DNA of 64,000 nucleotides from an uncultured Alphaproteobacteria bacterium (GTDB taxonomy: Bacteria; Pseudomonadota; Alphaproteobacteria; Rhodospirillales; Rhodospirillaceae): NCBI GenBank assembly GCA_902575965.1, contig CACGTM010000002.1:79547-143546 (forward strand), written 5' to 3'. The notes below the pieces were generated by a model, which worked only from the letters and a program-made list of their open reading frames with translations, was not told the DNA's origin and ran no database searches. Shown here in pieces: positions 1-64,000 of this stretch. Numbering within the stretch: position 1 is the first letter of the stretch; every line of letters starts with the position of its first letter. The position numbers and the translations under genes are program-made.

Positions 1-4
1 GACT

Positions 5-451
5 ATGGCTAATAATATCAAAATATCCACCAACAAACATGCACCTCAGGCAATGTGTATTATTCATAAAAGATGCTTTGATAGATTTTGGAACGAGAGT
101 TATTTTAGGTCACTTTTACATAATAACAATTATAAAATTTTTACAGCTTCAGATAAAAATTTGGTTGGTTTTTTAGTTATTCTAGCAGTAAAAGACTTTG
201 CTGAGATTATAACACTAGCAATTAATCCAGAAAAAAGAAGATTAGGAATTGCATCAAAACTACTTAAAGAGGCCATTAAATGGCTTTCCCACAATCAATT
301 CTCTCAATTAACTCTTGAAGTATCAGATGAAAATTTTCCTGCACAAGAATTGTACAAAAGCCTTGGGTTTTCTGAGGCAGGAAGAAGGAAAGATTACTAT
401 AATTTAAATGGGAAACTAATTGATGGTTTAGTTTATTTTAGGAAAATATAA
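5..451 (+). CDS. rimI: GNAT acetyltransferase, RimI-like (ribosomal protein alanine acetyltransferase)
   Basis: ORF with GNAT motif (INPEKRRLGIASKLL) and C-terminal ELYKSLGFSEAGRRKDYY typical of RimI; sits upstream of fur. Confidence 0.85.
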   Translation: MANNIKISTNKHAPQAMCIIHKRCFDRFWNESYFRSLLHNNNYKIFTASDKNLVGFLVILAVKDFAEIITLAINPEKRRLGIASKLLKEAIKWLSHNQFSQLTLEVSDENFPAQELYKSLGFSEAGRRKDYYNLNGKLIDGLVYFRKI

Positions 452-585
452 ATAAAACCAAAATAAAGTACTTAAAATTACTTCGGACAACTTCTAAAGT
501 AGCCCAAATAGTGTTAAGTTTATTTAATGAAATTTTATTTGTTTTGTTCAACGTATGATAAAAGTTAATTAAAACTAGTGGTAAA

Positions 586-1017
586 ATGAAAGATAAAGTA
601 TCTAAAATTGAAGAACGTTGCCTGACAATGGGAATTAAGATGACCGGACAACGTAAAATAATTGCCAAGGTCCTGTCAGACTCGACAGATCATCCAGATG
701 TTGAGCTACTTCTTAAGAGAGCCACACGTATTGATCCTAAGATCAGCATTGCCACAATTTATAGAACTATGCGCTTATTTGAGGAAAATGATATCGTCGA
801 AAGACATGAATTTGGTGATGGAAGGTCTCGTTATGAAGAAACCCCAAGGTACCACCATGATCATATTATTGATGTCAGCTCTGGAAAAGTAATTGAGTTT
901 CAAAATGATGAAATAGAAAAACTCCAGAAACAAATCGTCGAAGAAAAAGGCTATAACTTAGTCGATCATAAACTTGAGCTATATGTAACGCCAAAAGAAA
1001 ATAAAAACTCACAATAA
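586..1017 (+). CDS. fur: Fur-family metal-responsive regulator (alphaproteobacterial Fur/Mur type)
   Basis: TGQRKIIAKVL ... ISIATIYRTMRLFEENDIVERHEFGDGRSRYE ... HHDHIIDVSSGKVIEF; Fur-family signature without CxxC cysteines. Confidence 0.9.
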   Translation: MKDKVSKIEERCLTMGIKMTGQRKIIAKVLSDSTDHPDVELLLKRATRIDPKISIATIYRTMRLFEENDIVERHEFGDGRSRYEETPRYHHDHIIDVSSGKVIEFQNDEIEKLQKQIVEEKGYNLVDHKLELYVTPKENKNSQ

Positions 1018-1037
1018 TTTTATTTAATAATAAAAAA

Positions 1038-1829
1038 ATGCAGTCATTTTTAATTTGCAATCTCATAGCTATCAAAAGAATAATCCTCACCGCAACGATT
1101 ACTTTGGCTTTAATACCTTTCATATCCATCTTAAAGCTTTTAAATGTAAGATATGGAAAAATCAAATGCCTTTATATGCGGTCTATTTGTAAAATTATTG
1201 GCGTTAAAATAGTTGTACATGGAAAACTATCAAAATTAAGACCGCTCCTTATAGCAAGTAATCATCTATCATACATTGACATTCTCGCATATGGATCTAT
1301 TGCTCCAATAGAATTTGTTTCAAAAAAAGAAGTCTCTGGATGGCCATTTATTGGTATTTTAGCAAAACTAGCTGATACAGTTTTTATTGATCGAAGTAGA
1401 TCAAAGTCCCTAGAGTCAAGAAAAAAAATGGATAATAAGCTTAATGAGGGTAATGTACTTTTATTTTTCCCTGAAGCCACATCAAATGATGGTATAAATA
1501 TTTTACCTTTTAAAAGTTCACTTTTTGACGTTGTTAAAAGTAATACACCTAATAATATTACACTTCAGCCAGCGGCAATAGCATTCACTAAAATCAATAA
1601 TTTACCAATCGGTAATGGATGGAAGTCCCTCTTTGCATGGTATGGTAATATAGGGTTCATTGAACACTTATGGAAATTTTTAAAATTAGGACACGCAACA
1701 GTAGAAATTAACCTTTTAGAACCTATAATAGATGGACAAAATATGAATCGGAAATTATTAAAAGAAATTACAGAAAAAGAAGTAAAACAAGGAATGTCTA
1801 ATATTTTATCCGGAATAAAAACTAAATGA
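1038..1829 (+). CDS. plsC: 1-acyl-sn-glycerol-3-phosphate acyltransferase (PlsC family)
   Basis: NHLSYID (NHxxxxD motif) and FFPEATSNDG (FPEGT-like) motifs. Confidence 0.85.
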   Translation: MQSFLICNLIAIKRIILTATITLALIPFISILKLLNVRYGKIKCLYMRSICKIIGVKIVVHGKLSKLRPLLIASNHLSYIDILAYGSIAPIEFVSKKEVSGWPFIGILAKLADTVFIDRSRSKSLESRKKMDNKLNEGNVLLFFPEATSNDGINILPFKSSLFDVVKSNTPNNITLQPAAIAFTKINNLPIGNGWKSLFAWYGNIGFIEHLWKFLKLGHATVEINLLEPIIDGQNMNRKLLKEITEKEVKQGMSNILSGIKTK

Positions 1830-1895
1830 AATAACTAAACCTGCCAAAAAAAACCTTGGATAAAAGACCTCAGTGGTCTAGATTATATAAAAAAG

Positions 1896-3230
1896 ATGCT
1901 TAATAGAAAAAAAATTCATATAAAAACTTATGGCTGTCAAATGAATGTTTATGACTCGGCAACGATGGAGTCTTTGATGGAGCCATTAGGGTATGATTCT
2001 ACGAACAACTCTGAAGTTGCAGACCTAATCATACTTAATACTTGTCACATAAGAGAAAAAGCATCAGAAAAAGTTTTTTCTGAACTTGGAAGAATAAAGA
2101 AAATAAAATCTGAGAGAGCAAAAAATGGTCAAAGAACACTAATTGCTGTTAGTGGATGTGTCGCGCAAGCTGAAGGTGATTCTATTTTAAAACGGGCGCC
2201 ATACGTTGATATTATTTTTGGTCCTCAAACGACTCACCTGCTTCCAGAGTTAGTTACAAAAGTAAATAGGCTCTCTACATCACAAATTGAGACAAGCTTT
2301 CCTGTAAATTCAAAGTTTGATCATTTACCAATGCCTAGATCAGAAGGACCGTCTGCATTTCTGTCGATACAAGAAGGTTGCGATAAATTTTGTACATTCT
2401 GTGTTGTTCCATATACAAGAGGCGAAGAATACTCTCGTCCAGCGATGAATATCTTGGATGAAGCCAAATTTCTGTCAGAAAGAGGCGTTAAAGAAATCAC
2501 TCTTTTGGGACAGAATGTAAATGCTTATCATGGTGAGGCACCATTGGATCATAAGATATGGGGACTTGGCCGGCTTATAAAAGAAATTGCAGAGATTGAT
2601 GGAATCAGTAGAATTAGGTACACAACATCCCACCCTAGAGACCTTTCAGATGAGATTATAGATACACATAAATCTGTCGACAAATTAATGCCTCAGCTTC
2701 ATCTACCGGTTCAATCAGGCTCGGACAGAATCCTTAAGGCCATGAATCGCAAACATACATCCTCAGAATATCTTCACCTAATAGATAAATTGCGTAAAGC
2801 AAGATCAGATATTGCCATATCCTCTGATTTCATTGTTGGTTTCCCCGGTGAAACTGAACAGGATTTTAAAGAAACACTTCAACTTGTAAGAGATGTTAAT
2901 TTCTCACACTCTTTTTCCTTTAAGTTTAGTATAAGGCCTGGTACTCCAGCCTCATATTACAAAAAACACGTTCCAAATGAGACAAAATCAGAGAGGCTAA
3001 AAGAGCTACAAGACCTTCTTGATAAACAAAATTCTGACTTTAATAAAAAATTTATAGGTAAAAAAATGACTATTCTTGTGAAAGGAAAGGGTAAAACCCA
3101 TGGGCAAATGCTTGGGAGTAGTCCTTATCTTCAGCCTGTTAGAGTCGAAAATTCCTCACTTAAATTAGGAGAAACTCATATTGTTAATATAACGAAAGTT
3201 GAAGCAAATAGCTTGCTAGGAAAGTGCTAA
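1896..3230 (+). CDS. miaB: tRNA-2-methylthio-N6-dimethylallyladenosine synthase
   Basis: TYGCQMNVYDS N-terminus, radical SAM CDKFCTFCVVPYTRG motif, C-terminal TRAM domain. Confidence 0.97.
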   Translation: MLNRKKIHIKTYGCQMNVYDSATMESLMEPLGYDSTNNSEVADLIILNTCHIREKASEKVFSELGRIKKIKSERAKNGQRTLIAVSGCVAQAEGDSILKRAPYVDIIFGPQTTHLLPELVTKVNRLSTSQIETSFPVNSKFDHLPMPRSEGPSAFLSIQEGCDKFCTFCVVPYTRGEEYSRPAMNILDEAKFLSERGVKEITLLGQNVNAYHGEAPLDHKIWGLGRLIKEIAEIDGISRIRYTTSHPRDLSDEIIDTHKSVDKLMPQLHLPVQSGSDRILKAMNRKHTSSEYLHLIDKLRKARSDIAISSDFIVGFPGETEQDFKETLQLVRDVNFSHSFSFKFSIRPGTPASYYKKHVPNETKSERLKELQDLLDKQNSDFNKKFIGKKMTILVKGKGKTHGQMLGSSPYLQPVRVENSSLKLGETHIVNITKVEANSLLGKC

Positions 3231-3248
3231 AGCATAAAGAGGCAAAAA

Positions 3249-4220
3249 TTGGAAAATGGCATCACACAACTATCACAAGAATTCTCAAATAATAGCTTCT
3301 TACAAAAGCTATATGGACCCAATAATCTTCACCTTGAAAAAATAGAAAACCACCTGTGTGTTAGTTTCCATACACTTGGGAATCAAATAATAATTAGAGG
3401 GGAAGAAAAAGCAGTTATAAATGCCAAAAATACCCTAGTGAATCTCTATAATTTTATCGAGACAGGCCAATCGATCGATGTAAACGACATTGAAGACATT
3501 GCTAGGCTAACCGAAAATAATAAAGGAAGGAATTTTCTAAATAACGACTTAGTCATTAAAACAAAAAAAAAATATATTCGGCCAAAGACTATTAGACAGG
3601 CAGCATTCTTTGATGCTTTAAATCATAAACAAATTATAGTTGCGTTAGGGCCTGCCGGAACGGGAAAAACGTACATAGCTGTTGCTAAAGCTGTCGAAGC
3701 AAAGTTATCAGGAGAAGTAGAAAAAATAATTTTATCTAGACCTGCGGTAGAGGCAGGCGAAAGTCTTGGTTATTTACCAGGAGATATGCGCGATAAAATC
3801 GACCCTTATTTAAGGCCACTATATGATTCACTTTACGACATGATGCCAAGCAATCAAGTTGTTAATCTACTTGCCTCAGGTGATATAGAAATTGCACCCC
3901 TAGCTTTCATGAGAGGAAGGACACTTTCAAATGCTTTCATAATTTTAGATGAGGCACAAAACACCACACCAATACAGATGAAAATGTTTCTTACTCGCAT
4001 GGGCAAAAATTCAAAAACTGTTCTTACTGCTGACCTCAGCCAGGTTGACCTCCCAAGGGGAATTAACTCAGGGATAAAAGACGCTTTAGAGGTTCTTAAG
4101 CCAATTAATGAGGTAGGAGAAATTACAATGTCGCATAAAGACGTTATAAGGCATAGCCTTGTGGCCAAAATTATTTCAAATTATAGTACAAGGGATAAGA
4201 AAATTAATAAAAATGACTGA
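3249..4220 (+). CDS. phoH: PhoH family ATPase
   Basis: ALGPAGTGKTYIAVAKAVEA Walker A and FIILDEAQNTTPIQMKMFLTRMG; TTG start in ORF track. Confidence 0.95.
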   Translation: MENGITQLSQEFSNNSFLQKLYGPNNLHLEKIENHLCVSFHTLGNQIIIRGEEKAVINAKNTLVNLYNFIETGQSIDVNDIEDIARLTENNKGRNFLNNDLVIKTKKKYIRPKTIRQAAFFDALNHKQIIVALGPAGTGKTYIAVAKAVEAKLSGEVEKIILSRPAVEAGESLGYLPGDMRDKIDPYLRPLYDSLYDMMPSNQVVNLLASGDIEIAPLAFMRGRTLSNAFIILDEAQNTTPIQMKMFLTRMGKNSKTVLTADLSQVDLPRGINSGIKDALEVLKPINEVGEITMSHKDVIRHSLVAKIISNYSTRDKKINKND

Positions 4221-4731
4221 ATTTATTCTTCAACCAATAGTTAAGGTTAATAGCTTTCAGTGGATAAGTAATTTTCCTTCGTCTTCTCAAGTATGTAAGA
4301 AATCTTTAGAACTTGTTTTTCCAACCATAATAAGAAGCCTAGAAAAAGAGCATGTAATAAATAAAAATAAAAGCGGTATGCTTGAGGTAAGTATTCTCCT
4401 TACAGATAACAAAAGAATCAGAGAATTAAATAACCATTTTTTGGGCAAGAATAAACCAACAAATGTTTTAGCCTTTCCATCTGATATATCAAATATACCT
4501 AGTGAGACGGATCTCTTAGTTGGTGATATAATACTAGCTTGGGAAACAATCCGTAATGAGGCAAGAAGTGAGAAAAAAAGTTTAAGCAGCCATGTGTCCC
4601 ATCTTCTAATCCATGGATTCCTGCATCTTTTAGGATATGATCACCAATCAGATAAAACTGCAAAGGATATGGAAAATTTAGAGATTGTGTGTTTAGAGAT
4701 ATTAAATATAAAGAGTCCCTATCATGAGTGA
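4213..4731 (+). CDS. ybeY: Endoribonuclease YbeY (rRNA maturation factor)
   Basis: HLLIHGFLHLLGYDH metal-binding motif; likely start is the internal ATG at 4213 (MTEFILQP), not 4159. Confidence 0.93.
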   Translation: MTEFILQPIVKVNSFQWISNFPSSSQVCKKSLELVFPTIIRSLEKEHVINKNKSGMLEVSILLTDNKRIRELNNHFLGKNKPTNVLAFPSDISNIPSETDLLVGDIILAWETIRNEARSEKKSLSSHVSHLLIHGFLHLLGYDHQSDKTAKDMENLEIVCLEILNIKSPYHE

Positions 4732-5642
4732 AGGTAAACATGAATCCAAATAAAAAGCCAAAAACGGAATTAAAATTCAATATTTTATCTAGATTATTTA
4801 GGCTTATTTTTTTTAGAAAAAATAGTGAACCAGACTCAGTTCGGGAAGCAATTGAAGAGCTAATTGAAGAACATCCAGAGTCACAAAGTATAATTGATGA
4901 GCAAGAACGAATACTTTTATCTAATGTTTTAAAACAAAGAAATGCATCAATTGAGCATATAATGGTCCCTAGGGCAGATATAGTAGCTACAAAAATAGAA
5001 GCACCTATAGATGAAACTGTAAAACTATTAGTAGAGCAAGGCCATTCCAGAATACCGGTATATAGAGGAACACTAGATGATGTCGTTGGTATGGTGCATA
5101 TCAAAGACCTGACAGGTCTTATTCTAGACAAAAATATTTCTGATAAAGATACTATTTACCTCTCGAAGGTAATGAGAAGGGTTATTTTTTCGGCACCAAG
5201 TACGAGGGTTTTGGATCTACTGCTAGAAATGAGGATTAAAAGAACTCATATGGCTGTTGTTGTTGACGAGCATGGAGGAATAGATGGCTTAGTCACAATC
5301 GAGGACCTAGTGGAGCAAATAATTGGAGATATTGCTGATGAACATGATGATGAAAGCGAGCCCGAAATCATAAGAAAAAGTGATGGGACAATTTTAGCAG
5401 ACGCCAGAGTAACTCTAGATGAATTTTCAAGTCAATTTGGTGATAATTTTTCACCTGAAGAAAAAAATGAGCTGGATACTTTAGGGGGGGTCCTATTTAG
5501 ACTTTGTGGAAGAGTGCCTAATATAGGTGAATTAATAACAAGCACAAATGGTTCTGAATTTGAAGTAATTGAAGCAGACCCAAGAAGAATCAGAAAGTTA
5601 AGGATTAGAAATCTCTCAGCAAAAAAAGAAAAAAAAGATTAA
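4728..5642 (+). CDS. corC: CorC/HlyC-family CBS-domain protein
   Basis: Paired CBS domains (MVPRADIVATKIEAPIDETVKLLVEQGHSRIPVY...MRRVIFSAPSTRVLDLL...DEHGGIDGLVTIEDLVEQIIGDI) and C-terminal CorC_HlyC domain. Confidence 0.92.
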   Translation: MKVNMNPNKKPKTELKFNILSRLFRLIFFRKNSEPDSVREAIEELIEEHPESQSIIDEQERILLSNVLKQRNASIEHIMVPRADIVATKIEAPIDETVKLLVEQGHSRIPVYRGTLDDVVGMVHIKDLTGLILDKNISDKDTIYLSKVMRRVIFSAPSTRVLDLLLEMRIKRTHMAVVVDEHGGIDGLVTIEDLVEQIIGDIADEHDDESEPEIIRKSDGTILADARVTLDEFSSQFGDNFSPEEKNELDTLGGVLFRLCGRVPNIGELITSTNGSEFEVIEADPRRIRKLRIRNLSAKKEKKD

Positions 5643-7235
5643 ATGGCTTTTAACATAATTAAAAAGAGTATAACGCCTAATTTAATAACACAACTTTTCC
5701 TTTCTTTTTTCATAGGGAGTCTTTCAGTCCTAGCCATGCCTCCTTGGGGAGTAATTTGGATAGTATGGTTTACGATTCCGTCATTCATTTTTCTTCTTGA
5801 TTTTTCAAAAAGCTATAAAAGTGCCTTTTTTACTGCATGGTTTTTTGGGCTTGGTTATTTTGGGTTTAGTTTCTTTTGGATAACAAATGCATTTTATGTT
5901 GATGAAGAAATGTATGGTTTAATTGCAATTCCTTCAGTTTTAATCCTATCAGCAGGTTTTGCAGTTTACATAGCAATTATAGGCGTTTTTCTATACTCCT
6001 ATCAGGTAGTTATATTAAAAAAGACTAATAACTCCCATGAAAGTGAAAATAAATTAATTATTTCTTTATACAAACTGATTTTTTTTGCATCACTTTGGGC
6101 ACTCATAGAATGGTTAAGAGGTTGGGCTTTTACAGGCTTTCCATGGAATCCCATTGGTAGTATTTGGGCGAATATAACATATACATCTCAGTCAGTAAGT
6201 GTATTAGGAATATATGGTCTTTCACTTATTACAATCCTATCTGCTGCAAGTCCTTATTTATTTTTCCAAAAAAATGAGGCCAGCTCAATATCCAAACTTT
6301 TGTTAATTATTTCCTGCAATCTGCCTCTAGTTGCATTTAGCCTATGGGGTGCTATTAGATTATATAATGTTGACGTTCAGTACGTTGATAATGTTAATTT
6401 TCGTCTAGTCCAACCAAACATTTCTCAAAAAGAGAAATGGGACCCTCAATTACGGAGAGAGCATATTGAAAAACTGATAAAAATGAGCAACAAGGATAAC
6501 GATAAAATTACTCATTTGATATGGCCAGAAGCAGCTGTTACTTATGCATTAAATAAAAATAAATTGTTGTTAGATTATATTCTACACTCAATTCCAAATA
6601 ACACTAAACTTATAACAGGCTCACCAAGAATTGAAACTGGTCATAATACAAATTACAATAGTCTTTATTTAATTAATAATGATGGAATTGAGCATGTTTA
6701 CGACAAAGTGCATCTTGTTCCATTTGGTGAATATACACCCTCATTTGTTAATTTTTTTGGCCTTAATGGTCTTATTTATACCACAGGGGCGGGTTTTAAA
6801 TCTGGCAAACATAGACTTCCCATTGTAACTAATAATTTACCATCATTTATGCCGATAATATGTTATGAAGTAATTTTCTCTGGGGGTTTATTTGAGGTTA
6901 AGCACAATCCTTCATGGTTGCTTAATATCACAAATGATGCATGGTTTGGAAAATCAAGTGGGCCTTACCAACACTTCGCAAACGTTAGGATGAGGTCTAT
7001 TGAGCATGGCCTTCCATCAGTCCGGGTCGCAAACTCAGGGATTACAGCTGTTATAGATGGTTATGGAAGAATCATTAAAAAAATTGATATGGACATTGAT
7101 GGTACAATTGACACTGGCCTTCCTCATAAACTTTCTTCAACCTTATTTAATTATTATAGACACTCATTATTTCTAGTCATATCACTATTATTAATTTTAT
7201 CCGTTATAAGGTTTATAAAATATAAAAAATTATAG
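5643..7235 (+). CDS. lnt: Apolipoprotein N-acyltransferase
   Basis: Multi-TM N-terminus, nitrilase-like domain (LIWPEAAVTY, YDKVHLVPFGEYTP, PIICYEVIF). Confidence 0.95.
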   Translation: MAFNIIKKSITPNLITQLFLSFFIGSLSVLAMPPWGVIWIVWFTIPSFIFLLDFSKSYKSAFFTAWFFGLGYFGFSFFWITNAFYVDEEMYGLIAIPSVLILSAGFAVYIAIIGVFLYSYQVVILKKTNNSHESENKLIISLYKLIFFASLWALIEWLRGWAFTGFPWNPIGSIWANITYTSQSVSVLGIYGLSLITILSAASPYLFFQKNEASSISKLLLIISCNLPLVAFSLWGAIRLYNVDVQYVDNVNFRLVQPNISQKEKWDPQLRREHIEKLIKMSNKDNDKITHLIWPEAAVTYALNKNKLLLDYILHSIPNNTKLITGSPRIETGHNTNYNSLYLINNDGIEHVYDKVHLVPFGEYTPSFVNFFGLNGLIYTTGAGFKSGKHRLPIVTNNLPSFMPIICYEVIFSGGLFEVKHNPSWLLNITNDAWFGKSSGPYQHFANVRMRSIEHGLPSVRVANSGITAVIDGYGRIIKKIDMDIDGTIDTGLPHKLSSTLFNYYRHSLFLVISLLLILSVIRFIKYKKL

Positions 7236-7341
7236 TGTATTGACTTTAGAAGTATTTTTTAGGTTATTTTATATTGAATATAATCTTGATCTATGAATAC
7301 TGCAAATGACTGTTAATTTAAAATAGGATTAGGAGATACCT

Positions 7342-8502
7342 GTGACACTGTCCAATTATATTTTTACAAGCGAATCAGTATCTGAAGGCCATCCAGATAA
7401 GGTCAGTGATAGAATATCTGATGAAATAGTTGATCTTTTTTTAAAACATGACTCTCAGTCAAGGGTAGCTGTAGAAACTCTTTGCACAACAAATAGGATC
7501 GTTCTTGCAGGGGAAGTGCGCGGCCCCAAAGAAGTTACAAATGAGATTATTGAACAAACCGCAAGGAAAGCTGTAAAAGATATAGGTTATGAACAAGAAG
7601 GCTTTCATTGGGAAAATTTAGACATTGAATGTCATATTCATTCTCAGTCATCAGATATAGCTATTGGTGTTGATGCGTCTGGAAATAAAGACGAAGGTGC
7701 AGGTGATCAGGGGATAATGTTCGGCTATGCAGTTAATGAAACACCTCAACTCATGCCAGCCCCAATTGTTTACGCTCATAAGATACTTGAGTCACTTGCA
7801 AAAGCAAGGCATTCAGGACAAGCACCTTTTCTAGGACCTGACTCCAAAAGTCAGGTAAGCTTGGAATATGTAGATGGAAAACCCAAAACTGCAGAATCAG
7901 TTGTAGTTTCTACTCAACACCAGGATGGCGTTGAACAAAATCAGATTAGGGAATTTGTTAAAACCCATGTTGAGAAAACACTTCCCAGTGATTGGATGTG
8001 TAAAGATAGCAATTTTTTTGTAAACCCAACTGGAAGATTTGTAATAGGTGGACCAGATGGTGATTGCGGATTAACAGGAAGAAAAATAATAGTTGATACT
8101 TATGGCGGTGCAGCCCCTCATGGTGGCGGAGCCTTTTCTGGAAAAGATCCCACCAAAGTTGACCGTTCAGCTGCATACGCTGCAAGATATATTGCAAAAA
8201 ATATAGTGGCGGCAAAAATAGCTGACAGATGCCTCATTCAACTTTCATATGCTATTGGAGTGTCTCGTCCATTATCTGTTTATATTGATACATATGGAAC
8301 TGGTGAGGTAGATGAAGACAAATTATCGAAAACTATACAGGAGTTAATAGACCTTAGCCCCAGGGGGATTAGAAATCATTTAGACTTAAATCGACCAATA
8401 TACTCACCTACGGCTGCATATGGGCATTTTGGAAGAAGCGCTGAAGAAGGATTCTCCTGGGAAAAAACTGATCTTGTGGATCAACTTCTATCTACCTTTT
8501 GA
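7342..8502 (+). CDS. metK: S-adenosylmethionine synthetase
   Basis: [24 protein letters not shown] ... [12 protein letters not shown] ... [22 protein letters not shown] start. Confidence 0.98.
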
Positions 8503-9197
8503 CCTATCAAGGGGATACTTATTTGATTTACGGAAGAAGAAGAGGAAAGGGAAAGAGAAATAAAAACCTTGAAATTATTAAATCGCAACTTCCCAAACAC
8601 TCAATAAATTTACAAAATATTTCTAGAGCCTCAGACTTAAAGTCATATTTTTCTAATAGGGTAGAAGAAGTTTGGCTAGAAATTGGCTTCGGCTCCGGTG
8701 AGCATTTAACCTCAGTCTCAGAAGCTCACCCCAAAGTTGGGTTTTTAGGGATTGAAGTTTATGAAGATGGTATAGCAAAAACTTTAAAGCAGATCTCTAA
8801 ATTAGGTATTTCGAATATAAAATTAATAAATGAAGACGCAAATAATATTATTTTTCTCTTACCGCCTAAAAGTATTACCAAAATTTTTTTATTATTTCCT
8901 GACCCATGGCCTAAAAAAAGGCATGCAAAGAGGAGATTCGTTAATACTGAAAACCTTAACCAATTGGCAAGGATCATGCATAGTGGCGGTGAACTTTTAT
9001 TTGCAACTGACCACAATGACTATCTTAGTTGGTCACTAGAACAATTCATGAGTACAACTTTATTCAAAAGCGAGAATTTGGACCAAAATTCATGGAAAAA
9101 TCAACCAAATGGTTGGTTTTCAACGCGTTATGAACAAAAGGCGATTGAGGCAGGAAGAAGCCCAAAATACCTAAAATTCCTTAAGAATGATATTTAA
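8499..9197 (+). CDS. trmB: tRNA (guanine-N7-)-methyltransferase
   Basis: [13 protein letters not shown] motif and [18 protein letters not shown]; 4-nt overlap with metK. Confidence 0.95.
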
Positions 9198-9262
9198 ATC
9201 TTGCTAACATCTTAAAATAACACTATACGATTAATAGTTTCACATTTTTGGTAAGTTTTAGG

Positions 9263-9287
9263 AGTGGGCCTTGAGCCCACTTTTTTT
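9263..9287 (+). terminator. Rho-independent terminator-like hairpin upstream of rimP (possible attenuator)
   Basis: AGTGGGC-CTTGA-GCCCACT stem-loop followed by a T7 run, 27 nt before the rimP TTG start. Confidence 0.85.
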
Positions 9288-9313
9288 GTAATGGGTAATA
9301 GTTTGATACGAAC

Positions 9314-9790
9314 TTGACGGAAAATTTAATTATGGAAAGACTCCAAGCTTTAGAAAATGAAGTAAGACCAATCCTTCAGGAATTTAATTACGACATTGTT
9401 AGAGCTGCCGTCATAAATGAAAGCGATAATATAATTTTGCAAATAATGATAGATAAATTAGACTTTAAAGAAGTAAGTGTAAATGATTGTGCGTTTATAA
9501 GTAAGAAACTCTCTGTTTTATTTGATTATAAACCACCTCTAAAAGGGGCATATCGACTAGAAGTAAGTTCTCCCGGAACAGAAAGACCTTTAACTCGCTT
9601 CAGTGACTTCGAAATCTTCTCAGGAAGCATGGTAAATATTAAGGTAAGAAACGCGATAGATAATAAAAAAAATTTTAGTGGTGTACTTAAGGGTATTACA
9701 GAAAATAAAGAAGTTACAATCATTAGCAAAAAAAAAGAAATCAAATTACTTCTTGAGAACATCATCAAAGCTAATTTAGTTTTTAACTGA
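9314..9790 (+). CDS. rimP: Ribosome maturation factor RimP
   Basis: RLEVSSPGTERPLTR motif; location directly upstream of nusA; alternative ATG start at 9332. Confidence 0.92.
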   Translation: MTENLIMERLQALENEVRPILQEFNYDIVRAAVINESDNIILQIMIDKLDFKEVSVNDCAFISKKLSVLFDYKPPLKGAYRLEVSSPGTERPLTRFSDFEIFSGSMVNIKVRNAIDNKKNFSGVLKGITENKEVTIISKKKEIKLLLENIIKANLVFN

Positions 9791-9831
9791 ATATAGATAA
9801 AGTTTTTTAATAATAATTAAGGGTAAAAATT

Positions 9832-11388
9832 ATGTCAGAAGACATAGCGATGAATAGGCCAGAACTTATCCAGGTTGTAGATAATGTTGCAAGAGATAAG
9901 GCTATTGAGAGAGAAGAAGTATTTATGATTATGGAACAAGCAATACAAAAGGCAGGAAGGTCAAAATATGGACAAGAAAAAGATATTAGAGCCAGTATTG
10001 ACAGAAAAACGGGTGAAATACGTTTAGCAAGATATTTAGAAGTGGTTGATGACACTGGAATAATTGAAGATGAAAATACACAAATTTATCTAAAGAATGC
10101 AATAAAAAAACAAAAGGAGTTGGCTGTTGGGGAATTTTTAATTGATCCGTTGCCTCCTATTGATTTTGGAAGAATATCTTCGCAAATGGCAAAACAAGTA
10201 ATTGTTCAAAGAGTTAGAGAAGCTGAAAGAGCCAGACAATATGAAGAATACAAAAGTAGAGCCGGTGAAATCGTAAATGGCCAAGTTAAAAGAGTTGAAT
10301 TTGGCAATGTAGTTGTTGACCTTGGCAGGGCAGAAGCCATACTAAGACGTGATGAACTTATCCCGAGAGAGCATTTTAAAACTGGCGATAGAGTAAGAGC
10401 TTACATACTTGATGTTAGGGAAGAATTAAGAGGTCCTCAAATCTTTCTTTCTAGGACGTGTCCAGAATTTATGGGTATGCTTTTTTCACAGGAAGTACCT
10501 GAAATCTATGATGGAATTATTGATATTAAGGGTGTAGCTCGAGACCCTGGAAGTAGGGCAAAGATTGCTGTAATTTCTAAAGATAACTCCATTGACCCTG
10601 TAGGAGCCTGCGTTGGTATGCGAGGCAGTAGAGTTCAAGCTGTTGTAAATGAGCTTCAAGGAGAAAAAATTGATATTATTCAGTGGAATGATGATCCTGC
10701 AACATTTGTAGTAAACGCTCTAGCTCCGGCAGAAGTTTCAAAAGTAGTTTTAGATGAGGACTCAGGAAGAATAGAAGTTGTTGTACCTGACGATCAATTG
10801 TCTCTTGCAATTGGCAGAAGAGGTCAAAACGTTAGGTTGGCCTCTCAATTGACTGGATGGGTAATAGATATTTTAACTGAAGATCAAGAGAGTGCTAGAA
10901 GGCAAGAAGAATTTCATACCAGAAGCCAAAATTTTATAGAGTCCCTTGATGTTGATGAGGTAATAGCTCACCTTCTTGTTACAGAGGGGTTTACTTCTAT
11001 CGAAGAAGTTGCGTTTGTCCCAAATGAAGAATTAATATCTATAGAAGGTTTTGATGAGGAAATTGCGGCAGAATTAAAAGCAAGATCTCAAGCGTATCTA
11101 GACGAAGAGAGGACTAAATTAAACGAAAAACTATCAAAGCTTGATATTTCTGATGACCTTAAAAATGCGCAAATTAACTATTTAGATATTAATCTAATAA
11201 TTAGATTAGGGGAAAATGGCGTAAAAACATTGGACGATCTAGCAGATCTTGCATCAGATGAACTTTTAGAGATTATTAATTCTGATAAGATTTCTCTTGA
11301 TCATGCGAATGAAATAATAATGAAGGCAAGAGAACATTGGTTTGAAGAAGAGGAAGAGCACAACTCAGAAATACCCAAAAAAGATTAA
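9832..11388 (+). CDS. nusA: Transcription termination/antitermination factor NusA
   Basis: S1 domain plus KH domains (DPVGACVGMRGSRVQAVVNELQGEKIDIIQW; LAIGRRGQNVRLASQLTGW). Confidence 0.97.
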   Translation: MSEDIAMNRPELIQVVDNVARDKAIEREEVFMIMEQAIQKAGRSKYGQEKDIRASIDRKTGEIRLARYLEVVDDTGIIEDENTQIYLKNAIKKQKELAVGEFLIDPLPPIDFGRISSQMAKQVIVQRVREAERARQYEEYKSRAGEIVNGQVKRVEFGNVVVDLGRAEAILRRDELIPREHFKTGDRVRAYILDVREELRGPQIFLSRTCPEFMGMLFSQEVPEIYDGIIDIKGVARDPGSRAKIAVISKDNSIDPVGACVGMRGSRVQAVVNELQGEKIDIIQWNDDPATFVVNALAPAEVSKVVLDEDSGRIEVVVPDDQLSLAIGRRGQNVRLASQLTGWVIDILTEDQESARRQEEFHTRSQNFIESLDVDEVIAHLLVTEGFTSIEEVAFVPNEELISIEGFDEEIAAELKARSQAYLDEERTKLNEKLSKLDISDDLKNAQINYLDINLIIRLGENGVKTLDDLADLASDELLEIINSDKISLDHANEIIMKAREHWFEEEEEHNSEIPKKD

Positions 11389-11518
11389 AAAATTTATGTT
11401 AAATTAAAATCTTAACACTAAATTTGTTATATTCCCTTGAAATTAAAGGTTAGAATATAGAAGATAAAAAGAGAAAAATGTTATAAGTTGTTATCTAAAT
11501 AAAACTGAACAGGCTGTT

Positions 11519-14056
11519 ATGTCAAAGGAAGCAAAAAAACCTTTGTCCCTATCTAAGGGCAAACTAGAACTAAAGAAAACTGTTGAGACAGGTCAAGTTA
11601 GACAGACTTTCTCTCATGGCAGAAGCAAAGTTGTTCAAGTTGAGCGGAAAAGAAAACGGCAATTTGAAATCGGTGCCGATGGAAAAATTCAGGAAGTTAG
11701 CTCAAAAGCTGCTGGTCAAATTAGTAATCCTCTCAAAAATATTCAACCAGATATAAATCAAGAAAAAGTTCGTAATGAAGAAACTGCACAAAGAATCAGA
11801 GTCCTTCAGCAAGCAACACAAGAACAAGAAGAAGCCAAAAAGGTTTCAGAGGACACCTCTAAAAATCTAGCTCCTAGCTCAGAAGAGATAAAAGAAGAGA
11901 TCAACAATGAAACTAATAATGATTTAGAAATAAAGGCCGACAACTCTAAGAAAGAAATTTCTTCTGATCAAAAGCCCATTGATCAAATTATTTCGCCAAC
12001 AGAACTTACTAAAGAAACAAAAGATTCAAAAAATACTAATGTTAAAGACAAAACTAAAAATTATGTTGAAGATGAAGATGATGAGATAAAAGGAAGAAAA
12101 CAAAACAAGCTTTCCCCTAAGCCCTCTCTATCTCCAAGAACTGAGAAGAGAAGAAGAACTGGCAAGCTAACAATCTCAGCGGCCCTTGAAGGAGAAGAGG
12201 ATCAAGAAAGAGGAAGGTCTATTGCGGCCCTTAGGCGAGCTAGAGAAAAAGAACGTAGAAAAATAATTCAACAAAACTCTTCTGGAGCGACAGAAAAAAT
12301 AATTCGTGAGGTTACCCTCCCTGAATCAATTACCGTTCAAGAATTATCAAATAGGATGGCAGAAAGGTCTGGCAATGTCATTAAAACTTTAATGAATATG
12401 GGTGTTATCGCCAAAACTCACGAAATATTAGACGCTGATACCGCTGAGCTTGTTGCTCAAGAGTTTGGTCATAAAGTAAAACGTGTTAAAGATGATGATA
12501 TACTGGAGGGTTTATCTTTTGATAGTAATTCAGATTCAGCTGTTAAAGAGCCTAGGCCACCAATCGTAACGATAATGGGCCATGTCGATCATGGTAAAAC
12601 CTCACTCTTGGATGCTCTAAGGGAAACCAATATTGCATCTGGGGAAGCAGGAGGTATTACTCAGCACATTGGGGCGTACCAGATTAGAAATCAGAGTAAC
12701 TCAAAAATTACCTTTATTGATACACCAGGACATGAAGCGTTTACTTCAATGCGTGCGAGGGGGGCAAAAATAACAGATATAGTTATTTTAGTTGTAGCTG
12801 CAGATGACGGCATTATGCCTCAAACAATTGAAGCAATTAAACACACTCAAGCTGCGAAGGTTCCCTTCATTATTGCAATTAATAAAATAGATAAACCCGA
12901 TTCAAATACTACTAAAATTAAGCAAGACCTTCTTAATCATGAGATTGTTGTTGAGGAAATGGGCGGCGAGACTCTTTGTGTTGAAGTTTCTGCATCTAAA
13001 AAAACTAATCTAAAAGGTTTGGTTGAGGCAATCCAACTACAGGCAGAACTTCTAGACCTTAAGGCACCAAAAGAATGTAATGCGGAAGGTATAGTGATTG
13101 AATCCAAAGTAGAAAAAGGGAAGGGGTCAGTTTCAACTATATTAGTCAAAAGAGGTACTCTTAAGACTGGAGATATATTTGTGGCTGGTGCTGAATGGGG
13201 AAGAGTCAGGGCTTTAGTTAACGACCAAGGTGTGAAAGTAAAATCAGCACAGCCATCGTCACCCGTAGAAGTTCAGGGTTTTAGTGGGACTCCTCAGGCA
13301 GGAGATGAGTTTATTGTTACTCAAGACGAAACTAAGGCAAAAGAAGTTGCAGAATTCAGGGCTAGAAAAATAAAAAATCAATCTTCAATACCCGCCTCCA
13401 GTAATATGGAGCAAATGTTCGCAAAAATAAGTGAAGGAGAAACTGAAAAAGTTCCTCTATTAATTAAAGCAGATGCTCATGGTTCCGCCGAAGCAATCAG
13501 ATCAGCATTAGAAAAAATTAAATCAGAAAAAATAGGCATAAATATTATACACTGCGCTGTAGGGCCTATTAATGAGTCAGACATAACACTCGCAATGGCT
13601 TCCAATGCGCTGATTATTGGTTTTAATGTACGTGCAAACAGGCAAGCAAAAGAAAATGCTGATAAAGACAATATTGAAGTTAGATATTATTCGATCATAT
13701 ATAACCTAGCAGATGATGTTAAGAATCTACTTCTTGGAAGGTTAAAGCCTCAATATAAAGAGAATTTTCTTGGTTATGCCGAAATTCTTGAGGTCTTTTA
13801 TATCTCAAAAACTGGAAAAGTTGCAGGATGTAAGGTTACAGAAGGTATTATTAAAAAAGGTTGTAAGGTAAGATTACTTCGAGATGATGTGGTAATTCAT
13901 GAAGGTGATCTATCACAACTAAAAAGATTCAAAGATGAAGTTAAAGAGGTCAGAGACGGAAATGAATGTGGAGCTGCCTTTTTAAATTATCAAGACTTAC
14001 AAGTTAAAGATAGAATTGAATGTTTTGAACTAGAACAAATTGACTCTAAATTGTAA
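11519..14056 (+). CDS. infB: Translation initiation factor IF-2
   Basis: G-domain [39 protein letters not shown]. Confidence 0.98.
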
Positions 14057-14097
14057 ATTAAAATTAATTTATCTTTAAAAATTAAATAGGTTTTGAA

Positions 14098-14487
14098 ATG
14101 AAAAAACGTTTACCGCGTGTACCTTCAAAGCGGCAAATACGTGTTGGGGAAATGTTGCGCCACACGATTGCAAGTATTTTAGAAAAGCACACTTTAATAA
14201 ATGATAATTTAAAAGATGTATCGATAATAATTACTGAGGTTGATGCAAGCCCAGATCTAAAAAATGCTAAAGTTTACACAACCCGTCTTGGTGGAGGAGA
14301 TATGGATTTAGTTATAGATGGCCTTAATAAGATAAAATCTTTTTTAAGAAGAGAAATTGCTAAAAACATTCACTTAAAATTTACTCCGGAGCTGAAATTT
14401 TATGAAGACAAGACATTTGATGAGGCGAACCGTATTAATGAGCTTTTAAATCGACCTGAAGTTTTAAGAGACCTAGAAAAAAAATAA
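14098..14487 (+). CDS. rbfA: Ribosome-binding factor A
   Basis: RQIRVGEMLRHTIASIL ... LKFTPELKFYEDKTFDEANRINELL. Confidence 0.93.
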   Translation: MKKRLPRVPSKRQIRVGEMLRHTIASILEKHTLINDNLKDVSIIITEVDASPDLKNAKVYTTRLGGGDMDLVIDGLNKIKSFLRREIAKNIHLKFTPELKFYEDKTFDEANRINELLNRPEVLRDLEKK

Positions 14488-14506
14488 AAAATGGAAGATA
14501 AAAAAT

Positions 14507-15424
14507 TTGATTAGAACAATCAAAGACGGATGGCTCGTTGCAGACAAACCAAAGGATGTTACATCAGCAAAAGTAGTCTCAAAAATAAGAAAATTTCTAG
14601 ATTTATCCAAAGTAGGTCATGCAGGAACTCTAGACCCTATCGCCACAGGAATTTTACCGATTGCGTTAGGTAATGGTACTAAGACTATTCAATTTCTTCA
14701 GAATCAAGTAAAAACTTATTTATTTGAAATAACTTGGGGAATATCGACAGATACTGATGATCATGAAGGAAAAATAATTGCTCGTTCATCAAAAATCCCC
14801 TCATCAACAGAAATAAGAACTTGCTTAAAGAAATTTATTGGTGAGATAAAACAAGTACCACCAAAGTTTTCTGCTATTAAAGTAAACGGCAAAAGGGCTT
14901 ATGAATTAGCTAGAAAAGGTGAATGCCCATCCCTTGCACCAAGAATTATAAAAATTCTTCGATTCGAACATATTGAAGAAAATGACTCAGAAAGGTCTAG
15001 TTCTTTCATAGTTACTTGCGGCAAAGGAACATATATTCGCTCATTAGCAAGGGATTTAGCAACCCAACTAAGTACCTTTGGCTATGTTTCCTCACTCAGG
15101 AGAACAGCTTATGGGCCATTTAGTGAAAAAATGGCGATTTCACTGGATAAAATTATCTCCTTAGGGCATAAAGCGAAATGTTATAAATATGTATATCCTA
15201 TTTCAATTGTGCTGGACGACATCCCGGCAGTTGAAATTAACAGTGGACAGGCTGATTGTATAGCTCATGGGCAATCCGTCTCTATATATGATCTTAATGA
15301 AAGTTCAGAAAATACTGTTTTGTCTGAAGAAAAAGTAGTGAAGGTCATGCATAAAGACAATGTTATTGCTTTAGCAAAACTAGATAAAAGCAATCTAAAG
15401 CCTTTCCGCGTATTAAAACGCTAA
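14507..15424 (+). CDS. truB: tRNA pseudouridine(55) synthase
   Basis: GHAGTLDPIATGILPIALGNGTKTIQFL catalytic motif; TTG start. Confidence 0.96.
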   Translation: MIRTIKDGWLVADKPKDVTSAKVVSKIRKFLDLSKVGHAGTLDPIATGILPIALGNGTKTIQFLQNQVKTYLFEITWGISTDTDDHEGKIIARSSKIPSSTEIRTCLKKFIGEIKQVPPKFSAIKVNGKRAYELARKGECPSLAPRIIKILRFEHIEENDSERSSSFIVTCGKGTYIRSLARDLATQLSTFGYVSSLRRTAYGPFSEKMAISLDKIISLGHKAKCYKYVYPISIVLDDIPAVEINSGQADCIAHGQSVSIYDLNESSENTVLSEEKVVKVMHKDNVIALAKLDKSNLKPFRVLKR

Positions 15425-15445
15425 ATTAAATAAAAGGAGAGATTG

Positions 15446-15715
15446 ATGTCGATTACCCCAGAGAAGAAGCAGGAATTAATTAAAAACTATTCCAAAAATG
15501 ATAGTGATACTGGCTCACCAGAGGTTCAAGTTGCAATACTTAGTGAAAGGATCAAAAATTTAACAGAGCACCTTAAAGTTCACATCCATGATAATCACTC
15601 AAGAAGGGGGCTTCTTATGATGGTTGGTCAAAGAAGAAGAATGCTTGATTATCTAAGTAGCAAATCAAGAGAGCGTTACGAAGGTATTATTAAAAGCCTT
15701 GGTTTAAGAAAGTAA
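15446..15715 (+). CDS. rpsO: 30S ribosomal protein S15
   Basis: [14 protein letters not shown]...[16 protein letters not shown]...[25 protein letters not shown] at 15446 preceded by AGGAGAG. Confidence 0.97.
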
Positions 15716-15884
15716 CATCAAACCCTCATTTAATGAAATAAGAACAACCATATAAGGCAAATAAATTAGCTATATATAAATCCATTTTTACTTATTAAAT
15801 TGTAGATACTAAATTTAATATAATGATTTATAAGTTTATTATTATCGTCCAAAGGCTAAATGCCAAGGAGAGGAAAAGTTTATA

Positions 15885-17996
15885 ATGTCAATGTTTGAAA
15901 TACATAAAAAAGCGATAGAATGGGGTGGAAAAACCTTAACTATTGAAACAGGAAAAGTAGCAAGACAAGCTAATGGTGCGGTCGTAGTAACATATGGAGA
16001 GACCTCAGTGCTATGCACTGCAGTTGGTGAAAAAAAGGCAAAAGAAGGCGTTAATTTCTTCCCCTTGACTGTTAATTATCAAGAAAAAGCTTTTGCTGCT
16101 GGAAAAATTCCTGGAGGATTTTTTAAAAGAGAAGGAAGACCATCAGAAAAAGAAACTCTTGTTTCCAGGCTTATTGATAGACCAATAAGACCACTCTTTC
16201 ATGAAAGATACAAAAATGAAACTCAGGTTATATGCACTGTGTTATCACATGATCTCGAAAATGATCCAGATATTATTTCTATAATTGGCGCATCAGCAGC
16301 GCTGACGATATCAGGAATTCCGTTTCTTGGTCCTCTTGGCGCTGCACGTGTCGGGTATATAAAAGATAGTTTTGTATTAAACCCATCAATGGAACAGTTG
16401 GAAGAGTCAGAATTAGACTTAGTTGTAGCTGGCACTGAAGAGGGTGTCCTAATGGTCGAAAGTCAAGCTAATCAGCTATCTGAAGAAATAATGCTTGAGT
16501 CTGTAAATTTTGGGCACCAGCAAATGAGACCCGTTATTAATGCAATTATTGAGCTTGCAGAATTATGTGCTAAGGAACCCTTTGAATTAGATGAACCTCC
16601 TGAAGAATATAATATTGTTGAGGAAAAATTATCTAGGTTTGCTGATGAGTTTAAAAACGCTTATAAAATAAATGTAAAACAGGAACGCCAACAGGCTATA
16701 AGTGAAATCAAATCTAAAGCAATTGATACTCTAGATGATAATGAAACTGAAGTTTCTATTGCTGATTCCGTCCTTAAGAATATGGAAAAAGATATAGTTA
16801 GAAAATCAATACTTGAAACAGGAAAGAGAATTGATGAAAGATCTACTAGTGATGTTCGCCCCATTGAAGTAGAAGTAGGCCTCTTGGCTCGAGCACACGG
16901 CTCAGCTTTATTTACAAGAGGTGAGACACAAGCGTTAGTTACAACAACGCTTGGTACAGGTCAAGATGAACAAATCATTGATGCACTTGAAGGTGAATAT
17001 AGAGAAAACTTTATGCTTCACTATAACTTTCCTCCATATTCTGTGGGAGAAGCAGGTCGAATGGGAGGAACAGGAAGAAGAGAGATTGGTCATGGAAAAC
17101 TCGCATGGAGGGCGTTAAAGCCACTATTACCATCAAAGGATAACTTTCCATATACCGTGAGAGTTGTATCAGAAATTACAGAATCTAATGGCTCATCTTC
17201 CATGGCTACTGTTTGTGGTGCGTCTCTAGCACTAATGGACGCTGGAGTGCCCATACAGAATCCAGTTGCAGGAATAGCAATGGGCCTCATCAAAGATGGG
17301 GATGATTTTGCAGTTCTGTCAGACATATTAGGTGATGAGGACCATCTTGGGGATATGGACTTTAAAGTTGCAGGAACTGAGTTTGGAATTACTTCCTTAC
17401 AAATGGACATAAAAATCACTTCTATAACAAGTGAGATAATGAAAATTGCCCTTAATCAGGCAAAAGGTGGAAGGCAACATATATTAAATGAAATGAAGTC
17501 TGGAATTTCTACTCCAAGGGAAAATGTATCTGGAAATGCTCCACGTATCACTACAATAAACATACCAAAAGATAAAATTAGAGATGTAATAGGTACAGGT
17601 GGTAAATCAATTAGAGAAATTCAAGAAGAAACTGGATGCAAAATTGATATTGAAGATGATGGTACAGTAAATGTAGCCTCTTCAAGCCAAGAAGCAACAG
17701 ATGATGCAGTTAAACGCATAAAAGATATTATTGCTGAACCAGAGGTTGGTCTAATTTACACAGGAAAAGTAGTAAAGATTATGGATTTTGGTGCATTTGT
17801 TAATTTTCTTGGAAAGCGAGATGGTTTAGTTCATATTTCAGAAATTGCAGAAAATAGAATTGAAAAAGTTACTGATGTTCTTTCTGAGGGAAACCTTGTT
17901 AAGGTTAAATGTCTAGCTATAGATGACAGGGGAAAAGTCAAACTATCCATGAAAAAAGTTAATCAAGAGACTGGTGAAGAAATAATAAAAAATTAA
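15885..17996 (+). CDS. pnp: Polyribonucleotide nucleotidyltransferase
   Basis: RNase PH domains, [26 protein letters not shown] domain and C-terminal S1 domain. Confidence 0.98.
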
Positions 17997-18037
17997 TTTT
18001 TTAAATTATATTTTATTTTTTCTCTTCTTATGTGCTT

Positions 18038-18826
18038 TCATATATTTTCCGCCCTAGGCATACCCATAATGTGGTAACCACCATCAACCACAATAATTTC
18101 GCCTGATGTAAATTTACCAGAGTCTGAGATTAAATATACTGCGGTTCCTCCCACTGCCTCAAGGCTTGCATTAGACCCAAGTGGTGAGTTACGTTCTGTA
18201 AATTTATATGTATTTCTAGCACCTCCAACAGCGGCACCAGCCAAGGTCCTCATAGGGCCTGGAGAAATGGCGTTAACACGAATATTATCTGGACCAAGAT
18301 CAGCTGCAAGATATCTAGTTGCTGACTCTAATCCTGCTTTTGCAACCCCCATTACATTGTAAAAAGGTGATACTCTATTAGAGCCCTGAAACGTGAGAGA
18401 AATAAGACAACCTCCTTTATCTTTCATTAAAGGGTGCGCCCTCCTTGCAACTTCAATAAATGAATACGTAGAAATATTAAGAGTATTTAAAAAATTTTTC
18501 CTAGAGGTGTCTAAAAACCTACCAGTTAACTCAGATTTTTCTGAATAGGCAATCGCATGAACTAGAAAATCTATGTTGTCCCATTTTTTTGACAAACCAT
18601 CAAAACATTTGTCTAGGGTAACATCATCTGTAACATCTACTTCAAAAATAAGTTTCGACCCAATTGAGTCAGCAAGTGGTTTTAGTCGTCGTCCAAATTG
18701 TTCTCCCTGGTAACTAAATGCTAATTCTGCCCCTTGATCACTAAGTGCTTTTGCAATCCCCCAAGCTATTGATCGCTCATTAGCAACGCCCATTATTAAA
18801 CCTTTTTTATTATTTAAAATACCCAT
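18038..18826 (-). CDS. fabI: Enoyl-[acyl-carrier-protein] reductase (NADH)
   Basis: GLIMGVANERSIAWGIAKAL; FYNVMGVAKAGLESATRYLA (YxxxxxxK) FabI signature. Confidence 0.96.
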   Translation of the reverse strand: MGILNNKKGLIMGVANERSIAWGIAKALSDQGAELAFSYQGEQFGRRLKPLADSIGSKLIFEVDVTDDVTLDKCFDGLSKKWDNIDFLVHAIAYSEKSELTGRFLDTSRKNFLNTLNISTYSFIEVARRAHPLMKDKGGCLISLTFQGSNRVSPFYNVMGVAKAGLESATRYLAADLGPDNIRVNAISPGPMRTLAGAAVGGARNTYKFTERNSPLGSNASLEAVGGTAVYLISDSGKFTSGEIIVVDGGYHIMGMPRAENI

Positions 18827-18837
18827 TATCGACCTTC

Positions 18838-20070
18838 CTAAACCTCATTTAGCTTAGATATAATTAGTGAACCATTAGTTCCTCCAAAACCAAAACTATT
18901 TGTCATTACAGTATCTAACTTCACGTTTTCAATTGTAGAGGTGACAATCTCGTTTGGCTTCAGGCTAGGGTCAAGATTTTCAACATTTATGGAAGGTGCA
19001 ATAAAATCATTCTCCATCATAAGAACGCAATAAATAAACTCCTGAGCACCCGCCGCCCCTTGGCTATGACCGGTCATAGATTTAGTTGAACTTATAAGAG
19101 GCATGGAACCCTCATTAAAAACGCGCCTTACAGCTTCTATTTCTCCAACATCACCAACTGGGGTTGATGTTCCATGTGCATTTATGTAATTAATTTGCCT
19201 ACCACTTTTGAGCCCTGATATTGCAAGACGCATAGCTCTCTCTCCACCCTCTCCTGACGGTGCTACCATGTCATGGCCGTCAGAGGATGCACCATAACCA
19301 GAAATTTCTGCATAAATTTTAGCACCACGATTAATCGCATGCTCTAATTCCTCAAGAACCAACATACCACTGCCTCCACTAATAACGAATCCATCTCTGT
19401 TAGCATCAAAAGCTCGTGAAGATTGGCATGGTATATGATTATATTTACTTGACATTGCTCCCATCGCATCAAAAAGACATGAGAGTGTCCAATCAAGCTC
19501 TTCTCCTCCCCCCGCAAACATTACATCTTGCTTTCCCATCATAATTTGCTCAGCAGCATTCCCAATACAATGAAGTGAAGTTGAACATGCTGAAGTAATA
19601 GAATAGTTCAATCCTTTAATTTTAAAAGCAGTTGATAGATTCGCAGATATTGTTGATGACATACACTTAGGAACAGAAAAAGGCCCTATACGCTTTGGGG
19701 CGCCATGCTTAAGAACTAGCTGATGAGCATTTAGCATAGCTCTTGTTGAAGGTCCGCCTGATCCTGCAATAATCCCTGTTCGAGGATTAGAAACAATTTC
19801 ATCACCTAGGTTAGCGTCGGCAATGGCTTGTTTAAGAGCTACATATGCGTATGCCGCCCCTTCTCCCATAAATCGTAAGGTTCTTTTTTCAATAAGTTCA
19901 TTCAAGTTGATATTTATTGAGCCTGATATTTGACTTCTAAAACCATGGTCAATCATTTGCTGATCGGACGAGATTCCAGACTTTCCTAATTTTAGACTCT
20001 TAACAACTTCATTGGTATCATTACCGATTGAAGATACAATACCAAGTCCAGTGACCACCACTCTTCGCAT
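18838..20070 (-). CDS. fabB: Beta-ketoacyl-ACP synthase I
   Basis: [28 protein letters not shown] active-site Cys, [23 protein letters not shown]; start taken at internal MRRVV rather than 20094. Confidence 0.95.
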
Positions 20071-20296
20071 AAAACTTTTCCTCAATATGTACAAAGTTCC
20101 ATTATAAACAAGGCCAGTTTAATACCCCTTATAAGTTAGCTATGTTTTCTAATTTAACAACTTTGTTTTTTGTGGCAAATATATGATATGATACGAATAT
20201 TAAATATTATATTAAGTTAAAAATCTAGCTTATAATCAAAATATTCAGAGTTACATTATATTAAGCTCAGATACCTGATACATAGGAGAATTGAGT

Positions 20297-20806
20297 ATGA
20301 CAGCCTTTCCTACAAGTTTTAGTTTTGAAGATCTAATTAAATGCGCAAAAGGTGAGCTCTTTGGACCAGGTAATGCTCAGTTACCAGAACCCCCTATGCT
20401 CATGATTAATCGCATTCTAGATATAAGTTCTGAAGGAGGACAACATGGTAAAGGTCATGTTATAGGTGAGTTTGATATCAACCCTGAATCGTGGTTTTTT
20501 AAATGTCACTTTCCTAATAATCCAATCATGCCAGGATGTTTAGGCCTTGACGGATTATGGCAACTTACGGGCTTTAACCTCGGTTGGCGAGGTTGGATAG
20601 GAAGGGGCTATGCATTAGGTGTAGGGGCTGTGAAATTAACTGGAATGGTAAGGCCAGATAGAAAGTTACTAAGATACTTTGTTGATTTCACAAAAGCCAT
20701 ACAAACCAGACGACTTACAATGGGCGTTGCAGACGGCCGAGTTGAGGCTGACGGGGAACTCATATATGAAGTTAAAGATATGAAAGTTGCACTATCAGAG
20801 AACTAA
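20297..20806 (+). CDS. fabA: 3-hydroxydecanoyl-ACP dehydratase/isomerase
   Basis: LPEPPMLMINRILDI ... WFFKCHFPNNPIMPGCLGLDGLWQL active site; divergent from fabB. Confidence 0.96.
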   Translation: MTAFPTSFSFEDLIKCAKGELFGPGNAQLPEPPMLMINRILDISSEGGQHGKGHVIGEFDINPESWFFKCHFPNNPIMPGCLGLDGLWQLTGFNLGWRGWIGRGYALGVGAVKLTGMVRPDRKLLRYFVDFTKAIQTRRLTMGVADGRVEADGELIYEVKDMKVALSEN

Positions 20807-20849
20807 AATTTGTATTAAGTACTTTGTTATTTACAAACTTATAAGTGTT

Positions 20850-21422
20850 CTACCTTGTCATATGCTTAGATATAAATTTGTTTATCTCGTCAATTTCCCA
20901 ACCCTTAGCTTCTAAATCTCTTCTTATATTTTTCAAATTAACATTAACATAGTTCTTTACTGTGACTGACTCATCGTTATCTCTTGAGGGAAAATCGATA
21001 TTATTTAATTCCTTGGAAAAATTAATACTAAAATCATAATCAAAATCCTCACTTTTGAAAATATTGTAATAAAGAATTTGGTCAATTTCGTTTGAAGGGG
21101 TAAATGTTAATATCCTTGGCTTGTGATTATATAAATCTTCTTGTTTAATCTCACAGCTGGAAGCTATTATTAACTCATCACCTTCTTGACAGGTTCTCGC
21201 GGCTGCACCATTTAAGATACAACACCTGGAACCTTTTTCTCCAAATACAACATAGGTAGTAAGCCTTGCACCAGAATTCTTGTTCCAAACATCTACAAAT
21301 TCTGTTGGGAAGAGACCTGCTTCTTTACAGTGTTCAGGATCAAGAGTAATTGACCCATGATAATGGAGATCTGCCCCAGTAACTCTTAACCCATGAAATT
21401 TAGCCCTCAACACCCTTACCAC
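20850..21422 (-). CDS. panD: Aspartate 1-decarboxylase (PanD-like) with C-terminal extension
   Basis: ADLHYHGSITLD (Gly-Ser self-cleavage site) and NGAAARTCQEGDELII; roughly 70-75 extra C-terminal residues. Confidence 0.8.
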   Translation of the reverse strand: MVRVLRAKFHGLRVTGADLHYHGSITLDPEHCKEAGLFPTEFVDVWNKNSGARLTTYVVFGEKGSRCCILNGAAARTCQEGDELIIASSCEIKQEDLYNHKPRILTFTPSNEIDQILYYNIFKSEDFDYDFSINFSKELNNIDFPSRDNDESVTVKNYVNVNLKNIRRDLEAKGWEIDEINKFISKHMTR

Positions 21423-21576
21423 AAAGACTCTCCAAAAGTTATCTTAATAATGTTATTAACTTAAAGGTAGTTAATGTTTGTTTTTCAAAATTATTATATA
21501 TAAGCACTCAAGTTATCTATATATTTTTTTTAAAATACGTTATTATAGTTGTCTTTCATTCCTATAATATCTTATA

Positions 21577-22512
21577 TCACAATATTGACTTGAAGTACTT
21601 TATTGTTTTTTCTAATCCTTCTTCTAAACCTACCTTTGGAATCCAACCTAGTTTTTCTTTAGCGAGAGAAATATTAGGCTTACGCCTTGTTGGGTCATCA
21701 ATAGGTATTTTTTTGTGAGTTATCTTTGAACTAGAACCAGTTTTTTTTATTATTAACTCCGCAAGCTCTAATATAGATAATTCAGAAGGATTACCAATGT
21801 TCACTGGCCCAGTAAAATTATTTTGGGATGACATTAAAAGAAATAATGCTTCAACAGTGTCTGAGACATAACAAAATGACCTTGTATGAGACCCATCACC
21901 ATAAATAGAAATTGGAGAACCCGTTAACGCTTGTACAATAAAGTTAGAAACAACTCTTCCATCATTAGGTAACATCCTAGGCCCAAAAGTATTAAATATC
22001 CTTCCGATTTTAATAACTAAATTATGCTGTCTATGGTAATCAAAAAAAAGTGTTTCTGCACACCTTTTTCCCTCATCGTAACATGCTCTTGGGCCAATTG
22101 GATTAACATTACCTTGATAGGTCTCAATTTGCGGATGAACCTGCGGATCTCCATATACCTCACTAGTAGATGCCTGCAAAATTCTTGCATTCGTTCTTTT
22201 TGCAAGGCCTAACATATTGATAGACCCGTGAACGCTTGTCTTTGTCGTTTGTACAGGGTCAGATTGATAATGAATTGGAGATGCAGGACATGCAAGATTA
22301 TAAATTTGGTCGGTTTCAACATACAAAGGAAAAGTAATATCATGCCTCATAGCCTCAAAAATAGGTTTATCAATTAAAGCTGATAGGTTCTTTCTAGTGC
22401 CAGTAAAATAATTATCTATGCACAATACCTCAAAATTTTCTCTCACTAATTTTTCACAAAGATGAGAACCTATAAAACCTGCTCCACCTGTGACAATGAC
22501 TCTTTTCAACAC
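21577..22512 (-). CDS. NAD-dependent sugar epimerase/decarboxylase, UDP-glucuronate decarboxylase-like
   Basis: [51 protein letters not shown] (YxxxK) characteristic of UXS-type SDRs. Confidence 0.88.
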
Positions 22513-22745
22513 TTTTCCCCTGATAAGTAATAGAATTTATCTTAAACAATCTAATCAATTAAGACGATGATTTTATTGTATTTTGAAGTATAAGCTTAAC
22601 AAGTTAATGTCCATACTTTATTCTAACCTCTAAAGTTTTCATCAGTAAATAAATTTTATATTTACTCAGATTTTTTAGAATAATAGTATCAAACAATCAA
22701 ATATAAAGGTATATCTGTTAATTAAGTCTATTTTGGAGATTGTAA

Positions 22746-23456
22746 ATGTCAAAGATATTTGGGCTGCCGAGTATTATCTTTCTATTCCTAATTTCGTTAT
22801 CTGCTCCAGCACTATCAGAGGACCCAACACGTAAAGCTAGAATTATAATCGACGAGTCAGTAGTTTCAATTGAGCGTATAAGAGAAGAAAATATGTCTAC
22901 GCCAAAATTAGAAAATGCGCTCAAAAAAGCAAAAGGAGTTTTAATAATCCCATCTTATTACAAGGCAGGTATTTTTATAGGGGGAAGTTACGGTGACGGA
23001 GTATTACTTAGACGAGACAAAACTGGAGGGTTTAGTGACCCTGCTTTCTATAGAATGACTTCTGGTTCCCTAGGCCTTCAGTTGGGTATGCAGTCCTCAG
23101 AAGTAATGTTCTTAATTCTAACCTCTAGAGGTATGCAGGCCGTTATTGACGATAAGTTTAAGTTTGGTGCAAATGTTGGAATAAGCGTTGGTCCAGCTGG
23201 AGTTGGTGTTGAGGGGGCAACTACAACAAACATTGGAAGAGACATTGTAGCTTATTCAAGAAATGCTGGTTTATTCGCTGGAGGAGGTCTTGAAGGCAGT
23301 ATAATAAGACCCCGTAAGGACTTAAATGCAGCTGTATATGGGGTTAGTAACTCACAACCTAGTTCTATAATTTCTAAAAATAATTTAGTTTATGCGGAAA
23401 GACTAAGGAACGCTCTAACATCTCAAATTTATTATTCTTCGCCTCAGGTTAAATAA
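22746..23456 (+). CDS. SYLF/Ysc84-domain secreted lipid-binding protein
   Basis: Signal peptide then KKAKGVLIIPSYYKAGIFIGGSYGDGVLL...GPAGVGVEG, characteristic of SYLF family. Confidence 0.8.
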   Translation: MSKIFGLPSIIFLFLISLSAPALSEDPTRKARIIIDESVVSIERIREENMSTPKLENALKKAKGVLIIPSYYKAGIFIGGSYGDGVLLRRDKTGGFSDPAFYRMTSGSLGLQLGMQSSEVMFLILTSRGMQAVIDDKFKFGANVGISVGPAGVGVEGATTTNIGRDIVAYSRNAGLFAGGGLEGSIIRPRKDLNAAVYGVSNSQPSSIISKNNLVYAERLRNALTSQIYYSSPQVK

Positions 23457-23457
23457 T

Positions 23458-24828
23458 CTATTTTTTTTCAAATGTTAAAGGTGCAACATCTATTATTGCT
23501 GCAGAGTTTCTTGTTACCTCAAGAATCGCAAATCCTCTCTCTGAAAGTCCTGTCTTTGTAAATCTAAATACTCCATCCACACCAGAAAAACCATTTGGTG
23601 AGAAAAAGTTTTTCTCATCAAATGGATTAATTCTGTGCGTTCTTGATAGGATTGAAGCTAGGGCAACAGCATCATAACCGTGAGTTGAAATAGCAGGAGG
23701 TTTATAACCGTATATTTCTTTAAACCTATTATAAAAATCTAGATTCTGTTTTGGCGATGGAGCCGGGTACCATCCACCAACTAATGAAGGTTCTTTTCCT
23801 AATCCAGAAATATGCCATAAAAGAGTTCCCATCAATTGAACTCTTCCAGGGTCAACATCATAATAAGGCAAAAGCGCAGCAACCTCAGTCAAACGTCCTC
23901 CACTCTCAGGAATTAGAATAGCATCATAGGGAACATCACCAATAGTATCTAATTGTTCAAGTCTCTTAAGAGCTGCTAGGGAAATAGCATCCTCCTTATC
24001 CTTCAAGAGGTCTCTTTGTTTTTTCAATGAATTATGTCTTCGGTCGTAATCTGCAAAGCTTCTAACTACTTCATTTAAATTTGAACCACTTGGATCATAG
24101 TATGCAATTTTTGTAAGCTCAGCTCCTGCCTGCTCTATGACTTGCTGGGCAGTATCTACTACTGTTTCGCCATATGGTGTTCCTGGAGCTAAAACAGCAT
24201 AGCGAAAAATATTTTGTGAAATACCAAAGTTAATAATTCTCCTAACCTGTTCATGAACAAGAAAACCTAAGATAAATACCCCAGGCCTTGCAACTGTAGG
24301 GTCGGTAGTAAAAGGTATCATTACAAGATTAGAGCGTCTTATATAAGTAGTAATTGCCTTAGCAGAGCTTGAAAATACAGGTCCAAGAATTAACATTGCA
24401 CCATCCAAAATTGCTTGTTCTGATGCCCTTTGAGCCCCCTCAGGCGTTCCTTCTGTATCATATGGAAGTAGCCTAAAATAATTATCAGAAATATCAAACA
24501 ATGCCATAGTGGCTGAGGACAATATACTTTGACCAATGTTCGCAGATGGGCCACTTAAAGGTAGCAATATTGCAACATTAACTATTTTTTTAGTATTATT
24601 ATTTCCACCCTCTTCATGATTAACAGTAAAGCGCGGAAAGGAGTCTTGTCTGGTTTTCCTAGGTTCATCAACAAATTGATTATCAGAACCTAGTAAACCA
24701 ATTTCACTGTTGTTTTGGATTTTTACATCTTTTAAATCATCAGTTATACGTGTTACAGTATCTGTAGAACAAGAACTCAAAATTATATTTAAAAATAAAA
24801 CCAATGGCAAAAAAAGCCAAAACCTCAT
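23458..24828 (-). CDS. Penicillin-binding protein activator (LppC/LpoA-like, periplasmic-binding-protein fold) lipoprotein
   Basis: Lipobox (IILSSC), VNVAILLPLSGPSANIGQSI...LILGPVFSSSAKAI, adjacent to rsmI as in many proteobacteria. Confidence 0.85.
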   Translation of the reverse strand: MRFWLFLPLVLFLNIILSSCSTDTVTRITDDLKDVKIQNNSEIGLLGSDNQFVDEPRKTRQDSFPRFTVNHEEGGNNNTKKIVNVAILLPLSGPSANIGQSILSSATMALFDISDNYFRLLPYDTEGTPEGAQRASEQAILDGAMLILGPVFSSSAKAITTYIRRSNLVMIPFTTDPTVARPGVFILGFLVHEQVRRIINFGISQNIFRYAVLAPGTPYGETVVDTAQQVIEQAGAELTKIAYYDPSGSNLNEVVRSFADYDRRHNSLKKQRDLLKDKEDAISLAALKRLEQLDTIGDVPYDAILIPESGGRLTEVAALLPYYDVDPGRVQLMGTLLWHISGLGKEPSLVGGWYPAPSPKQNLDFYNRFKEIYGYKPPAISTHGYDAVALASILSRTHRINPFDEKNFFSPNGFSGVDGVFRFTKTGLSERGFAILEVTRNSAAIIDVAPLTFEKK

Positions 24829-25805
24829 CGAAACCTCCTTCTAGTTCGAGTATGGAAAAGACGCAAAATAAAAAACATACAAAGTATGCTAATGTTGAGT
24901 CTATTATAAGCCAACTTCCCGGTCTATCTAAAATAAGTATAAACCAAAAATTTGATCCCGCGCTTTACATTATTTCTACACCAATAGGTAATTTAATGGA
25001 TATTTCATTAAGAAGTCTAGCGATTCTAAACGAAGCGGATCTTATTGCAGCTGAGGACACAAGAGTAACACGTAAATTGCTAAGTTATTTTGAAATTAAA
25101 ACCTCAATGATATCCTATAATGATAATAGCACTGCAAATGTTCGAAAAAAAATAGTTAAACTGATTTCAGAAAATAAACTAGTTGCACTTGTTAGTGACG
25201 CAGGAACGCCTCTTATTTCTGACCCAGGATTCAAATTAGTCAAAGAATGTATTAGAATGGACTTGAAAGTCGTTTCCGTTCCAGGGCCAACTGCATTCAT
25301 TTCAGCACTAGTTTCATCAGGAATAGAACCATCACCAGTAACTTTTATTGGTTTTTTACCATCAAAAAAAAATCCACGTAATAAAAAATTACATGAGTTG
25401 TCAAAAATGAATTCAACTATTGTTATATTTATATCTGGACGGAATTTAGTATCTACTATGGAAGAAATGTTTAATATATTTGGTGAAAGAACAATTTGTG
25501 TTGCACGTGAGTTAACAAAAATTCATGAGGAGGTATTCCGTGGCAAGTTGTCAAAGTATATAATGAATAATAAAAATAATTCTACTATTAAAGGTGAGAT
25601 AACTCTTATAGTTTCAAGGGGGAGTGATTCTAGCATTACTGATAATATTGATCACCTAGACAACAAAATAAAAAAAGAGCTAAAAAGTAACTCTTTGAAG
25701 AAGACGGTTGATATTATAAAAGCAACTACAGACCTTCCCAAAAAGGTCATTTATAACCGAGCGCTGGAATTAAAAAAGAGATTCTATGATGAAGAAGATA
25801 TTTAA
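24804..25805 (+). CDS. rsmI: 16S rRNA (cytidine(1402)-2'-O)-methyltransferase
   Basis: LYIISTPIGNLMDISLRSL, AAEDTRVTRKLL, SDAGTPLISDPG, PGPTAFISALVSSG; true start may be ATG 24852. Confidence 0.95.
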   Translation: MAKKAKTSSKPPSSSSMEKTQNKKHTKYANVESIISQLPGLSKISINQKFDPALYIISTPIGNLMDISLRSLAILNEADLIAAEDTRVTRKLLSYFEIKTSMISYNDNSTANVRKKIVKLISENKLVALVSDAGTPLISDPGFKLVKECIRMDLKVVSVPGPTAFISALVSSGIEPSPVTFIGFLPSKKNPRNKKLHELSKMNSTIVIFISGRNLVSTMEEMFNIFGERTICVARELTKIHEEVFRGKLSKYIMNNKNNSTIKGEITLIVSRGSDSSITDNIDHLDNKIKKELKSNSLKKTVDIIKATTDLPKKVIYNRALELKKRFYDEEDI

Positions 25806-26370
25806 ATTTAATCTTCTAATTTTTATTAACGTTATCCTTAACGCCTGCGCACCAACACCTGCAAATTTTTTAATGGGAACAGGTGTTGCAATAGCAGTAA
25901 AGACAGAAGAACAAAAGATTATACAAAACAACTCCAAAGATAAAATAAATGAACTCAAAATTACTAGAGAGCTTATCAATAAAAATAAAATTTCTTTTTC
26001 TGATCTCAATATTACTTCATTAGAAAATAATATTACAATTGATGGTAACTTAAATAATATCTCAGATTACCTTGAAGTACTAAATACAATATGGCTTCAA
26101 ACTGAAATAAAGAGCGTTCAGAGTAAAGTATTTATTTATAATGATAATAGAGATAGTTCTATATCAGATCAGTTATTACTTAGGTTATCAGAGGACCCAA
26201 TTATAAATGAGAGGAATTATTCGATAGTAGCAATAAATAATGATATTTATTTAATTGGCAGACCATTTTCGTCTATAGAAGAGTCGAATGCTATAAAACA
26301 TGCTGCCTCAATCGGAATTAATTATAACATACACACAAATTTTTATTATAATAAGAATCAATTAAATTAA
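25786..26370 (+). CDS. BON-domain-like lipoprotein
   Basis: Lipobox (ILNACAP) followed by FLMGTGVAIAVKTEEQ...BON-like repeats; conserved position between rsmI and gshB. Confidence 0.7.
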   Translation: MMKKIFKFNLLIFINVILNACAPTPANFLMGTGVAIAVKTEEQKIIQNNSKDKINELKITRELINKNKISFSDLNITSLENNITIDGNLNNISDYLEVLNTIWLQTEIKSVQSKVFIYNDNRDSSISDQLLLRLSEDPIINERNYSIVAINNDIYLIGRPFSSIEESNAIKHAASIGINYNIHTNFYYNKNQLN

Positions 26371-26377
26371 TGAAAGA

Positions 26378-27322
26378 ATGAAGATGAGTTTATCAGTCGC
26401 AATACAAATGGATCCCCTTGAAAACATCGATTTAGAAGCAGACTCAACCTATTTGATTGCCTTAGAGGCAAAAAAAAGAAACCATAAACTCTATCATTAT
26501 ACTCCTTCGTCCCTTTCACTTCGAGATGGAAAACTATATGCAAAAGCAAATTTTCTACTCATTAACCATAATGAAAAAAAAAATATTTTGTTAGGAGAAG
26601 AAACTCATATAAATCTTGAAGATATGGATATTGTTCTAATGAGGCAGGATCCACCTTTTGATATGTCCTATATTACAGCAACCTACTTACTAGAAAAAAT
26701 CTCTAGCAAAACACTTATAATTAACGACCCAGAAGGGGTAAGGAACTCGCCGGAGAAATTACTTGTAACAGCTTTTAAGGATTATGTTCCACCCACATTA
26801 ATATCATCTGATTTGAGTGAAATTAATAGTTTCAAAAAATTATATCAGGACGTAATTGTCAAACCACTTTATGGCAATGGCGGTTCTGGGGTTTTTCATT
26901 TATCTCCTCATGATGAAAATCTATCATCTTTAATCGAATTATTCACATCCTATTCTCGAGAACCCTTGATTGTTCAAAAGTATATACCTGAAGTTCGATC
27001 AGGAGATAAAAGGATAATATTAATAGATGGAGAACCTGTAGGTGCAATAAATAGAGTTCCTGCTAAAGGTGAAGCCAGATCAAATATGCATGTAGGTGGT
27101 AGGGCGGAAAAAACAGAATTAAATGAAGTCGACAGGTCAATTTGTCATTCGATTGGAGATGTATTAAGAGATAGAGGCCTCTTTTTTACAGGCATTGATG
27201 TAATAGGAAATTTTCTAACTGAGATTAATGTTACGTCACCGACAGGTATACAAGAGATTAATCGTTTTGATAATACACAAATCGAAAAAATATTTTGGAA
27301 AGAACTAGAGAAAAAAATTTAA
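26378..27322 (+). CDS. gshB: Glutathione synthetase
   Basis: VAIQMDPLENIDLEADST, MRQDPPFDMSYITATYLLE, VKPLYGNGGSGVF, GDKRIILIDGEPVGAINRVP ATP-grasp. Confidence 0.95.
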   Translation: MKMSLSVAIQMDPLENIDLEADSTYLIALEAKKRNHKLYHYTPSSLSLRDGKLYAKANFLLINHNEKKNILLGEETHINLEDMDIVLMRQDPPFDMSYITATYLLEKISSKTLIINDPEGVRNSPEKLLVTAFKDYVPPTLISSDLSEINSFKKLYQDVIVKPLYGNGGSGVFHLSPHDENLSSLIELFTSYSREPLIVQKYIPEVRSGDKRIILIDGEPVGAINRVPAKGEARSNMHVGGRAEKTELNEVDRSICHSIGDVLRDRGLFFTGIDVIGNFLTEINVTSPTGIQEINRFDNTQIEKIFWKELEKKI

Positions 27323-27336
27323 TAAATACTATTTAT

Positions 27337-27711
27337 TCACGGTAGTATAGAACCTAATTTTCTTCCTCCTACTATATGAAAATGGAGATGTGGTACTTCT
27401 TGAGAAGAATCAGGGCCTGAATTAGAGATTATTCTATATCCAGTATCATTTATCCCTTTAATTTTAGTTATTTGTGATATCGCCCTAATAAAAGCAACTA
27501 TTTCTTTATCAGAGGCATTTTCCGAGAAATCAGTCATAGAAGTATATTTGCCTTTTGGTATAAGAAGTGCATGTACCGGGCTCTGGGGATTAATATCTTC
27601 AAATGCTAATACATATTCATTTTCGTAAATTGTATTATTTGGTATCTCTCCACTTAATATTTTTGAGAAAATATTTTCATTTTTGTATACTGACAAAATT
27701 CTTACTTTCAA
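27337..27711 (-). CDS. hinT: HIT-family protein (HinT-like)
   Basis: HLHFHIVGGRKLG HIT motif. Confidence 0.9.
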   Translation of the reverse strand: MKVRILSVYKNENIFSKILSGEIPNNTIYENEYVLAFEDINPQSPVHALLIPKGKYTSMTDFSENASDKEIVAFIRAISQITKIKGINDTGYRIISNSGPDSSQEVPHLHFHIVGGRKLGSILP

Positions 27712-27713
27712 AT

Positions 27714-28055
27714 CTAATTTGTTTTGTTGTCTTTTGAATGGAAACGTTCCTCTAAAATCTTATATACATCTTGCGGTTTTAAATCACGTGCAGCCAATAA
27801 AACTATGAGCATATATATTAAGTCAGCAGCCTCATTTAATAGTTCCTCATCACTCTGAGATACTGCTGCTAATGCTGTCTCTACGCCTTCCTCTCCAACC
27901 TTCTGTGCAATCCTTCTTATCCCTTGTAAGAAAAGACTTGCAGTATAAGAATCTTCAGGACTGGAATCTTTTCTAGACATTACAACAGAATATATCTTTT
28001 CTATAATATCAGAAGTTAAAACTTGCTTATCTTTATTCATTTTTATACCAATCAT
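27714..28055 (-). CDS. hisE: Phosphoribosyl-ATP pyrophosphatase
   Basis: RIAQKVGEEGVETALAA...EAADLIYMLIVLL (MazG-like) and context in his cluster. Confidence 0.93.
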   Translation of the reverse strand: MIGIKMNKDKQVLTSDIIEKIYSVVMSRKDSSPEDSYTASLFLQGIRRIAQKVGEEGVETALAAVSQSDEELLNEAADLIYMLIVLLAARDLKPQDVYKILEERFHSKDNKTN

Positions 28056-28067
28056 AATATTTGTTAT

Positions 28068-28826
28068 TCATAGCCTAATAGGAACCCCAGCGTTTTTAAG
28101 ATACTGTTTCACTTCAGAGATAGTGTATTTTCCAAAGTGAAAAATTGAGGCTGCCAAAACCGCAGATGCATGCCCATCCATGATACCTTCAAGCATATGC
28201 TCTGGCCCTCCTACTCCACCTGAAGCAACTACTGGCACTGAAACCGCATCTGAAACTAACCTAGTAAGATTAATATCATATCCATCATTAGTACCATCGC
28301 GATCCATGGATGTAAGTAATATTTCTCCAGCACCATAAGACTCCATCTGTTCTGCCCATTGAATTGCTTCAATCCCAGTTGATTTTCTGCCTCCATGAGT
28401 AAATATCTCATACCTGTTTGCAGATACCTTTTTTGGGTCCACTGCTACTACTATGCACTGGCTCCCAAATTTTTCAGCAGCTTGTTTTACAAAGAGTGGA
28501 TTATCAACAGCTGCTGTATTAATAGAAACTTTGTCAGCACCTGAAAGTAGGAGTTTCCTTATGTCTTCAATACTTCTAACACCGCCACCGACTGTAAGTG
28601 GCATAAAACAATTTTCTGCTGTCTTTGATACCACATCAAAAAGTATCTCACGTCGTTCGCTACTCGCTGTAATATCTAAAAAACAAAGTTCATCTGCACC
28701 AGATTTATCGTAAAACTTGGCCTGCTCAAGTGGGTCACCCGCATCCCTTAAATCTATAAAATTAATACCCTTTACCACACGACCATTTTTGACATCTAGG
28801 CATGGTATTATTCTAATTGTCAGCAT
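28068..28826 (-). CDS. hisF: Imidazole glycerol phosphate synthase subunit HisF
   Basis: [52 protein letters not shown]. Confidence 0.97.
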
Positions 28827-29581
28827 TTGTTACCTAGGAAATTTTTAATCATATTTATATCTAATCTTCCATCATAAAGAGCCCTGCCAATAATTAGGCC
28901 TTTAATATTCGATGACTTTTTAGCTTCCCTTACAACCAGTGCCAAATCATCCATACTTCCAACCCCACCAGAAATGATTAATGGTATTTTTACAATGCTT
29001 GAGAGGTTTGCAGATGCCTCAATATTAGGTCCGCTCAGAAGACCATCTCTTGATATATCTGTATGAATTATAGCTGAGACCCCAGAGTCCTCGAATTTTT
29101 TTGCTAAATCTAAGTCTTTAATTTTTGATTGCTTTGCCCATCCTTCAACTGCAACAAAACCATCTCTTGAGTCTATACCTACGGCAATCCTATCAGGAAA
29201 TAATCTACACGCCTGTTTCACGAGACTCGGATTATTCAATGCTATAGTTCCTAAAACTACTCTTTGAATACCTGCCTCAACCCACTTTCCAATGTTATCT
29301 ATATCTCTTATACCACCTCCAAGCTGAATAGGCAGGTCCGTATTTTTGACTATAGTTTTGATTATATCGGTATTATGAGACCTTCCAGCAAAAGCGCCGT
29401 CTAAATCAACGACATGTATCCACCCAAACCCTGTATTTTCGAAAAACTTTGCTTGAGACAAAGGATCATCGTTATATACTGTTTTCTTTTTTAGATCACC
29501 TTGTATCAGCCTGACGCATTTTCCATCCTTAAGATCTATAGCTGGATATATAACAAAGTCATTCAATTTTAAGGCTTCCAT
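28820..29581 (-). CDS. hisA: Phosphoribosylformimino-5-aminoimidazole carboxamide ribotide isomerase
   Basis: [43 protein letters not shown]. Confidence 0.97.
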
Positions 29582-30225
29582 TTCAAAAAATTAGATAAAA
29601 ATTTTAATCCTAGGAGTTGGCTTTTTTCAGGATGGAATTGTGTCCCTAACATATTTTCTTTTTCAACTATAGCAACCAGGCTCTGGTGATAATCAACCGT
29701 CGCCAAAACATTATCCTCAAAGTCGCAAAGAAAATGAAAACTATGTACAAAATAAAAATAACGTTCATTGGTAATCCCATCAAATAGAAAATGCGACTTG
29801 TTTGGGCATATTTGGTTCCAACCCATATGCGGTATTTTTGGCTTTGCCAAAGTTTCATGTTTCATTAGACCTGGCTCGATTGGGACTACTTGGCCTGGTA
29901 TCCAGTTTAACCCATTAGTCTTACCATTTTCTAATCCAACGGTTGACATTAATTGCATACCAACACAAATACCAAGAAAAGGTCTACTTTTCCTCCTAAC
30001 AGTTTCCTCTAAAGCATCCCTTAAACCCTTTACAGACTCCAGTCCTTTTTTACAATCAGAGTAGGTACCAACGCCCGGTAGAATTACTTTATCTGATTTT
30101 TTAACATCATTAGAGTCGTTTGAGACAACTATATTAATATTCTTTAAATCTTCTTTGGCTTTTCCCAGAGAAGTATACAACGATTTTAGATTACCTGAAC
30201 CAAAATCAACAATAACAACTTGCAT
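29569..30225 (-). CDS. hisH: Imidazole glycerol phosphate synthase subunit HisH
   Basis: VDFGSGNLKSLYTSL, FLGICVGMQLM nucleophile elbow, GTQFHPEKSQ. Confidence 0.96.
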   Translation of the reverse strand: MQVVIVDFGSGNLKSLYTSLGKAKEDLKNINIVVSNDSNDVKKSDKVILPGVGTYSDCKKGLESVKGLRDALEETVRRKSRPFLGICVGMQLMSTVGLENGKTNGLNWIPGQVVPIEPGLMKHETLAKPKIPHMGWNQICPNKSHFLFDGITNERYFYFVHSFHFLCDFEDNVLATVDYHQSLVAIVEKENMLGTQFHPEKSQLLGLKFLSNFLKWKP

Positions 30226-30245
30226 ATTTTGAACCTATTAAGATG

Positions 30246-30839
30246 TCACAGCTTTCCTTTTGTTGATGGTATTTCATCTAATTTTCTCTCATCTAGTTCA
30301 ACCGCATCCCTTAATGAACGAGCCAAACCTTTAAAACATGACTCGATAATATGATGATTATTTTCACCATAATGATTCCAGACATGTAATGTAACTCCAA
30401 GTGACTGTGCGAAAGCTTGAAACCACTCTTTAAACAATTCAGTATCCATTTCACCTAGTTTTGGTTTTGAAAAATTAACATTCCAAATTAAGTATGGACG
30501 ATTAGATAAATCAAGCGAGACTTGAGAAAGAGTTTCATCCATGGGAATTGAAGAGGTCCCATATCTCCTTATACCTCTTCTTTCACCTAGAGCCTTGGAA
30601 ATTGCTTCCCCCAGACAAATTCCTGTGTCTTCGGTTGTATGATGAAAATCTATATGGAGATCACCCTTTGCATGTAGATTAATATCTATAAGACTGTGGC
30701 GAGATAATTGCTCTACCATGTGATCTAAGAAACCAATACCCGTTGAAATATTATAAATGCCTTTCCCATCAATATTTATTTCAGCCTCTATTGATGTTTC
30801 TTTAGTTTTACGTAAAACTTTAGCTATTCTATTATTCAT
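30246..30839 (-). CDS. hisB: Imidazoleglycerol-phosphate dehydratase
   Basis: [49 protein letters not shown]. Confidence 0.97.
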
Positions 30840-31041
30840 ATCTTAGCCTTTAGCAGAATTAAAAAATATATTCACTTATTTGGCAATTTAATAGCACTTT
30901 ATTAGAGTTAATCTAATAGTTTCTTCAAAAAAATTACCCAAGGAAATACTTTCATTTCATATTAGATCTATACTACACGATCTGATAATTATGTAGTATG
31001 TTTAAATTTAATGAAATTTATAAGGGTGAAATAATTCAAAA

Positions 31042-31509
31042 TTGAGTGACTTTAATGCAAATATTGACAGAAATTTGAAAGTTGAGGCTTCAAAACAACC
31101 AGACCCTGTTGACATTCATGTTGGTAAAAGAATTAAACTCCGAAGAACCATGCTTAAAGTAAGCCAGGACCAGCTAGCGAATGAAATTGGAGTAACTTTT
31201 CAGCAAATACAAAAATACGAAAGTGGGCATAATCGTGTTAGCGCCTCTCGTCTTTTTGATATATCTATCTTCCTTAGCTGCCATATCTCATACTTTTTTG
31301 AAGATTTTGAGATCAATTCAAGATTAAAACAGAACAAAAATATTTATAGTGATAATGACACGAGTCATAAGCAAAAAACCCCGACTGACCCAATGCTAAA
31401 AACAGAAACTTTGGAGATTGTAAGAGCTTATTGGAAGCTTCCATCTGATGATTTAAGGAAATCAATAAGAAATTTACTCATTAGTCTATCAAAAAGGGAG
31501 AGTAATTAA
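31042..31509 (+). CDS. XRE-family helix-turn-helix regulator
   Basis: IKLRRTMLKVSQDQLANEIGVTFQQIQKYESGHNRVSASRLFDI. Confidence 0.9.
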   Translation: MSDFNANIDRNLKVEASKQPDPVDIHVGKRIKLRRTMLKVSQDQLANEIGVTFQQIQKYESGHNRVSASRLFDISIFLSCHISYFFEDFEINSRLKQNKNIYSDNDTSHKQKTPTDPMLKTETLEIVRAYWKLPSDDLRKSIRNLLISLSKRESN

Positions 31510-31510
31510 G

Positions 31511-32203
31511 CTATTTATCAATCTGGTACCCTCCCCCTGTAGTTTTAATCACTTCAAAAGATGATTCTATCTTCGAAATTTTTTTCCTTAGTCTGTATAC
31601 ATGCGTTTCCAATGTGTGAGTATCGATTATATTATCATATCCCCATATAACCCTCAGTAATTTATCTTTCATCACCGTTTTGCCTTTATATTTAATCAAA
31701 AGACTTAAAATGCTCGTTTCTTTTTCTGTTAAGTTGATGAATTTATTTTTATTGATATTGTTCAGCCGTTTCAAATGTGGAACAAAACAAAACTCACCAA
31801 TTATAACCGACCTATCTTCTTCTTCTCTTTGCTTGTCTAAGATAGTCCTAATTGAAAAAACTAAGTCCTCAACGTAAAAAGGCTTAACCAAGACATCATC
31901 TAAACCGCTACTTTTTTGTAAAAATTTAATCTTATCTAGGTCTTTTGAAATAAGACCCATTGTCGGGACGTTATTAAGTAGGCTTTTATACTTACTGACG
32001 TATTCAAGCATTTTTCCATCAAAAACGTTAGAGTCAAGAATTAAAAAATGCAAATTATTTTTTTTTATGACCTCATAACTATCTAAAACATTTTTTGCTA
32101 TTAATATAATCCCAAAATCGAGAAGTTTAACTAATTGTTGCACAAAAATATCGCTTATAATTGGCTCATTAGTTACTAAAAGGAGTTTTTTTTCTTGGGC
32201 CAT
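31511..32203 (-). CDS. OmpR-type response regulator (orphan, degenerate receiver)
   Basis: Receiver-like domain (FLILDSNVFDG) plus winged helix LTEKETSILSLLIKYKGKTVMKDKLLRVIWG...TLETHVYRLRKKI. Confidence 0.85.
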   Translation of the reverse strand: MAQEKKLLLVTNEPIISDIFVQQLVKLLDFGIILIAKNVLDSYEVIKKNNLHFLILDSNVFDGKMLEYVSKYKSLLNNVPTMGLISKDLDKIKFLQKSSGLDDVLVKPFYVEDLVFSIRTILDKQREEEDRSVIIGEFCFVPHLKRLNNINKNKFINLTEKETSILSLLIKYKGKTVMKDKLLRVIWGYDNIIDTHTLETHVYRLRKKISKIESSFEVIKTTGGGYQIDK

Positions 32204-32357
32204 TATAATTATCCAAAAAATTATGAATTTAAGTTATAGTTAAGTATATTAAATCTCTTTATTTCCCTAATAAAATCGTTGTTTCTTTTTTTAGAAGAAT
32301 ATTTTATTAAACATTCTTCCTTTCTTTCAAGAAAATAATAGTTTAAAGACCAGTAAT

Positions 32358-33488
32358 ATGAACAATAATGATATTTCAATGCTCCAAATTTTAGATAATA
32401 ATCCCCTTTTGAAAGTTGATAGAGCCATTTCAGAAATTAGAAGAGGCATGCCTGTACTAATTGAATCCGATGAATGTAGTAGACTTTCAATTGCATCTGA
32501 AACATTAAAAGTTGAAACACTTGACTTTTTAACAGATGAATGTCCCAAAAACACAGCTCCTTATCTTACAATTACGCATAATAGAAGTGTTAATGTTGGA
32601 ATATCTTCTCAGGAGAAGCGAGCTGTCTCAATAAAGATAACCCAAAATCTAAATAAAGAACATATCTTTGAATTTATAGGTTTAAAAAAACAAAGTGAAA
32701 CCAAAACTATATCCATTGATACAAAAGTATTTACTAATGACATATCAATAGATGCCTCGATTGAGTTATGTAAGATTTCTAAATTATTACCTTCATCAAT
32801 ATCGACGGTGATTGATAAGAAACGCGCTGAGTTTTGGAAGATTAATAATAAAATTATGTCAATAACAACTAAAGAAATTTTTGATTATAATTTAAACCAA
32901 GCTCTTTCACTTAATATTGTTTCAGAGGCTTTTGTACCTCTAAAGTCATGCGAAAACACAAAGATTTTAGTCTTCCGTCCTGTCAATGGAGGTTTGGAAC
33001 ATTTAGCTATATTAATTAATTTTGAAAATAAGGAACCTGTGTTAACTAGAATACATTCAGAGTGCTATACTGGTGATCTAATTGGGTCATTAAAGTGTGA
33101 TTGTGGCGACCAGCTCCGCGGGGCTATTTCTACAATAGCCAATTCTGGTGGAGGTTTGTTAATTTACCTTGCTCAAGAAGGCAGGGGAATTGGCCTTGTT
33201 AATAAGCTCAGAGCGTATGAGATGCAAGGAGGCGGTAAAGATACTGTGGATGCAAATGAGAGTTTAGGTTTTAAAGATGATGAGAGGGACTACTTACCTG
33301 CAATTCAAATTTTAAAAAAACTTAATATAAAAAAAGTACGTTTATTAACTAATAACCCTAATAAAGTGAAGTCTCTAAACGATCATGGGATACACGTTGA
33401 TGAGAGACTTACTCACTCCTTCCCTACTAATCAACATAATTGGTCTTATCTTGATACAAAATCAAAAAAACTAGGACATCTTTTATAA
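32358..33488 (+). CDS. ribA: GTP cyclohydrolase II with N-terminal DHBP-synthase-like domain
   Basis: RIHSECYTGDLIGSLKCDCGDQLRGAI...AQEGRGIGLVNKLRAYEMQ...RLLTNNPNKV. Confidence 0.93.
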   Translation: MNNNDISMLQILDNNPLLKVDRAISEIRRGMPVLIESDECSRLSIASETLKVETLDFLTDECPKNTAPYLTITHNRSVNVGISSQEKRAVSIKITQNLNKEHIFEFIGLKKQSETKTISIDTKVFTNDISIDASIELCKISKLLPSSISTVIDKKRAEFWKINNKIMSITTKEIFDYNLNQALSLNIVSEAFVPLKSCENTKILVFRPVNGGLEHLAILINFENKEPVLTRIHSECYTGDLIGSLKCDCGDQLRGAISTIANSGGGLLIYLAQEGRGIGLVNKLRAYEMQGGGKDTVDANESLGFKDDERDYLPAIQILKKLNIKKVRLLTNNPNKVKSLNDHGIHVDERLTHSFPTNQHNWSYLDTKSKKLGHLL

Positions 33489-34046
33489 ATGTCATTTGAT
33501 TACAATAATTCTAAAACATTAAATGAAATAAAGATTGTACAAGAAACTAAAAGCGAAGGAACGCTTTATTTTGAAGATTTAATAATTAAATGTACATTAG
33601 GAAGAAATGGAATAAAAAAAAATAAAATCGAAGGAGATGGCAGTACGCCTGCGGGGCTTTTTCATTTACGAGAAATATTTTACAGACAGGATAAAGTTAC
33701 TATCCCATTTTCAAATTTAAAAACGAATATAATAAAAAAAAATTATGGCTGGTGCGATGAGCCAAGTGACACAAACTATAATAAAAAAGTTATACTTCCC
33801 TATCATTGTTCTACAGAGAGTTTATGGAGAAACGATGATAGATATGACATAGTAATTGTATTAGGACACAATGACGAACCAGTTGTATCTGGTATGGGTA
33901 GTGCTATATTTATTCATGTTACAAATTCTTTACAAAAGCCTACAGAAGGGTGTATCGCTGTAAAAAAAGTTGATTTAATCGATATCATTAATAAGTCTGA
34001 TAAAAATACTTTATGTAATATAGCTTATATGGGTATTAATTCTTAA
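33489..34046 (+). CDS. L,D-transpeptidase (YkuD-like) family protein
   Basis: GDGSTPAGLFHLREIFYR ... IFIHVTNSLQKPTEGCIAVKKVDL catalytic His/Cys motif. Confidence 0.85.
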   Translation: MSFDYNNSKTLNEIKIVQETKSEGTLYFEDLIIKCTLGRNGIKKNKIEGDGSTPAGLFHLREIFYRQDKVTIPFSNLKTNIIKKNYGWCDEPSDTNYNKKVILPYHCSTESLWRNDDRYDIVIVLGHNDEPVVSGMGSAIFIHVTNSLQKPTEGCIAVKKVDLIDIINKSDKNTLCNIAYMGINS

Positions 34047-34717
34047 TATCTTTTTCCAAAAATACCTTCACCCACCCTGATGTGAGTGGCTCCTTGTTTT
34101 ATTCCTTCTATATAGTCAGCTGTCATCCCCATACTCAATAATTTGATGTTGTTCATACTTGCAAGAGATTTAAGAAGATAAAAATGTTTCTTCGGAGGTT
34201 CATTCTTTGGAGGGAGACACATTAAACCAATGATATTAAGTTTATAGTCACTGATACATAAATTATAAAACTCTTTTACTTCGGTTGGCTTTATTCCTGA
34301 CTTCTGTCTCTCATGGCCAGTATTAACTTGAATGAAACATTTTACTTCCTTGTTTTGCTTTTTGCATTCATTTGATATTTTTGAAGCAAGTTTAATTCTA
34401 TCTAATGTCTGAATATAATCAAATAAATTGACTGCTTGACTTACTTTATTACTTTGTAATGGACCAATCATATGAAGCTTAACGTCGGGTATTTTAATTT
34501 TAATATTACTCCATTTCTCGGTTGCTTCTTGAACCTGATTCTCACCAAAACACCTATGCCCAATATTCAAAAGTTGGTCTATTTTCTCTTGAGGTTGTTT
34601 TTTTGAAACTGCAATTAATTCTATTTTTCTTTCAAAGGAGCTTTCTGATATAGTTTGATGAATATTTTTTATAATATCTATATATCTGTCATGAATTTTC
34701 ATATACTTCTTTTTCAC
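34043..34717 (-). CDS. yggS: YggS-family pyridoxal phosphate homeostasis protein
   Basis: LIAVSKKQPQEKIDQLL, CFGENQVQEATEKW, HMIGPLQSNKV, LSMGMTADYIEGIKQGATHIRVGEGIFG. Confidence 0.95.
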   Translation of the reverse strand: MKKKYMKIHDRYIDIIKNIHQTISESSFERKIELIAVSKKQPQEKIDQLLNIGHRCFGENQVQEATEKWSNIKIKIPDVKLHMIGPLQSNKVSQAVNLFDYIQTLDRIKLASKISNECKKQNKEVKCFIQVNTGHERQKSGIKPTEVKEFYNLCISDYKLNIIGLMCLPPKNEPPKKHFYLLKSLASMNNIKLLSMGMTADYIEGIKQGATHIRVGEGIFGKRY

Positions 34718-34756
34718 TGATTATTAATCAAAATAAAATAAAAAAATGATACATTA

Positions 34757-35413
34757 ATGCTTATAAATAGAAACAAAAAAATTCCTCGTATTATAGTTTT
34801 TACAGATGATAAATGTATTTTAAGTCCTATTGAGCTTGCTAAAGTTATTCCAATTAACTGGGGTATACTTATTAGAAACTATCAAGCACCTAACCGAAAG
34901 GAGCTTATATGTTCTACTGCTAAAATTTGTAAACAAAGAGGTATCTTTTTTATAATTGCTAATGATTTAAAACTTGCTCTTTCTCTAAAAGCATCTGGTT
35001 TACACTTGTCCGAATATCATTTTTCAAGAAATATTCTTTCAACAATATTTATTCATTCATCGAAATTACAAATTACAACGTCGGCCCATACATTCCATAA
35101 AATTACACAATCAAATCTATATAAATTCGATGCAATTTTTTTATCACCAATTTTTAAAACACAATCTCATCCTACACAAAGCGGATTAGGGATCCATCGT
35201 TTTATAGCTTTATCAAAAAAAACTTCAGTAAATACATTAGCATTAGGTGGAATAAGATTAGATGATTACAATAGACTAAGTAATTTTGGGTTGTATGGAA
35301 TAGGAGGGATTAGTATTGCAAATCTACTTTCTCAAAACTTTAATCTTACACCCAAACGTGCTCCTTTTTGGGGAGCATCTATTTGCGAAACCGTTCTATC
35401 CCGGTCAAAATAA
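34757..35413 (+). CDS. Thiamine phosphate synthase / TenI-like protein
   Basis: TIM-barrel ThiE-like order: GLHLSE...FLSPIFKTQSHPTQSGLG...ALGGI...YGIGGIS. Confidence 0.75.
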   Translation: MLINRNKKIPRIIVFTDDKCILSPIELAKVIPINWGILIRNYQAPNRKELICSTAKICKQRGIFFIIANDLKLALSLKASGLHLSEYHFSRNILSTIFIHSSKLQITTSAHTFHKITQSNLYKFDAIFLSPIFKTQSHPTQSGLGIHRFIALSKKTSVNTLALGGIRLDDYNRLSNFGLYGIGGISIANLLSQNFNLTPKRAPFWGASICETVLSRSK

Positions 35414-36120
35414 AATGCGTTAGCATCAACAAAGAGGCTTGGGGAAAGATTAATCATACCCCCTACCATCCAACGTTTACCCTCTAGATCGGTTAATTGT
35501 GGTTGCGAGAAGGCCATTTGTCTATAACTAAAGTTTAAGTCAAATACCTTTGAACCAAAACCAAGGCCAGCTTGCCATAATACCTGAGTATCAGATAAGC
35601 TTCTCAGACTAGCGACTTCTTTATATGTGCCGCTTAAGTAAAAGCCCTCATAATCTAAAAGGGCTCCAAAACCCTTTTCTGATACAGGCTCAATTAAGAA
35701 TCTATAAGATTCGTTTTCTATTCCATTAATTGCTCCAAAGTTATTCTCTCCGGGTATTGAGTTAGCCTTAACTTTTTTTAATTCATTGAATTTTTTATTT
35801 TTTAATGAAGAATAATAATTAAATGACCCGACACCCTTTTCGTCATCGGTCTCAAGGATGACTGTTCCAAATGCAGGCAAGGTGTAGCCTATAGTTAGAG
35901 ATGTTTCGCTAATGAGTTGTGAAAAGTTTTTGAATACTGAAAGAAAACTTGATAGCCTATCAGACGTTTTGGCCTTTATTTTATTTTCTTGATTATTAAC
36001 AACTAGATTTTTCCAAGCGCCGCCGAAAGCCAGATCTGCCTTCAACGGAGCAGAATTGAGAGAAACAAGAAAAAACAAAGAAAAAGTTAGTAGAAAAACT
36101 CGGAACATCAGTAACTCCAT
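35332..36120 (-). CDS. Putative outer-membrane beta-barrel protein of unknown family
   Basis: Signal peptide (LLTFSLFFLVSLNSAPLKA), Gly/aromatic alternating strands, terminal LGVRLKF ending in Phe. Confidence 0.6.
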   Translation of the reverse strand: MELLMFRVFLLTFSLFFLVSLNSAPLKADLAFGGAWKNLVVNNQENKIKAKTSDRLSSFLSVFKNFSQLISETSLTIGYTLPAFGTVILETDDEKGVGSFNYYSSLKNKKFNELKKVKANSIPGENNFGAINGIENESYRFLIEPVSEKGFGALLDYEGFYLSGTYKEVASLRSLSDTQVLWQAGLGFGSKVFDLNFSYRQMAFSQPQLTDLEGKRWMVGGMINLSPSLFVDANAFYFDRDRTVSQIDAPQKGARLGVRLKF

Positions 36121-36331
36121 TACTTAGATTATATCCGAAAATCTGAGTGTAAAATGAATAAGAAATGTGTATTGGTCAAGAACTTCCCTTGATGTAAAGA
36201 TAAATCATAAAATGATGTATCATTTCATCAACAAAGGTGTTTAAAACTCGTATTTGTGTGACCAAAAAGTCAGTAATATATGTTTATCTAGCGATAAACC
36301 ACTAATTAAAAAGGGTAATACAAGCAAACAA

Positions 36332-37375
36332 TTATTTTTTCAGTTTTATTAACCTAGCTCCGGCCCCAGAAATCTGAAGAAGGGCACGCTCAACAATCTG
36401 TTTAGCTAGAATATTTTTTGTCTTAACCAATTCCTCTGTATCAGACAAAATATTTAGAGACTTGAATAAATATTCAGGAGTCCACAATTCACACTGTTGT
36501 TTAAACTCACCAGCACGTTTAAAGAAAACAGGAGGTTTGAGATTTTTGATAAGCTCATCAAGTGAATATTCATTCTTTTGAGAAACAACTGAATTTAATC
36601 GATGAAAGTGCCTAGAAGTCAAAAGTATAATTGATATAAAATTTCCTCCCTCAGCAGTTAAATGGTTGAAAATACTTTTTAGAAGGTTTTTGTTGCCAGA
36701 TGCTGTGGCATATATCAGATCATCATATTCTTTTTTATCGCCCCTTCCTATACAGGAAATTACATCATCAAGAGAGATATAATTATCTTCGTCCGATATT
36801 TTGTATAAACACAATTTATCAATTTCTCTTGTTGTAATACCCCTATCGCCTCCGAGATTATCTATTAGCCAAAGAAGTGCTTCCCTACTTATTGTAAAGT
36901 TTTTATCTTTTAGATTTTCTATTATATACTTTTCTAAGGTATAGGAGGTATCCTCATAACAAGCAAAGGCAAGAAGCTTATTATTTTTTTCAAATATTTT
37001 TCTAAGAGTGGACCTAGGCCCTAAATTGCTACTTGTAAGTATAAAATAATTTTTGCTACCTTCCAGTGATGGCAGCTCCTTCAATTCTTTTGTTATACTA
37101 TCATCAGCATCAAATATCCTTATTACTCTATTACTGCCTGAAAGCGATAAGGACATCGCCTCATCATGAAGTGTAAAGGGTTTCTCCTTTATAGTTTTAA
37201 CACTTAAATCACTTAATGAGAAAGGATCTTGCCTGTTTGCCAAAATTACAGATTTAAGCTTTTCATATAACTCTGATACTTGCCCTTGGTCTGGTCCAAA
37301 AATTAATATTACATTTTTAATTTTTTTTAGATCATTCAAAAAGTTATTTATTTGAGATGAATTTACTTTTACCAT
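36332..37375 (-). CDS. holA: DNA polymerase III subunit delta
   Basis: VILIFGPDQGQVSELYEKLK, LIDNLGGDRGITTREIDKLCLY; located after lptE. Confidence 0.9.
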   Translation of the reverse strand: MVKVNSSQINNFLNDLKKIKNVILIFGPDQGQVSELYEKLKSVILANRQDPFSLSDLSVKTIKEKPFTLHDEAMSLSLSGSNRVIRIFDADDSITKELKELPSLEGSKNYFILTSSNLGPRSTLRKIFEKNNKLLAFACYEDTSYTLEKYIIENLKDKNFTISREALLWLIDNLGGDRGITTREIDKLCLYKISDEDNYISLDDVISCIGRGDKKEYDDLIYATASGNKNLLKSIFNHLTAEGGNFISIILLTSRHFHRLNSVVSQKNEYSLDELIKNLKPPVFFKRAGEFKQQCELWTPEYLFKSLNILSDTEELVKTKNILAKQIVERALLQISGAGARLIKLKK

Positions 37376-37376
37376 T

Positions 37377-37901
37377 TTATTTTTTCAAAACAGTAGTTGA
37401 AAAATAAATTGATAAAATACTTCTTATATTTTCACTTATACGTCGTAAAGCACGGGTTTCAGCATTCCGTTGAGATGCAATAGTAGCGTATTGTTGATCA
37501 AGAATATTATAAGAAACAGTTACGGTGGTCGCATCTCTAAGCATTCTTCTAGAGCCATTCCATAAAATAATATTAGCCTTTACTATATAATTTGCCCTTG
37601 ATGAGGTTGAGTCTTTTCTAATTCCAATTTCTTGAATCCTTGTTGAAATATTAACTTGAAGATCAAACTCTTTTTTTGAACTAGGCCCTTGATTAATTCT
37701 TTCTCTTAAAAACTGCCTAAGTTCAATTCCTGATCTATCAGATATCGGTCTTACATCAACTTTTTGTAATAAACTTATTACACCTTTATTTTCTTCATTT
37801 ACATTATAGGAATAAATTGGTTTAAAACCACAACCTTGAAAATTGAGTAAAATAATTAAAATAAAAAATAATTTTTTCATTGAGAAAAAATACATAATCA
37901 C
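37377..37901 (-). CDS. lptE: LPS-assembly lipoprotein LptE
   Basis: Lipobox LLNFQGCGFKPIYS and position between leuS and holA. Confidence 0.85.
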   Translation of the reverse strand: MIMYFFSMKKLFFILIILLNFQGCGFKPIYSYNVNEENKGVISLLQKVDVRPISDRSGIELRQFLRERINQGPSSKKEFDLQVNISTRIQEIGIRKDSTSSRANYIVKANIILWNGSRRMLRDATTVTVSYNILDQQYATIASQRNAETRALRRISENIRSILSIYFSTTVLKK

Positions 37902-37903
37902 TC

Positions 37904-40501
37904 TTATTTACTTATTATAATATTAATTATTTTATCAGGAACTAATATTATTTTCTTAACTTCTTTATCTCCTATTTGAGCTTTAACTGTCTTTAATGAT
38001 AATGCTAATTCTTCGCATATAGCTCTAGGGGACCTTGGCTCAACTTCAATTTTTCCTCGCATTTTACCATTTACCTGGACAGGAAGAATAATTTTATCTT
38101 CAGTCAAAAAGGTTGAGTCAGAAACCGGCCACTCAACATTTGAAACTAAACCCTTGCCCCCAAGTCGAGACCATATCTCTTCGGTTATATGGGGAATAAA
38201 AGGGTTTGCTATCCTTGCGAAATACATTAATGAAAACCTCTTATAATGTACTTCTTTTTTAGAATCAGATTTGTAATTAACAATATAATTAGACAACTCC
38301 CTCATATTTGCAATACCTGTGTTGAACTTAAATCCATCTAATGCTTCGGTAACATTTAAAATAGTTTTGTGAATAACTTTAAGTAAATCTTCTGGTATAT
38401 CTTCTTCTTTCATTATCTCACAGTTCTTTGTCTTTTCAGAAACGTTATAAACTGTCCTCCATAATTTGTTTAAGTATCTCCAAGCCCCTTCAATTCCAGC
38501 ATCGGTCCACTGAAGGTCTCGTTCAGGAGGAGAGTCGGATAGCATAAATAACCTTGAGGCATCTGCCCCGTATACATCTATTATTGATGCAGGATCGATT
38601 GTGTTTTTTTTTGATTTAGACATCTTCTCTTGTCTACCTACCTTAATTTTCTCTTCTCCGCATAAAGATACAATTTTCCCACTACTGTCCTTCCTAATTT
38701 CTTTAGGAGACCTCCACTTACCATCATCAGTCTGATATGTTTCATGGGTAATCATTCCCTGGGTAAAAAGACCTTCAAAAGGTTCTTTAATGTCAAGATA
38801 TCCGCAATCACTCAATGCTCTTGTAAAAAACCGTGCATATAATAAATGTAAAACTGCATGTTCTACACCACCTATATATTGGTCAACTGGAAGCCAATTA
38901 TTAATTATTTCTTTTGAGAATGGTATTTCCTGATTTTTAGAATCACAAAACCTTGCAAAGTACCATGAACTCTCAAAGAAAGTATCAAATGTATCAGTTT
39001 CCCTATTAGCTTCTTTCTTACATATAGGACACAATGTTCTTTTCCAATTTTTGTTCAGATTAAGAGGGTTTCCAGTCGTATTAAAATTGACGTCCTTTGG
39101 TAAAACAACTGGAAGTTCTTTCTCACTAACAGGGACCTCTCCACAATGATCACAATGAATAATTGGAATTGGGCACCCCCAATACCTTTGTCTTGATACC
39201 CCCCAGTCTCTTAATCTAAATTGAGTATGTTTTTTTCCGGCTCTAATTTTTTCTAATTTTTTTATAACGGAGTTTTTTGCATCATTAGAATTAAGTCCAT
39301 CAAGAAAATCTGAGTTAATGACTACTCCACTTCCATCATAAGACTTTCTGTTAGATTTTATTTCTTTTTCAAAGAGGTCCTGCGAAGCAGAAGGGGGCAT
39401 ACAAACACATTTAATCGAGAGATTATATTTAACTGCAAAATCCATATCTCTTTGGTCGTGAGCTGGGCATCCAAATATTGCACCTGAACCGTAATCCATT
39501 ACTACAAAGTTTGCTACATAAAGCGGAACTTTAATTTTAGAATTAAGCGGGTGCTGAGCAAAAAGATCTGTATCAAAACCTTTTTTTTCGGCTTTATCAA
39601 TGCTCTCCTGAGAAGTCCCAAGACTGTTACACTCATCAATAAAATGCGTTAACTCAATATTATTCTTCGCTAATTTTATTGACAATTTATGATTAGGTGC
39701 AAGCGCGCAGAATGAGGCTCCAAATATTGTATCTGGGCGTGTTGAATAAGTTTCAATATATCCATAACTATCCTTTCCGTTACGAGATTTAATTTCCCAA
39801 TTTATGAAAGCACCATCTGATTTACCAATCCAGTTGCTTTGCATTAATTTGACTTTATCTGGCCACTTATTCAACTTTTTTAAATCTTTTAAAAGGTCAT
39901 CAGCATAATTAGTGATTTTAAGAAACCACTGATTGATTTCTCTCCTTTCTACAACAGCATTTGATCTCCAACCCTTTCCATCAATTACTTGCTCATTTGC
40001 TAAAACACATTTATCTACTGGGTCCCAATTTACCCAGGAGCTTTTCCTATAAGCTAGCCCCTTTTTATAGAAATCTAGAAACATTTTCTGTTCATGAATA
40101 TAGTATTTAGGGTCCGAAGTGATAATCTCCTTTTCCCAATCTAATGATAAACCAAGGGGTATGAATTGCTTTTTCATTTCGGATATATTGTTAAGGGTCC
40201 ATTTTTCTGGATGCATACCCCTCTCTAAAGCTGCATTCTCCGCAGGTAAACCAAATGCATCCCAGCCCATTGGATGAAGAACATTATACCCTTGAGATCT
40301 TCGAAATCTAGCTACAACATCACCAAGTGTGTAGTTTCTTACATGCCCCATATGAAGTCTTCCAGATGGATATGGGAACATCTCAAGTACATAATATTTT
40401 GGCTTTTTACTATATGGGTCAGATAAAAATACCTTTTCATCATTCCATCTTTTTTGCCAACGAGCCTCAACCTCTGAAAAATTATAACGCTCTGTGTCCA
40501 T
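37904..40501 (-). CDS. leuS: Leucyl-tRNA synthetase
   Basis: [33 protein letters not shown] (KMSKS). Confidence 0.98.
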
Positions 40502-40515
40502 GTTAAATGATCTTA

Positions 40516-41043
40516 TTAGTTTTCTTCAGTTACAGCTTGCATCCTAAGTTTTCTAGCACGGGTAAGGATTGCGTCTTCAAACTCTGTTGAGACTTCTTGC
40601 CCCACAATAGAATCTCTCCAAATATCACCTTCTCTTATTTGGCGAAAAACAGATGCTTTTATTCCATCGGCTCTAAGCAATCTTCCCAATATGTATATAT
40701 TGACCTTAAATCTCTCATCTGGGCTCTCAGGAAGAGCATGCCAGTCAGAAATTATGATCCCTCCATATGGATCAGCTGATGCAAGGGGCATAAAAGATAT
40801 AGTATCTAAAGCAGCTCTCCATAAGAAAGCATTTACTGCTACTGCACCATCTGTTCCATCAGAGTCACCCTTCCCAAATCCAAGAATTGTAATTCCTGAA
40901 TCCTTTGAGACAGAAAATTCGTTAGAATCGTATTCTGGTGATGTGCGGTAAGTATCATCTACGTTATTTCCTGAACAGGATGAAAGAATAAAAATCAGAC
41001 TAGAAAAAGATATAAATTTATTAATAAAAGAACTAAACTTCAT
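40516..41043 (-). CDS. DUF3576-type lipoprotein
   Basis: Lipobox (FILSSCSG), [36 protein letters not shown]; upstream of leuS. Confidence 0.8.
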
Positions 41044-41049
41044 ATAATT

Positions 41050-42165
41050 ATGCTCCCTGGCGGATTATTTTATATAATTAAACTAAAACTACAAATTATG
41101 AATTTAATTATTAACAATAAAATATTACAAATCCTCGCAATAAGTATTTCATTAACCTTTTCTTACCATACTTATGTTAGGTCGAAACCTTTAAACTTAC
41201 AAATTACTGGAAAAATTGAGGAGTATATAGCTTATCACAATTATCAAGGTGAACTAAAAGACAAGCTAGAACCCTATTCTGTTTTTTCAGACTTTAAATT
41301 AAATGGAAGGCTTCAATTTGATAAAAAAGTTCAGGTAAATATTTGGTCAGAAATTAGAGCAAAAAACTCATATAGAAGAAGAAAAATTAGCCCTTATTTA
41401 GGTGAAAATTATCTTGACATTAAAAATTCCAAAGGTTTGATCCATATAGGCAAATCCTCTGGTTTTAATTATGATTTTACATTAGAGCCCCCAACACAAC
41501 TAATAGAAGACGATGAGATAATTGGCATACTTTCTCCTTCAGAAACTTCAATAGACTTAATGGATATCTTATCTTTTAGGGGGTTTACAGGAGACTCGAT
41601 AAATATTGGTTATGCCACAAACGAGATAAATGGCTTTAGAGTTGGGGTTAATTTTTTTCCGGGTAAATTTAGTAATTCTAACTCTTTTTTAACTTTTCCT
41701 AAAATATATAAAAATGGATATGAAGTAACACTAAATTGGAAAAATAATATAAGGGGAAATGTATATTCTATTACTTCAGGAGTTTTTAAAAGTGATACTA
41801 TACAACCGAACTCTACTAATTTTGCTTGGAATTTTAGTGCCAAATTTAAAGTGAGAAATTTTGTTTTTGGGGGTGCTAATATTTATAAAAAAAATAAAAA
41901 TAGATCAACAACTCAGTTCTCTTCAATAGCTTTAAAATACAATTTCGGCGCCTTTGGGTTAGGCGGATCCCTTTTTGGTGGAAAAATAAAAAGTAAACAA
42001 ATAAGTACAGTAAAGGAAAAAGTAATTCAGAAAAAAATAGAAATTTCTTATAAAATTACAAAAGGACTAAAAACTGGAATATCTACTTTTAGAACAAAAC
42101 AAATTATATCTAAAAAAAAATATGTTAACAAAGGGGTCACACTAGTTTTTATAAATAGATTTTAG
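41050..42165 (+). CDS. Putative porin-like outer-membrane beta-barrel protein
   Basis: Hydrophobic N-terminus and amphipathic strands ending GVTLVFINRF; likely start ATG 41098. Confidence 0.6.
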   Translation: MLPGGLFYIIKLKLQIMNLIINNKILQILAISISLTFSYHTYVRSKPLNLQITGKIEEYIAYHNYQGELKDKLEPYSVFSDFKLNGRLQFDKKVQVNIWSEIRAKNSYRRRKISPYLGENYLDIKNSKGLIHIGKSSGFNYDFTLEPPTQLIEDDEIIGILSPSETSIDLMDILSFRGFTGDSINIGYATNEINGFRVGVNFFPGKFSNSNSFLTFPKIYKNGYEVTLNWKNNIRGNVYSITSGVFKSDTIQPNSTNFAWNFSAKFKVRNFVFGGANIYKKNKNRSTTQFSSIALKYNFGAFGLGGSLFGGKIKSKQISTVKEKVIQKKIEISYKITKGLKTGISTFRTKQIISKKKYVNKGVTLVFINRF

Positions 42166-42178
42166 TAAAATAGAATAC

Positions 42179-43117
42179 ATGGATATTACTGATAAAATAA
42201 ATTCAATAAATAAAAGAATAAGTTTACCAGTATTTGTTGCACCGATGTATTTAGTTACCAGTACAGAATTAGTCATATCTGCCTGGAAATCAGGTGTAAT
42301 AGGAGTTTTACCAACAAGTAATGCCAAGACCTTAACTGAATTAGAAGTTTGGTTTAAAGATATTACATCCGCTATTAATAATTATTCTAACCAAAAACCA
42401 ATTTCCTCTCCTCCTTGGGCAGTAAACATAATAGTTCATTCATCTTCTAAAAGGTTTGAGGATGATATGAAACTTATAGAAGATTACAAACCTGAAATTG
42501 TAATTACTGCTTTAGGCTCCCCAGCAAGAGTTACCAAACAAGTACATGATTATGGTGGAATAGTATTTGCAGATGTGAGCTCTGTCGATTACGCAAAAAA
42601 AGCTATTAAGGCTGGAGCAGATGGTCTGGTTCTAGTTGCTGCGGGTGCTGGTGGACATACAGGCTCGTTAACTGGTTTTACTTTTGTCCCTGCTGTTCGT
42701 TCATTTTTTAATGGTCCAATAATTTTAGGTGGAGGTATCATGAATGGGGCTGGGATAAGAGCATCAAAAATCCTAGGAGCGGATTTTGTATATATGGGAA
42801 CCAAGTTTATAGCAACTGAAGAGAGTCTAGCCTCCCGAGACTATAAAAAAATGATAATAGATTCCAATGAAGCTGATATTATAACCTCAGAATATTTTAC
42901 AGGTGTTTCAGCAAATTTCTTGACCAAATCTATTATAAAGGAGGGTATTGATCCTATGAGTATAAATATATCTAATAAAAAAAAGTTTAATAGTTCTGCA
43001 AAATCAAAGGCATGGGTTGATGTATGGTCTGCAGGACAAGGAATAAGAAATATCAGTGAGATACAAACTGTTAATAATGTTATCCGCCAACTTAAAGATG
43101 AGTATGAAAACTCATAA
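42179..43117 (+). CDS. Nitronate monooxygenase family (2-nitropropane dioxygenase-like) flavoprotein
   Basis: VLVAAGAGGHTGSLTGFTFVPAVR and GPIILGGGIMNGAGIRASKILGADFVYMGTKF. Confidence 0.9.
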   Translation: MDITDKINSINKRISLPVFVAPMYLVTSTELVISAWKSGVIGVLPTSNAKTLTELEVWFKDITSAINNYSNQKPISSPPWAVNIIVHSSSKRFEDDMKLIEDYKPEIVITALGSPARVTKQVHDYGGIVFADVSSVDYAKKAIKAGADGLVLVAAGAGGHTGSLTGFTFVPAVRSFFNGPIILGGGIMNGAGIRASKILGADFVYMGTKFIATEESLASRDYKKMIIDSNEADIITSEYFTGVSANFLTKSIIKEGIDPMSINISNKKKFNSSAKSKAWVDVWSAGQGIRNISEIQTVNNVIRQLKDEYENS

Positions 43118-43119
43118 GT

Positions 43120-44025
43120 TTATTTATTAAAACTTTTTTTTAATACTTTTGTGACCAACTCATCTAACTGCTCTAAGTCTGAATAGTAAAATGTTAGGCT
43201 TCCTCCTTTACCATCAAATTGAATGTTAACTTTTAAACCCAGTGTATCTTGAAGTTGCTTTTCAATAGCTATGGTATTTACATCTTTTTTATTTTTTTCA
43301 ATATGAATGGTGTTGCCTATACTATTATTCTTTGCAATCATTTGTTCTACTGCTCTGACTGATAGTCCTTTAGCAATAATTATTTTTGCAATGCTTAATG
43401 AGTTCTTTGCGCCAAGTAACGCCCTCGCATGACCCATTGATATTTTACCATCTTCTAAATATTTTTTTATTTGGGATGGTAGGTTTAACAACCTTAATAG
43501 GTTAGCTATATGTGAACGACTCTTACTAACCAAGTTGGCTATATCATTTTGGCTATGCCCGAACTGGTCAATTAGTTTTTTAAAACCTTCAGCCTCTTCT
43601 ATAGGGGTAAGATCAGATCTTTGAAGATTTTCAATTAGTGCTACCTCAAGAACTTCAGTATCTGATAAATTTTTTACCACTACAGGAATTTCATGTATCT
43701 TAGCGATTTGAGACGCTCTCCACCTTCTCTCACCTGCAATAATCTCATAATTGCCCGCATCACCTTCTCTTACTAATATAGGCTGAAGTAAACCACGCTC
43801 CTTTATTGACGAGGCAAGCTCGGTTATTTTTGTATCATTAAAGTATTTTCTCGGTTGTAAAGAAGAGGGATAAATTTTTTCAATTGGTAGAGTATTAAAA
43901 GCTTTGGGCTTAGAATCACTGTCAACTGATATAGATAGATTTTGCAAACTTAAGTCATTAGTCCCATCATTAAAGAGGGCATCTAAGCCTTTTCCAAGAC
44001 TATTTTTTGATTTTTTATTTGCCAT
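43120..44025 (-). CDS. parB: Chromosome partitioning protein ParB
   Basis: LGKGLDALF, YPSSLQPRKYF, IIAGERRWRASQIAKIHEIPV, ENLQRSDLTPIEEA. Confidence 0.97.
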   Translation of the reverse strand: MANKKSKNSLGKGLDALFNDGTNDLSLQNLSISVDSDSKPKAFNTLPIEKIYPSSLQPRKYFNDTKITELASSIKERGLLQPILVREGDAGNYEIIAGERRWRASQIAKIHEIPVVVKNLSDTEVLEVALIENLQRSDLTPIEEAEGFKKLIDQFGHSQNDIANLVSKSRSHIANLLRLLNLPSQIKKYLEDGKISMGHARALLGAKNSLSIAKIIIAKGLSVRAVEQMIAKNNSIGNTIHIEKNKKDVNTIAIEKQLQDTLGLKVNIQFDGKGGSLTFYYSDLEQLDELVTKVLKKSFNK

Positions 44026-44027
44026 GA

Positions 44028-44807
44028 TTAAATTACTTTTTCTCTTTTTAAAACTTCACTAGCAAGGTTTAAATAAGATTTTGCACCCCTAGATTGTAAA
44101 TCATATATTAATACAGGCTTTCCGTGTGAAGGGGCTTCTGAAATTGTTACATTTCTGGGTATTACAGTCTTATAAACCTTTGCACCGAAAAATTTTCTTA
44201 CATCTTTTTCTACCATTTCTGAAAGCTTATTTCTTTTATCAGCCATTGTAAGAACAATACCCTGAATTTCTAATAAATTATTATAACTGTTTTTAATTCT
44301 TTCTATTGTTTTCACTAGTTGGCTAAGCCCCTCAAGAGCTAAAAATTCAACCTGCAAGGGCACTAAAATACCACCCGAAGCGACTAATGCATTCAATGTT
44401 AAAAGTCCTAAGGATGGAGGACAGTCAATTAAAATAAAATCATAGTTAATTGATTCTCTTGTAAGGCTTTTTTTCAAGCAAAATTCTCTCTCATCAACAT
44501 CAATAAGTTCAAGCTCCGCTCCTGCTAAATCAATTCCTGAAGGCAAAATATCTAAATTAGGAACAGAAGTATTTTTTATTACATCTAAGATGCTTAGTTG
44601 GCCAATTAACATCTGATAAATGTTAATTTCTCTCTGGTTTGAGGGTATACCCATACTGGTGGAAGCATTTCCTTGAGGATCTAAATCGATAAGTAATACT
44701 TTTTTACCAACTGCAGCTAATGCCGTTCCAAGATTTACAGCTGTAGTAGTTTTTCCAACGCCACCTTTTTGGTTTGAGATGGATATTATTCTTAATCCTT
44801 TTGACAT
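44028..44807 (-). CDS. parA: Chromosome partitioning ATPase ParA
   Basis: SISNQKGGVGKTTTAVNLGTALA, LLIDLDPQGNASTSMG. Confidence 0.97.
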   Translation of the reverse strand: MSKGLRIISISNQKGGVGKTTTAVNLGTALAAVGKKVLLIDLDPQGNASTSMGIPSNQREINIYQMLIGQLSILDVIKNTSVPNLDILPSGIDLAGAELELIDVDEREFCLKKSLTRESINYDFILIDCPPSLGLLTLNALVASGGILVPLQVEFLALEGLSQLVKTIERIKNSYNNLLEIQGIVLTMADKRNKLSEMVEKDVRKFFGAKVYKTVIPRNVTISEAPSHGKPVLIYDLQSRGAKSYLNLASEVLKREKVI

Positions 44808-45485
44808 TCATCTACCTATAAATTTGGCTTCTCTTACTTCAATTATTCTAGAAGTTGGATTTGTTAAGCTTTTATATGTCTTAAAGTGAATTATCCATTT
44901 TTTTCTAGCTTCTTCTAATTCTATATTAAATTTATCTCCTTTAAAATAAAGCTGAAGAGTTTCTTTTCCTACGAATTTTCTTGATAATTCGAGTAACCTA
45001 TTTAATGGAGCAAGTGCTCTTGCAGTTACAATATCTACTTTAAATGGCTCCAATTCCTCAATCCTTGAATGATGAACTACAGCATTTAAACTTAGCGCCT
45101 TTATTACATATTTTAAAAAATTTGCTTTCTTTCCAACTGACTCAACTAAATGTACTTCAGGAGAACCTATAATAGATAGTATAATACCTGGGAAACCTGC
45201 CCCGGCCCCCATATCAATTACAACTTTTGATTTCAATGATACAAAATTTACAAGTTGAGCAGTATCAGCAATATGCCTCCACCAAATGTTTTTTATTGTA
45301 GCTTTTGATATTAAATTTATATCTTTATTCCAAGTTATAAGAATTTTCTCAAATTCCTTAAGCTTAGAAATTGCCGACTCCGTTGTGGAAAAAATTCTAT
45401 GAAATTCACTACTTGTGAAAGATTCTTTTTTCACGTGAAACATTTTTTCCTCAAAGTTAGGATTGTTGTGTTTCACGTGAAACAT
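44808..45485 (-). CDS. rsmG: 16S rRNA (guanine(527)-N7)-methyltransferase
   Basis: NLISKATIKNIWWRHIADTAQLV, VIDMGAGAGFPGIIL, TARALAPLNRLLEL; 1-nt TAATG overlap with mnmG. Confidence 0.94.
   Translation of the reverse strand: MFHVKHNNPNFEEKMFHVKKESFTSSEFHRIFSTTESAISKLKEFEKILITWNKDINLISKATIKNIWWRHIADTAQLVNFVSLKSKVVIDMGAGAGFPGIILSIIGSPEVHLVESVGKKANFLKYVIKALSLNAVVHHSRIEELEPFKVDIVTARALAPLNRLLELSRKFVGKETLQLYFKGDKFNIELEEARKKWIIHFKTYKSLTNPTSRIIEVREAKFIGR
45427..45442. promoter_or_regulatory. parS-like centromere site (TTTTTCACGTGAAACA)
   Basis: 15/16 match to the canonical TGTTTCACGTGAAACA palindrome. Confidence 0.85.
45469..45484. promoter_or_regulatory. parS centromere site, perfect (TGTTTCACGTGAAACA)
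   Basis: Exact 16/16 match to the canonical parS palindrome, next to parAB. Confidence 0.95.
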
Positions 45486-47380
45486 TAAACTATATTTTTT
45501 AAGTTAATATGTCTTTTAAGAGGTTTTTTAACGTGTCTTAATAATGCTGTAAGAGCTGCAGGTGTAATACCAGGTATCCTTGATGCCGCACCAATTGTTC
45601 TTGGTTGCAAATATGACAGTTTTTGCAAAACCTCTGAGGACAGACCCCCAACACTTGAGTAATCTAGAGATACAGGTAAGGTTAGAGACTCATCTCTTTT
45701 AAAAGCCCTAATATCGGCGTCCTGCCTTTCAATGTAGCCCTTATATCGCTCATGTATTTCAACTTGCTCAAGTATGGAATCGTCAATTTTACAAACCTCA
45801 GGCCATAATTTTTTTACTCCCTTTAGCCCAATTCCTTTATGTGCAAGGAGGTTTTTGGCTGATCTTTTCACACCATCTTGATTAATTCTAAACCCATTTA
45901 ATTTCAGTTTAGAAGGTGAAATTTCAAGTCCTTTGAGTAATAACAATGCTGATTCAAGGTCAGAAAGTTTTTGATTATGTTTATTTTCTCTAAAGCTGCC
46001 CACACATCCCAATGAAACACCTTTATTTGTAAGCCTTAAGTCTGCATTATCTGCCCTAAGCTTGAGTCTATATTCTGCCCTTGATGTAAACATTCGATAG
46101 GGCTCTTTTGTACCTTTTGTTGTTAGATCATCAATCATAACACCAATAAATGCTTCCGACCTGTCTATTATCTTGGTATCACAATCACCTGCCAAACGAG
46201 CGGCATTCAAACCAGCTATCAACCCCTGTGCAGCTGCTTCCTCGTATCCTGTCGTTCCATTAATTTGACCTGCAAAAAATAAGCATTTGATTTTTTTTGT
46301 CTCGAGCGTTGCATATAATTCCCTTGGATCTACAAAATCGTATTCTATTGCATATCCTGGTTGAAGAATTTTTACCACCTCTAGACCAGGTATGGTCTTC
46401 ATCATTGCTTCCTGTATTTCTATTGGAAGACTAGTTGATATTCCGTTTGGATAAACTGTGTGAGTGTCTAAACCTTCGGGCTCTAAAAATATTTGATGGG
46501 TGTCTTTTTCAGAGAATCTTACAACCTTATCCTCGATAGAGGGACAATATCTTGGTCCTCTACTTTCAATCTGCCCGTTGTAAATCGGTGAAAAGCTTTT
46601 ATTCTCTAAGATAAGCTTTTTGGTATTGGTTGTTGTATTTGTAATGTAACAAGAAATTTGATCATTTTTTATTTCATCACTGAGAAAAGAAAATGGCTTA
46701 GGCTTGTAATCCCCAAGTTGCTCCTGAAGATTAGTATAATCTATTGAATTTCCATCTAGCCGCGGAGGGGTTCCCGTTTTAAGTCTGCCCGTGATAAAAT
46801 TCAATCTTTTCAGTGTGTTAGAAAGACCATGAACTGCTTTTTCGCCAATCCTACCACCCGAAAGCTGTTTCTTCCCACAATGTATTATGCCTTTAAGAAA
46901 AGTACCTGTTGTTAGAACAACAGTTTTAGATATGATACTTGCACCAGATGATGTTATAACTCCATTTACAGTTTTACTTTTATAGTCGATCACAAGGTCT
47001 TCAACAGTGTCCTCAGTTATTGATAAGTTTTCTATCTCGTTTAATAGCCCCTGAACCGCATTTTTGTATAAAACACGGTCAGCTTGAGCTCGAGGTCCCC
47101 TAACGGCAGGTCCCTTAGACTCATTTAACGTCCTAAACTGAATCCCACCTTTATCTATGGCTTTTGCCATAATTCCATCAAGAGCATCGATCTCACGTAC
47201 TAAATGCCCCTTAGCAAGACCTCCAATTGCAGGATTGCAAGACATCACGCCGATATTTTCAGCTTTATTTGTAATTAATAACGTTAGTGCACCAAACCTT
47301 GCAGCTGCAGCGGCTGCTTCTGTTCCCGCATGACCTCCCCCAATAATTATTACATCATATTTTTTAATACATTTAATCAT
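45485..47380 (-). CDS. mnmG: tRNA uridine-5-carboxymethylaminomethyl modification enzyme MnmG
   Basis: [45 protein letters not shown]. Confidence 0.98.
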
Positions 47381-47391
47381 TATTATCTATT

Positions 47392-48738
47392 TTACTTACC
47401 TATGCAAAAATCATGAAAAAGTTTATCAAGAACATCTTCAATATCTACTTCACCAACAAGCTTTCCTAGTGACCTCAGAGACATTCTCAAATCCTCTGCA
47501 ACTAACTCTGGTTCTGTTCCATTAATAGCATTATCAACATGTTCCAGACAAAGAGACAACGCCTTCTTTTGACGATCTCTTGTTAAGGGAGCAACAGCAG
47601 TTTGTAAACTAAATATCTTGTTCATTTTATTTTTTATTGCATCAAAAAACTTATCTAATCCATGGTCCTTCTTGACTGATACGAAAATTATATCCTGCTT
47701 ATGAAAAAAATCATTTTTCAACTCCATCTTATTAGTGGTCAATTTGTCAGACTTATTTACTAAAATAATTGTTTCAAGATCTACATTTTTAGCAGTCTTC
47801 TCATCAAAGTAAGGGTAGAAATCACCATCAAAAACTGCAACATTTATATTTGAATTTTTTGCTTTCTCAATCGCCCGCCTAACTCCTTCTTTTTCTACAC
47901 TATCATTTGTGTCTCTTATTCCTGCTGTATCTGCAAAAACAACAGGATAACCAAATAAATTCAGAGTTACCTCAACAATATCTCTGGTTGTCCCAGGTTG
48001 ACTTGAAACAATGGACGTATCTTTTTTGCTTAAATAATTTATTAATGATGACTTCCCTGCATTTGGCGGGCCTATTATAGAGATAGTCAAGCCTTTTCTA
48101 ATAATCTCGCCTGTATTTGTATTAAGAGTTTTATTTATTTCCTCTTTAACCAATATTACATTTTTTAAAAAATCTAATGTATTGGGTATATTTTCGTCAT
48201 CTTCAGGAAAATCTATCATCGCCTCAATTGATGCAAGTGCATTGGTAATAATATGTTTCCATTCAATATGCTTTTTTCTCAATTCGCCAGTAACATGTCT
48301 ATTTGCTTGGTAAACTTGCTCTTCGGTTTCTGCATCAATTAAGTCTGCTAACCCTTCTATTTGTGTTAGGTCAAGCTTATCCGACATAAATGCTCTTTTT
48401 GTAAACTCGCCTGGTTCAGCTGATCTAAAATGAGGAATAGTTGACATAACATTAAGTATTTCTGAAATTACTCCGCTACTGCCATGAACATGAAATTCAA
48501 CTATATTTTCTCCTGTGAAACTGTGAGGCTCATCAAAATAAACTGCAAGTGCTTCGTCAATTATTTCTTTTTTATCAGGCCTAAAAATTGTCGCCCTAAA
48601 AAGAGTTCTTTCTTTTTTTGCATGAATACCAAAAGTATCAAAAACTTTCTTCGCATTCCTACCCGATATTCTTATTATTGCCACACCAGATTTTCCTGAT
48701 GGTGTCGCAAGAGCATATATTGTATCATCCGAGATCAA
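47392..48738 (-). CDS. mnmE: tRNA modification GTPase MnmE
   Basis: IIGPPNAGKSSLINYL, FADTAGIRDT, C-terminal FHDFCIGK. Confidence 0.97.
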   Translation of the reverse strand: MISDDTIYALATPSGKSGVAIIRISGRNAKKVFDTFGIHAKKERTLFRATIFRPDKKEIIDEALAVYFDEPHSFTGENIVEFHVHGSSGVISEILNVMSTIPHFRSAEPGEFTKRAFMSDKLDLTQIEGLADLIDAETEEQVYQANRHVTGELRKKHIEWKHIITNALASIEAMIDFPEDDENIPNTLDFLKNVILVKEEINKTLNTNTGEIIRKGLTISIIGPPNAGKSSLINYLSKKDTSIVSSQPGTTRDIVEVTLNLFGYPVVFADTAGIRDTNDSVEKEGVRRAIEKAKNSNINVAVFDGDFYPYFDEKTAKNVDLETIILVNKSDKLTTNKMELKNDFFHKQDIIFVSVKKDHGLDKFFDAIKNKMNKIFSLQTAVAPLTRDRQKKALSLCLEHVDNAINGTEPELVAEDLRMSLRSLGKLVGEVDIEDVLDKLFHDFCIGK

Positions 48739-48798
48739 AGGTATATTCCTTTAAATACATTATATTATAAGTTTATTTGAAATTACGGGGCTAATAAT

Positions 48799-49779
48799 AT
48801 GTCAAAAAAAATAATAGTAAAAGAAAGAGGTGGACCAGACTCAATGAAAATTGTTGATAATGTCTTAAATGAAACGCCTAAGGATTGTGTAAAAATTAAA
48901 CATGATCTTATCGGAGTAAATTTTATAGATACTTATCATCGTTCGGGTTTGTATCCAATCGATACGAACTCTTTCACTCCTGGTATGGAAGCGATAGGAT
49001 ATATTACTGAAATAGGCGATAATGTGGAAGATTTTAAAGTTGGCGACAAAGTTTGTTACGGTAATGGTCCTATTGGTTCCTATTGTTCTGAAAGGATAAT
49101 GGAAAAAGAAACGGTCTTTAAAATACCCAATTATATAGACGATAAATCACTGGCCGGTTCTGTTCTAAGATACCTCACTGTTTGGTACTTAGTTGAAAAA
49201 CTATATAAATTAACAAAAGAAGATGTCGTTCTTTTTCATGCTGCAGCAGGTGGTGTTGGCCTTCTTTTTTGCCAATGGGTGAAGACAGTTGGTGCAACAA
49301 TAATTGGTACTGTAAGCTCAGATGAAAAAGGACAACTTGCCAAAAAGTTTGGTTGTGATTATGTAATCAACTATAAGAATGAAAACTTTCAGAAAGAAGT
49401 AAATAAAATAACAGACAAAAAAGGAGTGTCTGTGGTTTATGATGGAGTGGGTAAAAATACATTTCACGAATCACTTAAGTGTCTTAGCAAAAAAGGTCTT
49501 ATGGTTTCATTCGGAAATGCTTCTGGCCCGGCACCAGATTTAAATGTTAGCTCATTAGGTCCCTTAGGTTCTCTTTTTGTAACTCGTCCTACTCTTCTTG
49601 ATTATACAAATAATAGAAAGGATTTAGAAGAAGCTTTCCTTAAAATTTTTTCACTAATAAAAGATAAGAAAATTACTTCCAACGTTGGACAAGTTTACCC
49701 GCTTGAAAAGTGCTCGCTCGCACATCACGACTTAGAAAATCGTCTAACCAAAGGATCGACGGTTCTTAGTGTTAAATAA
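48799..49779 (+). CDS. Quinone oxidoreductase (zinc-independent MDR, QOR-like)
   Basis: GVNFIDTYHRSGLYP, HAAAGGVGLLFCQWVKTVGATIIGTVSSDEK. Confidence 0.92.
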   Translation: MSKKIIVKERGGPDSMKIVDNVLNETPKDCVKIKHDLIGVNFIDTYHRSGLYPIDTNSFTPGMEAIGYITEIGDNVEDFKVGDKVCYGNGPIGSYCSERIMEKETVFKIPNYIDDKSLAGSVLRYLTVWYLVEKLYKLTKEDVVLFHAAAGGVGLLFCQWVKTVGATIIGTVSSDEKGQLAKKFGCDYVINYKNENFQKEVNKITDKKGVSVVYDGVGKNTFHESLKCLSKKGLMVSFGNASGPAPDLNVSSLGPLGSLFVTRPTLLDYTNNRKDLEEAFLKIFSLIKDKKITSNVGQVYPLEKCSLAHHDLENRLTKGSTVLSVK

Positions 49780-49784
49780 TAGGG

Positions 49785-51041
49785 TCACTGATTCATTCTT
49801 TCAAAAAAATCAGCATTGTTTTTCGACTCCTTAAGTTTATCTATTAGAAACTCCATACCATCTTGAGTACCCATTGGATCTAGTATCCTTCTAAGCATCC
49901 ACATTTTAGATAAATTGGATTGATCTACCAGAAGCTCTTCTTTTCTTGTTCCTGACTTTTGTATGTCTATGGCTGGGAAAATTCTTTTGTCTGCAAGTTT
50001 TCTCTCCATAACTATTTCTGAATTACCTGTACCTTTAAACTCTTCAAAAATAACTTCATCCATTCTGCTTCCTGTTTCTATTAGGGCCGTGGCTATTATT
50101 GTTAATGAGCCACCCTCCTCAACATTTCTAGCTGCTCCAAAAAATCTTTTTGGTCTTTGCAAAGCATTAGCATCAACACCACCTGTTAATACCTTTCCCG
50201 ATGATGGTACTACTGTATTATAAGCCCTAGCTAATCTTGTTATTGAGTCCAACAAAATAACAACGTCTCTCTTATGTTCAACAAGTCTCTTTGCTTTTTC
50301 AATAACCATTTCGGCTACTTGAACATGGCGTGATGCTGGTTCATCGAATGTTGAACTAACAACTTCACCGTTCACCGTTCTATCCATATCAGTTACTTCT
50401 TCTGGTCTTTCATCTATAAGAAGGACAATTAGATAAACTTCCGGTTGATTTTTTGCGATAGAGTGAGCAATATTCTGAAGCATAACCGTTTTCCCAGCTC
50501 TTGGGGGTGCAGTCAGAAGAGCTCTTTGACCTTTACCTAAAGGTGATACAATTTCTATTACTCTACCTGTTATTTCTTTAGAGCCCGGATCTTCAATTTC
50601 CATTTCAAGTTTAGATTCTGGGTAAAGAGGAGTTAAATTATCAAAGTTTATTCTATGTCTTACTGATTCTGGGTCTTCAAAATTAACTTTATTTAATTTA
50701 AGCAAGGCAAAATATCTCTCACCATCTTTTGGTGAACGTATTTCACCCTCAACTGTATCACCTGTTCTAAGACCAAATCTTCTAACTTGATTAGGAGAAA
50801 CATATATGTCATCTGGACCAGATAAGTAATTAGATTCAGGAGAACGTAGGAATCCAAAACCATCCTGTAATATTTCAAGGACTCCGTCACCAACAATAGC
50901 TTGTTCGTTTTCTGCAAGCTTTTTTAAAATAGAAAATAACATATCCTGTTTTCTAAGGTTTGAGGCATTTTCGATACCCATATCCTCAGCAAAGGAAAGC
51001 AATTCCGGTGGAGATTTCTTTTTTAACTCTTTTAAATGCAC
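49785..51041 (-). CDS. rho: Transcription termination factor Rho
   Basis: [49 protein letters not shown]. Confidence 0.98.
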
Positions 51042-51451
51042 GATTTATATTGAAACTATTATAGAGATTGAGAATGAATTCATGGAGAGATTTAAATATT
51101 TATATACCGTTACAGAACAAAATATTATCTGTCAATAAAATTTTTTAATGAATTATATACTAATACTAAAAGAAATATAGATGTTGTTGTTGTTGTTAAT
51201 GTGAAAATAAAGGATTAAAACTTATAAAGAATAATAAAAAAGTAGATAATAGAAAAAGATAAAAATTTAAAGAATAAGATTATGAAATTAAACAATTATA
51301 AATAAAAAGAAAAAAACTCACATAATTAACATAATTAATGAGAAAATAGTTAACATTGGAAAAAAAGTGGATGAAATAAGCAAAAGTGTTTACAAAAATA
51401 GACTTATGAAAGAAAGGCTTTTTTTCCACAGGTTATAAAAAGATAAAAAAC
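51042..51451. other. Candidate chromosomal origin of replication (oriC) intergenic region
   Basis: About 410 bp non-coding, very AT-rich, between divergent rho and PPSR/RP001-family genes; DnaA-box-like TTTTCCACA at 51422-51430; tandem CATAATTAA repeats; parS/parAB about 6 kb away. Confidence 0.6.
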
Positions 51452-52264
51452 ATGTCAAATAAACATAATATTCATCTAATCTCAGATTCATCAGGAGAAA
51501 CAGTAAACGGAGTCGTTAGAGCATGCTTAGTGCAGTATGATCAAGAAATGGTACATCAACACGAATGGTGGTTGATAAGAACAGAACAACAAATGAAAAA
51601 GGCCTTGCAAGGTATAGAGAACCATCCTGGTATTGTGGTTTTCACATTAGTTGATCCAACAATAAAACTTCAACTAGAAGAAGGTTGCGAAAAATTGGGC
51701 GTCCCCTATATCTCTATTTTGGACCCAATCTTGAGTATTATGGACAATGCATTTAAATCAAAAGGTGATCATCAAATAGGAAAGCAACACAACCTAGATG
51801 CAGATTATTTTGAGCGAATAAAAGCGATTCAATTTGCAATGGATTTCGATGATGGCCAACGAATAACAATGATAGATGAAGCTGACATTGTTCTTGTGGG
51901 AGTATCGAGAACGTCTAAAACTCCTACGTGCATGTATCTTGCTAATAGAGGATATAAGGTCGCTAATATTCCATTGGTCCCTGGACAAACTCATTCGTCT
52001 GAAGTTTTCTCAAACCCTCACACTTTTTTCGTAGGATTAGTTTGTGATCCAAAAAATTTATCCGACATTAGACAAAACAGGCTGAAAATGATGAAGGAAG
52101 ATAGGCACATAGATTATGCAGATATGCAGTATGTAAAAGAGGAAGTGGCTAACTCAAGAAAATTATTTAGAAAGAATAATTGGCCTGTGATTGATGTAAC
52201 ACGCAAGTCTATTGAAGAAACTGCTGCATCTATAATACAGTTATATAATTCTAGAATAAATTAA
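51452..52264 (+). CDS. Pyruvate, phosphate dikinase regulatory protein (PPSR family, DUF299/RP001-like)
   Basis: HLISDSSGETVNGVVRACLVQYD ... VGVSRTSKTPTCMYLANRGYKVANIPLVPG. Confidence 0.93.
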   Translation: MSNKHNIHLISDSSGETVNGVVRACLVQYDQEMVHQHEWWLIRTEQQMKKALQGIENHPGIVVFTLVDPTIKLQLEEGCEKLGVPYISILDPILSIMDNAFKSKGDHQIGKQHNLDADYFERIKAIQFAMDFDDGQRITMIDEADIVLVGVSRTSKTPTCMYLANRGYKVANIPLVPGQTHSSEVFSNPHTFFVGLVCDPKNLSDIRQNRLKMMKEDRHIDYADMQYVKEEVANSRKLFRKNNWPVIDVTRKSIEETAASIIQLYNSRIN

Positions 52265-52276
52265 AAAGATATTTAG

Positions 52277-53122
52277 ATGAAAAAACCAGAATCAATAAAA
52301 TTAGCGGGTGTTTTAGGCAATCCAATATCACACTCACTGTCTCCGCACCTTCATGGGTTTTGGATTAATAAATATTCAGTTAATGGTTATTATATTCCTT
52401 TATTGGTTAATAGGACTGAGATAGGGAAATCATTAGATGCTTTAAAGACATTAGGTTTTCGTGGAGCAAATGTTACTATTCCATTTAAAGAGGAGGTAAT
52501 TAAATATATTGATTACATAAGCGAAACAGATGCAAAAATTGGAGCAGTAAATACTCTTTCAATAAACATCAAAGGAGAAATAACAGGGTTAAACACTGAT
52601 GTATATGGTTTTTTAAAAAACCTTGAAAAATCAATACCTCAATGGGAAAAGTTTGTAGATAATATTGTGGTGATTGGTGCAGGTGGAGCATCAAGGGCAG
52701 TTGTTTCTGCGCTAAAACATAAAAAGATTGAATCTAAAAAAATAGTAAATCGATCAGCGCAAAGAGCAAATTTTATTAAAGACCAAATCGATGAAAATCT
52801 AGAGATAATAAGCTGGAGCCAGCTAGACGAAGTTTTAGAAAACTGTGATTTATTAATAAACACTACTCCTTTAGGTATGAATGGTCAGCCCCCACTAAAT
52901 ATTAGGGTCGATTTGATGAATAAAGGCTCCATAGTTTATGATCTCGTGTATACCCCGTTAGAAACGAATTTAATAAAATCTGCAAAAGAAAATAATTTAC
53001 AAACTGTTAGCGGACTTGGAATGTTAATATTTCAGGCCATAAAAGGTTTCGAGGAATGGTTTGGAAAAAAACCTCAGGCGGATGAGGCAACAAGTTTATT
53101 CTTAAAAAGAATTCTTCAATGA
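52277..53122 (+). CDS. aroE: Shikimate dehydrogenase
   Basis: GVLGNPISHSLSPHLHGFWI, GANVTIPFKEEV, GAVNTL, VIGAGGASRAV. Confidence 0.95.
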   Translation: MKKPESIKLAGVLGNPISHSLSPHLHGFWINKYSVNGYYIPLLVNRTEIGKSLDALKTLGFRGANVTIPFKEEVIKYIDYISETDAKIGAVNTLSINIKGEITGLNTDVYGFLKNLEKSIPQWEKFVDNIVVIGAGGASRAVVSALKHKKIESKKIVNRSAQRANFIKDQIDENLEIISWSQLDEVLENCDLLINTTPLGMNGQPPLNIRVDLMNKGSIVYDLVYTPLETNLIKSAKENNLQTVSGLGMLIFQAIKGFEEWFGKKPQADEATSLFLKRILQ

Positions 53123-53748
53123 GAATAGTTAGAAAGTTTAAAAAAAAACGTTATTCTAAATCTACTAAAATAATCATAATTACAGGCTCTATTGGTATGG
53201 GCAAATCAACAACATTGTCTCTATTCAAATATTTAGGTTACCCTTTTTTTGATGCAGATTATTTTGCAAGAAAGGTGGTTGAGACTAATACAAAAGGTTT
53301 TCAAAAAATCAGTAAAACTTTTCCAAGCGTTATAAAAAAAGATAGTATTGACCGAAAAGCATTAGGGGAAATTGTTTTTTCAGATCCGAAGGATCTTGAA
53401 AGGTTAGAAAGAATTATTCATCCACAAATCAAAAAAGAACGAGAACGTTTTATAAGAATTCATAGAGTGAAAAGATCCAAAATAATAGTTCTCGACATTC
53501 CTCTTTTTTTTGAAAAAGAAAATGATAATTCATACTCAAATATATTTGTTATAACAGCACCTAGTTTTATTCAAAAACAGAGAGTATTAAGACGTATAGG
53601 TATGAACAAAGATAAATTTATTAATATATTAAATACACAGATTCCAGATATTAGGAAAAGGCAGAGAGGCTCTCAGGTTATTCAGAGTGGACTTGGAAAG
53701 CGATTTGTATTAAAAAAAATTAGATTCTTAAAAACAAAACTAGATTAA
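53119..53748 (+). CDS. coaE: Dephospho-CoA kinase
   Basis: ITGSIGMGKSTTLSLF P-loop, FFDADYFARKVV, IVLDIPLFFE. Confidence 0.92.
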   Translation: MRIVRKFKKKRYSKSTKIIIITGSIGMGKSTTLSLFKYLGYPFFDADYFARKVVETNTKGFQKISKTFPSVIKKDSIDRKALGEIVFSDPKDLERLERIIHPQIKKERERFIRIHRVKRSKIIVLDIPLFFEKENDNSYSNIFVITAPSFIQKQRVLRRIGMNKDKFINILNTQIPDIRKRQRGSQVIQSGLGKRFVLKKIRFLKTKLD

Positions 53749-53755
53749 TTAATAA

Positions 53756-54436
53756 ATGAGAGAAATTATTCTCGATACTGAGACTACTGGTTTAGATCCA
53801 ACAAAAGGCCATAAAATTGTAGAAATTGGTTGTGTTGAGATATGGAATAAGCTGCCGACTGGTAAAACCTTTCATAGATATATAAACCCCGAAAGGGATG
53901 TGCCTAAAGAAGCTCAAAATGTTCATGGACTATCCGAGGAGTTTCTATCTGATAAGCCTAAATTCAAAGAGATCTGCGATGATTTTTTAGCTTTCGTTTC
54001 AAATTCTGCAATAGTTGCACATAATGCAAATTTCGACATGAAGTTTATAATCTCAGAGCTTGAGGCTGCTGGGAAGGATCAACTTAAAGTAAATAAAGTT
54101 ATTGATACAGTCAAAATAGCAAGGTCAAAATACCCGGGTTCATCCGTGAGCCTAGACGCATTATGTAAAAGATTTAAAATAGATTTATCTGATAGGTCTA
54201 AGCACGGTGCACTTCTTGACGCATCTTTGCTCTCATCTGTGTATCTTGAGCTGTGTGGCGGAAGGCAGGGAGCATTAGATGTGTCTAATAAAGAAAAATC
54301 AAATGGACCTAGTGAAGATTTCAAAAGTAAGACTACAAAAAGAGAAAGCAGAAATTTTTCTTTGTCTAATGATGAGATCGATTGTCATAAAAAATTTATC
54401 ACTGAAAAAATACCTAATTCTCTTTGGAATTACTAA
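53756..54436 (+). CDS. dnaQ: DNA polymerase III epsilon subunit
   Basis: REIILDTETTGLDPTKGHKIVEIGCVE; VAHNANFDMKFI; KHGALLDASLL exonuclease motifs. Confidence 0.96.
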   Translation: MREIILDTETTGLDPTKGHKIVEIGCVEIWNKLPTGKTFHRYINPERDVPKEAQNVHGLSEEFLSDKPKFKEICDDFLAFVSNSAIVAHNANFDMKFIISELEAAGKDQLKVNKVIDTVKIARSKYPGSSVSLDALCKRFKIDLSDRSKHGALLDASLLSSVYLELCGGRQGALDVSNKEKSNGPSEDFKSKTTKRESRNFSLSNDEIDCHKKFITEKIPNSLWNY

Positions 54437-54442
54437 CCTTTC

Positions 54443-54934
54443 TTAAATAATAGATCTTTCTTTTTCGGAAGCGTATTTTTTTAGATAGATGTCCTTGAAG
54501 TCGACTATTTGGAGCATCAGGGGTGGAAAGCCACCTTGTATGGTTATATCCGAAACAATTTTTCTTGCGAAAGGAAACATTAATCTGGGTGTTTCAATTA
54601 GGAGCATAGGCTTAATGTGCTCCTCTGAAATATCGCCTATCTTAATTACTGCAGCATACGAAAGCTCTAGTATAAATACAGTTTTTTGTGCAATTGTTGC
54701 CTCAGAGTGAATTTTTAAAATTACTTCGTGTTGATTTTCTTTAAGTTCTTCTGTTTCACATTCAATCTCAACTGGAATATCTGGCATATTTTGTCTTAGG
54801 TCTTGAAAAATTTGTGGAGAACTTGGCGTCTCAAAGGATAAATCTTTCACATATTGAGCTAAAAGCTCGATTGGAGAAACCGGATTTCTTACTGTGAAAC
54901 CCTCTTGATTTGCGTTAGTTTTTTTGTCAGTCAT
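54443..54934 (-). CDS. secB: Protein-export chaperone SecB
   Basis: YVKDLSFETPSSPQIF ... LIETPRLMFPFARKIVSDITIQGGFPPLMLQIVDF. Confidence 0.96.
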   Translation of the reverse strand: MTDKKTNANQEGFTVRNPVSPIELLAQYVKDLSFETPSSPQIFQDLRQNMPDIPVEIECETEELKENQHEVILKIHSEATIAQKTVFILELSYAAVIKIGDISEEHIKPMLLIETPRLMFPFARKIVSDITIQGGFPPLMLQIVDFKDIYLKKYASEKERSII

Positions 54935-54967
54935 TTAAGTCTCAAATCATATTTAAAAAAAAAGATT

Positions 54968-55420
54968 TTATTTTTGTTCATCTAAGGGAACATAATCAAC
55001 ATCAATCACCTGGCTTCTAACCGTTGAGTCATTTATATTCTGGTTTATTATATTAAAGATCCTTTTGTTTAATGACTTATACAAAATATTTTGGCAAAAA
55101 GGTAAGAAAATAAATAATGATATTAAATCTGTTAAAAACCCAGGAAAGACAAGAAACACTCCACCTAAGATTACGCAAAAGTGATAAAAAATCTTTTTTG
55201 TTTGAAGTTCAGACCCTTTGAGACGATCATTGAGGCTAAAAAATCCTACAAAACTGCTATATTTAAGAATATATATACCAATGGCACACATAAAAAGAAG
55301 AGTTAAAAATGTAAGAATAAGTCCAACTAATGAAGCTATTTGAAAAAATACATATATTTCTAGAAAAGGTAATAATAAAAAAAATAAGAAAAGAAACTTG
55401 TGCATGCTTGCTCTTAACAA
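54968..55420 (-). CDS. fxsA: FxsA family membrane protein
   Basis: LLPFLEIYVFFQIASLVGLILTFLTLL ... VFPGFLTDLISLFIFLP. Confidence 0.85.
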   Translation of the reverse strand: MLRASMHKFLFLFFLLLPFLEIYVFFQIASLVGLILTFLTLLFMCAIGIYILKYSSFVGFFSLNDRLKGSELQTKKIFYHFCVILGGVFLVFPGFLTDLISLFIFLPFCQNILYKSLNKRIFNIINQNINDSTVRSQVIDVDYVPLDEQK

Positions 55421-55537
55421 TTTAAAAGCCTATGTTAAACTAAATAATTCTTTAGTAATGATATTATAAATCATTTAGACAAATAATAAAAAATTTTTTA
55501 TGTTCGTACTTCAACTTTAAATAACCGGTTTTAAATT

Positions 55538-56194
55538 ATGGAAAGTTTTCAATTCGTAGATATAATTTTGTTAGCAATGGTAGCTGGTTTCTTAGTTTTG
55601 AGATTGAGAAGCAACCTTGGGCGTAGAACAGGACATGAACAGGGTCACAAAAGTTTTTCATCAGACAAAGTAGTTAGAATAAATAAAAATGATGAAACTC
55701 AAAATTTTGAGAATGATGATGAAGAAAATTTAGTAGATAACGAGATTAATACAGGAATCAGCCAAATAATTAATCACGACCCTGGTTTTAGTATTGATGA
55801 ATTTAAGTCTGGGGCTATAAAAGCTTTTGAGATAATTCTTTATGCATTTGCAAAAAAAGATAAAGAAACACTTGATAGTCTTCTCTCCAAAGATGTTTTC
55901 GATGCATTTGTTGGTTCAATAAACGAAAGAGACGCCGCCGCAGAACTACTGGAAACTAAAATCTTAAGAGTAGAGATATCAAAAATAAATAATGTAGGTG
56001 TGAAAGGTTCCTTAGCATCAATATCTCTAGAGTTTATTAGTGATCAGATAAATCTAATAAGCTCTCAAGATGGTAAATTGATCGATGGTGACCCTGACTG
56101 TATTGAAAATTATAAGGATCAATGGACTTTTCAGAAAAACCTCAACCATAAGGATCCTAACTGGGAGTTAGCATCAACAAAAAGTTTGAGCTAG
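55538..56194 (+). CDS. Tim44/TimA-family protein
   Basis: N-terminal TM and FLVLRLRSNLGRRTGHE; FKSGAIKAFEIILYAFAKKDKETLDSLLSKDVFDAF; conserved position next to secB-fxsA. Confidence 0.88.
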   Translation: MESFQFVDIILLAMVAGFLVLRLRSNLGRRTGHEQGHKSFSSDKVVRINKNDETQNFENDDEENLVDNEINTGISQIINHDPGFSIDEFKSGAIKAFEIILYAFAKKDKETLDSLLSKDVFDAFVGSINERDAAAELLETKILRVEISKINNVGVKGSLASISLEFISDQINLISSQDGKLIDGDPDCIENYKDQWTFQKNLNHKDPNWELASTKSLS

Positions 56195-56197
56195 AAC

Positions 56198-57480
56198 TTG
56201 TACAAAATTCTTGTTAGTAGAATAGCTTACTTTTTATTCAAGAGTAAAACACTTCCGCTTTTAGTTTCATCATTTGTGGGGTTTTCTTTTGGTTTATTAG
56301 TGGCGGCAATATATTTTCCCATAGAAATGGAATCTCGATTAGTTAAGTCTCCACAAGTCGTGTCAACTACAGAGATTAAACCTGATGATAGCTATATCAA
56401 AAATATAACTGATGTAACTTACAAGAGGATCAAGTTTCAAGATTTAAACGGTTGGAAATTAGACCAACTTAGTGAAGTTTTACCTTTAATGAAAAAGTCT
56501 TGTTTAAAATTAGCGACAATACAATATGAGAATAAATTCGGCTTGTCAGTAACTAATTGGAGAGATGGCTGCAAGAAAATAATTGATATCAAATCAAAAG
56601 ATGACAATAACCTAATAAAAATGTTTTAGAGTCAAATTTTGATCCCTTTTCAGTATCTAATGGAAAAAATTTTGAAGGAATTTTTACAGGTTATTTCGAA
56701 ATAGTTCTTGATGGTTCTTATACTAAAAATTCTGAATACACTGTTCCTTTGTATGGTGTTCCAAAAGATATGATTACACTTAATAACCGGGCATTTAAGT
56801 TGCCCAATTCAAGCCCAAGCTTAATTGGTCAAGTTGTTGAAAATCAGTTGGTTCCATACGATGATAGAAGAACAATAAAATTAAACCCAGAGTTTAATAA
56901 AAGAGCAAAAGTTCTGGTTTGGGTTAAGGACATTGTTGATGCACACCTACTTCACATTCAAGGCTCTGGGATAATTAAATTCCAAAGTGGAGTATATAAA
57001 AGAATAGGATATGCGGGAAACAATGGAAGAAGTTTCAGGGGTATTGGCAGTATTCTACTTTCAAAAGGACTAATCACAGAAAGTCAGGCTTCTATGCCCG
57101 AAATAGCAAAATGGCTTAAAGCAAACACACATTTATCTTCAAAACTTTTAGATCAAAATCCCAGATATATTTTTTTCCGTTGGACAGGAAAAGATGGGCC
57201 CATTGGTGCTTTTGATATCCCACTAATTCCTGGCAGAAGTTTGGCAATTGATCCTAAATACATACCCTTCGGTGCTCCAATTTGGTTGGAAACAAAAGGA
57301 CCAGACCAAGAGAACATAAATCGACTTGTAGTAGCCCTTGATACAGGAGCTGCAATAAAAGGTCCTGTAAGAGGTGATTATTTTTGGGGAAAAGGAGAGG
57401 ATGCATTCTATAAAGCTGGACGGATGAAATCAAAGGGAAGATATTTTATATTTCTTCCAAAAAATACAACAATTAAGTAA
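56198..57480 (+). pseudogene. mltA: Membrane-bound lytic murein transglycosylase A, interrupted by apparent -1 frameshift (ORF pieces 56198-56629 and frame of 56749-57480)
   Basis: N-piece has FQDLNGWKLDQLSEVLPLMKKSCLKL; downstream frame reads KNVLESNFDPFSVSNGKNFEGIFTGYFEIVLDGSYTKNSEYTVPLYGVPKDM... and VALDTGAAIKGPVRGDYFWGKG. Confidence 0.85.
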
Positions 57481-57496
57481 AATTTTTTTATCTATT

Positions 57497-58057
57497 GTGG
57501 CTAAACAGATGAACAGAAATAAAGAAAGAAATATTACATCTACCGAAAAAGAACTATGGGATCAGGTTGTTACTGATGTGAAGTCTTTATCTACAGAAAC
57601 TAAAATCTCTAACATACCTCGTGCAAAAAAAGTAAAAATACCTAATAAACCTCATTATATAAGAACAATAAAAGAAAATATTAGAACAAAAAATAAATTT
57701 AGGAAAATTCAAATTAATGAAATTTGTGATACAGATAAAAGAACATTCATCAAGCTCAAGAGAGGTAAATTAAGAACTGACGCAACTCTTGATCTTCATG
57801 GGTTGACTTTGAATGAAGCATACGCCTCACTAAAAATCTTTTTAGCGTGCTCTCAAGAAAAAAGATTAAGGTGTGTTTTAATCATAACTGGCAAAGGAAT
57901 AAGAAATCCCAACGGAACCGGTATAATTAAATCTAAATTCCCCGAATGGTTAAATGAAGTTACTATCCGTCCCTTAGTCAAATCAGTCTCTCATGCTCAC
58001 AAGAAAGACGGAGGAGATGGTGCATTTTATGTACTTATCAGAAAACGGAGGAAATAA
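57497..58057 (+). CDS. Smr-domain protein
   Basis: LDLHGLTLNEAYASLKIFL ... VLIITGKGIRNPNGTGIIKSKFPEWL ... HAHKKDGGDGAFYVLIRKRR. Confidence 0.92.
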   Translation: MAKQMNRNKERNITSTEKELWDQVVTDVKSLSTETKISNIPRAKKVKIPNKPHYIRTIKENIRTKNKFRKIQINEICDTDKRTFIKLKRGKLRTDATLDLHGLTLNEAYASLKIFLACSQEKRLRCVLIITGKGIRNPNGTGIIKSKFPEWLNEVTIRPLVKSVSHAHKKDGGDGAFYVLIRKRRK

Positions 58058-58060
58058 CTC

Positions 58061-59371
58061 CTATAATATGAAGCTACTTAGATCACCTTTCTTAGATAGG
58101 TCGCCTAATTGACTCTCAACAAAATCCTTTGTTATTTCGACTTTTTCTCCTGCTTTGTCAGTAGCAGTAAAACTAATATCCTCAAGTAGCTTTTCAATCA
58201 CTGTGTGGAGCCTTCTGGCACCAATGTTTTCAACATTTTTATTAATTTCTTCTGCAAGTGCTGAAATAGTTTCTATTGCATCCTCTGTGAATTTTAATTC
58301 GATATTCTCCGTTTGCAATAGTGCTTTATACTGAATTATTAGGCTGGCTTCTGTTTCAGTTAGTATTCTTGTAAAGTCTTTTTTACTCAATGCTTCAAGC
58401 TCTACCCTTATTGGTAGTCTTCCTTGAAGTTCCGGAATCAAATCTGATGGCTTTGAAACATGAAATGCTCCAGAAGCAATAAATAATATATAATCAGTTT
58501 TTACAGCGCCATATTTTGTAGATACTGTAGTTCCTTCAATTAAGGGTAATAAATCTCGTTGTACCCCTTCTCTTGAAACATCACCTCCACGTAAATCACT
58601 TCTAGTGGAAATTTTATCTATTTCATCAATGAAAACAATGCCGTTATTTTCTAGCGAATCTTTAGCCTCAGAAATAATATTATCTTCATCTAATAATTTA
58701 TCACTTTCTTCTTTAATTAATATTTCATAAGAATTTTTCACAGATATTTTTTTAATTTTTTTCCTTCCACCGAGGACACCACCTAACATATCATTTAAAT
58801 TTATCATCCCAACTTGTGCACCCGGCATACCAGGAATATCCAATGATGGCATTCCAGAGGGATTATTATCTGAAACTTCTATTTCAATTTCTTTCGAATT
58901 TAATTCACCGTCTCTAAGTTTTAATCGAAAACTTTCTCTAGTAGCGGCACTTCCCGTTTTTCCAACCAATGCATCTAAAACTCTTTCTTCAGCAGAAATT
59001 TCTGCTTTGGCCTTTACTTTTTTTCTCATTTTTTCTCTGACAAGTGTAATAGATATTTCAAGAAGGTCTCTAACTATACTTTCAACATCTCTACCAACAT
59101 AGCCAACCTCTGTAAACTTTGTAGCCTCAACTTTTAAAAAGGGTGCTTTTGCCAATTTAGCTAACCTTCTTGCAACTTCAGTTTTACCTACACCCGTTGG
59201 TCCAATCATGAGTATATTTTTCGGGACAATTTCATCTTTTAGGTTTTCGTCTAACTGTTGTCTTCGCCATCTGTTTCTCAGTGCAATTGCGACTGCTCTT
59301 TTAGCGTCATTCTGCCCAATTATATATCGATCTAATTCAGAAACAATTTCGCGTGGTGAAAAGGCGGTCAT
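58061..59371 (-). CDS. hslU: ATP-dependent protease ATPase subunit HslU
   Basis: [51 protein letters not shown]. Confidence 0.98.
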
Positions 59372-59374
59372 GGA

Positions 59375-59920
59375 TTATAAACTCTCTATAACTAAGTTAT
59401 TGTTTGTATAAACACATATTTCAGAAGCAATACGCATGGATTTTTTTACGATATCTATAGCTTCTAGGTCTTTTTGGTCTACAAGTGCTCTTGCTGATGC
59501 AAGTGCATAAGCACCTCCTGAACCTATCCCAATTAGTCCGTCTTCTGGTTCTAAAACATCGCCAGTTCCGGTAAGTACAAGGGACGTCTGCCTATCCGCT
59601 ACTGCCATCATTGCTTCTAATCTTCTTAAATATCTATCAGTTCTCCAATCTTTCGCAAGTTCCACGCAGGCTCTTGTTAGTTGATCAGGATGTTGTTCTA
59701 ACTTAGCCTCAAGTCTAGAAAAAAGTGTCAATGCATCAGCAGTAGCTCCTGCAAAACCCGCAATAACTTTTCCATTTGACAGCTCTCTAACTTTTCTTGC
59801 ATTAGATTTAATAACTTGTTGACCAAGTGTAACTTGGCCATCACCTCCAATTGCTACCTTAGAATTTTTTCTTACAGAAAGTATTGTTGTTCCATGCCAT
59901 TGATTTAAATTATTTGTCAT
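59375..59920 (-). CDS. hslV: ATP-dependent protease peptidase subunit HslV
   Basis: [45 protein letters not shown]. Confidence 0.97.
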
Positions 59921-60036
59921 CCTATCCCCTAATAAGAAATCTTTGTTAATTATAATTTATTTTTTATAACTTCCTTAACTTTTTATTGTACATTAATTTA
60001 TAACTAGAATTTTATATCAAATTTTATTCCAGCCTC

Positions 60037-60663
60037 TCAGTCTTTATCAAACAAATCATATTCTTCATATTTAAAGAGCTTAGATTCTAATTCATTATTC
60101 AATTCTACGTCGTATAGGGTGACAGTAATAGAATTTTTTTTCTGATCTATTATTTCCCATTGTCGAAGCTCCAAGGGCTTTTCTTTAAATATAAATTTAA
60201 TTCTTTCTTTACTTTTTTTATCATAAGGCTTGGCATAAATATTTATTAAATCCCCATCAGTGTTAGCATCATAAATTTCAATTGTTTCAGAACCAAAAGA
60301 CCAATCTGGATCGACAAGATACTTAGCAGGTGTATCATTAATATCCATGTAGGTAGCTTGATCAATTTCTTCGTCAACATATATTAAATAGTAACCGTCA
60401 ACAACAATAAGAATTTGATCTGGCTTATTATATTCAATTCGCATCTTTCCTGGTCTTTGTAAAAATATTACTCCACTAGAGGAATTGCCATTCTGATCTA
60501 TCTGGATAAATTTTGATTTCAATGATTCAATGTTATTAAAATATTCTGAAGTTTTTTTTATTAGGTCTTTATTTTCTGTCTGTGCTTTCGCTAAAAGCGG
60601 GATAACAATTATAATAAGAAAAATAAAAAGTATATTAAAATATCTATTTTTTGTAATTATCAC
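60037..60663 (-). CDS. lolA: LolA-like outer-membrane lipoprotein carrier protein
   Basis: Signal peptide, YFNNIESLKSKFIQID..GVIFLQRPGKMRIEYNKPDQILIVVDGYYLIYVD; adjacent to ftsK. Confidence 0.87.
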   Translation of the reverse strand: MIITKNRYFNILFIFLIIIVIPLLAKAQTENKDLIKKTSEYFNNIESLKSKFIQIDQNGNSSSGVIFLQRPGKMRIEYNKPDQILIVVDGYYLIYVDEEIDQATYMDINDTPAKYLVDPDWSFGSETIEIYDANTDGDLINIYAKPYDKKSKERIKFIFKEKPLELRQWEIIDQKKNSITVTLYDVELNNELESKLFKYEEYDLFDKD

Positions 60664-60674
60664 AACTTCACCAT

Positions 60675-63041
60675 TTAATTTTTTTGTGCTGATTCTGGAA
60701 GTAAAATTTCTCTTTTTCCAACATGATTTGCTTTTGTAACCATACCCTGGGCTTCCATTTCGTCGATAATACTTGCTGCCCTGTTGTAACCAATTCTAAA
60801 GTATCTCTGAATAAAACTTGTTGAAGCCTTTCGTTCTCTCGCAACTAAATCTACAGCCTGGTCGAATAGTTCGTCTACATCGTTATGACTTGTGTCAGAA
60901 AAATTAGAAAATCCAGGTATATTTGAAATGTCAGAAGCATTTTCGTCAGTAATTGTTTCTAGATATTCTGGTTTCCCTTGCTTTTTTAAATGCGAAACAA
61001 TTTTTTCAACTTCCTCTACACTAACGAAAGGACCATGAATTCTTGTAATTTTCCCGCCTGCAGCCATATGTAACATATCTCCTTGGCCAAGGAGCTGTTC
61101 AGCTCCTTGCTCACCTAATATCGTTCTACTGTCGACTTTTGAAGTAACTTGAAATGAAATTCTAGTTGGAAAATTGGCTTTTATTGTCCCAGTTATTACA
61201 TCAACGCTAGGCCTTTGCGTAGCCATAATGACATGAATCCCGGCCGCTCTTGCCATTTGAGCTAACCTTTGAACTGCCGCCTCAACTTCTTTTCCAGAAA
61301 CAAGCATCAGGTCTGCCATTTCATCAATAATAACTACAATGAACGGAAGTTTCTCCTTTTTTATATTTTCTTCCTGATATACTTCTGCACCGGTGTCTTG
61401 ATCAAAGCCTGTTTGATAAGTATGCTTAAGTTTTTTTCCAGTTTTAATGGAATCTTCAATTCGTTCATTAAATCCAACAATATTTCTTACACTCAAACTA
61501 CTCATCAACTTATAACGATTTTCCATTTCCTTAACTACCCACTTTAAAGCAATAACTGCTTTATTTGCCTCAGTTATTACAGGAGATAAAAGATGAGGTA
61601 TATCGTCATAAACTGATAATTCTAGCATTTTAGGATCTATCATTAACATTCGAACTTCATTAGGAGAGTGCTTGTATAAAAGTGAGATTATCATAGTATT
61701 GATTGCGACTGACTTACCTGAGCCAGTAGTTCCTGCAATCAAAAGGTGAGGCATTTTAGAAAGATCAGATAAAATTGAGACTCCACTAATATTCTTTCCA
61801 AGTGCTAAATTTAAATTACCATTGGCATTTATCCACTCACTTGAAGATAGTATTTCCTTTAAATATACAACTTCACTTCTTTCATTTGGTAATTCTATGC
61901 CAATCACTTTACTACCAGGCACAACAGCAATTCTTACAGAGTGTGCACTCATAGATCTTGCTATATCATCTGATAGTGATACTACCCTTGATGTTTTTGT
62001 ACCAGGTGCTGGGTCCAGTTCATACAATGTAACTATGGGTCCTGGCTTAACTTGAGAAATCACTCCATTAATACCAAAATCCTTAAGAACATTCTCAAGT
62101 ATTCTTGCATTTTTCTCTAGAGAACTGCTATTAAATCTATTACTTATTCTTTTTCTTGGGTTAGAAAGTATTTCTAGAGGGGGAACTTTATAACCTTTTC
62201 TTAACGTCGAGAGAAAAGACCCTTGTCGCTCTTTCTTTTTAATGGATTTTTCAATTCCTTTGAAACCAGTATGTTTTGGATATTCTTCGATATTTAATTC
62301 ATTCTTATTTGTTTCAGACAATAAATCCAAAGATTCTTCTTTTTTATGGCTCTCCTTGTATCCACTGTTTCCAAAAAAAGATATGAATATCTTAATTAAA
62401 AGCATGAAAGATGAGATAATTACTTTTAATAAGCTATATATCTTTTTTATAAAATATGAATAAACATTTTTTGGAACAGCCCAAGTCCATAAAAAAGTTG
62501 CTAGTCCAAATACTAAAAAACCAGCCGCGGAAATATTTCTTATTGAGGAGTCTTTTGCAGAGTTTAAAAAATGTATAAATTGATCAAAGACAATGCTTCC
62601 TGCAAAACCCCCTAGACCTGATAATAGTTTCCAATTATCAGGTTGCTCAATTACCGAGAGTCCTGCAGCAAATGTAATAGTAGAGATTGGAACAAGAGAA
62701 AGTTTATAAAAAAATAGATTAATTTTTTGCATTAATAAGAGACGAATTCCCCAAACAAAAATATTTAAGATAGGTAAAATTATACTCACCCCTATAAATT
62801 GTAGAGCTAAGTCTGAGAAAGTTGCTCCAAAGCTTCCTACTAAATTATTTAATACGTTATCGCTAAGGAAGTTAATGGATGGGTCCAGAGGTTGGTGAGT
62901 AATTATGGATAGAAATAGTAATACAGAAAATAAGGTAAGGATTATTCCAAAAATAAAAATAGAAGTATTTTTAATTGCAAGATAAATTGTCGGAGGTAAA
63001 AAGTTATTTTTAGAAACACCTGTTCGCCTTTTGGACATCAA
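60675..63041 (-). CDS. ftsK: DNA translocase FtsK
   Basis: N-terminal TM segments, LIAGTTGSGKSVAINTMI, MATQRPSVDVITGTIKANFPTRISFQV, C-terminal gamma domain FIQRYFRIGYNRAASIIDEME. Confidence 0.97.
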   Translation of the reverse strand: MMSKRRTGVSKNNFLPPTIYLAIKNTSIFIFGIILTLFSVLLFLSIITHQPLDPSINFLSDNVLNNLVGSFGATFSDLALQFIGVSIILPILNIFVWGIRLLLMQKINLFFYKLSLVPISTITFAAGLSVIEQPDNWKLLSGLGGFAGSIVFDQFIHFLNSAKDSSIRNISAAGFLVFGLATFLWTWAVPKNVYSYFIKKIYSLLKVIISSFMLLIKIFISFFGNSGYKESHKKEESLDLLSETNKNELNIEEYPKHTGFKGIEKSIKKKERQGSFLSTLRKGYKVPPLEILSNPRKRISNRFNSSSLEKNARILENVLKDFGINGVISQVKPGPIVTLYELDPAPGTKTSRVVSLSDDIARSMSAHSVRIAVVPGSKVIGIELPNERSEVVYLKEILSSSEWINANGNLNLALGKNISGVSILSDLSKMPHLLIAGTTGSGKSVAINTMIISLLYKHSPNEVRMLMIDPKMLELSVYDDIPHLLSPVITEANKAVIALKWVVKEMENRYKLMSSLSVRNIVGFNERIEDSIKTGKKLKHTYQTGFDQDTGAEVYQEENIKKEKLPFIVVIIDEMADLMLVSGKEVEAAVQRLAQMARAAGIHVIMATQRPSVDVITGTIKANFPTRISFQVTSKVDSRTILGEQGAEQLLGQGDMLHMAAGGKITRIHGPFVSVEEVEKIVSHLKKQGKPEYLETITDENASDISNIPGFSNFSDTSHNDVDELFDQAVDLVARERKASTSFIQRYFRIGYNRAASIIDEMEAQGMVTKANHVGKREILLPESAQKN

Positions 63042-63049
63042 TAACTTCC

Positions 63050-64000
63050 TTAATCAGCTAGTATATCAGTGATTGTTCTTATGGCATTAATTGTTTTTTC
63101 TTTAGAATTAACTAAAGCAACTCTTATATATTGATCACCAGGACTTAAGCCATCTTTATCTTGCCTGCATAAAAATTTTCCTGGTAACACTTTTATTCCA
63201 GCTTTGCTCCATAGTTCTATAGCTGCCTGACAACCATCTTTAACATTAAGCCAGAGGAAAAAACCACCTTCCGGCATTTTAAAATTAATCTTATTATCAA
63301 TTAATTGAGTGGCACTTAAAATTTTATCTTTGTAAAGGTTTCGGTTTTCAACTACATGTTTCTCATCTTCCCATAACTTAGTGGCGACGGCCATAATAGG
63401 TAATGGCTGGACTGCACAAGCATGGGAGCGAAGTTTAAAAAATTTTTCAATTAAAATTTCATCTCCTACAACAAAGCCAGACCTGAGACCTGGCACACTA
63501 GATCTCTTGGATAATGAATTAAAAACCATAATATTCTTTAGGCCATCACCTATGTCAAGAGCAGCTTCCAATAAACTTGGAGGTGGCGATTTTGTGTATA
63601 TTTCAGAGTAGCACTCATCAGAAATAATTGTAAAATTATATCGTCTAGCCAATTTAATAATGTTAATTAAATATTTTTTTGAAGCAACAGTCCCTTGAGG
63701 GTTTGATGGGTTGCAAATAAAATAAGTTGATATACGCTCAAGAGTATTTTTATCAAGGTTAGAAATTTCAGGCTGATAATTATTATTTTCATTAAGATTT
63801 AACATAAGAATTTCTGCATTGGATAAAATTGCTGCACCTAAATATACTTGATAAAAAGGATTTGGAATAAGAACTATTGGCTTTTCTCCATTTATGCTCT
63901 TTGACACCGTAAGTTGGGCAGACATGTAAAGTCCTTCACGTGAGCCTGCAAGAGGAAGTATATTTTTTTCAGAGTTTAAAGTATCCTCATGAAGATTAAA
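63050..64000 (-). CDS. Class I/II PLP aminotransferase, 5' end truncated by window edge
   Basis: Open frame continues upstream of the listed Met (HEDTLNSEKNILPLAGSREGLYMSAQ) to window end; FICNPSNPQGTVASKKYL, SLSKRSSVPGLRSGFVVG. Confidence 0.88.
   Translation of the reverse strand, partial: FNLHEDTLNSEKNILPLAGSREGLYMSAQLTVSKSINGEKPIVLIPNPFYQVYLGAAILSNAEILMLNLNENNNYQPEISNLDKNTLERISTYFICNPSNPQGTVASKKYLINIIKLARRYNFTIISDECYSEIYTKSPPPSLLEAALDIGDGLKNIMVFNSLSKRSSVPGLRSGFVVGDEILIEKFFKLRSHACAVQPLPIMAVATKLWEDEKHVVENRNLYKDKILSATQLIDNKINFKMPEGGFFLWLNVKDGCQAAIELWSKAGIKVLPGKFLCRQDKDGLSPGDQYIRVALVNSKEKTINAIRTITDILAD

Follow-up and report, generated by a model that had tools for sequence, protein, structure and literature searches.

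The 410-base gap between rho and PPSR (51042-51451) is almost certainly the start site of chromosome replication in this uncultured marine alphaproteobacterium. The explanation that we favour as a whole, and hold with high confidence, is that of a Caulobacter/Rickettsia-type oriC in which rho takes the place of hemE as a flanking gene and DnaA would open the DNA at a module of box-like and trio-like repeats. The gap had been put forward as a candidate oriC in the preliminary description of the sequence, and support for it came from synteny, the proximity of parS and parAB, the AT content and conservation of the gap, a GC-skew minimum in a related genome (G068) and the conserved box/trio-type module.

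The rho-PPSR gap and its neighbourhood

The window, i.e. the whole stretch of 64,000 nucleotides that was analysed, covers C2:79547-143546 of a genome (label G000) that is assembled to 1.37 Mb in 65 contigs and is 58% complete. Contig C2 (143.5 kb) ends 12 kb to the right of the gap and also carries dnaA (C2:43188, ~88 kb left of the gap). The nearest named genome is that of the MAG Rhodospirillaceae bacterium MED667 (PPSR identity 83%). The gap is bounded by rho (49785-51041, minus strand, NCBIfam TIGR00767) and by PPSR (RP001/COG1806 family, 51452-52264, plus strand, NCBIfam PRK05339.1), the first gene of the aroE-coaE-dnaQ run; parB (identified by family match) and parA (by sequence) lie at 43120-44807 on the minus strand. 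The assignments of aroE, dnaQ and parB are NCBIfam matches, and secB, fxsA, tim44, mltA, smr and gidB are also found in the neighbourhood. Divergent flanks with all genes from rho to parB on the minus strand had been claimed before; the orientation of rho (minus) and PPSR (plus) stands, but an NADPH:quinone-reductase-like gene (48799-49779), located between mnmE and rho, is on the plus strand, opposite to its neighbours. In several related genera a Maf-like gene (recognized by sequence, e.g. L025:2301-2918) separates PPSR from aroE; the genus of the window has no such gene between the two (52264-52277).

The bounds given earlier for an AT-rich gap of ~410 bp proved exact. Its AT content is 80.5%, and nowhere else on the 143.5-kb contig does a stretch of 410 bp attain 80% AT. 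Comparison of the intergenic region in relatives, proposed earlier as a check, yielded 34 family genomes in which divergent rho and PPSR genes surround an orthologous gap of 410-690 bp with an AT content above that of its surroundings. The origins of Caulobacter and Rickettsia adjoin COG1806 (PMC1914354), and a Caulobacter-type origin is sought beside hemE or COG1806/PPSR in DNA with an AT content above that of the genome; the gap lies beside PPSR and is the contig's highest 410-bp stretch in AT content.

The earlier placement of parS/parAB at ~6 kb was borne out by two parS sites 5.6 kb from the gap at the start of rsmG, one exact (TGTTTCACGTGAAACA, 45469-45484, in the rsmG 5' end) and one parS-like with one mismatch (45427-45442), which are the only sites on the contig within two mismatches of parS. 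The cumulative GC skew computed across 400 kb of G068, a member of a genus close to that of the window, reaches its minimum at a distance of 3.5 kb from PPSR and of 142 kb from dnaA; parS is 9.6 kb away. The GC skew of G042, a GC-rich relative, gave no signal. On C2 itself, part of a fragmentary assembly, the skew is lowest close to where the contig ends, 12 kb to the right of the gap, and the trend is consistent with that of a left arm.

A module of box-like sites and trinucleotides

The single motifs described earlier were all found in place: the DnaA-box-like TTTTCCACA (51422-51430, plus strand; the aligned MED667 position holds TTGTCCACA), AGTGGATGA (51366-51374; on the minus strand the weak DnaA-box-like TCATCCACT with two mismatches, not kept in MED667), the exact tandem CATAATTAA x2 (51321-51338, plus strand, kept in part in MED667) and the (GTT)5 run (51183-51197), which is the only run of at least four GTT/AAC/TTG/CAA units on the 143.5-kb contig. 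The gap holds one site within one mismatch of TTATCCACA, and its five sites within two mismatches compare with 1.7 expected from shuffles (95th percentile 4), so that the clustering of DnaA boxes is weak by itself. Since there is this single site within one mismatch and no dense cluster anywhere else on C2, including near dnaA, box clustering is not diagnostic of oriC and we dropped it as proof. The strict DnaA-box criterion TTATNCACA had no match in the gap, in which TTTTCCACA occurs once. Searches of the gap for CtrA sites (TTAA-N7-TTAA), GANTC sites and the IHF site WATCAN5WTR gave none; the MED667 gap has one IHF site. A match elsewhere in the same genome (contig C11, 73% over 81 bp) was judged to be a chance effect of AT-richness.

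The emphasis that had been put on scattered weak DnaA boxes missed the core: what is diagnostic is the (GTT)n array and the pair of box-like 9-mers that flank it (51172-51217 on the minus strand). Conservation around this run first became visible in an alignment of relatives, and the module is one of the islands kept relative to MED667. On the minus strand it reads TAATCCTTT-ATTTTCACA-TTAA-CAACAACAACAACATCTA..., i.e. a degenerate distal DnaA-box-like 9-mer (TAATCCTTT, 51209-51217; TAATCCCC[AG]-type in relatives), a proximal one (ATTTTCACA, 51200-51208; several relatives hold TTATCCACA there), 4 nt and C-initial triplets. The plus strand carries the DnaA-trio-like array 5'-TAG-ATG-TTG-TTG-TTG-TTG-3' (51178-51195; 3'-GTT x4-GTA-GAT-5'), which overlaps the (GTT)5 run. 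The proximal and distal boxes have three and four mismatches to TTATCCACA, respectively, and the proximal box of MED667 has two.

A profile of the module that was trained on other genera only, with the genus of the window left out, found it in every rho-type gap examined, with 51172-51217 as the best site in the window's gap. It is the top site of that gap on the expected strand, with a score that none of 2000 shuffles of the gap reached; across 430 kb of its own genome it ranks 8th and is thus not unique by score alone. A profile of the boxes only found sites in relatives but was too weak alone to pick the site of MED667.

Of 66 family loci, 57 have the module (9+9+4 nt followed by trios) at the corresponding place and on the corresponding strand. 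Among the 57 are loci without rho upstream, in which the proximal box is sometimes exactly TTATCCACA (the left gene of the one that was checked is hemE-like by sequence), and spacing and strand are the same with rho as with hemE on the left. In a wider set, a profile blind to the centre and third bases identified 50 genomes with candidate sites of a score greater than 12, most of these genomes being spread across the class; two opposite-strand controls also exceeded 12. In relatives, of which the gaps of L025-L032 are examples, the trios have as their neighbour a conserved TAAGAATCT element that includes a GANTC (CcrM-type) site; this element is absent from the gaps of the window and MED667. 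A search for hemE (URO-D) found none in the window's genome (58% complete), MED667 and G068 (98% complete), and in the rho-type genomes G042 and G057 hemE is present on other contigs; hemE has moved away from the origin, and some lineages may have lost it. Several contigs with Rhodospirillaceae-like origins (L169-L183 and L205) are titled Candidatus Marinimicrobia and are probably mislabelled MAGs.

The most conserved island of the gap is a different one, of ~45 bp (51099-51143, minus strand), which contains TTGACA (51130-51135, minus) and is nearly identical in MED667. A consensus promoter scan did not report it as a promoter; it lies on the rho side and is probably the rho promoter or a leader control element. 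Such an island is what one would expect if the gap were only the divergent promoter region of rho and PPSR, with AT-richness and islands due to promoters. We nevertheless regard that explanation as very improbable, as the second island is a box-box-trio module of fixed spacing and strand next to either rho or hemE, and as promoters leave the skew minimum of G068 and the nearby parS sites unexplained. Equally improbable is a true origin at another place, e.g. at dnaA. In many bacteria oriC is located at dnaA, and the fragmentary state of the genome speaks for keeping this in mind, but the skew minimum of G068 lies at rho|PPSR instead of at dnaA, and C2 is devoid of a dense DnaA-box cluster in the vicinity of dnaA as elsewhere.

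Trio sequence, the DnaA residue and origin opening

In the basal unwinding system (BUS) of Bacillus subtilis the central base of the trios is A; with T or G in its place, strand separation and initiation become weaker, and Asn187 of DnaA contacts this central adenine (PMC10721633); deviant trios without a middle adenine were suspected by the authors who described BUS elements (PMC8287927). The trios of the window (3'-GTT-GTT-GTT-GTT-GTA-GAT-5') are T-centred in the first five positions, and those of MED667 read 3'-GTT-GTT-GAT-GTT-GTA-GAT-5'. Among the 57 family sites the first trio keeps the 3'-G and the T at the third position, with a central T in 42 and a central A in 15. None of these 57 opens with three A-centred trios, versus 38 of 53 sites in the Reyranella-type set. 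In the DnaA of the window's own genome, as in the other family DnaAs read, Tyr is aligned to Asn187 of B. subtilis. Being T-centred, the array is a deviant DnaA-trio, and it would be read as such by this Tyr-bearing DnaA.

Position 187 is Asn in four Reyranella-type genomes, and in a sample of the class most alphaproteobacteria have Tyr there, seven have Phe and two have His, with Asn confined to the Reyranella type. A clean correlation of Asn/Tyr with A/T was rejected, as the residue is usually Tyr (in some cases Phe or His) in the alphaproteobacteria sampled and this state co-occurs with A-, T- and G-centred repeats. Because Asn was seen in one clade only and Tyr also goes with A-centred repeats, we offer the link between residue and base as a hypothesis, and the tie of the Asn187/Tyr state to the central trio base is only suggestive. 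Tentatively, and with somewhat less than even confidence, we propose that the trios of this family, and perhaps those of many other alphaproteobacteria, keep G and the third T but have a relaxed centre at which T or G can stand for A, together with Tyr for Asn187, and that the genus of the window with four GTT in a row is an extreme case.

The T-rich repeat could be read in another way within an oriC, namely as single-strand motifs of the E. coli type that the H/B residues of DnaA bind after looping. The E. coli DUE uses TTGT and TTATT (PMC10316083), the array holds four overlapping TTGT, and T stands where a B. subtilis trio needs its central A. Yet, while the window shares with the E. coli DUE a T-rich single-strand repeat with TTGT, its module adjoins co-oriented boxes at a fixed 9+9+4 spacing, it is homologous to the GAT trios of Reyranella and the gap is without an IHF consensus; the trio mode is favoured on these grounds, and the E. 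coli-type reading seems possible but rather unlikely.

In the trio mode, and going by the sequence, spacing, strand, position, neighbourhood and conservation that were observed for module and gap, DnaA would bind the two co-oriented box-like sites (51200-51217, minus strand), from where an oligomer of ATP-DnaA would extend leftward over the plus-strand trinucleotide array (51178-51195). The AT-rich DNA beside the array would then be opened for helicase loading and the origin would fire at the gap, and TTTTCCACA at 51422 may serve as a distal recruiting box.

Relation to known origins

The oriC of Caulobacter (Cori) and Rickettsia, located between hemE and COG1806/RP001 (PMC1914354), resembles the gap in its boundary gene PPSR, its high AT content, its size of ~400 bp and the nearby parAB and parS. 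The window differs in having rho for hemE, no CtrA, IHF or GANTC site found and one box within one mismatch; several intracellular relatives likewise have few CtrA sites or none (PMC1914354). Reyranella and its relatives (the L187-L241 set, PPSR-upstream gaps that are not annotated as origins) have the module at the same side of the gap, on the same strand and with the same 9+9+4 spacing, but there the repeats (such as CTACTACTGCTACTACC) are canonical CTA repeats, i.e. 3'-GAT-5' DnaA-trios, the left gene in R. massiliensis, the genome that was checked, is hemE-like by sequence, and DnaA has Asn at 187.

The likeness to the BUS and DnaA-trios of B. subtilis (PMC8287927, PMC10721633) consists of two co-oriented box-like sites, a short spacer, a conserved 3'-G trinucleotide repeat and adjoining AT-rich DNA, whereas in the window the first five trios are T-centred, the boxes degenerate, the spacer is TTAA and not GC-rich, and Tyr is at the Asn187 position. 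The BUS architecture comprises boxes, a gap of ~4 bp and trios, with 13 bp as the commonest box-to-trio spacer, and the published search rule asks for a box with at most two mismatches near at least three NAN trios, a spacer of at most 16 bp and co-orientation (PMC8287927). The module has the layout and co-orientation (9+9+4, same strand), but its boxes exceed the mismatch limit (three in the proximal, four in the distal one) and its T-centred first five trios leave it short of three NAN trios. Because the architecture is matched and the published sequence rule fails on box quality and central A, we describe the gap as an alphaproteobacterial oriC that would function in the manner of a BUS but has a variant of the repeat.

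With this finding the origin is located for an uncultured marine lineage, and a conserved landmark becomes available by which oriC can be sought in alphaproteobacterial genomes that are fragmented. The finding further offers a natural set of T-centred trios combined with a changed DnaA residue, with which the sequence rule for origin opening, and the way in which DnaA reads origin DNA, would become directly testable.
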